In this document: piece after piece, positions 1 to 34,378 of the stretch
Layout of the letters: every line of letters begins with the position of its first letter
How positions within the stretch are numbered: position 1 is the first letter of the stretch
From: Desulfobacterales bacterium
Lineage (GTDB): Bacteria > Desulfobacterota > DSM-4660 > Desulfatiglandales > Desulfatiglandaceae
Direction of reading: 5' to 3'
Assembly (NCBI GenBank): GCA_014382905.1
Contig: JACNIU010000199.1
Coordinates: 1-34,378 of the forward strand
DNA: 34,378 bases
Made by a program: the position numbers and the translations under genes
The notes under the pieces: generated by a model
Told to the model about the DNA's origin: nothing
The model's input: only the letters and a program-made list of their open reading frames with translations
Databases searched by the model: none

Positions 1-50
1 ATATCAACATCATGTCAAGTTATTTACTTGTTGATGGACGTCCCCCATTT

Positions 51-173
51 TCACGGAATCGGTGGCCGCTTTGCTCTGGAACAAGTGGCCGGAATGCTCC
101 GGAACAGGTGGCCGATTTCACCGGAATGGGCATCATAACCATCTTCAGCCACTTCCCACTCTATTAAACGCAT
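51..173 (-). CDS. Small hypothetical ORF (40 aa), probably a truncated gene running into the IS-like repeats
   Basis: An ATG at 173 is preceded by a strong ribosome binding site (AGAGGAGG, 179-186) five bases upstream, just after the methyltransferase stop at 200. The reading frame begins MRLIEWEVAEDGYDAHSG and then passes into the 23-bp repeat block, where it reads as a Cys/Arg/Pro-rich tail and stops at 51-53. A good start followed by repeat-encoded sequence suggests that the 3' part of a real gene was replaced by the insertion-sequence end. I do not recognise the first 15-17 residues. It is too short for the ORF track. It may be untranslated relic sequence. Confidence 0.4.
   Translation of the reverse strand: MRLIEWEVAEDGYDAHSGEIGHLFRSIPATCSRAKRPPIP
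54..122. repeat. Three 23-bp tandem repeats, probable IS21-type insertion sequence end
   Basis: Three imperfect 23-bp units lie head to tail at 54-76, 77-99 and 100-122. Each carries a TGGCCG core (63, 86, 109, exactly 23 bp apart) and a GGAA(T/C) start, and a fourth partial unit (GGAATGGG) follows. Multiple roughly 20-bp terminal repeats are characteristic of IS21-family ends, where the transposase binds. The segment just before (TGTTGATGGACGTCC, from 29) could be the outer tip. No istA or istB reading frame is in the window, so this is either an orphan end or the edge of an element lying to the left. The family assignment is from resemblance only. Confidence 0.5.
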
Positions 174-199
174 AATGACCTCCTCTAATCTTGATTTGT

Positions 200-820
200 T
201 TAAAGACTTGTTTTCTTCTTTGACATGATGACGTACCTGCTGGTTACACCCAGTATCCCCTTCTTCTGCATCGCCGATACAACATTGGCCTGAAAGCGTT
301 CGGAAGAAAGCGGCGCCTGAATGATATGGGTTTCCTCCCAGCCGCTTTGATTTAAAATCCGAAGGTAATCATTGATTAAAATCGAATTCACCCGGGTCTC
401 ATTTTTGGCAGGGGTGTTTTGGAAATCGCGCCAGTCGGCATTGATAAATGCCATCTGTGTGCTCTTTTTGGCGTTTACGTGTGCCAGGGAAAAGAAGTTT
501 TCCAGAAATTCCAAATATTTCTCTTTTGTTAGCCCGGATATGCCATCGGGATCGTAGTTGTTTGATTGCTTTTTAAAATAAGGCGGGTCAAAAATAATCA
601 GATCCGGTTTGGTTTTACCTATTATTGGCCATTTCAAATTGGTGATATCCCAGAAACAGGGTTCGATTTCCGGTCGTGTCTCCGGCCGATCATCCATGTC
701 GAAGCTCCAACATTTCCGGTTAAACGCCAGACAGGTATCCGCCACCACGCCACCGCCTGCCATGGGATCAAACACCAGCTCGTTCTGATCTGAAAAATAA
801 TATAGAATGTGTGCGATCAT
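200..820 (-). CDS. DNA methyltransferase (N4/N6 type) part of a frame-split ParB-methylase fusion
   Basis: S-adenosylmethionine-dependent amino-methyltransferase domain. The FDPMAGGG motif (about residue 17) is the SAM-binding motif I equivalent, and DPPYFKKQ (about residue 78) is the catalytic DPPY motif IV of N6-adenine/N4-cytosine methylases. The ATG at 820 is only the first available start. The same frame stays open upstream to a stop at 890-892 and encodes DKRFGDDWPGRIPAQ, which looks like the conserved linker that normally precedes this domain. Deleting a 50-bp palindromic segment (866-915) joins it in frame to the ParB-like ORF, giving a fusion of about 474 residues. It overlaps the ParB-like stop by 4 bases, so low-level coupled translation is possible. 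Probably a broken gene, but its catalytic motifs are intact. Confidence 0.75.
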   Translation of the reverse strand: MIAHILYYFSDQNELVFDPMAGGGVVADTCLAFNRKCWSFDMDDRPETRPEIEPCFWDITNLKWPIIGKTKPDLIIFDPPYFKKQSNNYDPDGISGLTKEKYLEFLENFFSLAHVNAKKSTQMAFINADWRDFQNTPAKNETRVNSILINDYLRILNQSGWEETHIIQAPLSSERFQANVVSAMQKKGILGVTSRYVIMSKKKTSL

Positions 821-1674
821 TTGGGCCGGGATGCGGCCGGGCCAGTCATCACCGAAACGTTTGTCACCCCAGTGAAATACGCTTCGCTGTCATTGACATG
901 AATTTCACGGGGTAAACAGTCATTCCAGTTCCACAGATCCCATGTCCTTAATCCCCAGTTAAGTGCCTTGAATCTATCAAGATCGCTTTTGCCCTCCAAC
1001 GCAATGGACCACACAAGAGGCTCTGCCCAACCATGCTTTTCAGCCACCTGTGGAACAGTAAATCCTTTCGATAAATCAGTATTTAGGAGAAATGCCAATT
1101 CTGGCATTTCTCCTAAATGGTTGTGAATTGTCTTTTGGTCTACTCCCATACGTCTTGCGATTCTACTCTGGGGGAAGCCCAGCCGGTGCATGCGGAATAT
1201 CTTGATGTCGAGGCCAAGCTGGGTTGCAGCGCGAAGATCGGCTATGTATGAGTCCACTGTCTGCCTTGAGCGTCCGATGGCCTTTCCAATATCTGCGGAG
1301 CGGAGACTGGTGTTTTTAGTGTATGCCCGTCGTGCGGTGTCTCTTGCCTCGTCTTCTGTCAACTGTTTGGGCCCGATTGCCTTTTTAGCCGCATAAAGGA
1401 GCGGATCTGTCCCTTCCAAATTTTCTATTATGATGGCATCAATCTCTGCCACGCCCACTGCTTTAAATGCGTTCCATCTATGCGCACCATCTAACAGGCG
1501 ATATTTGCCGGGCCTGTCAGGATCTGGTTGGACCTCGATAGGATCAAACTTGAAGCCATCCCTGATATTCTCCGCAAATATGCCAACCCGCTTCTGATCA
1601 ATCCCTTTTCGTGGATAGATCTCTTCATCTAAGATGATTGAGGAGATGGAAATTTTGGTTGTCGGTTTGGCCAT
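817..1674 (-). CDS. ParB/Spo0J-like nuclease-fold domain protein with HTH regions, C-terminus altered by an insertion
   Basis: The N-terminal ParB-like domain (about residues 8-100) contains LLDGAHRWNAFKA, matching the GxHRxxA motif of ParB/sulfiredoxin-fold proteins. Two helix-turn-helix-like segments follow (about 125-150 and 165-190), then a linker ending WDLWNWNDC. The last 32 residues come from a palindromic insertion and the out-of-frame start of the methyltransferase domain, so they are not native. In the related ParB-methylase fusions the ParB domain is thought to guide or regulate a methylase. It is not a chromosomal parB: there is no parA beside it and the architecture differs. The ATG at 1674 has a G-rich ribosome binding site (GGGGG). 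A sigma70-like promoter lies about 70 bases upstream. Confidence 0.75.
   Translation of the reverse strand: MAKPTTKISISSIILDEEIYPRKGIDQKRVGIFAENIRDGFKFDPIEVQPDPDRPGKYRLLDGAHRWNAFKAVGVAEIDAIIIENLEGTDPLLYAAKKAIGPKQLTEDEARDTARRAYTKNTSLRSADIGKAIGRSRQTVDSYIADLRAATQLGLDIKIFRMHRLGFPQSRIARRMGVDQKTIHNHLGEMPELAFLLNTDLSKGFTVPQVAEKHGWAEPLVWSIALEGKSDLDRFKALNWGLRTWDLWNWNDCLPREIHVNDSEAYFTGVTNVSVMTGPAASRPK
866..915. repeat. 50-bp palindromic insertion that breaks the ParB-methylase reading frame
   Basis: The segment is bounded by imperfect inverted arms: GTTTGTCACCCCAGTGAAAT at 859-878 and ATTTCACGGGGTAAAC at 902-917. The centre contains a second small palindrome, TGTCA-T-TGACA (889-899). Removing 50 bases (50 mod 3 = 2) fuses codon 253 of the ParB ORF (Cys) directly to GAC AAA CGT TTC of the methyltransferase frame, giving WNDCDKRFGDDWPG. 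The arms extend slightly into flanking coding sequence, so the exact insertion edges are uncertain. It resembles a REP- or MITE-like small palindromic element. Confidence 0.65.
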
Positions 1675-1741
1675 TCATAACCCCCTACATCTGTCTGCCC
1701 CTGTTTGGCCGCCTGATATGATTTTGGTGAGACTGCTGGGG

Positions 1742-1770
1742 AAAATAGTGGATGTTCGGAGAAAATTCAA
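1742..1770 (-). promoter_or_regulatory. Sigma70-type promoter for the ParB-like/methylase gene
   Basis: On the minus strand TTGAAT (1765-1770) is followed after exactly 17 bases by TATTTT (1742-1747). The predicted transcript start is about 60 bases before the ATG at 1674. No other function is evident for this AT-richer patch. Confidence 0.45.
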
Positions 1771-1981
1771 GGGGTTTGATTTGGCATTTGAGGATTTTTA
1801 TCATCCGATTTTCGTGGAAATTACCAGATGAAGGACGTCCGGTTCAGCGATGTGCGGCTTTGCGCGAGTCCTCTTTGGTTCTCTCCAAGCAGTAGGCTCT
1901 ACGAGCCAGAGGCCGGCTTGTCCGGGTTAGGCACTGGGTACTGGGGAACGGCCGGTGGTCAGTGATCAAAAACCCGCAACT

Positions 1982-2004
1982 CGCAACCCGTAACCTGCAA
2001 CCCG
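1982..2004 (-). repeat. Dispersed GGGTTGC-word repeat, copy 1
   Basis: These 23 bases, read on the minus strand, are identical to 26852-26874 on the plus strand. The wider segment is built of the words CGGGTTGC, GAGTTGC and GGTTACGGG. It begins immediately after the livF stop codon; copy 2 sits just after the AsmA-like stop codon. Confidence 0.85.
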
Positions 2005-2754
2005 TTACAGCCCAAGGTAGGTCTTGCGGATGACTTCGTCCTGGAGCAACTGGTCGCCGGTTCCCTCGGCAATGATTTTCCCGGAGGAAAGGACATAGTT
2101 GCGGTCGGCCATCTTGAAAACCGTGCTGACTTCCTGCTCAACGAGCAGCACGGTTATCCCGAGGTTTGAGATCTCTCCGATCTTCTCGAATACCTCCCCC
2201 CTGGATATGGGAGCCAGGCCCGTAGATGGCTCGTCAATACAGAGGAGTTTGGGTTCGGACATGAGTGCCCTGCCGATGGCCAACATCTGCTGTTCCCCGC
2301 CGGACAAGGTCCCCGATATCTGCCGGGCCCGTCCCTTTAAAATCGGAAACAGCTTATATACCTGCCTGAGGTTTTCGAGTGCCTCCTTTTTGTCTTTCAC
2401 TAAATACGCCCCTGCATGGAGGTTCTCCAAGACCGTCATCTCGCGGAAAGGCCTTCTCCTTTCCGGGCAATGAATCAGGCCTCTCTTCACGATCTCGTGG
2501 GCAGGAACCCGGTCGATCCGCTCACCATTAAAAGTTACCGTCCCCTTGAGGGTAATGTCCTCTCCGGCCGACCTCTGCGTGATCTCCCGTTCCCAGGCCA
2601 CCAATCCGCTAATCGCCCTCAGCAATGTTGATTTCCCTGCCCCATTGGGCCCCACAAGACTGACCAGTTCCCCGGTATCGACCCCCATACTCAGGTCATT
2701 GATAAGCAGGGCACGATCGTACCAGACCATTAAGTTGGCAACTTCAAGCAGCAA
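2005..2754 (-). CDS. livF: Branched-chain-type ABC transporter ATP-binding protein LivF
   Basis: Cytoplasmic ATPase of a Liv/HAAT-type uptake system, one of two nucleotide-binding subunits. Walker A GPNGAGKST (about residues 36-44), signature LSGGEQQM, Walker B LLCIDEPS and the H-loop region equivalent are present. At 249 aa it is slightly longer than usual (about 235-240) because of an insert (WEREITQRSAGED) between Walker A and the Q-loop. The start is TTG, preceded by GGAGGA inside the livG stop region, so it is translationally coupled to livG. It is the last gene of livK-livH-livM-ligase-livG-livF. The substrate cannot be read from the ATPase. The embedded acyl-CoA ligase suggests a carboxylic acid rather than, or in addition to, an amino acid. 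Confidence 0.9.
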   Translation of the reverse strand: MLLEVANLMVWYDRALLINDLSMGVDTGELVSLVGPNGAGKSTLLRAISGLVAWEREITQRSAGEDITLKGTVTFNGERIDRVPAHEIVKRGLIHCPERRRPFREMTVLENLHAGAYLVKDKKEALENLRQVYKLFPILKGRARQISGTLSGGEQQMLAIGRALMSEPKLLCIDEPSTGLAPISRGEVFEKIGEISNLGITVLLVEQEVSTVFKMADRNYVLSSGKIIAEGTGDQLLQDEVIRKTYLGL

Positions 2755-2756
2755 CC

Positions 2757-3527
2757 TCAGATTCCTCCTCCGCCGCCGAGATATGCCTGGATGACTTCAG
2801 GTTGTTTCACTACCTCCTGGGGCGTTCCGTCAGCAATGATGGTCCCGAAATTGAGGACGATGATTCGATCCACAATCTTCATCAACTGTTGAAGCTTGTG
2901 CTCCACGATGATCATGGCCGGCCCTTCGCTGTGCAACCTGCCGAAGCGTCCGCCCTTGTGAAGTCTGTAGATCGATTTGGCCATGAGATCGGTTTCGGCC
3001 GGACTCAGCCCGCCGAAAGGCTCGTCAAGGAGAAGCAGTTCAGGTTCCGTGGCCACGGCCCGGGCTACTTCCAATCGTTTGAGGTCGCCCTGGGAAAGGG
3101 TGGATGCCTTTTCCAAGGCCATGTCAGAGATCCCTGCGAACTCCAAGGCATCCATGGCCTTGGCTTCCACCTTTTTTACCCACTCACCCCGCTTCATGGC
3201 CCGTGGGGAGAGACAGGAGACCATCACATTGGCAATGATGGGTAACCTGCGAAAGGGCCTCATATTCTGGAATGTACAGGCGATCCCCATGTTAACGATG
3301 TCCCAGGTCTTACGTCCCACGATCTTCTTCCCTTTAAAACGGATGTGACCTGAGTCAGGTTTCAACACGGCTGTGATCAACCGCAGGATGGTTGTCTTGC
3401 CGGCGCCGTTGGGACCGATCAGACCTAATATTTCGTCCCTCCCCATGTTAAAACCGACATTATTGACAGCCCTGAGCCCCCCGAATCCCTTGTTCAGGCC
3501 CTCTATTTCTAAGAAGGGTTGGCCCAT
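2757..3527 (-). CDS. livG: Branched-chain-type ABC transporter ATP-binding protein LivG
   Basis: Second ATPase of the Liv-type importer. Walker A GPNGAGKTT (about 38-46), a variant signature LSQGDLKRLEVAR, Walker B LLLLDEPFGGLSP and the C-terminal segment typical of LivG are visible. It ends in a run of five glycines (GGGGGI), and the corresponding GGAGGA repeats serve as the ribosome binding site for livF, which follows after 2 bases. The ATG at 3527 lies 1 base after the ligase stop and is preceded by GAGGAG, so these genes are read as one transcript. At 256 aa the length is normal. The partners are LivF and the LivH/LivM permeases. Confidence 0.92.
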   Translation of the reverse strand: MGQPFLEIEGLNKGFGGLRAVNNVGFNMGRDEILGLIGPNGAGKTTILRLITAVLKPDSGHIRFKGKKIVGRKTWDIVNMGIACTFQNMRPFRRLPIIANVMVSCLSPRAMKRGEWVKKVEAKAMDALEFAGISDMALEKASTLSQGDLKRLEVARAVATEPELLLLDEPFGGLSPAETDLMAKSIYRLHKGGRFGRLHSEGPAMIIVEHKLQQLMKIVDRIIVLNFGTIIADGTPQEVVKQPEVIQAYLGGGGGI

Positions 3528-3528
3528 G

Positions 3529-5238
3529 TTACATCTCCTCCGCTTCTTCCCTCAGCTCCCTGCGGGAAACCTTGCCCACGTCCGTCTTGGGGAGTTCTCC
3601 GCGGAATTCTATGATCTTGGGGACCTTGTAGTGTGCCAGGTTCTGGCGGCAGAACTCCATGATCTCCTCCTCGGAGATCTTCCCCCTTGCGTCGCTCTGG
3701 AGAACGACATAGGCCTTTATCAGGTGACCCACCTTGGGGTCGGGCACCCCGACGACCCCCGCCGCCTTGATCTGTGGATGGTTATAAAGGACCCCTTCCA
3801 CGTGTCTTGCAAAAACAGAATAGCCCTTGTACTTGATAAGGTCCCGTTTACGATCAAAAAAGTGGAAATAGCCCTCTTCATCCATCCGGACCAGGTCACC
3901 GGTCCTGAGCCATTTCTTCCCATCTAATTCTATAATCGCCTCCTTTGTCCCCTCGGGTCTGCGCCAGTATCCCTGCATGATGTTGGGACCGCTGAGGATC
4001 AACTCACCCACTTCCCCCACCGGCATATAATCGGTGCCCTCGACATCGACGATGGCTGCATCCATACTGGGGAGGGGGACCCCGAAAGAACCGGACTTGG
4101 GTCTATCATAGGGCGTAGAATGACTGACCGCGGTGGTCTCGGTCATGCCGTAACCCTCCATGATTTTTGTACCGGTCCTTCGTTCCCACTCCTGGATCGT
4201 GGATTCGTGGAGGGTGTCGGCCCCGCAGGCGATGAGCTTCAAGCGCTTCCAGTTGACCCGGTCGGTCTTCTCATACTCCTTGAGGTATTCAAAAAGGGTC
4301 GGTACACCGTAAAAGCCGGAGGCCTTGTAACGTTCCATTGCCGAGAGGATTTCATCAATATCAGGTGTGGTGAAAAGGACTATTGTGGAGCCCTGAACCA
4401 GTCCGTTGAACATGACAACGACCTGCCCGTAGATGTGGAAAAAGGGGAGAAAGGCAATGACTACCTCTTTTCCTTCCTCAAATATCGGCCAGAACGATAC
4501 GGTCTGTTTCTGGAGTGCGATCATGTTGTGATGGGTAAGGATGGCAGCCTTGGGGAGTCCGGTGGTCCCCCCGGTATAGGGGAGTACGGCGATATCCTCC
4601 TTGGGATTAATTTTAATCTGGGGTGGCTGAGGCGGATATTTCTTGATCAGGTCCTGGAATTGATGAAGCCCTGCCTGTTTAACATACTGGGGAGAAGGGA
4701 CCTGCATCCCGCTATAGGCCTTGGCCAATGCACTTTTTCCGAACAGCTTCTTGAGTGGTGGGAGATAGTCCCCGATATTTGTCAGGATGACATTTTTCAA
4801 TTCTACACCGGCCTTTTCCACATTATCATAGAGGATATCTTCACAGATGATGGTCTTGGCCTGGCTGTCTTCGATCTGATGTTTTACTTCTTTACTGGTA
4901 TAGACAGGGCTGATCGGCGTGACCTTTGCCCCTGTCTTCAAGGCGCCGAAATAGGCGATTACATACTGAGGGCAGTTCAGGAGGTACATGGCCACCGTAT
5001 CGCCCTTGGTCACACCTAACGCCGCTAAGGCCGCTGCAAAACGGTTTGTCAGCTCTTTTAGCTCCTGGTACCTTATCTTCTTGCCGTAAAAAATCAGCGC
5101 GGTCTTACTCCCGTATTTGTCGGCCATCCGGTCAAAGGCCTCTGGTACTGACATATCAGGGATTTCTACTTCTTCAGGTACGCCTTCAGGGTAATATTTT
5201 AGCCAGGGTTTCGCTGCATAGGCCTCTTTGGCATTCAT
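3529..5238 (-). CDS. AMP-forming acyl-CoA ligase (long-chain fatty-acid/aryl-CoA ligase family) within the liv operon
   Basis: ANL-superfamily adenylating enzyme, 569 aa: carboxylate + ATP + CoA to acyl-CoA + AMP + PPi. The P-loop-like motif YTGGTTGLPKAA (about 216-227), the YGMTETTAVSH motif, the RTGDL hinge and the C-terminal KYKGYSVFARHVE segment are intact, as is the catalytic lysine region near the C-terminus (LPKTDVGKVSRREL). There are no membrane segments. The ATG at 5238 has GAGGA upstream. Its place between livM and livG, with a 1-base gap to livG, indicates that the transported substrate is a carboxylic acid (aromatic, medium-chain or long-chain) converted to its CoA thioester on entry. 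Specificity cannot be told from sequence alone. Confidence 0.9.
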   Translation of the reverse strand: MNAKEAYAAKPWLKYYPEGVPEEVEIPDMSVPEAFDRMADKYGSKTALIFYGKKIRYQELKELTNRFAAALAALGVTKGDTVAMYLLNCPQYVIAYFGALKTGAKVTPISPVYTSKEVKHQIEDSQAKTIICEDILYDNVEKAGVELKNVILTNIGDYLPPLKKLFGKSALAKAYSGMQVPSPQYVKQAGLHQFQDLIKKYPPQPPQIKINPKEDIAVLPYTGGTTGLPKAAILTHHNMIALQKQTVSFWPIFEEGKEVVIAFLPFFHIYGQVVVMFNGLVQGSTIVLFTTPDIDEILSAMERYKASGFYGVPTLFEYLKEYEKTDRVNWKRLKLIACGADTLHESTIQEWERRTGTKIMEGYGMTETTAVSHSTPYDRPKSGSFGVPLPSMDAAIVDVEGTDYMPVGEVGELILSGPNIMQGYWRRPEGTKEAIIELDGKKWLRTGDLVRMDEEGYFHFFDRKRDLIKYKGYSVFARHVEGVLYNHPQIKAAGVVGVPDPKVGHLIKAYVVLQSDARGKISEEEIMEFCRQNLAHYKVPKIIEFRGELPKTDVGKVSRRELREEAEEM

Positions 5239-5271
5239 ATTTTATCCTCGCTGGTTGGTGTTTATTTACCC

Positions 5272-6312
5272 CTAATCTAAATCCGCAGTGCAAATGCGGC
5301 ATGTCTTTCGCGTAGCCACGTTCCTGATTTTACACCTGGGGCATTCCTTTTCTATCTTGTCGCGAAGCCATGGAAAAAGGCCCTCCGGCATATAGAGGAG
5401 GATCAATAAGATGACCACTGCAAACATCAACATGCGATACTCGGGCCAGAAGCGCAAGAACTCTAAGAGCGGAAAAAGGATAAAGACCGCACCGACAGGT
5501 CCGTATATGGTGACGATCCCACCGAATATGGCCCAGATGACGACCGTGAAGGACATGGAGACTTCCAGATTGGATGGACCCGCAATCCTCATAAAGTGGG
5601 CATAGAGTCCCCCTGATATCCCGGCAAAAAATCCACTGAGGCTGAAGGCCAACAGTTTGTAACGGGTCGTATTGATGCCGGAGGCTCTCACCGCCACCTC
5701 GTCTTCCCTGATGGCGTGGAAAATAATCCCGGTATTGGAATCGGTGATCTTCCACATGATGGTGCAGAGCCCGATCATTAGCACCGTGGTCAAGTAATAA
5801 TCACCCAGCCGGGATCCGGTCAGACGTTCCAGACCGGAAACCCCTAATTCTCCCCCGGTTATTCCGGGAATAGCAAAGACGATACCCAACAAAATGATGG
5901 GGAAGGCCAACGTGGTGAGGGCCAGGTAAGTCCCCTTGAGCCTGAGACACGGAATCCCGATAACCAGGCCGGCCAGAACCGCTGCCAGGGCCCCCAACGG
6001 GATACTCCCCCAGGGATGTATGTGGAAGTGGAGATTCAGGAGCGCCGCAGTATACGCGCCCACGCCAAAAAACAGGGCGTGCCCGAAATTCATCTGGCCG
6101 GTGAACCCGGACAGGAGATCCCAACTGGCTGCAAAAATCGCAAAGATGCTTGTCAGGACGAGGATGCGAAGCAGGTAAGGGTCCTGTGTAACAACGGGCA
6201 AAAAGAGGAGGACCAAAAAGAAAAGGAGGACGACAATCCTGCTTGGGAGGACGAGCACCTCACCCTTAAAGATGGTGTAAAGCTTTTTCAGATAAAAACC
6301 AAGGAGACCCAT
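5272..6312 (-). CDS. livM: Branched-chain-type ABC transporter permease LivM with a C-terminal zinc-ribbon-like tail
   Basis: Inner-membrane permease with about 9-10 hydrophobic segments and the family motifs SGFTGQMNFGHALFFGVGAY and RLKGTYLALTTLAF. At 346 aa it carries, after the last membrane segment, a hydrophilic tail CPRCKIRN...CRICTADLD with two CxxC knuckles 14 residues apart, as in a zinc ribbon or rubredoxin-like knuckle. Such a tail is not part of standard LivM as I know it. The ATG at 6312 overlaps the region right after livH (2-base gap) with GAGGAAGAG upstream. It is the partner of LivH and forms the translocation pore with it. Confidence 0.9.
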   Translation of the reverse strand: MGLLGFYLKKLYTIFKGEVLVLPSRIVVLLFFLVLLFLPVVTQDPYLLRILVLTSIFAIFAASWDLLSGFTGQMNFGHALFFGVGAYTAALLNLHFHIHPWGSIPLGALAAVLAGLVIGIPCLRLKGTYLALTTLAFPIILLGIVFAIPGITGGELGVSGLERLTGSRLGDYYLTTVLMIGLCTIMWKITDSNTGIIFHAIREDEVAVRASGINTTRYKLLAFSLSGFFAGISGGLYAHFMRIAGPSNLEVSMSFTVVIWAIFGGIVTIYGPVGAVFILFPLLEFLRFWPEYRMLMFAVVILLILLYMPEGLFPWLRDKIEKECPRCKIRNVATRKTCRICTADLD

Positions 6313-6314
6313 GC

Positions 6315-7184
6315 CTATCTCTCTTCCTCAAAAGAAACGCCAAAAAGGCCCTCAGGCCGTATCAAAAGGACCAGGATCATTATGGATAGTGCCACCGAAC
6401 CCTTAAGGTAAGCGCCCATCGGTATCAGGAAGACCACTAATGCCTCGGCAAATCCCAGGATATAAGCCCCCAAGAAACTCCCCTTGATACTGCCCAGTCC
6501 GCCTAAGACCACCACAGCCATCATCATGATCAGCGGATGCATCCACATAAAAGGATTGACAATCGCCAACGGGACAACCACTGCGCCGGAAAGTGCCGCC
6601 AACCCAACGGAGACACCCATGGTAATCATGGCCACCCTGCTCTCATCCATCCCCATCAGATTGGCCACCTCCCTGTCATTGGCAGTGGCACGGATCGCCA
6701 GACCCAGCTTGGTTTTCTTCAATAGGGCCCAGACCGCGGCCAATACCAGGAGGGCGGCGCCAACCGTCAGCAACTGCTGATAGGAGACCTTCACCCCGAG
6801 TACTATCATGTATCCTTCAATCAGGGACGGCACACCGCGAAAATCGCCGCTGAAGATGAGGAGCATGACCTCCTGGAAGACCATGGCAAGGGCGATCGTG
6901 GCAATCAGGACCGCCCCTTCATGCTCGCGTATCGGATCTATGAACAGCTTGTATGAGACAAGCCCGATCAGAGTGACCACTATCACGGCCGCCACCATGG
7001 ACAAGACCGGATTGACGCCCAGTCGGTGAGTGCCGAAGTAGATGCAGTAAGATGCCAGCATGTAAAAGGCGGTATGTGCGATATTGACGATGCGGGCCAC
7101 ACCAAATATCAGGGAAAACCCGATGGCCAGAAGGGCGTATATGCTTCCGTTGATCAGAGAGCTTATGATGATGTCTATTATCAT
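6315..7184 (-). CDS. livH: Branched-chain-type ABC transporter permease LivH
   Basis: Integral membrane protein of 289 aa with about eight hydrophobic segments. The N-terminal motif LINGSIYALLAIGFSLIFGV and the loop with RATANDREVANLMGM are typical LivH signatures (the EAA-like cytoplasmic loop). The late motif VVLGGLGSIKGSFLGAYILG is also conserved. The ATG at 7184 has only a weak ribosome binding site. It follows livK after a 108-base spacer with a perfect hairpin, and precedes livM by 2 bases. Function: half of the membrane pore of the importer. Confidence 0.93.
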   Translation of the reverse strand: MIIDIIISSLINGSIYALLAIGFSLIFGVARIVNIAHTAFYMLASYCIYFGTHRLGVNPVLSMVAAVIVVTLIGLVSYKLFIDPIREHEGAVLIATIALAMVFQEVMLLIFSGDFRGVPSLIEGYMIVLGVKVSYQQLLTVGAALLVLAAVWALLKKTKLGLAIRATANDREVANLMGMDESRVAMITMGVSVGLAALSGAVVVPLAIVNPFMWMHPLIMMMAVVVLGGLGSIKGSFLGAYILGFAEALVVFLIPMGAYLKGSVALSIMILVLLIRPEGLFGVSFEEER

Positions 7185-7227
7185 ACGGATAGGGCCTCAG
7201 CAGCTTGTTTCCGCCATATGTGTTTAC

Positions 7228-7270
7228 AGGTTCAGGGTTCAGATTTCGGCGGACCCTGAACCCTGAACCT
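7228..7270. repeat. Perfect 15-bp inverted repeat between livK and livH
   Basis: AGGTTCAGGGTTCAG (7228-7242) pairs perfectly with CTGAACCCTGAACCT (7256-7270) around a 13-base loop. The arms are themselves made of a repeated word (GGTTCAG). There is no T-run on the minus strand after it, so it is not a classic terminator. It could protect the abundant livK message or attenuate downstream livH. Confidence 0.8.
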
Positions 7271-7292
7271 TTCAACCCGTGAACGGTTAACG

Positions 7293-8573
7293 TTATTTCT
7301 TATACTTTTCGACTAACCAGGGGGGTAACTTGTAGGGGACCATCCCCTTGTAGGTGACGCCTTCCCATCCATTGGGCCACCAGGCCTGCATTTTACCATC
7401 CTGCCATTGGATGGCCGTTCCGGTCGCAAACCCAGGCCCAAAGACAACATCATGTTCCTTGTCAAATTTTGACTTGGGGGCGGCAGTACCGACATACACG
7501 GTCTTTTCAATGACGGGGATCAATTTTTCCGCATCTGTTGTGCCTGTCGCTGTCATGGTCTCGGCCATGATATTTATGGCGTCATAGGTGGCCGCAGTGT
7601 AGGGCGGTGTTTCGCCGAACTGCTTGATGTACTTCTCAATAAACGGCTCGGTAAGATCATTGTAGCTGACGCCCCGGACATAGGTATTGAGGGTCACGGC
7701 GTAGTCACCCTTGCCCTGGGTGGCAGCCATGAAACCATCCTTCTGGGCCTCCACGTTGATACCCACATAGGCGGCCGGTATCTTGAGCTCGGCTGCCTGT
7801 CTCGCAAAGGTAATGCCCGCGGATGCAGAGAAGATGGTGAAAATGATCTGGGCCTCCTTACGCTGTATGGCCGTCAGTTCTGCAGTCACATCCGTAGTGG
7901 TCTGAGAAGGCCTCCAGACGCCGACGATCTCCATCCCCATGTTGGGGACATGCTTCTCGATGGCGGCGATCATCGGGTCAACCCACATGACCTTTGCACC
8001 GACGACGGCCACCTTGGGTTTCTCGATACCCAGACCCTTTTTCAAATACGCTCCAACGGTCCCCAGATTGATCAAGCAGACTTTGACCAGGTATTTCGAA
8101 TTAATCGGGGAGACCCGGAACCAATATTTATACCTGTTGTAATCCTTGGCCACTCTGGCACAGATCTCGGGGTGGGCTGCACCGACACCCAAGAAAATCT
8201 TCTTGTAATCCATGGCGATATCCTGCATGGCCAGGACCGCCTCAGTCCTGAAACCACCCACAACGAAATCCACCTTGTCCTGGGACATCAGGCGCTCCAT
8301 GGCGTTGGTGGCATCCGTAATGTTTAGGAACTCATTGGAGTCGGCTTTGACGAGTTCAACCTTGTATTTTTTGTCACCGACCGGGATGCCTCCCTTGGCA
8401 TTGATTTCCTCCTGGGCCATGAGGGCCCCGTTCCAGTGTCCCTTCCCTTGCAGGAAGTGCATGGGGCCGATAACCCCTACCTTGATGACATCTTCTCCCC
8501 ACACTGGGAAACCGCTAATCATGACAAGGCAGACCGCCAGCAGAACGCTTGTTCCAAAAATGCTTTTTTTCAT
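7293..8573 (-). CDS. livK: Periplasmic substrate-binding protein of the Liv-type transporter (LivK-like)
   Basis: A signal peptide (MKKS..., hydrophobic LLAVCLVMISGFPVWG, about residues 1-26) is followed by a type-I periplasmic binding fold starting DVIKVGVIGPMHFLQGKGH. The mature protein has the usual two-lobe pattern (GGFRTEAVLAMQDIA; PKVAVVGAKVMWVDP; TAATYDAINIMAETM). At 426 aa it is longer than E. coli LivK (about 370), as is common in aromatic- or short-chain-acid-associated homologues. There is no lipobox cysteine at a suitable position, so it is probably soluble in the periplasm. The ATG at 8573 has AGGAGGAAAA upstream. First gene of the transport operon. Ligand unknown. Confidence 0.9.
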   Translation of the reverse strand: MKKSIFGTSVLLAVCLVMISGFPVWGEDVIKVGVIGPMHFLQGKGHWNGALMAQEEINAKGGIPVGDKKYKVELVKADSNEFLNITDATNAMERLMSQDKVDFVVGGFRTEAVLAMQDIAMDYKKIFLGVGAAHPEICARVAKDYNRYKYWFRVSPINSKYLVKVCLINLGTVGAYLKKGLGIEKPKVAVVGAKVMWVDPMIAAIEKHVPNMGMEIVGVWRPSQTTTDVTAELTAIQRKEAQIIFTIFSASAGITFARQAAELKIPAAYVGINVEAQKDGFMAATQGKGDYAVTLNTYVRGVSYNDLTEPFIEKYIKQFGETPPYTAATYDAINIMAETMTATGTTDAEKLIPVIEKTVYVGTAAPKSKFDKEHDVVFGPGFATGTAIQWQDGKMQAWWPNGWEGVTYKGMVPYKLPPWLVEKYKK

Positions 8574-8772
8574 AGTCTTTTCCTCCTTTCAGACACGCCT
8601 AAGGTTAAATTTGCCTTGAAGACCGGACAAACAAATTAGATAAAGATTGTTTTTAAACATTTAACAGGGGATTGCCTTCACAAAACTGCTATAAAAGCCT
8701 TTACCGTTGCTCGATGGCCAGCGCTGGGTCATTGATGTAAAAAGTAAATCTTAGTTTGCTGTACCGCCGATC

Positions 8773-8799
8773 AGTATAGAATCAATCGGAAAATGTCAA
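8773..8799 (-). promoter_or_regulatory. Possible promoter of the livK operon
   Basis: On the minus strand TTGACA (8794-8799) is followed by TATACT (8773-8778) with a short 15-base spacer. This would give a leader of about 195 bases before livK. The leader (8574-8770) shows no riboswitch that I recognise. The spacer is shorter than optimal, which may mean an activator is needed. Confidence 0.35.
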
Positions 8800-8829
8800 G
8801 GAAGATTTTTGTTTCGGTAATTGTTTGTG

Positions 8830-9939
8830 TTATTTTTGCATTTTCTCCTCTTTTTCGACCACGCACTGGATCCCCTGTCCGGTCCTGGCCGGGCCCAAGC
8901 ATTTATTGTCGGAAAGGCACGTGGCACGCCGGAGATCACCGGATGCCCACCGCTTTATTAAGCCGGGTTCACGGATGAAAGGCCGGCTCATGGAGACATA
9001 ATCGGCATATCCGTCACTCACGAGTCGCTCGGCTAATTGAAATGAGCGGTTTCCTCCCACGAGGATCAAGGGAATGGCGATTTTTTTCTTAAAGATCTTG
9101 GCCGCTTCCTGGAAATACGCCTCTTTCTCCACCGAAGTGATCCCACTCCTCGAGGGGCTGAGCTTACCTGAGATAATAGTTCCTCCGCTCAACTCGATCG
9201 CATCGATCCCCCCTTCCTGCAGCTTGGCGCCTATTTGAACGGAGTCGTCCAAAGTGAGCCCTCCCTCCAGACAATCCTCGGAGTTCATCTTGACCAAAAC
9301 AGGGAAATCAGAACCGACGGCAGACCGCACCTCCCTGAGCACCTCCAGCAGGAATCTGGCCCTATTTTCCAGACCTCCGCCGTAAGCATCTTCTCGCTTG
9401 TTGAAAGCGGGAGACAGGGACTGGCTCAACAGATATCCGTGGGCTGCATGGATCTGTACCCCGTCAAAGTCAGCTTCCATGGCCCGGCGAGCCGCCTGAC
9501 CGAATGCTTCGACAATATCCCTGATCTCCTGCTCACTCATCACCTTGCGCGGGGATTTGGAAAACCCTTCTACATCTGAAAGGGCTACCGGCGTCTGACC
9601 GATCAGCTTTGGGTTGGCAAAAAAACCCGCGTGAGAAATCTGAAGGACAATCCGCCCCCCGTGCTCCTGAACTGCTCGGGTTGCCTGTCTATAGCCATCG
9701 ATGAATTCGTCTTTGTAAACCCCCAACTGCCACGGACCGGCCTGCCCGTCCGCCCGTACATATGCATGGCTCGAGATAATCAGTCCCACACCCCCTTCTG
9801 CGAGATCGGTCATGAGTTTCATGAGTTGAGGGGTGCATGCCCCATCTTCCGCAGCCATTCCTTCCCAGGTGGCCGAGCGAACGAATCTGTTGCTCAGCTC
9901 CATCCCGTTGATCTTGCTCTTTCCAAATAGTCTTGACAT
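8830..9939 (-). CDS. NADH:flavin oxidoreductase, old yellow enzyme family
   Basis: FMN-dependent TIM-barrel oxidoreductase of 369 aa. Family motifs: NRFVRSATWEGMAAEDG at the N-terminus, VLQISHAGFF, the active-site segment HAAHGYLLSQSLSP with the substrate-binding His pair (about residues 164-167), NKREDAYGGGLENRARFL, and the late phosphate-binding LVGGNRS region. The C-terminus has three cysteines (C-x5-C-x10-C). It lacks the second flavin/NAD domain and full Fe-S motif of 2-enoate or 2,4-dienoyl-CoA reductases, so it is a single-domain type. ATG at 9939 with GGAGG upstream. It precedes livK by about 256 bases and may be expressed independently. An enoate or enone substrate related to the imported acid is possible but unproven. 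Confidence 0.88.
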   Translation of the reverse strand: MSRLFGKSKINGMELSNRFVRSATWEGMAAEDGACTPQLMKLMTDLAEGGVGLIISSHAYVRADGQAGPWQLGVYKDEFIDGYRQATRAVQEHGGRIVLQISHAGFFANPKLIGQTPVALSDVEGFSKSPRKVMSEQEIRDIVEAFGQAARRAMEADFDGVQIHAAHGYLLSQSLSPAFNKREDAYGGGLENRARFLLEVLREVRSAVGSDFPVLVKMNSEDCLEGGLTLDDSVQIGAKLQEGGIDAIELSGGTIISGKLSPSRSGITSVEKEAYFQEAAKIFKKKIAIPLILVGGNRSFQLAERLVSDGYADYVSMSRPFIREPGLIKRWASGDLRRATCLSDNKCLGPARTGQGIQCVVEKEEKMQK

Positions 9940-10135
9940 TTAGGCCTCCTCTGTGTGGGTCCTGTCTGGAAAAATCATTGGCGATGAGTGTTATTGTAGA
10001 TTCTTACTGGTTTATTATCTTTGGATAGTCTTCTCAGGGCGCTGTTTTGATTCCCTAAGATAAAGGTCTCGTTCCTTAACTTAATTTACAGCTCATTGTC
10101 AATCTTCGTCTTTCTCATCGTTGGACGATTGCACC

Positions 10136-11953
10136 CTAATTCTCTGAGTCCAGGAACCGCTTTAACTGTTTTTTGTAGTAGCCTATGTTGTCTTTTGCCG
10201 TGGCAATCGCCTCATCAATGGCCTTGACAGCGTCCTCCGTGAACCCGTTTGCAAAGTGGGCTTCTGCCAGCGTGTCGAGAAACTCGGGAGTTCTTTTTAA
10301 TGCCACCGCCCTTTTGGCAAGGTCAAGGGCGCGCTTCGGATCCCTCAGTCTCTCATCGGGAGTCGTCACCAGGAGCCAGGCCAGGTTATTCAGGGCCACA
10401 GCCCGGTTGGGGTCCAGGCCGATGATGCGCTCGTAGGTATCCACCGCTTCCCGGCCTTTCCCCATCTCCTGATAAACCGCTGCAAGGTATTGATAGAGAT
10501 CGATATTATATGGATCTTTCAGGATTTGCTGGTTGAGCGCCTTCCCCATCAGCATATAGGACATATGCCGCTTCACAGGTCCGAAATTCAAGAGATAACC
10601 TAAAGAACAGATGCAGAAGAGGTAGACCAAGAAGGAAGTCAGGACAAAGCGGTTATGTTTTTTTATCAATCCCGGTTCCCGGTTCGCCCGCCAGAGATAA
10701 TCGACCCTCTGCTTAATGCTGAAATGGTGCCAGTTAGGGATGTTTCTGCTCTTGCCGCTCAGGAAGGCTATCTTTTCTAACGAGTTAATCGTCAGGATCG
10801 GGGTTCCCATAGTCGCAGCGGAATACAGGTCGGCCTGGCGTTCAAAGTTGCGCATGAAAAAACCCATGACATACCGGAAGTAAAGCAGCAGGGTTATCAG
10901 CATCGGAAAAGCCAAGGTCAGGTAGAAGAGGTTCAGACTGGAGTCGTTGCCAATGAGCACGTCAATAAAATGCGGGTTGAGGAAAGTTAGGTAAACGAAC
11001 AAATCGGTCAACCCGAAGGAAAGGACCATGAAGCCGACAAAAAAGAGGATATAGAAAAGTAGATGACGGTACTTGGCATGCCCCATTTCATGGGCAAGCA
11101 CTGCCTTGAGCTCGTCAATGGACAGGGTTTCCAGCAGGGAATCGGTAACGAGGAGATATCTATAACGGGGAACAATCCCCATGATGCCCGCCGTCATCAT
11201 CCTCCCTTCGAAGATCGGCCATTTAAGGAGGCCCCGGTATCTGAATCTCCTCTCTCTCAGGAAGAGATCCAGTTCTAACCCTTTTTCGGATGACGCAAGC
11301 GGCTTGCACCCCCACCAGTACTGGATGAATTTGGGCATGACAACCATTAACAGAGTGATAAAAACGGCGAAAAAGATGACCTGCCCGTACACGCTGTTCA
11401 TAAAAGCATCCGGACCGGCCCACGGACTCAGGGCAAGGAGATCATAGACAAAGGAAAGGGCCAACCACGGAAATAGGATGGGAAGGTTGAATCTGAGATT
11501 AGACCGGACAAACGATCCTCTTGTAATAGCCACCCGGAATATGGCCTTGTAAACCGGATAGCCAAGATACCAGATTGTGCACAAGTACAAGAAGAACAGA
11601 GCAAGGGCCAGAACGCCCTGCAATACAGAGAAACTCCTGAATCCCGGGATCATCAGGAGCCACTGCCTAAGGTTGAAAAAATAAACTGCCAGGGCAAACA
11701 GAAATATGGCCAAGACAGAAAGTCTGACCGTAAGCCTCTGGTATTGATCGGTCAGGGCCCCAGCAGCCCGGGCTCCCTCCCTGATTCGCTTCAGCAGATA
11801 CCCGAAAACCCTGGCGCTGTAAATGGCAAAGATCAACCAGCTCAGAATAAGCGGCAGAAGGGTGGAGAGGAGCAATTCCTCCGGAGGGGTGTCGGGATAA
11901 CTGATATTGAATATGAGGAGGACGACGATGAAATAGATGATGTTGTTGAACAT
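10136..11953 (-). CDS. Membrane-bound M48 family zinc metallopeptidase with C-terminal TPR repeats
   Basis: 605 aa. Hydrophobic segments lie near residues 5-18, 28-48, 76-95, 108-130, 155-175 and 190-207. The zinc-binding HEMGH (288-292) follows DELKAVLA, and two more membrane spans come next. The third ligand region is FERQADLYSAATMG. The C-terminal part (about 470-600) carries TPR-like units (DLYQYLAAVYQEMGKGREAVDTYERIIGLDPNRAVALNNLAWLL). M48 enzymes such as HtpX or Ste24-like proteases act in membrane-protein quality control; the TPR part could bind a partner. The ATG at 11953 has no clear ribosome binding site. It lies 29 bases after the RNase G gene and is probably co-transcribed with it. 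Confidence 0.88.
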   Translation of the reverse strand: MFNNIIYFIVVLLIFNISYPDTPPEELLLSTLLPLILSWLIFAIYSARVFGYLLKRIREGARAAGALTDQYQRLTVRLSVLAIFLFALAVYFFNLRQWLLMIPGFRSFSVLQGVLALALFFLYLCTIWYLGYPVYKAIFRVAITRGSFVRSNLRFNLPILFPWLALSFVYDLLALSPWAGPDAFMNSVYGQVIFFAVFITLLMVVMPKFIQYWWGCKPLASSEKGLELDLFLRERRFRYRGLLKWPIFEGRMMTAGIMGIVPRYRYLLVTDSLLETLSIDELKAVLAHEMGHAKYRHLLFYILFFVGFMVLSFGLTDLFVYLTFLNPHFIDVLIGNDSSLNLFYLTLAFPMLITLLLYFRYVMGFFMRNFERQADLYSAATMGTPILTINSLEKIAFLSGKSRNIPNWHHFSIKQRVDYLWRANREPGLIKKHNRFVLTSFLVYLFCICSLGYLLNFGPVKRHMSYMLMGKALNQQILKDPYNIDLYQYLAAVYQEMGKGREAVDTYERIIGLDPNRAVALNNLAWLLVTTPDERLRDPKRALDLAKRAVALKRTPEFLDTLAEAHFANGFTEDAVKAIDEAIATAKDNIGYYKKQLKRFLDSEN

Positions 11954-11982
11954 GGTTTGCAGGCGTTCACAGACTCAGGGTT

Positions 11983-13473
11983 TCAGCTCTGATCCTCCTT
12001 AAGAAACTCCAGACTGCCACCTCCAGGCATAATGGTGGCGTCGGCCTTAAGGCTTATTTCAACGCCATACCGGGATTCCAACTGCGCCAGGTCCTTCCTC
12101 TTCTTATTCTGCAGGTAGGCCGCCACCTCCACAGAAAGTGACCCTTTTACATGCACGACCCCTTTTCTCGAAACACCCATCCGGATTCGACGCAAAAACG
12201 ATAGAGACGCGGTTTCCACAGCGGGAACAATCCCGCGGCCCTGGCAGTAATTACATGTATGGTAGGTCATCGACTCGATTGACGGCCGCAGCCGCTGTCG
12301 CGAAAGCTCAAGAAGCCCGAACTTGGAAATGCTGGACACGCTGATCTTGGCCCGATCATCTTTTGTCTTGTCCCGCAACTTCTTTTCCACTTCTCTGATA
12401 TGCTTTTTATCTTTCATATCAATAAAATCAATCACCACTAACCCGCCCATATCCCGCAGTCGAAGCTGTCTGGCGATCTCCTGAGCAGCCTCGATATTGG
12501 TCCTGAATGCGGTCGTCTCCACATCCTTACCGGTTCTTCCGCGCCCGGAATTTACATCTATGGCAATCAGCGCTTCTGTCGGGTCTATGACAATAGAACC
12601 ACCCGACTTCAAGGGCACCCTGCTCTGATAAATGGACTCAATCTGTTTCTCTATCTCGTACTGGGCAAAGATAGGACGTTTTTCCTTGAGGAGCTTAACC
12701 CTCCTTTGATGCCTGGGAGAGATAATCTTCATATAGCGTTTTACTTTCGAAAACGTTTCCTTGTCGTCCACAAGCACTTCAGCAATCTCGCTGGTAAAAT
12801 AGTCTCTCAACGTCCTGAGGCATACATCCTGCTCCTTGTGGACGAGGGAGAGCGGTGATGCCTCTTTTACGTTCTGCTTGATATTCTTCCACATTCTCAA
12901 GAGACGGTTGAGATCTCTAGAGAGTTCATTCTTGTTCTGTTGCTGGGCCGCGGTCCTGACAATGTACCCGACGCCTTCCGGGAGATTAAATGTGGTCATA
13001 ATGGACTTGAGCCTTCGCCGCTCCTCCTCCTCTTCGATCTTCTTTGAGATCCCCCCCTTGCTCCCGGGCATCAGGACCAGATACCGGCCGGCCAAAGAAA
13101 GATAGGTGGTCAATTGGGCGCCCTTTTGCCCGGGCATCTCTTTTGTCACCTGGACAAGGAGTTCCTGCCCCTTTTTCAGAATCTTTTCAATAGGGGGAAA
13201 CGCCCGGTCTTTTGAAGGCTCATGCTCGACCGAATAGTACTCCGGGTGGATATCGCTGGCAGAAAGGAAACCGTTCTTATCACTTCCGTAGTCAACAAAA
13301 CATGCCTGCAGGCTGGGCTCTATTCGCTCCACAACCCCTTTGTATATATTTCCTTTCTTCTGCTCTGCAGTGGTTGTTTCAATATAGAATCCATCCAACA
13401 ACCCTTCCTTGATCACCGCGATTCTGTATTCTTCTGCCTCAACGGCATTGATAAGCATTTTTGTTGTTGCCAT
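11983..13473 (-). CDS. rng: Ribonuclease G (Rne/Rng family)
   Basis: Endoribonuclease that cuts single-stranded AU-rich RNA in mRNA decay and rRNA maturation. An S1 RNA-binding domain (about 30-130: GNIYKGVVERIEPSLQACFVDYG) precedes the catalytic domain with metal-binding aspartates in IAIDVNSGRGRTGKD and VVIDFIDMKDKKH. The zinc-link CxxC is seen as CNYCQGRG. At 496 aa it has no long C-terminal scaffold, which matches RNase G rather than RNase E. ATG at 13473, with AGGAGA about 11 bases upstream. It is followed by the M48 peptidase. Confidence 0.93.
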   Translation of the reverse strand: MATTKMLINAVEAEEYRIAVIKEGLLDGFYIETTTAEQKKGNIYKGVVERIEPSLQACFVDYGSDKNGFLSASDIHPEYYSVEHEPSKDRAFPPIEKILKKGQELLVQVTKEMPGQKGAQLTTYLSLAGRYLVLMPGSKGGISKKIEEEEERRRLKSIMTTFNLPEGVGYIVRTAAQQQNKNELSRDLNRLLRMWKNIKQNVKEASPLSLVHKEQDVCLRTLRDYFTSEIAEVLVDDKETFSKVKRYMKIISPRHQRRVKLLKEKRPIFAQYEIEKQIESIYQSRVPLKSGGSIVIDPTEALIAIDVNSGRGRTGKDVETTAFRTNIEAAQEIARQLRLRDMGGLVVIDFIDMKDKKHIREVEKKLRDKTKDDRAKISVSSISKFGLLELSRQRLRPSIESMTYHTCNYCQGRGIVPAVETASLSFLRRIRMGVSRKGVVHVKGSLSVEVAAYLQNKKRKDLAQLESRYGVEISLKADATIMPGGGSLEFLKEDQS

Positions 13474-13504
13474 ATGTATTGTTTTTCTCCTGAAACCGAA
13501 TTAG

Positions 13505-13553
13505 TTATTGGTTAATCGTTATTGGCTAATCGTTATTGGCTAATCGTTAATAG
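13505..13553. repeat. 14-bp tandem repeat upstream of rng, with an adjacent small palindrome
   Basis: Three consecutive 14-bp units, TTATTGG(T/C)TAATCG (13505-13518, 13519-13532, 13533-13546), are followed by a partial unit. Next to it, CGGATC-AG-GATCCG (13560-13573) is nested inside TAGTGG (13551-13556) and CCACTA (13585-13590). There is no T-run. The block lies between the HgdB-like gene and rng. Confidence 0.85.
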
Positions 13554-13598
13554 TGGTCCCGGATCAGGATCCGAAATCGGCAATCCACTAACGCATGT

Positions 13599-14960
13599 TC
13601 ACTTCTTCTCTTTCCTCCCGTGTCGCTTGAAGTGCTGATTCGCCTGGTACATAAAGGTCCGAATAGCAGCCTCCCTCCCGGGCTGAAAACTGGAATCGTA
13701 TGGGGTGTCTAAATAGGGGATCCCCAGCTCGCTCATCAGCGGTCTCACAACGGCCGAAGTGGTAGTGCTCGGCATACAGGTAAAAGGGTAGACATTGACG
13801 ACGCCATTGTATCCTTCACGGGCATACTCGACTATCCCGGCGATACTCAAGCAAGCCTCAGTACCCACATCAAAGTTAAACAGGTCTTTTTCTATCAAGG
13901 TCTTTTCAAGGTGTCCCACCTGATGATCTTCTGTCAGATCAATGAGCGAACGGATCCGCTTGTAGGTCTTCTTTTGCCTGAACTCCTGATAAAAAAGGTC
14001 TCCCCCAAAGCCGATGATATCTTTCAGGTACGCCTTCATGAGTCCCAATCGGAACTGCCTCAGGCCAAGACGAAATCCTATCTTGGCCTCCCTGAAACGG
14101 TCATAGCTCGTGTAGTTCACCCACTCGGCAATAGAGGCGTTCACCACCTCGGCACCGTATCTTTCCAACACCCTGATGACGTCCTGGTTTGCGTGGACAT
14201 GCGTTCTCAGATAGATCTCGCCGACAATCCCTATGAGCGGCTTGGGGGGGATCCCGGGATCAATAATCGTCTTCCCTTCTTTTATGACCGCTTCTAATTG
14301 CTTAAATACGCTATTAAAGTCTTTAGCAGGCCCAAACCGCTCAAAGGCGCCCTCCATGACATGCATCGCCCTTTCAATAAAATCATCGGTGAGCCCTGCT
14401 TTCTTTTCATAAGGTCTGATCCTCCAGAGCAACCTGTCGAGGATATCGCCCACAACTAAAGAAAAATAAGACATCTTTCGGAGGTCCCTCACCCGGCTGT
14501 CATCAATTATCCCGGCCAAGGAATATCCGTCTCTTGTGGTAAGGGAACCGATTTTGAGCCTGCTCAGTTCAGGAAAAGAATCAAGGACAATCCTCTGATA
14601 CTTATTGTACATCCCAAAACGGCACGGTCCGTCTGCTTCAGGCATAAAGTAAATGTAGTCTTCCGGGTCGAACGTATCCTTTAACCGTTTTGCTTCCTCC
14701 TTCATGAAATGGAGGATATCTCCCATGGTGATCTGGCAGGGGTAACACTCCTTCCCCGAGGTATACTCCTTGCCTAAATCAAGGCCCTTGTAGGTGTCCA
14801 TCACCTTTGCATGGATGCCAAAGCCTCTAAAGACCGCCGCCAACAGATGCGTCCCTATCCGGTTCATCTCAGGGATCAGACAGGTCTTGTTGCTGAGATT
14901 GAATCGTCCTATTTTCTCAGTCAGCGACTGGAAATCAATTATCTTTGCTGATTCCGTCAT
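13599..14960 (-). CDS. HgdB-like subunit (2-hydroxyglutaryl-CoA dehydratase D-component / activase-related) protein
   Basis: 453 aa. Cysteine-bearing motifs typical of the HgdB/BcrB-related C-terminal region of large activase proteins: GKECYPCQITMGDILHFM (about 70-87), ADGPCRFGMYNKYQR, PLIGIVGEIYLRTH..NQDVIRVLERYGAEV, TEACLSIAGIVEYAREGYNGV and YPFTCMPSTTTSAVVRPLM. Conserved cysteines probably bind a [4Fe-4S] cluster. In many anaerobes this region is fused to the activase/DUF2229 protein; here it is a separate gene downstream of it (133-base gap). The ATG at 14960 has GAGAG upstream. Role: electron-transfer or acceptor part of an ATP-driven low-potential reduction system. The substrate is unknown. 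Confidence 0.82.
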   Translation of the reverse strand: MTESAKIIDFQSLTEKIGRFNLSNKTCLIPEMNRIGTHLLAAVFRGFGIHAKVMDTYKGLDLGKEYTSGKECYPCQITMGDILHFMKEEAKRLKDTFDPEDYIYFMPEADGPCRFGMYNKYQRIVLDSFPELSRLKIGSLTTRDGYSLAGIIDDSRVRDLRKMSYFSLVVGDILDRLLWRIRPYEKKAGLTDDFIERAMHVMEGAFERFGPAKDFNSVFKQLEAVIKEGKTIIDPGIPPKPLIGIVGEIYLRTHVHANQDVIRVLERYGAEVVNASIAEWVNYTSYDRFREAKIGFRLGLRQFRLGLMKAYLKDIIGFGGDLFYQEFRQKKTYKRIRSLIDLTEDHQVGHLEKTLIEKDLFNFDVGTEACLSIAGIVEYAREGYNGVVNVYPFTCMPSTTTSAVVRPLMSELGIPYLDTPYDSSFQPGREAAIRTFMYQANQHFKRHGRKEKK

Positions 14961-15027
14961 ACGAACTCTCTGAGTGATGGAGTGATGGAGTATTGGCGTA
15001 TTGGATCTGTCGCTATGATCAACTGGC

Positions 15028-15092
15028 TAAATTTCTTCTCTTTTTTGAATCCAAAATCCCTAATCCAAAATCTAAAATCTAAAATCCAAAAT
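15028..15092. repeat. ATCCAAAATCTAAA word repeat between activase and HgdB-like genes
   Basis: The gap consists largely of the words AATCCAAAATC and TAAAATC repeated with a period of about 8-11 bases (roughly 15048-15092), right up to the stop codon of the activase gene. Just outside it, GATGGAGT-type words (14976-14992) are also duplicated. It looks like the same class of short-word repeats that fills other gaps in the window. Confidence 0.7.
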
Positions 15093-18000
15093 CTAATTGG
15101 CCACCCTCAAATGGGGCACCAGGCCTGTCTGAAGTTTCTGCATACTGTTCTCTATCACATTCCTGTAGGCCTCAAGCCGGGTCATGACCCCTGCCACTGC
15201 GCTGTGCTCGTCGAGCTCCAGGATCAGATACGGCTTGTTACCCATGATGTGCCTGTAGAAATGCTCAAGGAAGGAGTCCGCCCCACACCCGAAATTGGTC
15301 AGATGGAGGCCAAAATAGGTTGGGTGACTCTCAACAAACTTGGCAGTCCTCAAAATCTGAGCACCCAACCCCCAATACATAGAGGGAAAATCAGACAGGT
15401 CCACAGAAGATACGTCAATGAAATCCATTGGAAGCGCATACACCCCGATCTTCGCCAGGCTCTGGCCCAACCTCAGGTTCAATCTATCGTCGTAGAGATT
15501 ATAAGGCCGGCCTGTCACGACCACTAACGGATCATCGGGATTGTGATATTCGAGGATCTCCTCTCCCTTTTTGTGAAGCGCCCTTCTAAATTGATCCTGC
15601 CTTTCTAAGGCATAATAAAGCGCCTTCCTTATTTGTCCTTCGCTCACCCCAAGTTTGGATTTCAACTGATCCGCAAGCTCCAGGGTGAGGGTGTCGGTAT
15701 CATATTTGAGATGAATCACCGGGTTCAAAATAGATGAAGGATCCAGGCCGAGCGCCATACGCACCATGTAGGAATTTGCCTGGATCAGGGGACAGAAAGA
15801 GCCCTTCTCCGCAGGCTCAGGCGTGGGCATGTTGATCAGGCTCGGGATAAAGAGATATGTAGTCTTTCCGAGGAGTTCTTTGATATGGCCGTGCGAAACC
15901 TTCACAGGATAGCATGTCTCTCCCGCCATGGTTTCGATACCGACCTTTGATATGTGGGTGTTCGTGGGAGGCGTCAAGACCAGCCGGAATCCCAACCTGT
16001 CAAAAAAGTGGGCCCACAGGACAGCGTTCTGATGCCCATAAAGCGCCCTTTGCATCCCCACAGTGGGGCGCTTATCCACCTCCATCAAGGGCTCACCCTC
16101 TAATTCATCGTAGACCCCGGCCATGTATGTCTGCCATATCTCCTGCCTCAAGGCGAATAAATTCTCTTTCTTACCGCCTTTGGACCTTGTCAATTCATAC
16201 CGGCCGCACTCTCCGCCCCACACGCTGCGTCGACCGTCGAAATCGTATATTTTGAGCTTACACTGATTATGGCAGTGAAGGTCGGCACTGCACGTCTTCT
16301 CCTTGAACTCCATACGGTCATTGATGGCGCTGCCAAGCCCTCTGAAAGTGCTCTCATCTCTCTTTTCAAGGCGCATCATTTCCTTGACACTGATGGCAGC
16401 TCCGTACGCCCCCAACACCTCTCTGTGTTTAGGCACCAGAACCGGGCGTCCCAGGACGTTTTCAAATGCAGCGACCACTCCCTTATTGAGGGAAGGACCG
16501 CCTAAGAACATGACCCTTTGGCCGATCTTTCTCTTTTCAACCACACGATTCAGATAGTTAAAGACGATAGCATAACACAAACCGGCGATCAGATCCCTTC
16601 TTCCCACCCCTTTCTGGTGATAGAAAACCAGATCTGATTCCATAAATACCGTACATCTCTCGGCCAACCTGACCGGTGTCTCGGACGACAGGGCAATCTC
16701 CTGGAACTCGCCCACGATATTGATACCGTACTTGTTGGCCAATTCGTGCAGAAAACTCCCTGTGCCCGCGGCGCACACCTTGTTCATATCAAAGTCAAGG
16801 GGATATGTATTTGAAATATAGATATATTTTGAATCCTGGCCGCCGATTTCGAATATAGTGTCCACCTCCCGGTCTATCTCCACGGCCCCCCTTGCATGAG
16901 CGGTGATTTCATCAATAATAAGATCCGCATTCAGGAAATCCCCTACCACGTTCCTGCCCGAACCGGTTGTGGCAGTCCCCGAGATCTCGACACTTTTCCC
17001 CACCTCGTCGCACAGGAACTTCAAGAGGCCCTGTGTCACCTCTATCGGCCTTCCCTTCGTGGGGACATAGCTCTTATGAATGATCTCGCCCGCTTTGTTG
17101 ATGAGGGCATATTTGGTGGTGGTCGATCCGATGTCGATACCTAAATAACAGGTTGACTTTTTCCTCAGGGGCCGCCTCTCTATCTCATTGTCTTCCGGAA
17201 AGGCCGTTTCCTTAAGGACCAGCATCGGCGCCACGGGCAATGCATCACGCCGGGAGGATGGGGCACCCTTGAGTAGGCCAACATCCACACGGCCGATCTC
17301 CGGTTTACGGCCCTCTTTGACCAGATCGAGCGCCTCCAATGCGACACCGAGTGCCCCTATGGAGGTACTATGGGACGGCACAATCAACCCAGGGAAATAC
17401 GCCTGAAAGGCCTTTACCTGGAGTTCGTTCAATGAAAGCCCCCCGACAAAGAGGATCGGCTCTTCAAGCGCCCGGTTGGAGACGATCGTGCTCATGTAGT
17501 TTCTGGCGTTTCCCACATGGAGACCGTAGATGATATCCTCTAACCTCTCCCCCCTGTTTTGAAGGTGAATCATATCAGACTTTGTAAATACGGTGCACCG
17601 GCACGCCACATTGGCCGGTCTCTTACTCTTGATGCCAAGCCTGATAAAGTCGACCAGTATCCTGTCGATCTGATCCCGGGAGATGTCTGCTTCTTTAGAA
17701 TAGATGGATGTCGCCAATCTCTGTGCCTGCTGGTCAATGAAAGACCCTGTCCCGGATGCGCAGGGGCCATTGCTATTGAAGTACGCTAATTCCCAGGCGC
17801 CCTGGCCCGACAAATCCCCTGTTGAAAGATGATTCACCTGAAACAGGGCCGTATCCTGGCCCCCCATGCTGATGATGGTCCTGACATCCGGTCTGACACA
17901 AATGGCGCCCAAGACCTGGCTGATCGTCTCAAATTCGTAAAAGGCGCCTAATCTCTCACTCAGATTCTTTCCATGGTTTCCGGTAAAGGATACAGAGCGG

Positions 18001-18209
18001 ATTCTCTCCTCCCCGAATCTGTTGTAAAGGGAATAGATAAGGTCCAGTACCCCTTCTTCCACCTTTCCAAAATGACGCTCGTAGGGCGCTTCGTAGAGGA
18101 TCTGCTTCTCCTCATTGATGACAATACAATTAAGGCTGACAGATCCCGCATCAATCCCTGCATAAAGCCCCTCCGGATCTACGAGTCTATTTTCTTCCCT
18201 TATGGACAT
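15093..18209 (-). CDS. Tandem BcrAD/BadFG-type ATPase (acyl-CoA dehydratase activase) with DUF2229-type domain
   Basis: 1038 aa. Two ASKHA-fold ATPase domains. Domain 1 (about 12-300) starts YAGIDAGSVSLNC and has GGQDTALF, CASGTGSF and ACRCTVF. Domain 2 (about 350-610) starts YLGIDIGSTTTKYALI and has GGQDSKYI, CAAGTGSF and ERCTVFMESD. Both carry the two cysteines that hold the bridging [4Fe-4S] cluster in HgdC-type activators. A cysteine knot (CSADLHCHNQC) and a DUF2229-like region (CYPVKVSHGHIKELL; FGCGADSFLEHF) follow. ATP hydrolysis by such proteins drives one electron to low potential for dehydratases or aryl-CoA reductases. The usual fused HgdB-like C-terminus is absent and encoded by the next gene. 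The start overlaps the radical SAM stop by 23 bases. Confidence 0.9.
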   Translation of the reverse strand: MSIREENRLVDPEGLYAGIDAGSVSLNCIVINEEKQILYEAPYERHFGKVEEGVLDLIYSLYNRFGEERIRSVSFTGNHGKNLSERLGAFYEFETISQVLGAICVRPDVRTIISMGGQDTALFQVNHLSTGDLSGQGAWELAYFNSNGPCASGTGSFIDQQAQRLATSIYSKEADISRDQIDRILVDFIRLGIKSKRPANVACRCTVFTKSDMIHLQNRGERLEDIIYGLHVGNARNYMSTIVSNRALEEPILFVGGLSLNELQVKAFQAYFPGLIVPSHSTSIGALGVALEALDLVKEGRKPEIGRVDVGLLKGAPSSRRDALPVAPMLVLKETAFPEDNEIERRPLRKKSTCYLGIDIGSTTTKYALINKAGEIIHKSYVPTKGRPIEVTQGLLKFLCDEVGKSVEISGTATTGSGRNVVGDFLNADLIIDEITAHARGAVEIDREVDTIFEIGGQDSKYIYISNTYPLDFDMNKVCAAGTGSFLHELANKYGINIVGEFQEIALSSETPVRLAERCTVFMESDLVFYHQKGVGRRDLIAGLCYAIVFNYLNRVVEKRKIGQRVMFLGGPSLNKGVVAAFENVLGRPVLVPKHREVLGAYGAAISVKEMMRLEKRDESTFRGLGSAINDRMEFKEKTCSADLHCHNQCKLKIYDFDGRRSVWGGECGRYELTRSKGGKKENLFALRQEIWQTYMAGVYDELEGEPLMEVDKRPTVGMQRALYGHQNAVLWAHFFDRLGFRLVLTPPTNTHISKVGIETMAGETCYPVKVSHGHIKELLGKTTYLFIPSLINMPTPEPAEKGSFCPLIQANSYMVRMALGLDPSSILNPVIHLKYDTDTLTLELADQLKSKLGVSEGQIRKALYYALERQDQFRRALHKKGEEILEYHNPDDPLVVVTGRPYNLYDDRLNLRLGQSLAKIGVYALPMDFIDVSSVDLSDFPSMYWGLGAQILRTAKFVESHPTYFGLHLTNFGCGADSFLEHFYRHIMGNKPYLILELDEHSAVAGVMTRLEAYRNVIENSMQKLQTGLVPHLRVAN

Positions 18210-19209
18210 TTGCTTCTCTGCTCAAATAGAAAATCTCTCCCGAATGCTCCTGCTTGCGCACATCTCCTTTGATGAGGAACCCTTTGATCAGATCCTCCAC
18301 ATGGTCCACCGGCCGGCCTAAAGAATCTGCAATATCAATCAGCCTGAGGGGTCTTCTTCTCATCATGTCCAAAAGATCCCCGGCTAAGGAATCCTTGATC
18401 GACCCGCGCTTCACGGCAGATGCATCCACCACGATTTCGGCCTTTTCTCCGAAAAAGAGCATTATCTCTTCCAATCTCTCCCTGTCAAGGGATTTGGCCC
18501 GGGAATCCGAAGGGGGACGCGCCACCGTGTTGAGATGTATCTTTTCCGGGGAGATGCCATCTATCAGGGCCTTTAACCCTTCCACTTCCTTCTCGGTGTC
18601 ATTGATCCCGGCCAATAGGACCACTTCCAGGAATAACTCTCCGTTATATTCATTTCTAAACCTCTTAAGGCCGCCAACAATAGTCTCAAGGGCAAGTTCC
18701 GGATGGGGCCGGTGGATGGTCCTGAACGTCTCATCAAATGCACTGACTAAAGTCGGCATGACAATATCCGCCCTCAGGACACGCCGCCGGATCTCCCTGT
18801 CCCAGAAGAGGGACCCGTTGGTCAGAAGCGCAACGCTTGTGCCGGAGACAGCCTTGATCCCTTCAATGACCTGATCGATCTCCGAATGGAGCGTAGGCTC
18901 TCCGGAACCGGCAAGTGTGATGACGTCCGGCTCACACTGCAGGAGCCTCTTCTCCACCTGCGAGACCACTTCATCAACCGGCACAAAAGATCTTGTTTTC
19001 AAGGTCCTGTCAGTGGTCTTTCCCGCCTGGCAGTAGAGACAGTCAAAGGTGCACGTCTTGGCCGGTATTAAATCCACGCCCAATGAAAGTCCCAGCCGCC
19101 TCGACGGGACCGGTCCGAAAACATGGGAGTTAGTTGAATTAGTTGGGTTAGTTGAATTAGTTGGATTAGTTTGGTTTGTTGAGTTCATTGGGTTTTTAAC
19201 TTTAGGCAT
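18187..19209 (-). CDS. Radical SAM protein (COG0731-like) with C-terminal winged-helix region and repeat-derived N-terminus
   Basis: 340 aa. The core begins HVFGPVPSRRLGLSLGVDL and holds the [4Fe-4S]/SAM motif CTFDCLYC (CxxxCxxC), then GSGEPTLH (SAM-binding GGE-like), so the family is the Tyw1-related COG0731 radical SAM group. The last 70 residues (RRRPLRLIDIADSLGRPVDHVEDLIKG...) look like a winged helix. The first 30 residues are low-complexity Asn/Thr/Pro/Ser with PTNSTN twice, encoded by an exact 18-bp tandem duplication (19129-19164). No in-frame start codon lies after the repeat, so the repeat appears to be translated. It overlaps the activase start by 23 bases and heads that operon. 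Its substrate is unknown. Confidence 0.85.
   Translation of the reverse strand: MPKVKNPMNSTNQTNPTNSTNPTNSTNSHVFGPVPSRRLGLSLGVDLIPAKTCTFDCLYCQAGKTTDRTLKTRSFVPVDEVVSQVEKRLLQCEPDVITLAGSGEPTLHSEIDQVIEGIKAVSGTSVALLTNGSLFWDREIRRRVLRADIVMPTLVSAFDETFRTIHRPHPELALETIVGGLKRFRNEYNGELFLEVVLLAGINDTEKEVEGLKALIDGISPEKIHLNTVARPPSDSRAKSLDRERLEEIMLFFGEKAEIVVDASAVKRGSIKDSLAGDLLDMMRRRPLRLIDIADSLGRPVDHVEDLIKGFLIKGDVRKQEHSGEIFYLSREANVHKGRK
19129..19164. repeat. Exact 18-bp tandem duplication coding for PTNSTN
   Basis: GTTAGTTGAATTAGTTGG occurs at 19129-19146 and again at 19147-19164, followed by degenerate units (ATTAGTTTGG, GTTTGTTGAG) to about 19190. It has the character of the intergenic word repeats but lies inside the radical SAM reading frame; 18 bp keeps the frame. 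Confidence 0.92.
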
Positions 19210-19219
19210 TTTAGTTCAT

Positions 19220-19237
19220 TTTAGGCACTTTAAACTT
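19220..19237 (-). repeat. Dispersed TGCCTAAAG-word repeat, copy 1
   Basis: AAGTTTAAAGTGCCTAAA read on the minus strand is identical to plus-strand 33116-33133. Further related words (TGCCTAAA, GTGTCTAAAG) cover 19201-19256, the whole gap between polA and the radical SAM gene, including that gene's start codon. Confidence 0.85.
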
Positions 19238-19255
19238 GGTGCACTTTAGACACTT

Positions 19256-21937
19256 CTAATGTGCCTCATCCCAGTTCCTCCCCTTATTGATATCCACCTT
19301 CAGGGGCACCTTCAAGGGATAGACCCCTTCCATCTCTTCCCTGATCATCGGCACAACCTTCTCCAGCTCTTCTGCCGGAACCTCGAATACCAGCTCATCA
19401 TGGACCTGAAGGAGCATTTTGGACCTGAACCCACCCTGCCCCAGACGGTTGTGGATATTGATCATCGCCTTCTTGATCAGATCGGCGGCCGTTCCCTGGA
19501 TCGGCGTATTGATGGCCATCCGCTCTGCCTCGGAACGAATCCGGTTGTTGGCGTGCTGGATATCAGGCAGGTACCGCCTCCTGTTAAAGAGGGTGGTCAC
19601 ATATCCGTTTTCTGAGGCCTTCTGAATCATTTCATCCCGATACCTTGCCACGCCCTGATACCGCTTATAATAAGCTGCGATGTAATCCCTGGCAATCTTT
19701 TGGTCTATGCCCAGCTCCTCACTCAGTTTCCGGGGACCCATCCCATAAATGATACCAAAATTAATCGCCTTTGCAATCCGCCGCATCTGTGGGGTGACAT
19801 CCTGACGGTCCGCGCCCATGATCTCCGAGGCGGTCCGGGTGTGAATATCCCGGTCCTGCTGGAATGCCTCAATAAAGGCCTCATCCTCTGAATAATGTGC
19901 AAATACCCTCAATTCTATCTGACTGTAGTCCGCTGAAACTAAGTATTGCCCCGCTTCGGCCACAAAACCCTTCCGGATCTCCCTCCCCTCTTCTCCCCTG
20001 ACGGGGATATTCTGCAGGTTCGGGTTGCTGCTGCTCAACCGCCCCGTGGCTGCAACCGTTTGATTATAAGAGGTATGGACCCTGCCGGTAGATGGATCAA
20101 CAATCTTGACCAGGGCGTCGAGGTATGTGGATTTAAGCTTTGAAAGGGTCCTGTAACGGAGGAGGAGTTTCGGTATCTTGAAGGCCAATGCGGAAAGCGC
20201 TTTCAACACCTTCACGTCCGTTGAATAGCGCCCGGACTTGGCAGTCTTCTTCTGGCTGGGGAGCCCGAGCTTTTCAAAAAGCACATAGCCCAACTGCTGT
20301 GGTGAATTGATGTTGAACTCCATGCCGGCCTCGGCAAAAATCTCTCCCTCCATCTCCTTCATCTCCTGCGCAAAGCGAACCGACATCTCCCGGAAAAAAC
20401 CGGCGTCAATCTTGATCCCGGTCATTTCCATATCCATGAGTACGGGGAGGAGTTTCATCTCAAGGTCATAAAAAAGCTTGTCATTTTCCTCAGCCCTCAT
20501 TTTTTGATCGAGAATGCGGCTCAGCCTGAAGGTTATATCCGCGTCCTCGCAGGAGTATTCACAGGCCTTTTCTATCTCCACCTCGGAAAAGCTGCGGGCG
20601 TTTTTCCCTTTGCCGGCGACCTCTTCGTAACTGACCATCTTATGATTCAGATAATGCTGGGCCAGATAATCGAGGTTGTGCTGCCTGATTCCGGGATTGA
20701 TCACATATGACGCGATCATGGTATCAAAATTAATCCCTTTCAGCTCGACCCCATGCCGTTTCAACACCTCGGCATCATATTTGATGTTCTGGCCTATCTT
20801 CAAAATCCGTTCATCCTCCAAAATCCCTTTCAGGATGGGAAGGACCTCTGACCATTCAAGCTGGACAGGGACTCCCAGATAAAGGTGCCCCAGGGGCAGA
20901 TAGGTTGCCTTGGCCTCTTCGCAGCAAAGGGAGATACCCACTAACCCGGCCCGGAGCGGGTCCTGACCGGTGGTCTCCGTGTCTATCGAAAGGATGCCCG
21001 CCTCAACTACCTGCTCTGCTAAGGCCGCAAGTGCCTTCATTGAAAGACAGAGCCTGTAGTCTTTGGAACCTTCCTCCCTTGACGCAAATTGATCCCACAA
21101 CCCCCTGAACTCGAGTTCCCTGAAGATGGTCGCAAGCGCATTGCCGGACGGCTGACCGAGCCTGAGCTGCTCAAGGTCCTCATTCATCGGAACAAACCGA
21201 TCGATGGTGACCAAGTCTTTACTCAAGAAGGCCTCATCGCGAAACGATTTCAGGTTTTCCTTCAGTTTCTTTTTCTTGACCTCTTCCACACGATCAAAGA
21301 CATTTTCGAAAGACCCAAATTCCTGGATAAGGGTGATTGCCGTCTTTTCTCCCACTCCGGGGACACCCGGTATGTTGTCCGTCCTGTCCCCGGACAGCCC
21401 CATGACATCGATAAATTTCTCAGGCTCAAATCCATAGTCTGTTTTCAAAGATTCATAGTCAACAACCCGGTCCTTCATGGTATCCCACATGGAGGTGGCA
21501 GGCGTTATCAACTGTCTGAAATCCTTATCCCCCGTCACCATGACCGTCCTAAAACCGTTTTCCTCGCAGATCCTGACCCAGGTTCCGATGATATCATCTG
21601 CCTCGAATCCCTGAAGCTCAAACATTTTAATGCCCAAATTTTTCACTACCTCTTTGAGGGCAGGGAGTTGCACCGCCATATCTTCCGGCATCGGGGGGCG
21701 GTTTGCCTTGTAATCTTCGTAGATCTTGTGCCTGAAAGTGGGGCCTTTGGTATCAAATACAATGGCCAGGTATTCGGGGTTCTTTTCCGTAAGGAGCTTC
21801 AGGACCATCTTGGTGAAGCCGAGGATCGCGTTTGTGGGAAAGCCCTTTGAATTGGCCAGGCCCCTTATGGCATGATAGGCTCGGTGAATGTATGAACTGC
21901 CGTCTATTAAATAGACCGTTTTTTTATCCTGAGGCAT
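19256..21937 (-). CDS. polA: DNA polymerase I
   Basis: Family A polymerase for repair and Okazaki-fragment processing. A 5'-3' exonuclease domain (about 1-290: YLIDGSSYIHRAYHA, MVTGDKDFRQL, GDRTDNIPGVPGVGEKTA) is followed by a 3'-5' exonuclease domain with intact acidic motifs (SIDTETTG, NIKYDAEVL, YSCEDADITFRL), so proofreading is likely. The polymerase domain shows motif A VSADYSQIELRV, motif B RRIAKAINFGIIYG and motif C QVHDELVFE. I prefer the ATG at 21937 (893 aa) over the track's TTG at 21958, because family proteins begin just before VYLIDGSSYIHR. There is no ribosome binding site. A TATAAT lies 6 bases before this ATG, so a leaderless message is possible. Confidence 0.95.
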   Translation of the reverse strand: MPQDKKTVYLIDGSSYIHRAYHAIRGLANSKGFPTNAILGFTKMVLKLLTEKNPEYLAIVFDTKGPTFRHKIYEDYKANRPPMPEDMAVQLPALKEVVKNLGIKMFELQGFEADDIIGTWVRICEENGFRTVMVTGDKDFRQLITPATSMWDTMKDRVVDYESLKTDYGFEPEKFIDVMGLSGDRTDNIPGVPGVGEKTAITLIQEFGSFENVFDRVEEVKKKKLKENLKSFRDEAFLSKDLVTIDRFVPMNEDLEQLRLGQPSGNALATIFRELEFRGLWDQFASREEGSKDYRLCLSMKALAALAEQVVEAGILSIDTETTGQDPLRAGLVGISLCCEEAKATYLPLGHLYLGVPVQLEWSEVLPILKGILEDERILKIGQNIKYDAEVLKRHGVELKGINFDTMIASYVINPGIRQHNLDYLAQHYLNHKMVSYEEVAGKGKNARSFSEVEIEKACEYSCEDADITFRLSRILDQKMRAEENDKLFYDLEMKLLPVLMDMEMTGIKIDAGFFREMSVRFAQEMKEMEGEIFAEAGMEFNINSPQQLGYVLFEKLGLPSQKKTAKSGRYSTDVKVLKALSALAFKIPKLLLRYRTLSKLKSTYLDALVKIVDPSTGRVHTSYNQTVAATGRLSSSNPNLQNIPVRGEEGREIRKGFVAEAGQYLVSADYSQIELRVFAHYSEDEAFIEAFQQDRDIHTRTASEIMGADRQDVTPQMRRIAKAINFGIIYGMGPRKLSEELGIDQKIARDYIAAYYKRYQGVARYRDEMIQKASENGYVTTLFNRRRYLPDIQHANNRIRSEAERMAINTPIQGTAADLIKKAMINIHNRLGQGGFRSKMLLQVHDELVFEVPAEELEKVVPMIREEMEGVYPLKVPLKVDINKGRNWDEAH

Positions 21938-21943
21938 ATTTTT

Positions 21944-21949
21944 ATTATA
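21944..21949 (-). promoter_or_regulatory. Possible -10 box for leaderless polA transcription
   Basis: A consensus TATAAT lies on the minus strand 6 bases before the preferred polA ATG, so transcription would begin at or next to the start codon. No good -35 is visible 16-18 bases upstream (TTTTCG region). Weak evidence. Confidence 0.3.
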
Positions 21950-22285
21950 TTTCAACAAATCAAAAACGAAAAGAACTAATTTCAGGCCTCGTTAAATAGT
22001 TGATTCGACCCGTTATAGCGTATCCGGTATCCAGCGGCCAGTATCCGGTATGGAATGTCCAATTTCCAGGCAAACAACAAACCACATGATGACAACAATT
22101 CAACTACTCGACTCTTAGACCACTTGACGAGATCGTGCGGAGAAGGGAAAAACTGTTCTTTTTAGCCAGGCAATCTGTCGGGGGCATATCGCCTGCTGGA
22201 TGCGCTGCTTGCATTCCTGTATTATCCGGAACGCCACACAATTGCCTTGACACTCAAACCCGGTTGGGCAATACTTTTTTCTAAT

Positions 22286-22304
22286 AGTTCAGCCACTAAG
22301 GCAC
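22286..22304. repeat. Left arm of a perfect 19-bp inverted repeat flanking the GxxExxY pseudogene
   Basis: AGTTCAGCCACTAAGGCAC is the exact reverse complement of 22552-22570. Similarity continues inward in weaker form (CAAGACACCAGG against the reverse complement AAAGGCTCAAAGG). Confidence 0.9.
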
Positions 22305-22317
22305 CAAGACACCAGGA

Positions 22318-22530
22318 TTATAATATAATTCTCTTGATACCGTTCATATACAATTGGGATATCAACTTGCCTTTGATATCTTAACCCTCGTTTGGATAGC
22401 TCATGACAGAAACAAACTTCATAAACTTTTCAAGCAAACCCGGTCCTAATATCTTATGCACGGTATATGCCGCATCTACAATTTTTTTAGCAATAGATTC
22501 TTCTCTTTTTGATAGGGGATTAAAATTCAT
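22318..22530 (-). pseudogene. Decayed GxxExxY family gene (frameshift plus internal deletion)
   Basis: The minus-strand ATG at 22530 opens MNFNPLSKREESIAKKIV, then AAYTVHKILGPGLLEK, a GxxExxY-type N-terminus (GLLEKVYE). After GLLEK the frame is lost: the run GAAAAG (22426-22431) appears one A short. Reading on in the next frame gives VYEVCFCHELSKRGLRYQRQ and VDIPIVYE, the expected continuation. It then jumps back in frame 1 to NGIKRIIL and a stop (22321-22323), which resembles the family's C-terminus. About 50 or more residues between these parts are missing relative to the usual length of about 125 aa. The family's role is unknown. It is too fragmented for the ORF track. Confidence 0.82.
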
Positions 22531-22551
22531 GTCCTTCTCCTTTGAGCCTTT

Positions 22552-22570
22552 GTGCCTTAGTGGCTGAACT
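22552..22570. repeat. Right arm of the 19-bp inverted repeat flanking the GxxExxY pseudogene
   Basis: GTGCCTTAGTGGCTGAACT matches the left arm (22286-22304) perfectly in inverted orientation. The arms bracket the pseudogene and its ribosome binding region (GGAGAAGG, 22532-22539). Confidence 0.9.
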
Positions 22571-22616
22571 GTTACACTTTTTTCAATCTATAAAACTGAG
22601 CTATGGAGGTGGATAA

Positions 22617-23186
22617 ATGGATATACGCCTGAAGGCACATGTGGAATGCTTGGACGGCAGGGTTGGGCGTCTGGAAAACATCATCCTCAACCCCAAGACG
22701 GAAAAGGTGACGTACCTGGTTGTCAGGGGAAACGATCTCCAGAACACCGAGAGGATTGTCCCTGAAAAGCTGGTTAAAGAGGCCACGCGTGATACGGTCC
22801 ATCTTTCGATCGACAGGAACAAATTTGAGAGGATGAAAAGTTTTATACAGGAGGAATACATCCCTTCCAATATCATGATGTATATGGCTGAAAATGTCGG
22901 ATGGGATGCGGGAACGCCGGCGGGTGTGTTTGTCGAACATGAGGCCGTTCCGGCCGGTGGGCTTGTTGTTCACAAAGGCGCCGGGGTGTTTGCCACGGAC
23001 GGACATGTCGGCCGGGTTGACGAGTTCCTCGTGGAGAAAAAGAGCGGGCGTATCACCCATCTTATCATGCTGGAAGGACATTTGTGGGGAAAAAGGGAGA
23101 TATCTATCCCTGTCAGCCAGGTAGATCACTACGAGGACGGGAAAATATATCTGAAGATTGACAAGCGCGGAGTGGAAGGGCTTTAA
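22617..23186 (+). CDS. PRC-barrel domain protein (two PRC-barrel units)
   Basis: 189 aa, soluble, no signal peptide. The first PRC-barrel-like unit (about 3-75: KAHVECLDGRVGRLENIILNPKTEKVTYLVV) and the second (about 115-185: GVFATDGHVGRVDEFLVEKKSGRITHLIM...IPVSQVDHYEDGKIYL) share the xDGxVGRV...TEKVTHLV pattern. PRC-barrels occur in photosynthetic reaction centre H subunits and in RimM, and as stand-alone stress-associated proteins. The function here is unknown. The ATG at 22617 has an excellent ribosome binding site (GGAGGTGG). It is followed after 15 bases by the AsmA-like gene, probably in one transcript. Confidence 0.85.
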   Translation: MDIRLKAHVECLDGRVGRLENIILNPKTEKVTYLVVRGNDLQNTERIVPEKLVKEATRDTVHLSIDRNKFERMKSFIQEEYIPSNIMMYMAENVGWDAGTPAGVFVEHEAVPAGGLVVHKGAGVFATDGHVGRVDEFLVEKKSGRITHLIMLEGHLWGKREISIPVSQVDHYEDGKIYLKIDKRGVEGL

Positions 23187-23201
23187 GAAACGATAGTCTC
23201 C

Positions 23202-26200
23202 ATGAAAAGGCGGAATAAAATCCTGATTGTGATTTTGGGAAGCATCGCCATCTTTCTACTCCTTGTGAGCGCCCTCGTCCTGTTTGTGCCTGCGTTCATC
23301 AACTCCGATTTCGTAAAGAGAGAAATCGTGACCCATCTCTCCCGGAGGGTTGGGGGCCAGGTGGAATTCTCAAATACGGATTTCTCTTTTTTGCCGAGAC
23401 CTCATGTGGTGATTCGTGAGGCAGGCCTCTTTATTGCCGGGAAGGTCACGGTAAACATCAAATCCCTGACCGTCTATCCTAAAGTGTGGCCCCTCCTCTC
23501 CGGCAGAATAGAAATCGCCAGACTCAGCGTCGAATCACCCGATGTCAAAATTGATCTCCCACCGTCAAACGGCCAGACACACACGCCGACCGTCGCAATT
23601 GATCTGAAAGCCCTCAGGAAAAACCTTTCGGATTTCCTCGCACCGATGATGCCGGAGATCGAGGGGATTTATTTCCGCGTGGAAAACGGGAAGGTCACCC
23701 TTTTAAAGGGAAAAGATCCGGGGCTATGGTTTAAAGATATTCAGATTCTGATCAGTAATGTCTCCAACCAGCTCCAAATTGAATTAGATTGCAAATCCAG
23801 ACTCTGGAAAACGGCTTCCCTGAAGACACGGCTAAATCTAATGACATTTATAACTGATGGGCAGATAGATCTGATCGGTCTCAAACCCCAGTTGTTCCCT
23901 GACGACCTCCTCCCAAAAGGACCATTTAAGGTAAAAGATGCTGAAATAGACCTGAACCTCGATTTCAAGACAGATCTGGCTAAGAGGTTTGAGGCAACAA
24001 TCAAAGGCGGTGCGCCATCTCTAAGCCTCCTTTACCAGAATGAAAAAGTGGCCTTCAAAGACGCGAACATAAACGGGGGTTTGAAGCTGGAGGACGGCAG
24101 GACTTCCATCCTTATTTCAGACTTGAATCTGAATTATCCCGGAATCGGCCTAAGCGGACAGTTCGTTTTGGATACCGGGACACCCCGGGTGAGTCTGAGT
24201 TTAGAGGGAAGGGAACTCGATGTCCCTTCGATTCGAGACGTCGCATTCAAATTGGGAAAAAATGTCCCTGTGGTGGAGGAGATTTTTTCCATTGTCAAGG
24301 GTGGCCATATCCCGCTGATCACTCTCAATTCCAATGGGAGTTCAGTGGCTGATTTAGGAAAACCGGAAAATATTCTTATCAAGGGCCGCATGCTTAAAGG
24401 CAAGATCTCTGTGCCGGAAATAGGCATGGATCTGGAGGACGTGAATGGAGAAGCTCTTATTTCACAGGGCATACTCGAAGGAAATCGCCTCGAAGCAAGG
24501 ATTGGGAAGACCTTCGGCAGCAAAGGGAGCTTGAGACTGGGCTTAGAGGGAGATAATGCCCTGTTTCGTTTAGATATGCTGATAAAGGCCGATCTCGCAG
24601 AGACCCTCCCCATCCTGAATCGCCTGGTCAGGAATAAATCGCTGACAAGAGAGTTAAAGCTCATTGACGACATCAAGGGGAACGCCACGGCCAGGCTGGT
24701 TTTGGGCGAAAGCACATCATCCATCAAGGCGCGCGTGGAGGCCTCTGAATTCGATCTGAACGCGAGATACCGGCGAATTCCGTACCCTCTCCACCTTAAG
24801 GGGGGGCATCTCTCATATGGCGGCGGCGTTATCAAGGCACAGAAGATAGGTGGCAGGGTCGGCAAATCTTCTTTTTCTCAGTTTTCAGGCCTGTTCGATT
24901 GGCGAAAAGAGAGCTGTATGGAGATTGAATCCGGCAGGGCCCATATCCTCTTAGATGAGATCTACCCCTGGGTTTCTTCCTTTGACACTGCCAAAGAAGC
25001 GCTAAAGGAGATAAGGGGCATAAAAGGGAGTGTCACACTCAATATTCTTGATATGAAAGGCCCCCTGTCAGACCCCAGGCGGTGGCGCTTTAACACAGAG
25101 TGCGACATCAGGGATTTGCTCCTGGATTCATCGTTATTGCCCGGTCCGGTGGCTGTGGCCGAGGGAAGCGTGGCAGCAAGCTCAGAGACGTTGGCCCTCA
25201 AACAGGCAAAGCTGCGCATCCTGGATGCCCGATTAGACCTGTCGGGTACGGCAAAGGGGTATATGAGAGGTATAAACAGGATCGAGGCAAACGTTAACGG
25301 TCACATGGGGCTTGATGCCATCGGATTCGTTTCAAAGCTTACCCGCCTGCCGGACGTATTTAAGATCAATTCTCCGCTGACCATTTCAAAAGGTCAGCTT
25401 GTCTGGAACAAGGACGCTGAAACCGCCTTTAAGGGGGACCTGCTTGTTGCAGAGGGACCTGATATCTCTTTGGATCTGGTTAAGACGCCAAGGATACTCA
25501 AGGTCGAAAAACTTCACATCAAAGATAGTACATCAAATGCCATGTTCGGCTTCAGTATCGGAGAGGATGTCATCGGGGTCAGCTTCAGCGGAAATCTGGA
25601 CCGGGCAAGTCTCGACGGCCTGCTCCCCAAAAACAAATTTTTTACCGGATGGATGAAGGGGGATCTCTGGGGCCGGATCGTTCCGGGGAACACCATGGAA
25701 TCCACGTTCGAAGGGAATCTTCAAGGTGGAAATGTCAGTTTCCCGGAATTGAAGCTCCCGGCAAAGATAGACAGATTCTCTCTCGAGGCCAGCCAGCAGA
25801 GGATCCGCCTGAAATCAGCCATCGCTGCGCGTGATACCGCTCATATGACGGTAGACGGGACCCTCAGCCCGTCAGAGGGCGGTCCTCTTTTATCCCTGGA
25901 TATTTCCGGCGACGGGGTTGACCTGGACAGGCTCATTAAGGCCTTTCATAAAGGGGAGAAGAAATTAACCTTCAAGGGGGGGCGGGAAAGATTGTCTCTG
26001 CCGTTCAGCGGAACCGCTCGTATCAAGTTGAATTATTTAAAGTACGGGAGATTTACCTGGAAACCCTTTTACTGCACCATATCTCCGAAAGAGGGCGAGC
26101 TTACCGTCGATATTACCAGGGGCTCTATCTGCGGCATTTCCACGCCAGGGACCGTAAAAATATCGCCCATGGGAATAGCGTTGAATTTTGCACCGGCCTC

Positions 26201-26828
26201 TAAAAAACAGCCTCTGGATACCACCATTGCCTGTCTTTCCAAGGAAGCGATTAAAATAGACGGGACGTTTGATTTTGAAGGTGAGATCAAAGGTGAGGGG
26301 AGAGGGGAGAAACTGATCCGGTCCCTCCATGGACCTATCCATTTTGTTGCTGAAAATGGCAACATCAATCGCTTTGGACTGCTGGCTAATGTATTTTCAC
26401 TTCTCAATATCACTGAGATATTCAGCGGAGGACTCCCCAACCTTGTGCAGGAAGGATTTGCCTACGATTCAATAACTGTCAAAGGGATCCTCAAGGATGG
26501 TAACCTGCATCTGGAAAAAGCGCTTGTGGATGGTTCTTCAATGAACTTAGCCTGCAGCGGTGATATCGACCTGTTGGAAAAAAAGCTGGACCTCATAATT
26601 TTTGCCGCCCCTTTTAAAACAGTGGACCGCATCCTGAGAATGATGCCGATAATAGGGTATATCCTTGACGATACCCTTGTCTCTATTGCAGTTAAGGTCA
26701 CCGGCGACCTGGAGCATCCGAAAGTCGATTACCTTCCGGCGGCGATGGTAGGATCGGGTATACTGGGAATTATGCAAAGAACCCTTGAGGTCCCGGTTAA
26801 AGTCGTAGAGCCGATAATCCCCAAGTAG
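23202..26828 (+). CDS. Large AsmA-like inner-membrane protein (1208 aa)
   Basis: The N-terminus MKRRNKILIVILG...LLLVSALVLFVPAFI is one signal-anchor membrane segment (about 7-31), followed by NSDFVKREIVTHLSRRVGGQVEFSNTDFSFLPRPHVVIR, the typical AsmA start. Long beta-rich repeats make up the rest, and the C-terminal block (LHGPIHFVAENGNINRFGLLANVFSLLNITEIFSG ... VDGSSMNLACSGDIDL) is the AsmA_2-like region. AsmA/TamB/YhdP-type proteins span the periplasm and are proposed to carry phospholipid to the outer membrane. The ribosome binding site is weak. It lies 15 bases after the PRC-barrel gene, and the stop is followed 8 bases later by a word repeat. Confidence 0.88.
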   Translation: MKRRNKILIVILGSIAIFLLLVSALVLFVPAFINSDFVKREIVTHLSRRVGGQVEFSNTDFSFLPRPHVVIREAGLFIAGKVTVNIKSLTVYPKVWPLLSGRIEIARLSVESPDVKIDLPPSNGQTHTPTVAIDLKALRKNLSDFLAPMMPEIEGIYFRVENGKVTLLKGKDPGLWFKDIQILISNVSNQLQIELDCKSRLWKTASLKTRLNLMTFITDGQIDLIGLKPQLFPDDLLPKGPFKVKDAEIDLNLDFKTDLAKRFEATIKGGAPSLSLLYQNEKVAFKDANINGGLKLEDGRTSILISDLNLNYPGIGLSGQFVLDTGTPRVSLSLEGRELDVPSIRDVAFKLGKNVPVVEEIFSIVKGGHIPLITLNSNGSSVADLGKPENILIKGRMLKGKISVPEIGMDLEDVNGEALISQGILEGNRLEARIGKTFGSKGSLRLGLEGDNALFRLDMLIKADLAETLPILNRLVRNKSLTRELKLIDDIKGNATARLVLGESTSSIKARVEASEFDLNARYRRIPYPLHLKGGHLSYGGGVIKAQKIGGRVGKSSFSQFSGLFDWRKESCMEIESGRAHILLDEIYPWVSSFDTAKEALKEIRGIKGSVTLNILDMKGPLSDPRRWRFNTECDIRDLLLDSSLLPGPVAVAEGSVAASSETLALKQAKLRILDARLDLSGTAKGYMRGINRIEANVNGHMGLDAIGFVSKLTRLPDVFKINSPLTISKGQLVWNKDAETAFKGDLLVAEGPDISLDLVKTPRILKVEKLHIKDSTSNAMFGFSIGEDVIGVSFSGNLDRASLDGLLPKNKFFTGWMKGDLWGRIVPGNTMESTFEGNLQGGNVSFPELKLPAKIDRFSLEASQQRIRLKSAIAARDTAHMTVDGTLSPSEGGPLLSLDISGDGVDLDRLIKAFHKGEKKLTFKGGRERLSLPFSGTARIKLNYLKYGRFTWKPFYCTISPKEGELTVDITRGSICGISTPGTVKISPMGIALNFAPASKKQPLDTTIACLSKEAIKIDGTFDFEGEIKGEGRGEKLIRSLHGPIHFVAENGNINRFGLLANVFSLLNITEIFSGGLPNLVQEGFAYDSITVKGILKDGNLHLEKALVDGSSMNLACSGDIDLLEKKLDLIIFAAPFKTVDRILRMMPIIGYILDDTLVSIAVKVTGDLEHPKVDYLPAAMVGSGILGIMQRTLEVPVKVVEPIIPK

Positions 26829-27063
26829 ACGAAGAGACGGGTTGCGAGTTGCGGGTTGCAGGTTACGGGTTGCGGGTTTTTTCAATAGTCAATCCAGAGG
26901 GTCCAAAGTCCAGTTGGCGGTGGGCAGTGACAATCGAATGACTACTGAATGACGGCCAAAGGCCAAATCGACAATCATCAATCACAAGAGGTACCCAGTA
27001 CCCAGCATCGAGTATCCAGTATCCAGCATCGAGTTTCCAGTTTCAATCAAGGAGGTAAAGGTT
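26829..27063. repeat. Gap filled with short-word repeats, including copy 2 of the GGGTTGC repeat
   Basis: 26838-26880 is made of CGGGTTGC/GAGTTGC/GGTTACGGG words. Its 23 bases at 26852-26874 are identical to the minus strand of 1982-2004. A second block at 26991-27040 is made of CCAGTA and CCAGCATCGAGT words (CCAGCATCGAGT at 27002-27013 and 27023-27034, a spacing of 21). Between the blocks I see nothing. The lipoprotein gene's ribosome binding site follows directly. Confidence 0.85.
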
Positions 27064-27594
27064 ATGAAAATACGAATCTGGAGTGTAATTTTTCTTTTGG
27101 TTTTACTGACTGCGTGCGCACCGGCAAAGAGGACAGGGAACTGGATAAGCATTCCCCCTCTTCAAAAAGGGGAAAATAAATCTTTTGCAGTGAAGCTGGA
27201 GCCACTGAAAAAAGATAAGAGATTTTTTGTTGCATTTCACCTCTCGGTCAGAAACAAGACCGGGAGGGCGCTCACCATTGACTGGAACAAAACACTTTAT
27301 ATTCATAACGGCAGGCCCTATGGCGTCTTCGCCTTCAAGGGGATTGACCCTGCCACCATAAAGGGTTCGATCCCGCCGGATGTCATCGCCCCCGGGAAAA
27401 TATTTTCAAAAGAAATTTTTCCAGTCGATTTAGTGGCGTTTGCCCCCATGCGGGAAGAAGTTCTTGACAAGAAAGGGAGGGGGCTCTTTCCAGGCCCGAT
27501 CCCGGCCGGTGAAAGCGGCATACATCTTGTCATCCATCAAGACGGGCAGGAAATCATCCAGAAAATCACGTTGGACATAAAAGAGGCCGGGTAG
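27064..27594 (+). CDS. Hypothetical lipoprotein
   Basis: 176 aa. MKIRIWSVIFLLVLLTAC is a lipoprotein signal with lipobox LTAC and acylated Cys-18; Ala follows (CAPAK), with no Asp at +2, so outer-membrane sorting is likely. The mature part is beta-rich with no motif I can name (KLEPLKKDKRFFVAFHLSVRNKTGRALTIDW...). The ATG at 27064 has GGAGG nine bases upstream. It converges with mtaB and their coding ends overlap by 29 bases (27566-27594). Function unknown. Confidence 0.8.
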   Translation: MKIRIWSVIFLLVLLTACAPAKRTGNWISIPPLQKGENKSFAVKLEPLKKDKRFFVAFHLSVRNKTGRALTIDWNKTLYIHNGRPYGVFAFKGIDPATIKGSIPPDVIAPGKIFSKEIFPVDLVAFAPMREEVLDKKGRGLFPGPIPAGESGIHLVIHQDGQEIIQKITLDIKEAG

Positions 27595-28900
27595 CAGAAC
27601 CCACTATCATATTGCCTTCAACCCGCTCCATGCGCACCGAAACAAGCTGACCGTCTGAATCAAAGGGTGAGCGGAAAAGGACCGGCAGATAGTTATCACT
27701 CCGTCCTTTCATCACATCTCCCTTTTCAGAAGCCCATCCTTCCGCAAGTACGGGGAATTCCTTATTGAGACACCTCTGATAAAAGAGCTGTCGCTTCCTC
27801 TCTCCCAGCCCCCTCAGTTCTGCAGCCCTGTTCTTGATCACATCCGGATCGATCTTCCCTTTGAAGGCGTTTGCAGCAGTGCCCGGCCTGGGCGAAAAAG
27901 GGAATACGTGCAGATAGGACAAAGGCAAATCCTTTATGAGGGAATAGCTGTTCCGGTGGGCGGTTGAGTCTTCTCCAGGAAACCCGGACATGATATCAAC
28001 CCCGATGGCCACATGGGGTATCTTCGAGCAAACCCTCTCGATGATCTCAGCAAACTCCCGCGAGGTATAGGTTCTGTTCATATCCTTCAACACCCGGTTA
28101 TCGCCGCTCTGTAAAGGGATATGGAAATGCCGGCAGAGCCATGGCTCTGATGCCACCATCTCTATCAGCCGCCCCTCCATTTCATTCGGCTCGATGGAAC
28201 TCAGCCTTATGCGCAGAGGATAGCCTTCCCTGCCAATCATCTGAAGCAGAGAGACGAGATCCGTATCGCCCCTTAAATCCACACCATACCGCCCCAGATG
28301 GATTCCCGTCAGGACGACCTCCCGGTAACCCTGCGCTGAAAGTGTCTCTAACATGAAAAGGACTTTTTCCGGGACAAGACTTCTATAAGGGCCACGGGTA
28401 ACAGGGACAATGCAATAACTGCAGGAGGACTGGCATCCGTCCTGGATCTTCAGGTAGGCCCTTGTTCGATCTGGGAAGCGTCTGATATCAAGGAAATCGA
28501 ACGGGGTACCCTGTTCAAACGGCCTTAGCAATGCCGTTTTCCCACATGATGCCTGGTTACTTATAAGAAAACGGGGGACATCCGCCTTCATCCTGTTATC
28601 GGCGATCAGGCCCACGCCCTCGATGTCTGAAATTTCCTTTGGGAAGGCCTGGGCGTAACAACCGATGGCCGCAACATATCCAGCCGGATTTTCCCTTATG
28701 GCCTTTCGTATGGCCTGTCGCGACTGATGAGCGGCCCTCTGGGTCACAATACACGTGTTGACGATGACCACATCACCCGTTTCCTCTTTATCTGCCCGAC
28801 GCCACCCGGCGCCGGTTAAGGCCTCGTTCAGATAAGCGGATTCATACTGGTTGACCTTGCACCCAAGAGTTATGACCTTGAATGATTTCTTATTATCCAC
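27566..28900 (-). CDS. mtaB: tRNA (N6-threonylcarbamoyladenosine) methylthiotransferase MtaB
   Basis: Converts t6A37 to ms2t6A37 in tRNAs reading ANN codons, using two [4Fe-4S] clusters and SAM. The UPF0004 domain has the three cluster cysteines (TLGCKVNQYES, VNTCIVT, AIGCYAQ). The radical SAM motif is CQSSCSYC (about 147-154), followed by ILTGIHLGRYG-type sequence, and a TRAM-like C-terminal region. The pattern LGCKVNQYES fits MtaB better than MiaB or RimO. 444 aa. The start is GTG inside the 3' end of mnmA (31-base overlap), with a G-rich ribosome binding site almost touching it, so it is translationally coupled to mnmA. Confidence 0.88.
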   Translation of the reverse strand: MDNKKSFKVITLGCKVNQYESAYLNEALTGAGWRRADKEETGDVVIVNTCIVTQRAAHQSRQAIRKAIRENPAGYVAAIGCYAQAFPKEISDIEGVGLIADNRMKADVPRFLISNQASCGKTALLRPFEQGTPFDFLDIRRFPDRTRAYLKIQDGCQSSCSYCIVPVTRGPYRSLVPEKVLFMLETLSAQGYREVVLTGIHLGRYGVDLRGDTDLVSLLQMIGREGYPLRIRLSSIEPNEMEGRLIEMVASEPWLCRHFHIPLQSGDNRVLKDMNRTYTSREFAEIIERVCSKIPHVAIGVDIMSGFPGEDSTAHRNSYSLIKDLPLSYLHVFPFSPRPGTAANAFKGKIDPDVIKNRAAELRGLGERKRQLFYQRCLNKEFPVLAEGWASEKGDVMKGRSDNYLPVLFRSPFDSDGQLVSVRMERVEGNMIVGSATRPLLCPT

Positions 28901-29940
28901 CCTCCCCCTATCAGCCTGTCGCCGTCATAGCATACGAGGGCCTGGCCCGGAGTGACCGCCCATTGAGGTCTGTCAAATATGAACCGTACCTCATCCGAAG
29001 ACAAGGCCTCCAATTGTCCTGGGGCGGCCTTGTGACGGTATCGGACCTGGGCCTGCATTCTAAATCTGCCCTCTAAGGGAGGCTTCCCGACCCAGTTAAA
29101 ATGAACTGCGTCCACCATTCCAGCAAAAAGCGCTTCCCGCCTTCCCACCACCACCTGATTCAATTCGGACCTGATTTCTTTTACATAATAGGGCCTTGAA
29201 GAAGCAATGCCCAATCCGTGCCTCTGCCCGATGGTGTATCTGTAAACCCCTTGATGTTCTCCCAATGTTTCACCATCGTCGGTGATAATCACCCCTTTTT
29301 CCTTGCCTGTAATGCCTCTCCTCTTCTCAACAAAGCTGCGATAGTCAGTCCCGGAAATAAAACAGATCTCCTGGCTTTCAGGATTCGAATGGCACGGCAA
29401 ACCCATCTCGCGGGCCAGGTTCCTGACCTCATCCTTGGTCATCTCTCCTAATGGGAAAACTACCCTTGAAAGCGACGGTTGGGTCAACCGGTGCAGGAAA
29501 TAGGACTGGTCCTTTCTTGAATCCCTCCCCCTCCGAAGCCCCACCATATCCTGCTTCCCCTTCACGAGCCTGACATAATGTCCGCTTGCCAGGTACTGGA
29601 TCTTTTTTTCCAGAATATAGCGATGCAAATGCTCAAATTTGATCAACGGATTGCAACGGACACACGGATTCGGCGTCAAACCTCTTAGGTAGGCATCGAC
29701 AAACGGCTCCACCACCAGATCCTCAAAAATCTGTGTGAGGTCAATTATCTCTACCGGGATTTCAAGGTGTTCTGCGATTCTCTTGACACCCTCGAGCCTC
29801 CCCTCTCTCATGGAAGGGGTAGAGGGAAGCATAAAATGGACACCGTGGACTTCCCAGCCGGCCGCCTTTAATAGAGCAGCGGCCATCGAGCTGTCCACGC
29901 CCCCACTAAGGGCCACGGCTACATCTGAAGGCTCAGTCAT
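28870..29940 (-). CDS. mnmA: tRNA-specific 2-thiouridylase MnmA
   Basis: Installs 2-thiouridine at wobble U34 of tRNA(Lys/Glu/Gln). The PP-loop ATPase motif ALSGGVDSSMAAALL (about 10-24) activates the uridine. The catalytic cysteines sit in NPCVRCN and in ESQEICFISGTDY. The RNA-binding segment is GQRHGLGIASSRPYYV, and the C-terminal beta-barrel follows (RYRHKAAPGQL...GQALVCYDGDRLIGGG). At 356 aa the length is normal. The ATG at 29940 has GGAG 12 bases upstream. It forms a two-gene tRNA-modification operon with mtaB. Confidence 0.95.
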   Translation of the reverse strand: MTEPSDVAVALSGGVDSSMAAALLKAAGWEVHGVHFMLPSTPSMREGRLEGVKRIAEHLEIPVEIIDLTQIFEDLVVEPFVDAYLRGLTPNPCVRCNPLIKFEHLHRYILEKKIQYLASGHYVRLVKGKQDMVGLRRGRDSRKDQSYFLHRLTQPSLSRVVFPLGEMTKDEVRNLAREMGLPCHSNPESQEICFISGTDYRSFVEKRRGITGKEKGVIITDDGETLGEHQGVYRYTIGQRHGLGIASSRPYYVKEIRSELNQVVVGRREALFAGMVDAVHFNWVGKPPLEGRFRMQAQVRYRHKAAPGQLEALSSDEVRFIFDRPQWAVTPGQALVCYDGDRLIGGGWIIRNHSRS

Positions 29941-30027
29941 TGTAACGATATCTCCGAAGGTGTGGGGGAACGCTTTCTGTGAAAAAGGGGTAGAACTTAA
30001 ATATTAACGAGTAATTGTCTGGGGGAA

Positions 30028-30453
30028 TTAATCAAGGATGTTCTTGTTGAAGTTTACCTCCATGGCCCGGGCCGGGCATGCCGGCACACACCATTCGCAC
30101 GCACTGCACCGTTCCTTGTCAAAAACCACTTCCATCTCCGGTCTCCTGATACGAAGGGCCCCCGTGGGACAGACGGCCGTGCAGGCACCGCACTGAAAAC
30201 ACTTCTTTTCATCCCGCTTGATGTCCTGGCCGATACTCTCCACCACAATCCCGATACTTTTCAGGTAACGAACACCCCTTTGAAAGTTTTTCCGGTGACC
30301 GCTCAGTTCAAGCACCATGAAGCCTTCTTTTCTGGGGTAGATGACGGCCTTGAGGATATTAAACGAGAGATCAAATTTTTTGACAAGGTTAACCGCTACC
30401 GGCTCGTCAACGATCCTCTTGGGGAACCTGAGAGAAAGCATTTTCTTATACAT
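30028..30453 (-). CDS. NIL domain / 2[4Fe-4S] ferredoxin protein
   Basis: 141 aa from the ATG at 30453. The N-terminal NIL domain (about 5-75: LRFPKRIVDEPVAVNLVKKFDLSFNILKA) is followed by two ferredoxin motifs, CFQCGACTAVCP and CSACEWCVPACP (CxxCxxCxxxCP each). The track starts at a TTG 24 bases earlier, but GGAG lies 8 bases before this ATG and family proteins begin right at KxxxLRFP, so I chose it. NIL domains otherwise occur in methionine transporters. In methanogens a NIL-ferredoxin works with a DUF39 protein to make homocysteine from aspartate semialdehyde. No DUF39 gene is in this window. It lies 48 bases downstream of the aminotransferase gene. Confidence 0.88.
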   Translation of the reverse strand: MYKKMLSLRFPKRIVDEPVAVNLVKKFDLSFNILKAVIYPRKEGFMVLELSGHRKNFQRGVRYLKSIGIVVESIGQDIKRDEKKCFQCGACTAVCPTGALRIRRPEMEVVFDKERCSACEWCVPACPARAMEVNFNKNILD

Positions 30454-30501
30454 GGCCATTTCTCCGTGGGAAATCAATTCTCGATCTACGATCTACAATC
30501 T

Positions 30502-31680
30502 TCAATATCTCTTCATCACCTTCTCAAACCCTGGAAGCGCCCCCTCGATCACTCGATCCGACACGCAATAGGCAATCCTGAAGTGACCCGGACCCCCAAA
30601 ACCGCTCCCGGGAACGGTCAGGATGTTCTCATCCTGAAGTGCTGCGACAAAGGCCACGTCGTCTTCCAGAGGGGTTCTCGGGAAAAGGTAAAAGGCCCCC
30701 TCCGGTTTCTTAAATTCATAGCCGAACGATGCCAGGCCCTCGCACAGCCTGTCCCGCTTCTGCTGATACAGGGAGATGTCCACACTGTCTTCCAGTAAAC
30801 GGGTAATCGCCCTCTGCATAAGGGCCGGGGCATTCACATAGCCAAGGACCCGATTACAGAGAACCATCCCGGCCAGGATCATTTTCTTATCCGAAATCCC
30901 CGGGTGGGCCGCAGCATAGCCGATCCTTTCGCCCGGGAGTGAAAGATCTTTTGAAAATGATGTCACCATAAAGCTCTCGTTGTAGGCATCAAAGACAGTA
31001 GGCACCTTAATCCCATCATAGACAATCTTGCGGTAGGGTTCATCAGAGATAAGATATATCGGCTGCCCGAATTTACCGCTGTAATGGGAGAGGAGACCTG
31101 CCAGTTCCTTCAGTTCCTCCTCCGCGTAGACCTTCCCGGTGGGGTTGTTAGGCGAATTGATCAAGACGGCCCTTGTCTTCTCTGTAACAGCCTCCTCAAT
31201 GGCGTCAAAATCTAATGAAAAATCAGGCCTTGTTTTCACAAGCCTTGGTGTCCCCTGATGATTATCAAGATAGAAGTTATATTCCACAAAATATGGCTTC
31301 GGAATGATCACCTCTTCGCCGGGGTTAAGGATCGTCTTCAACACCACATTGAGCCCCCCCCCGGCCCCCACGGTCATCACTATCTCTTCTGACGAAAACC
31401 GATCCCTGTTATACGTATTCAGATAGTCGGCAACGGCCCGTCTGGTTTTAACCAGGCCGGCATTCGACATGTAGGCGTGTTGCCCCGGGGTGGGATCTCT
31501 GACCAGATCCTCAAGGACCTGATGGACCCTGGGGGGTGGTTCCAAATTAGGATTCCCTAAGCTAAAATCAAAGACATTATCCTCCCCGTACTCGGCCTTT
31601 CTCTTGGCGCCTTCCTCGAACATCTTCCGGATCCAGGAAGATCTTCCTATGGCCTCGCGAATTTTTTGTGAAACAGGCAT
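30502..31680 (-). CDS. Pyridoxal-phosphate aminotransferase, class I/II (aspartate aminotransferase-like)
   Basis: 392 aa. Motifs: FDFSLGNPNLEPPPRV (N-terminal substrate loop), INSPNNPTGKVYAEEEL, LISDEPYRKIVYDG (PLP-binding Asp and Tyr), the Schiff-base lysine in SFSKDLSLPGERIGYAA, and FRIAYCVSD with the carboxylate-binding Arg near the C-terminus. It belongs to fold type I. The subgroup with an N-terminal SSWIRKMFEEG extension is often annotated as aspartate or broad-specificity aminotransferase, and the substrate is uncertain. The ATG at 31680 has AAGGAG upstream. It is followed by the NIL-ferredoxin. A promoter with an overlapping palindrome lies directly upstream. Confidence 0.9.
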   Translation of the reverse strand: MPVSQKIREAIGRSSWIRKMFEEGAKRKAEYGEDNVFDFSLGNPNLEPPPRVHQVLEDLVRDPTPGQHAYMSNAGLVKTRRAVADYLNTYNRDRFSSEEIVMTVGAGGGLNVVLKTILNPGEEVIIPKPYFVEYNFYLDNHQGTPRLVKTRPDFSLDFDAIEEAVTEKTRAVLINSPNNPTGKVYAEEELKELAGLLSHYSGKFGQPIYLISDEPYRKIVYDGIKVPTVFDAYNESFMVTSFSKDLSLPGERIGYAAAHPGISDKKMILAGMVLCNRVLGYVNAPALMQRAITRLLEDSVDISLYQQKRDRLCEGLASFGYEFKKPEGAFYLFPRTPLEDDVAFVAALQDENILTVPGSGFGGPGHFRIAYCVSDRVIEGALPGFEKVMKRY

Positions 31681-31690
31681 GATTCATTCT

Positions 31691-31741
31691 CCTTTATGAA
31701 ATATGTGTCATAAAGGATAGCCTTTTGTACCGGCTTGTCAA
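31691..31741 (-). promoter_or_regulatory. Promoter and overlapping palindrome of the aminotransferase/NIL-ferredoxin transcript
   Basis: On the minus strand TTGACA (31736-31741) and TATCCT (31714-31719) are separated by 16 bases. A palindrome CCTTTATGA (31691-31699) / TCATAAAGG (31708-31716) with an 8-base spacer overlaps the -10 box and runs toward the ribosome binding site (AAGGAG). Such a placement fits a repressor operator, though a 5' mRNA hairpin is also possible. Confidence 0.5.
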
Positions 31742-31809
31742 CATAAAACAGTAGGCAACCATATGGCGACGGTGTCCCGGCAGCTCCAGTCAAAGAATCT
31801 GAAATCATC

Positions 31810-31838
31810 TTGACACCGATACAAGGTTCTTCTAATTT
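31810..31838 (+). promoter_or_regulatory. Sigma70-type promoter of the phosphofructokinase gene
   Basis: Consensus TTGACA (31810-31815), a 17-base spacer and TAATTT (31833-31838), giving an 80-90 base leader before the ATG at 31928. No attenuator is seen. Confidence 0.6.
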
Positions 31839-31927
31839 AGTAGACGTTCAAAGGTCGGATTCCTGCCTCTGGCCTTGCCAGCATCATTATCTGAAACGCC
31901 ATAGAATAAACACGGGGGATTTTTGCC

Positions 31928-33103
31928 ATGAAAAGGGGAACAAAGAGAAAACCGACGATAGCCATTCTGACCGGTGGCGGGGATGTTCCAGGCCTTAATC
32001 CCTGCATTAAAACCTTAGTCTACCGGGCGGCAAGTGAAGGCATCAACATACTCGGGATCAGGCGTGGATGGGCGGGGATCTTACATTATAATCCTCAAGA
32101 TTCTAAAACCTCGAAAAACCACGTCCAGAAACTTGTCCCGGCAGAAGTCCGGACCATTGACCGGTACGGGGGGACCTATCTTCACACATCGCGAACCAAT
32201 CCGAGTGCTGTCAAAAAAAAGGACGTACCCGGTTTTCTCAAGGAAACGTTCAAGAAGGACGAAGAAACCCGTGACTTCACCTCCCACTGCATCAACAATC
32301 TTGACCGTTTGGGGGTCGATGCCGTTGTCCCCATAGGCGGGGACGATACGCTGAGCTTCGCAGACCGGCTGCGCAGTGAAGGTTTTCCTGTCATCGCAAT
32401 TCCGAAGACCATGGACAATGACGTCTTTGGCACCGACTATTGCATCGGATTCTCTACCGCTGTAACAAGGGGGGTCGGTTTCATCCATGCCCTCCGGACA
32501 TGCGCCGGCTCCCATGAGAGGATTGCGATTATTGAGCTGTTTGGTCGTTATTGTGGCGAAACGTCACTGATATCGGCCTACCTGGCCGGTGTGGACCGCG
32601 CCATTATCTCTGAGGTGCCGTTTGAACCTGAAAAGCTTGCCAAATTGGTCATGGAGGATAAGAAGGCCAACCCAAAAAATTATGCTATGATCACCATATC
32701 TGAAGGCGCCAAAATCATTGGGGGTGAAATGTTCCTGTCAGGAGAATCTGATGCATACGGTCATCGCAGGCTGGGTGGCGTGGGAGAAGAAACAGGGGCC
32801 ATTCTCAAAAAGCTGACAGGCCAGGACGTGCTCAACCAGAGGATTTCATATCTTATGAGAAGCGGTGCACCCGATTCTTTAGACCTGATGGTAGCCGTCA
32901 ATTACGCCAATATGGCCGTCGACCTCTTCCTCAAGAAGGCCTTTGGTCGGCTCGTCGCCCTGAACAACGGAAACTATACAGACATCCCGCTGAGCACCAT
33001 CACAACCGGTCAAAAGAGGGTGGATGTGCCGGAACTTTACGATATGGATCAATATCGTCCCAAGGTAAGGCACGTCACCGGGAAACCCATGTTTCTTTAT
33101 TAA
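31928..33103 (+). CDS. 6-phosphofructokinase, probably pyrophosphate-dependent
   Basis: Glycolytic/gluconeogenic fructose-6-phosphate phosphotransferase of 391 aa. Nucleotide or PPi loop [13 protein letters not shown] (about 15-27), then [14 protein letters not shown] (about 135-148), [20 protein letters not shown] and [19 protein letters not shown]. The family rule is that GGDD and PKT (Asp and Lys in place of the Gly residues of ATP-type GGDG and PGT) favour pyrophosphate as phosphoryl donor; both are present here. This fits an anaerobe saving ATP. The ATG at 31928 has a G-rich ribosome binding site (GGGGG). It is divergent from the aminotransferase. The exact donor needs assay. Confidence 0.88.
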
Positions 33104-33106
33104 GGC

Positions 33107-33136
33107 AAGTGCCTAAAGTTTAAAGTGCCTAAAGTT
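33107..33136. repeat. Dispersed TGCCTAAAG-word repeat, copy 2
   Basis: AAGTGCCTAAAGTT occurs at 33107-33120 and 33123-33136 (period 16). The 18 bases at 33116-33133 are identical to the minus strand of 19220-19237, upstream of the radical SAM gene. Confidence 0.88.
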
Positions 33137-33190
33137 AAAGGCAAGACTGAAAACTTCCGGTCGTAGTTCATAGTTGGAGTGGAGCCCCTC

Positions 33191-34261
33191 ATGCCTCTAA
33201 ACGGAAAACGAAAAAAAACTCGCAGGATACATATTGGAGATGTCCCGATCGGAGGAGATGCACCCATCGCCGTTCAGTCCATGACCAACACGGATACGCG
33301 AGATGTCTCTTCCACCATCCGTCAGATTGAACGGCTCTCCGCTGCGGGGTGCGACATTGTCCGGTTGGCCATCCCCGATGAGGAGGCTGCGACCTCCTTC
33401 AGGGAAATCAAGAGGAAGGTCAAGACCCCGCTTATTGCCGATATTCACTTCGATCACCGGCTTGCCTTGGCGGCCTTGAAAGCCGGCGCTGACGGGCTTA
33501 GAATCAATCCCGGAAATATCGGGAGCCGCAGAGCGGTCGAAACGGTGGTCCATGCTGCCATTGAACGTGAGGTCCCCCTCAGAATCGGGGTCAATTCAGG
33601 ATCTCTCCACAGGGAGGTATTATCGAGATACGGGGGTCCGACGCCTGAAGCCATGGTTGCCAGCGCCATGGAACATGTGCGACTCTTGGAATCTTTGCAC
33701 TTTGAACTGATTAAGATATCGCTCAAATCCTCCAGCGTCAAAAACACGATCAAGGCCTATGAGCTCCTCAGCCAAGAGGTAGATTACCCGCTGCACTTAG
33801 GCGTCACAGAGGCGGGCACCCTTATCTCAGGTACGGTAAAAAGCGCCATCGGGATAGGATATCTCTTGGGTCAGGGCATCGGCGATACGTTTCGTGTGTC
33901 TCTGACCAGGGACCCGGTCGAAGAGGTCCGGGTTGCCTATGAAATCCTAAGATGTCTCGGCCTCAGATCCCGTGGCCCGGAAATCATATCATGCCCGACC
34001 TGCGGCCGGTGTGAAATAGACCTTTTTTCCCTGGTGGAAGAGGTGGAAAGATCGATTTCAGACATCACGGCATCCCCAAAAGTGGCGATCATGGGCTGCG
34101 TGGTCAACGGCCCGGGAGAGGCCAAGGAGGCCGATGTAGGCGTCGCCGGGGGCAGGGGGCAGGGAATCCTGTTCCGGAAGGGAGAGGTTGTCAGGAAGGT
34201 CCCCGAGGATCAATTGGCAAAGGTCCTTATCCGTGAAATCAGGGACCTGGCAGGACATTAA
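33191..34261 (+). CDS. ispG: 4-hydroxy-3-methylbut-2-enyl diphosphate synthase (flavodoxin-type), IspG/GcpE
   Basis: Converts MEcPP to HMBPP in the MEP isoprenoid pathway with a [4Fe-4S] cluster. The N-terminal TIM-barrel (PIAVQSMTNTDTRD, IVRLAIPDEEAA, PLIADIHFDHRLAL, LRINPGNIG) is followed by the cluster domain with CPTCGRCEIDL and MGCVVNGPGEAKEADVG. About 356 aa, the short bacterial form without the plant/Chlamydia insert. I prefer the ATG at 33191, with GGAG six bases upstream. The track's GTG at 33179 has its GGAG almost touching. It follows the phosphofructokinase after a repeat-bearing gap. The 117 bases to the window end contain no gene start I can support. Confidence 0.95.
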   Translation: MPLNGKRKKTRRIHIGDVPIGGDAPIAVQSMTNTDTRDVSSTIRQIERLSAAGCDIVRLAIPDEEAATSFREIKRKVKTPLIADIHFDHRLALAALKAGADGLRINPGNIGSRRAVETVVHAAIEREVPLRIGVNSGSLHREVLSRYGGPTPEAMVASAMEHVRLLESLHFELIKISLKSSSVKNTIKAYELLSQEVDYPLHLGVTEAGTLISGTVKSAIGIGYLLGQGIGDTFRVSLTRDPVEEVRVAYEILRCLGLRSRGPEIISCPTCGRCEIDLFSLVEEVERSISDITASPKVAIMGCVVNGPGEAKEADVGVAGGRGQGILFRKGEVVRKVPEDQLAKVLIREIRDLAGH

Positions 34262-34378
34262 CTTTACACTTCACTCACCCGTATCATTTCAGCGTCTTGA
34301 AACAATTTTTCGTTGGGTGCCAGTGACCATGAGGGTCTCTTTCCCAAAGGACGTAAATACGTGGATCGTTTCATAGGA

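Follow-up and report, generated by a model that had tools for sequence, protein, structure and literature searches.

The question raised by this locus is whether a short palindromic segment lying between two adjoining reading frames is a mobile element that broke a single gene and, if so, how it was inserted. The window, which is the whole stretch of 34,378 nucleotides analysed, comes from a Desulfobacterales bacterium (GenBank assembly GCA_014382905.1, contig JACNIU010000199.1). On its minus strand, in different frames, lie a ParB-like ORF (positions 817 to 1674, 285 aa, from the ORF list) and an N6/N4 methylase ORF (positions 200 to 820, 206 aa, Pfam PF01555), whose start overlaps the stop of the ParB-like ORF as ATGA. 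The methylase retains FDPMAGGG and DPPY, and the ParB-like ORF matched ParB_N (PF02195) with 24.1 bits, slightly below the cut-off of 26.3, as well as HTH families. A sequence-only reading had proposed that a 50-bp palindromic segment (positions 866 to 915) interrupts a ParB-methylase fusion gene. Excision of this segment indeed restored a single frame of 474 aa with WNDC-DKRFGDDWPG at the joint, and the final 32 codons of the present ParB-like ORF run through the element and beyond, off the ancestral frame. The inverted arms described in that reading are genuine, with a single-strand DNA fold of z = -3.7. The boundary of the insert is uncertain by 1-2 bases, 866-915 being equivalent to 867-916, and positions 867-916 on the minus strand (TTTACCCC...CTGGGG) form the unit that matches other copies. 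The insertion target in the window gene was GACTG^TGAC, between the ParB-like and methylase halves.

Uninterrupted homologues from the same order, retrieved with the ParB half of the window gene, confirmed that the fusion had been interrupted. Twelve of them lack the 50 bp and read straight through the junction, mostly as W(N/T)DC-D(K/R)RFGD(D/E)WPG without an indel, and the length difference at the site was zero. Examples of the empty site are GGAATGACTGT followed by GACAAAAGATTC in locus L029 and GGAATGATTGT followed by GACCGGCG in L018, and the L029 DNA (GGAATGACTGTGACAAAAGATTC) in essence shows the site as it was before insertion. Taken together, the 12 uninterrupted homologues and the L029 sequence indicate that the insert is exactly 50 bp. 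The same genome has a second, decayed copy of the gene on a different contig (C42; 88% identity over 261 bp), in which the insert sits at the identical base and differs from that of the window at 2 of 50 positions. Since this diverged copy carries the same insert, an assembly error in a single contig is unlikely. Further ParB-methylase fragments, some of them rearranged or at contig ends, were seen on contigs C42, C88, C321, and C326 of this genome (G000).

A functional split of the gene, giving two translationally coupled proteins or relying on ribosome bypass of the 50 nt, would be suggested by the ATGA overlap and by the fact that both ORFs are open with the methylase motifs kept; coupled translation of the ParB-like and methylase ORFs is possible but unproven. 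However, the C42 copy with the same insert is a decayed pseudogene, none of the homologues examined is split at this point, and the gene family, present in several copies in related genomes, is often broken. In known translational bypassing the take-off and landing codons are matched, whereas the codons flanking the 50 nt differ (TGT and GGT), and bypass was rejected on this ground. We regard a functional split as very unlikely.

The sequence-only reading had also suggested that a small palindromic element in coding DNA might be dispersed, and blastn, a covariance model, and the empty sites all supported this. In this genome, blastn with the segment gave eight hits and a covariance model (R1), built together with the structure from a nine-copy alignment, gave 32 matches. 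Across the order, 63 of 85 genomes had matches at E <= 0.01 and 38 of 85 at E <= 1e-6. The element is rare in the phylum outside its order, as a draw of 247 genomes contained 11 with a match at E <= 1e-6, four of which belonged to the same order. When GTDB genomes were scanned for an exact pattern, 31 stretches were recovered, almost all of them in MAGs whose names place them in Desulfobacterota (Desulfobacteraceae, Desulfobacterales, Desulfatiglandales, 'Deltaproteobacteria'); a few carry a general label only. The checks of that reading that were run did not go against it, as further copies of the segment exist and homologues lack the insert.

Copies were mostly intergenic, with 17% within frames over 500 nt compared with 61% in the control, and most had unrelated flanks. 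Neighbouring copies were arranged head to tail, 23 in the same orientation and 1 in the opposite one. The element strand is C-rich, largely from local arrays, and a replication-strand bias was rejected as weak (just 28 of 42 negative at 1-4 kb). The element was absent from the viral contigs and the phage and plasmid collections searched, and carriage by phages or plasmids was discarded accordingly. Rfam gave no match above the gathering score and only sub-threshold miRNA matches, so a known RNA family was also rejected. Neither Rfam nor the literature searched (the sequence itself included, few subscription papers covered) yielded a description. The suggestion of an undescribed mobile repeat therefore holds for the sources searched, its newness being likely but unproven, and the hairpin class appears to be undescribed and abundant in uncultured sulfate reducers.

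The inserted element (TTTACCCCGTGAAATTCATGTCAATGACAGCGAAGCGTATTTCACTGGGG, positions 867 to 916 of the minus strand, equivalent to 866-915) was delimited by the 12 empty-site homologues and by a covariance-model match (864-916, 76.4 bits), and it folds into a three-way-junction hairpin with covarying arms. Along the minus strand, the 5' tag TTTA (positions 913 to 916), recognized from tag counts and a tag-dependent target preference, sits directly at the foot of the hairpin and is followed by the left arm of the outer stem, CCCCGTGAAAT (positions 902 to 912), which was defined by the fold and pair counts. Next come the inner hairpin TCAT-GTCA-ATGA (positions 890 to 901), whose sequence varies between copies while its pairing is kept, with three of the four pairs changed on both sides, and the mini-hairpin GCGAAGC (positions 881 to 887; family consensus GCGNAGC with a GNA loop). 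The right arm, ATTTCAC-T-GGGG with one base unpaired (positions 867 to 878), rests on the alignment and pair counts. The consensus layout reads tag, stem CCCC-GT(G/T)AAAT, short variable hairpin, ACA, GCGNAGC, G(Y), ATTT(C/A)AC, unpaired base, and GGGG. The covariation score was 0.216 compared with 0.095 for shuffled alignments, and none of 500 shuffles reached it. The N of GCGNAGC is free (A23 C9 G9 T5 in copies not chosen by pattern), and the stem around it is kept with three compensatory changes. As DNA, the heptamer d(GCGNAGC), closed by a GNA loop, forms a mini-hairpin of extraordinary stability (PMC4686876), which points to a probable role of the element as folded single-stranded DNA.

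The element belongs to a wider superfamily of hairpins with the same ends and other interiors, of which 77 were found in 461 kb compared with 2-3 in Markov controls. The most frequent 5' tags listed among these 77 were TTTA (27), CCTG (20), CTTG (8), and TTCA (5). Several superfamily hairpins are nested one inside another. In the nested cases at L071 12984-13069, L088 1735-1820, L111 4356-4431, and L018 2895-2989, a second same-ended hairpin lies within the GCGNAG loop or the inner hairpin of the first. Several copies of the element lie in the loop of a distinct dispersed repeat, cccgtcagggcttggt...GATCCTGG...CCAGGATC (L003, L004, L007, and L047, from C212, C199, and G024).

Some copies are common to species at the same place: two species (L096 and L111) have a 48-bp in-frame copy at the same position of an ORF that was read from its sequence as a DegT-type aminotransferase. 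Such sharing would be expected of an ancient structured RNA or terminator that no longer moves and was passively carried along by genome duplications. However, this explanation is at odds with the mostly unrelated flanks, the precise empty sites, the nested copies, the GNA loop, which is a DNA-stable motif, and the lack of an Rfam match above the gathering score, and we consider it extremely improbable.

The manner of insertion could be read from the surroundings of the copies. The flanks of 72 copies showed a 7-bp periodicity on each side, with the phase unbroken from one side of the element to the other: z was 7.7 at lag 7 and 8.2 at lag 14, and it stayed between -1.8 and 2.3 at lags 3-6 and 8-13. 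This unbroken phase indicates that nothing is duplicated or lost on insertion, in agreement with the empty sites of the window gene. The step [GC]^[CT] was present at 72% of the junctions compared with 25% in the flanks as background. Target bases -4, -3, and +2 differed between TTTA and CCTG/CTTG copies (permutation p < 0.001); many copies lie in related arrays, whose common descent may account for part of this dependence on the tag. The favoured targets are degenerate intergenic arrays of ~7-bp units (tgacctc, tcatttg, cgtcaat), for example in L115, L092, L109, and L101. Insertion always into hairpin loops was rejected, since folding of the joined flanks showed no excess (27% vs 26%), although several individual copies do sit in loops of related hairpins.

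These properties place the element near several known repeat systems. The analogy to a MITE, raised in the sequence-only reading, fails because there is no target-site duplication, as seen from the unchanged length of the empty sites and the kept phase of the arrays, and no parent IS sharing its ends was noticed. Its other analogy, to rickettsial palindromic elements (RPEs), is apt for behaviour, as copies can be intragenic, sometimes in frame, with one in an aminotransferase gene, but it breaks down on anatomy, as RPEs bear a CGTC tag (PMC3733652). The aligned copies have no CGTC end, and they further differ from CGTC repeats and RPEs by the three-way junction with its GNA mini-hairpin and by being mostly intergenic. 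Like REP and REPIN sequences with their RAYT (TnpA_REP) enzymes, the copies are imperfect palindromes of 20-65 nt whose 5' foot bears a 4-nt tag and whose arms covary; both are abundant between genes, are occasionally found within genes, and also have copies inside tnpA genes. However, the REP tag GTAG/GTGG is absent among the element tags listed, which are TTTA or CCTG/CTTG instead. The element also differs from REPs by its three-way junction and by its direct clusters (23:1), whereas inverted doublets (BIME/REPIN) are typical of REPs, and a consistent placement beside one rayt gene was not seen. With IS200/IS605 it shares a hairpin with a 5' guide-like tetranucleotide, the lack of target duplication, and a target preference, but it has no internal transposase, a single hairpin, and no fixed target tetranucleotide. 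An integron attC site was rejected, as there are no RYYYAAC / GTTRRRY core boxes and the aligned ends are TTTA/YYTG-CCCC and GGGG. The element behaves like REP/RPE-type repeats yet fails the defining tags of both.

We propose, with a probability of roughly 0.6, that the element is a REP-like, single-strand-active mobile hairpin that is moved in trans by an HUH (TnpA_Y1) enzyme. It is dispersed, precisely inserted, conserved in structure, biased in its targets, and nested; we infer that an HUH-family (TnpA_Y1) transposase moves it in trans, with the tag as a guide in the manner of REP and IS200/IS605. The 50 bp would then represent a single copy of a mobile, non-coding hairpin that is dispersed in uncultured Desulfobacterota and whose single-stranded form folds to a three-way junction with the 4-nt tag at its foot. 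Insertion is precise and adds the element alone, without target-site duplication, at a [GC]^[CT] step, preferably in short intergenic 7-bp-repeat arrays, but also in other hairpins of its kind and occasionally in genes. Entry at GACTG^TGAC would have shifted the frame of the fusion gene, and a later duplication of the insert with the gene would have given rise to the C42 copy. The single-strand transposase acting in trans, guided by the tag, would be of the TnpA_Y1 type, the candidate being a DnaA-domain enzyme resembling subclass 2.1 with copies upstream of and inside its genes. IS200/IS605 and REP enzymes insert single-stranded DNA without target-site duplication and use 5' guide tetranucleotides (PMC6006769, PMC2817692).

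TnpA_Y1 (PF01797) genes were found in 75 of the 85 genomes of the order. The C212 enzyme, a protein of 403 aa, combines the Y1 core and the YxxxNP signature with a C-terminus resembling DnaA_C (Bac_DnaA_C sub-threshold), and it scored 69.5 bits against the NCBIfam REP transposase model, below the cut-off of 80. Copies lie ~16 and 156 bp upstream of its gene, which itself contains an in-frame same-ended hairpin. Another TnpA_Y1 gene (G058:C533) has a copy in its 3' end, and a partial one (C57) has a copy at its start, as judged from the flank. Near 47 long-type TnpA_Y1 loci ~0.5 copies were expected, compared with a few loci that do have one; these counts are small, some of the loci are orthologous, and the hairpin of L166 is not placed beside the gene. 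Flanking as a general rule for TnpA_Y1 genes was rejected, as ~40 of the 47 long-type loci have no copy nearby. Copy number and TnpA_Y1 number were weakly correlated (rho 0.22, p 0.04). Our foremost candidate for the enzyme is the DnaA-domain TnpA_Y1 that has copies next to and within its gene, and this link is a lead and not a demonstration.

The lack of an enzyme consistently adjoining the copies, and head-to-tail clusters unlike REP doublets, would also suit a dispersed palindromic repeat that was spread by another recombinase or by replication/repair copying and not by an HUH enzyme. All the dispersal results would still hold in that case, and the engine alone would differ. However, insertion without target duplication, the DNA-type mini-hairpin, and the tag-dependent targets fit a single-strand transposase, and we judge such another route to be possible but clearly the less likely of the two. 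For the HUH-driven hairpin proposed here, the C212 enzyme resembles subclass 2.1.2 of TnpA_Y1, some members of subclass 2.1 having a Bac_DnaA_C domain (PMC6006769). According to the same study, subclass 2.1 genes have no identifiable REP-like structures nearby, and REPs within tnpA genes are known for other subclasses (PMC6006769); the C212-type association with hairpins differs from subclass 2.1 as described, though it is partial only. Tentatively, and with some doubt, the hairpins might be the missing substrates of DnaA-domain TnpA_Y1 (subclass 2.1), forming a new tag-guided REP-type system across Desulfobacterota. If true, this would be a REP-type system with its own tags (TTTA or CCTG/CTTG), fold, and target choice. 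The hairpins suggest a testable partner for a transposase subclass so far without one, and the tag offers a possible way in which such hairpins choose their targets. The hairpins also have natural, base-precise empty sites in uncultured sulfate reducers, and split genes in these draft genomes can be genuine hairpin insertions rather than sequencing errors.

Other palindromes were found in the ParB-methylase homologues. In L018 (G012), a different 36-bp same-ended hairpin lies in frame, and nested copies follow just past the stop. Elsewhere a CCTCCGGC...GGAG hairpin is inserted between residues 398 and 399 (L023 980-1013, L038 681-714, and L039 1714-1731, shortened in L039), and a GCC-rich hairpin lies at the DPPY motif in L029 (1168-1204). 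The ParB-methylase family appears prone to trapping palindromic insertions.

The ParB-like ORF of the window itself contains a perfect palindrome at positions 1081 to 1118, with 17-bp arms ATTTAGGAGAAATGCCA and TGGCATTTCTCCTAAAT. A palindrome is present at these codons in all 10 ungapped rows (window included), with arms that are different yet complementary (14.3 of 17 pairs vs 11.8 when partners were shuffled, p < 5e-4), and precisely these 12 codons are missing from L019. This is a candidate coding palindrome under covariation, which may be an operator, an mRNA hairpin, or an old palindromic insertion. Palindromes of the same form also occur outside the gene, grouped or paired 77-79 bp apart (L215 3145-3568; L216 3039 and 3116; L217 924 and 1003; L218 2953 and 3030; L219 4060 and 4138). 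They are nearly confined to genomes with ParB-methylase (7 of 9, hypergeometric p 2.5e-7, a value inflated by in-gene copies), and the extragenic ones could be putative binding sites of the ParB-like protein. Between transporter genes of the window, an inverted repeat at positions 7222 to 7276, with 21-nt arms that are 90% complementary and a 13-nt loop, is a candidate for a terminator-like structure or another repeat.

Follow-up and report, generated by a model that had tools for sequence, protein, structure and literature searches.

Results

An element with inverted ends lies between polA and a PRC-barrel gene

The window, a 34,378-nucleotide stretch of DNA from a Desulfobacterales bacterium, corresponds to contig C46 in a genome assembly of sulfate-reducer type that totals 4.56 Mb in 500 contigs, with a completeness of 97.9% and a contamination of 7.7%. 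The divergent genes for DNA polymerase I and a PRC-barrel protein are separated by an intergenic region that contains, upstream of the latter gene, a 295-bp element whose limits are set by an alignment of 12 copies from the host assembly, by 8-bp duplications, and by an empty site in genome G035. The features of the locus are as follows.

19256–21958, minus strand: DNA polymerase I gene (polA; PF00476, PF02739, PF01367, PF01612), the left neighbor, outside the element
22273–22280: left target-site duplication ACTTTTTT, with an identical direct copy at 22576–22583
22281–22575: whole mobile element, 295 bp, a MITE-like copy of a GxxExxY cassette
22281–22312, plus strand: terminal inverted repeat on the 3′ side of the gene, (G>C)TAATAG followed by TTCAGC and the iterons CACTAAGG/CACCAAGA/CACC
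22286–22304, plus strand: arm 1 of a perfect 19-bp inverted repeat core
22318–22530, minus strand: GxxExxY (PDDEXK_3) gene remnant, frameshifted and with its catalytic middle apparently deleted (PF13366 match and translation)
22548–22575, minus strand: terminal inverted repeat on the 5′ side of the gene, GTAACAGTTCAGCCACTAAGGCACAAAG
22552–22570, minus strand: arm 2 of the 19-bp core
22576–22583: right target-site duplication ACTTTTTT, an identical direct copy of 22273–22280
22617–23186, plus strand: PRC-barrel protein gene (PF05239), the right neighbor, outside the element, its start codon 42 bp from the element end

An earlier note on this DNA had described a GxxExxY remnant bounded by a perfect 19-bp inverted repeat, and both arms are exact: AGTTCAGCCACTAAGGCAC occurs at 22286–22304 on the plus strand and at 22552–22570 on the minus strand, with 0 expected in shuffled sequences. 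The unit of about 285 bp that it placed at 22286–22570 coincides with this repeat core and falls 5 bp short of the element on each side. When extended, the arms match over 27 nt at 93%. Their outer end reads GTAATAG or GTAACAG, with the first G changed to C in the window copy, and their inner sequence is a period-8 array, CACTAAGG-CACCAAGA-CACCAGGA. For both strands, the predicted fold of the element is a single long terminal stem (z −6.1 and −5.2), and Rfam gives no match within 22200–22700. Roughly 200 bp away on the polA side, positions 22014–22075 hold a solitary period-7 array, CGGTATCCAGCGGCCAGTATCCGGTATGG (self-identity 0.53, 0/2000 shuffles), which is possibly the relic of a TIGR02436-type cassette.

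The gene remnant reads from 22530 to 22318 on the minus strand as MNFNPLSKREESIAKKIVDAAYTVHKILGPGLLEKFMKFVSVMSYPNEG-stop...YMNGIKRIIL-stop and matches PF13366 over 22337–22447 (E = 1.7e-6). Aligned with the near-intact homologue L134, it appears to have kept its N-terminus, to be frameshifted in the part that follows, and to have retained the C-terminal NGIKRIIL; about 45 residues carrying the D, ExK, and Q active-site positions have probably been deleted. This agrees with the frameshifted, internally deleted GxxExxY gene first proposed for the locus. No intact window-type GxxExxY gene was seen in the host assembly.

Gene-dead copies have moved within the host genome

With up to three mismatches allowed, the host assembly contains 39 occurrences of the end sequence, 20 forward and 19 reverse, and 0 of a reversed control pattern. 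Twelve copies are complete, and the remaining ends mostly run into contig ends, as those of repeats would. All 12 are flanked by 8-bp duplications with 0–1 mismatch, perfect in 10, and they align as internal deletions of one parent. The 293–295-bp class comprises the window and C78 copies, which are identical at 292 of 293 positions and occupy different sites with different duplications. Three copies form a 165-bp class (99–100% identical) and six a 143–156-bp class (97–100% among copies of similar length), with one further form overall. Because each deletion class, 97–100% identical, occupies several sites, the copies without an ORF have moved; the dead-gene form itself was mobile, and these copies must therefore have been moved by something acting in trans, recently. 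The earlier note expected the inverted ends to outlast the gene as it decays to a MITE-like form, and the host copies support this.

Target duplications and empty sites demonstrate insertion

Among 62 elements of 123–484 bp, 35 carry a duplication with at most one mismatch, compared with about 1% of mismatched left/right flank pairs. The duplication is exactly 8 bp long, identity falling sharply at any other length, and the insertion sites are A+T-rich.

To detect empty sites, joined flanks were searched against relatives. G035 has the window site without an insertion, and in G035 or G001 matches run across the join of four further host sites (C78, C239, C140, and C20), the C140 match consisting mostly of a neighboring tRNA. 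At the L261 site, G060 carries CCTTATAA-element-CCTTATGA and G256 a single uninterrupted CCTTATGA. The L248 site contains a GxxExxY ORF in G056 and is empty in G254, G256, G060, G257, and G048. Empty sites with a single target copy thus show insertion with target duplication directly. The L261 region is an insertion hotspot (L271 and L272 near the L261 site, and L267). In G054 and G048, a related element has inserted independently about 10 bp away from where the G060 element lies. About 60 bp further, G256, G054, and G048 carry a second insertion, which belongs to a different, unrelated repeat family.

Related cassettes carry intact or near-intact GxxExxY genes

Exact ends are present in 85 stretches of GTDB r220, and the named records are nearly all Desulfobacterota-type MAGs (Desulfobacteraceae, Ca. 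Desulfatibia, Desulfatiglandales, and others), a few being labelled only Pseudomonadota or bacterium. In related Desulfobacterales, cassettes with a GxxExxY ORF have duplications matching at 7 of 8 positions in L134/L072 (484 bp; GAAAAAAC/GAAAAAAG), L258 (AATCTTTC/AATCTTTT), L248 (TAGAAATT/TAAAAATT), and L254 (TTTCAAAG/TTTTAAAG). The iterons of L254 are quite different (CACAGAT), yet its outer end is the same GTAACTATTCAG.

The proteins of L134, L248, and L258 are about 8 residues short at the C-terminus, and the L258 gene has an N-terminal palindromic insertion as well. Secondary palindromes lie inside the GxxExxY genes of L258 and L259 (G060) and of L134, L248, and L249: those in G060 have a GC-rich palindrome after codon 8–9, and in every window-type relative that has an ORF the protein is cut short by a small palindrome of the AATGCGCCTCAGGCGCATT type.

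The intact genes are clear family members, scoring 153.7 bits (L001) and 133.7 bits (L072) with the TIGR04256 profile against a curated cut-off of 35. All of 26 intact sequences compared share the residues G29, G31, E34, Y37, D74, E84, K86, and Q98, a GxGxxExxY...D...ExK...Q pattern that fits an active nuclease. A sequence-based search returned no relatives of solved structure, and a structure prediction from three sequences reached a pLDDT of 47.9, too low for interpretation.

Matched iteron arms flank GxxExxY genes in diverse bacteria

The earlier note had also proposed examining the flanks of other GxxExxY genes in Desulfobacterota for inverted ends and target duplications, and looking for empty sites. 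Inverted arms (score at least 30, within 350 bp of the gene) are found at 42 of 54 such genes; controls gave 0 of 140 at the same loci and 15 of 270 for mismatched pairs of arms. Each arm consists of three cassette-specific iterons of about 8–10 bp (e.g., CCGCAGAGGCGCAGAG, CCACGAAACACACGAAA, and CCACAGATTCACACAGAT). The same design recurs in Gemmatirosa, Bacteroides finegoldii, Bernardetia, and two viral-collection contigs; it is not clear in Persicobacter, Fusobacteria, and Sphingomonas. On the Sphingomonas plasmid NZ_CP155749.1 (L316), only tens of bases separate the GxxExxY gene from fabD on one side and fabG on the other, and iterons are visible on one side only. On a plasmid of Fusobacteria bacterium ZRK30 (L317), the gene has no inverted arms and is flanked by a perfect 22-bp direct repeat, CAGATTTAATCCGTGTACCTAT (L317 932–953 and 1389–1410).

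Individual cassettes show further features. In the CGCAGAG-type cassettes (L001, L111, L218, L221, and L227), each arm is continued by a perfect hairpin whose loop is GAGA-like (e.g., GATCCAATCGCGAGAGGGCGATTGGATC). Three near-identical cassettes are arranged in tandem in one genome at L265 (G189:C3:168500-173300), every one having inverted arms of its own, and L266, in G125, is another three-gene cluster.

The mean arm score is 41 within one cassette and 24 for same-side arms of cassettes whose proteins are 60–80% identical; because a cassette's own arms match each other better, its ends evolve in concert. Arm similarity also follows protein similarity (Mantel r 0.46, permutation p < 0.001).

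Target duplications accompany the window-type cassettes, as in the 12 host copies, but cassettes outside this lineage show no enrichment over mismatched controls, and are either old insertions in which only the arms have been maintained or of different origin. The proposal that GxxExxY units move as cassettes therefore holds for the window-type lineage, with its inverted ends, duplications, and empty sites, whereas arms without duplications elsewhere make movement by the same route only a suggestion for the rest. GxxExxY genes occur in 8 of 72,556 plasmid records and at 3 IMG/VR loci, and with so few matches plasmids and phages are no obvious vehicles.

Cassettes of the S23p type have arms with a different period

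In the same relatives, genes of the TIGR02436 family (four helix bundle, S23p type) lie between inverted arrays at 19 of 30 loci (L350–L379 in 61 relatives, the host's own being L373, G000:C307:7904-8221). Their arms have a strict 7-bp period in 42 of 50 cases (e.g., AAGGCGCAAGGCGT, TCAGTTATCAGTTG, and TTGGACAATGGAC), compared with a period of 8–10 in 82 of 94 GxxExxY arms. That iteron spacing follows the encoded protein is the strongest hint so far that each protein may read its own arms. A comparable arrangement is the intervening sequence (IVS) of Coxiella 23S rRNA, in which an S23p ORF is accompanied by inverted ends of 28 bp and by heptamers GACAGAT in tandem, and which is excised by RNase III (PMC4990558).

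No transposase gene is found between the ends

In six TIR-bearing genomes, we found no autonomous element with the same ends: among the matches listed, no converging pair of ends lies more than about 600 bp apart, and the ~600-bp element contains no ORF. GxxExxY is the sole ORF ever found between these ends, and tnpA, tnpB, tnpC, or any other transposase ORF is absent between matching ends. All genomes are MAGs, whose assemblies break at repeats, and many host ends coincide with the end of a contig; an autonomous element may have been lost in this way, which makes its absence weak evidence.

We considered IS66 first, as it has ends starting with GTAA and makes 8-bp duplications (PMC11946415); local IS66 copies in G032 start with GTAAGCGTCAGAG and likewise have an 8-bp duplication. 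The host has one IS66 tnpC gene. A profile search of 61 relatives found no IS66 transposase in G046, G056, G060, G050, G054, G044, or G055, and the likeness between element ends and local IS66 ends beyond GTAA reaches a best shuffle p of ~0.02 among 30 comparisons.

Discussion

Any account of this locus has to explain the inverted ends, the 8-bp duplication, the empty sites, the recent movement of gene-dead copies, and decay by internal deletion. We favor, with a probability of about 0.7, a non-autonomous, MITE-like element derived from a GxxExxY cassette and moved in trans by a candidate DDE-type transposase. The parental cassette would comprise one small gene for a PD-(D/E)XK nuclease, flanked by terminal inverted repeats that each consist of three 8–9-bp iterons and an outer end that is conserved (GTAAYAGTTCAG or GTAACTRTTCAG), and the window unit would have arisen from it by internal deletion and frameshift. 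A putative DDE-type transposase, suggested because inverted ends together with an 8-bp duplication are the hallmark of strand transfer at staggered cuts, would recognize the outer ends and catalyze movement. The iterons of intact cassettes may in turn be read by the encoded GxxExxY protein, since iteron sequence and spacing go with it.

The principal alternative, to which we give perhaps one chance in four, makes the GxxExxY protein itself the mobility protein, binding the iterons at both ends and cutting, with spread completed by repair or a recombinase of the host; the short copies would then be classical MITEs mobilized by their own parent's product. It would account for GxxExxY being the only ORF between these ends, for short copies that are internal deletions of the cassette, and for the lack of a transposase with the same ends in our searches. 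The concerted evolution of the ends (41 versus 24), the tracking of iteron spacing with protein family (8–10 for GxxExxY, 7 for TIGR02436), and the invariance of catalytic-type residues in 26 sequences point the same way. PD-(D/E)XK nucleases, however, hydrolyze DNA, and strand transfer is not known for this fold, whereas a precise 8-bp duplication normally requires a strand-transferring enzyme. Cassettes with other outer ends lack duplications, and the outer end GTAACTATTCAG is common to cassettes with different iterons, which suggests a second recognizer. Linked descent alone, moreover, can produce the correlation between protein and iterons. A broader version, tentative to a similar degree, places GxxExxY cassettes in a general class of selfish elements that carry a single gene (a nuclease with 8–10-bp iterons, a four-helix-bundle S23p-type protein with 7-bp iterons) in which the protein would read its own iterons and drive both spread and end homogenization, MITE bursts being by-products.

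A specific form of the trans-acting transposase reading, in which an IS66-family enzyme moves the cassettes as IS66 mobile insertion cassettes or MITEs, is doubtful. The GTAA ends, the 8-bp duplications shared with IS66 (PMC11946415) and with the G032 copies, and the single host tnpC speak for it, but the resemblance of the ends stops at GTAA and the transposase is missing from the seven TIR-rich relatives named above, so that IS66 acting in trans is unsupported beyond GTAA and the 8 bp.

It is more doubtful still that the inverted ends act mainly on RNA, the terminal stem being removed from transcripts by RNase III so that insertions are harmless, as the Coxiella IVS with its 28-bp inverted ends and S23p ORF would suggest by analogy (PMC4990558). 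The long stem on both strands, the TIGR02436 cassettes with matching period-7 arrays, and the GxxExxY gene between fabD and fabG are consistent with such a role, but any long inverted repeat folds in this way, the window copy is intergenic and upstream of a gene, and neither the 8-bp duplications nor the copy number is explained. RNA processing would account for tolerance rather than movement and may complement transposition rather than compete with it. An immobile terminator, regulatory palindrome, or chance repeat, which the position between divergent genes and the strong folding might have suggested, is already refuted by the multiple copies, exact 8-bp duplications, and empty sites, and we assign it almost no weight.

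GxxExxY proteins are annotated in many bacterial phyla with their function unexplained, and are named in just three of 5.39 million open-access papers. The passages we found there describe neither flanking iteron arms nor mobility, and GxxExxY genes between matched iteron arrays appear to be undescribed in the open-access literature searched. The cassettes place the gene in a genetic setting: it is framed by inverted iteron arrays that match each other, and in one lineage such units have demonstrably moved and shed MITEs. This makes the role of GxxExxY directly testable. The cassettes may also help to explain the short intergenic tandem repeats common in environmental bacteria.

Comparison with known systems

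The family shares with MITEs its short length (123–484 bp), terminal inverted repeats, fixed 8-bp duplication, dispersed copies with insertion polymorphism, internally deleted forms, and the absence of an intact transposase ORF. It differs in that the longest parent form seen encodes a GxxExxY nuclease rather than a transposase; with no autonomous transposase-encoding parent with the same ends found in the six genomes searched, we call it MITE-like and not a classical MITE of a known transposon. Mobile insertion cassettes carry a passenger gene between transposon ends with no transposase, and those of IS66 resemble the present cassettes in this respect and in their GTAA ends and 8-bp duplications; here, however, the ends beyond GTAA mismatch local IS66, tnpA, tnpB, and tnpC are absent, and most TIR-rich genomes lack IS66. 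In REP/REPIN systems, too, paired inverted repeats are dispersed and one nuclease-type gene is associated with them, but REPs are short hairpins, RAYTs are Y1/HUH transposases, and the gene here is of the PD-(D/E)XK type and accompanied by target duplications. At the protein level, intact cassette genes belong to TIGR04256/PF13366, of which the window copy is a recognizable remnant, although these library entries cover the protein only and not the flanking arms.

The 23S rRNA intervening sequences have the same architecture of one small ORF, terminal inverted repeats, and short tandem iterons, and in both the ORF decays while the ends stay. Intervening sequences lie in rRNA genes and have heptamer iterons, whereas GxxExxY cassettes lie elsewhere (the window copy between polA and the PRC-barrel gene), have 8–10-bp iterons and a nuclease ORF, and in the window type show 8-bp duplications. 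The common architecture connects GxxExxY cassettes with those S23p cassettes that are known as rRNA intervening sequences.
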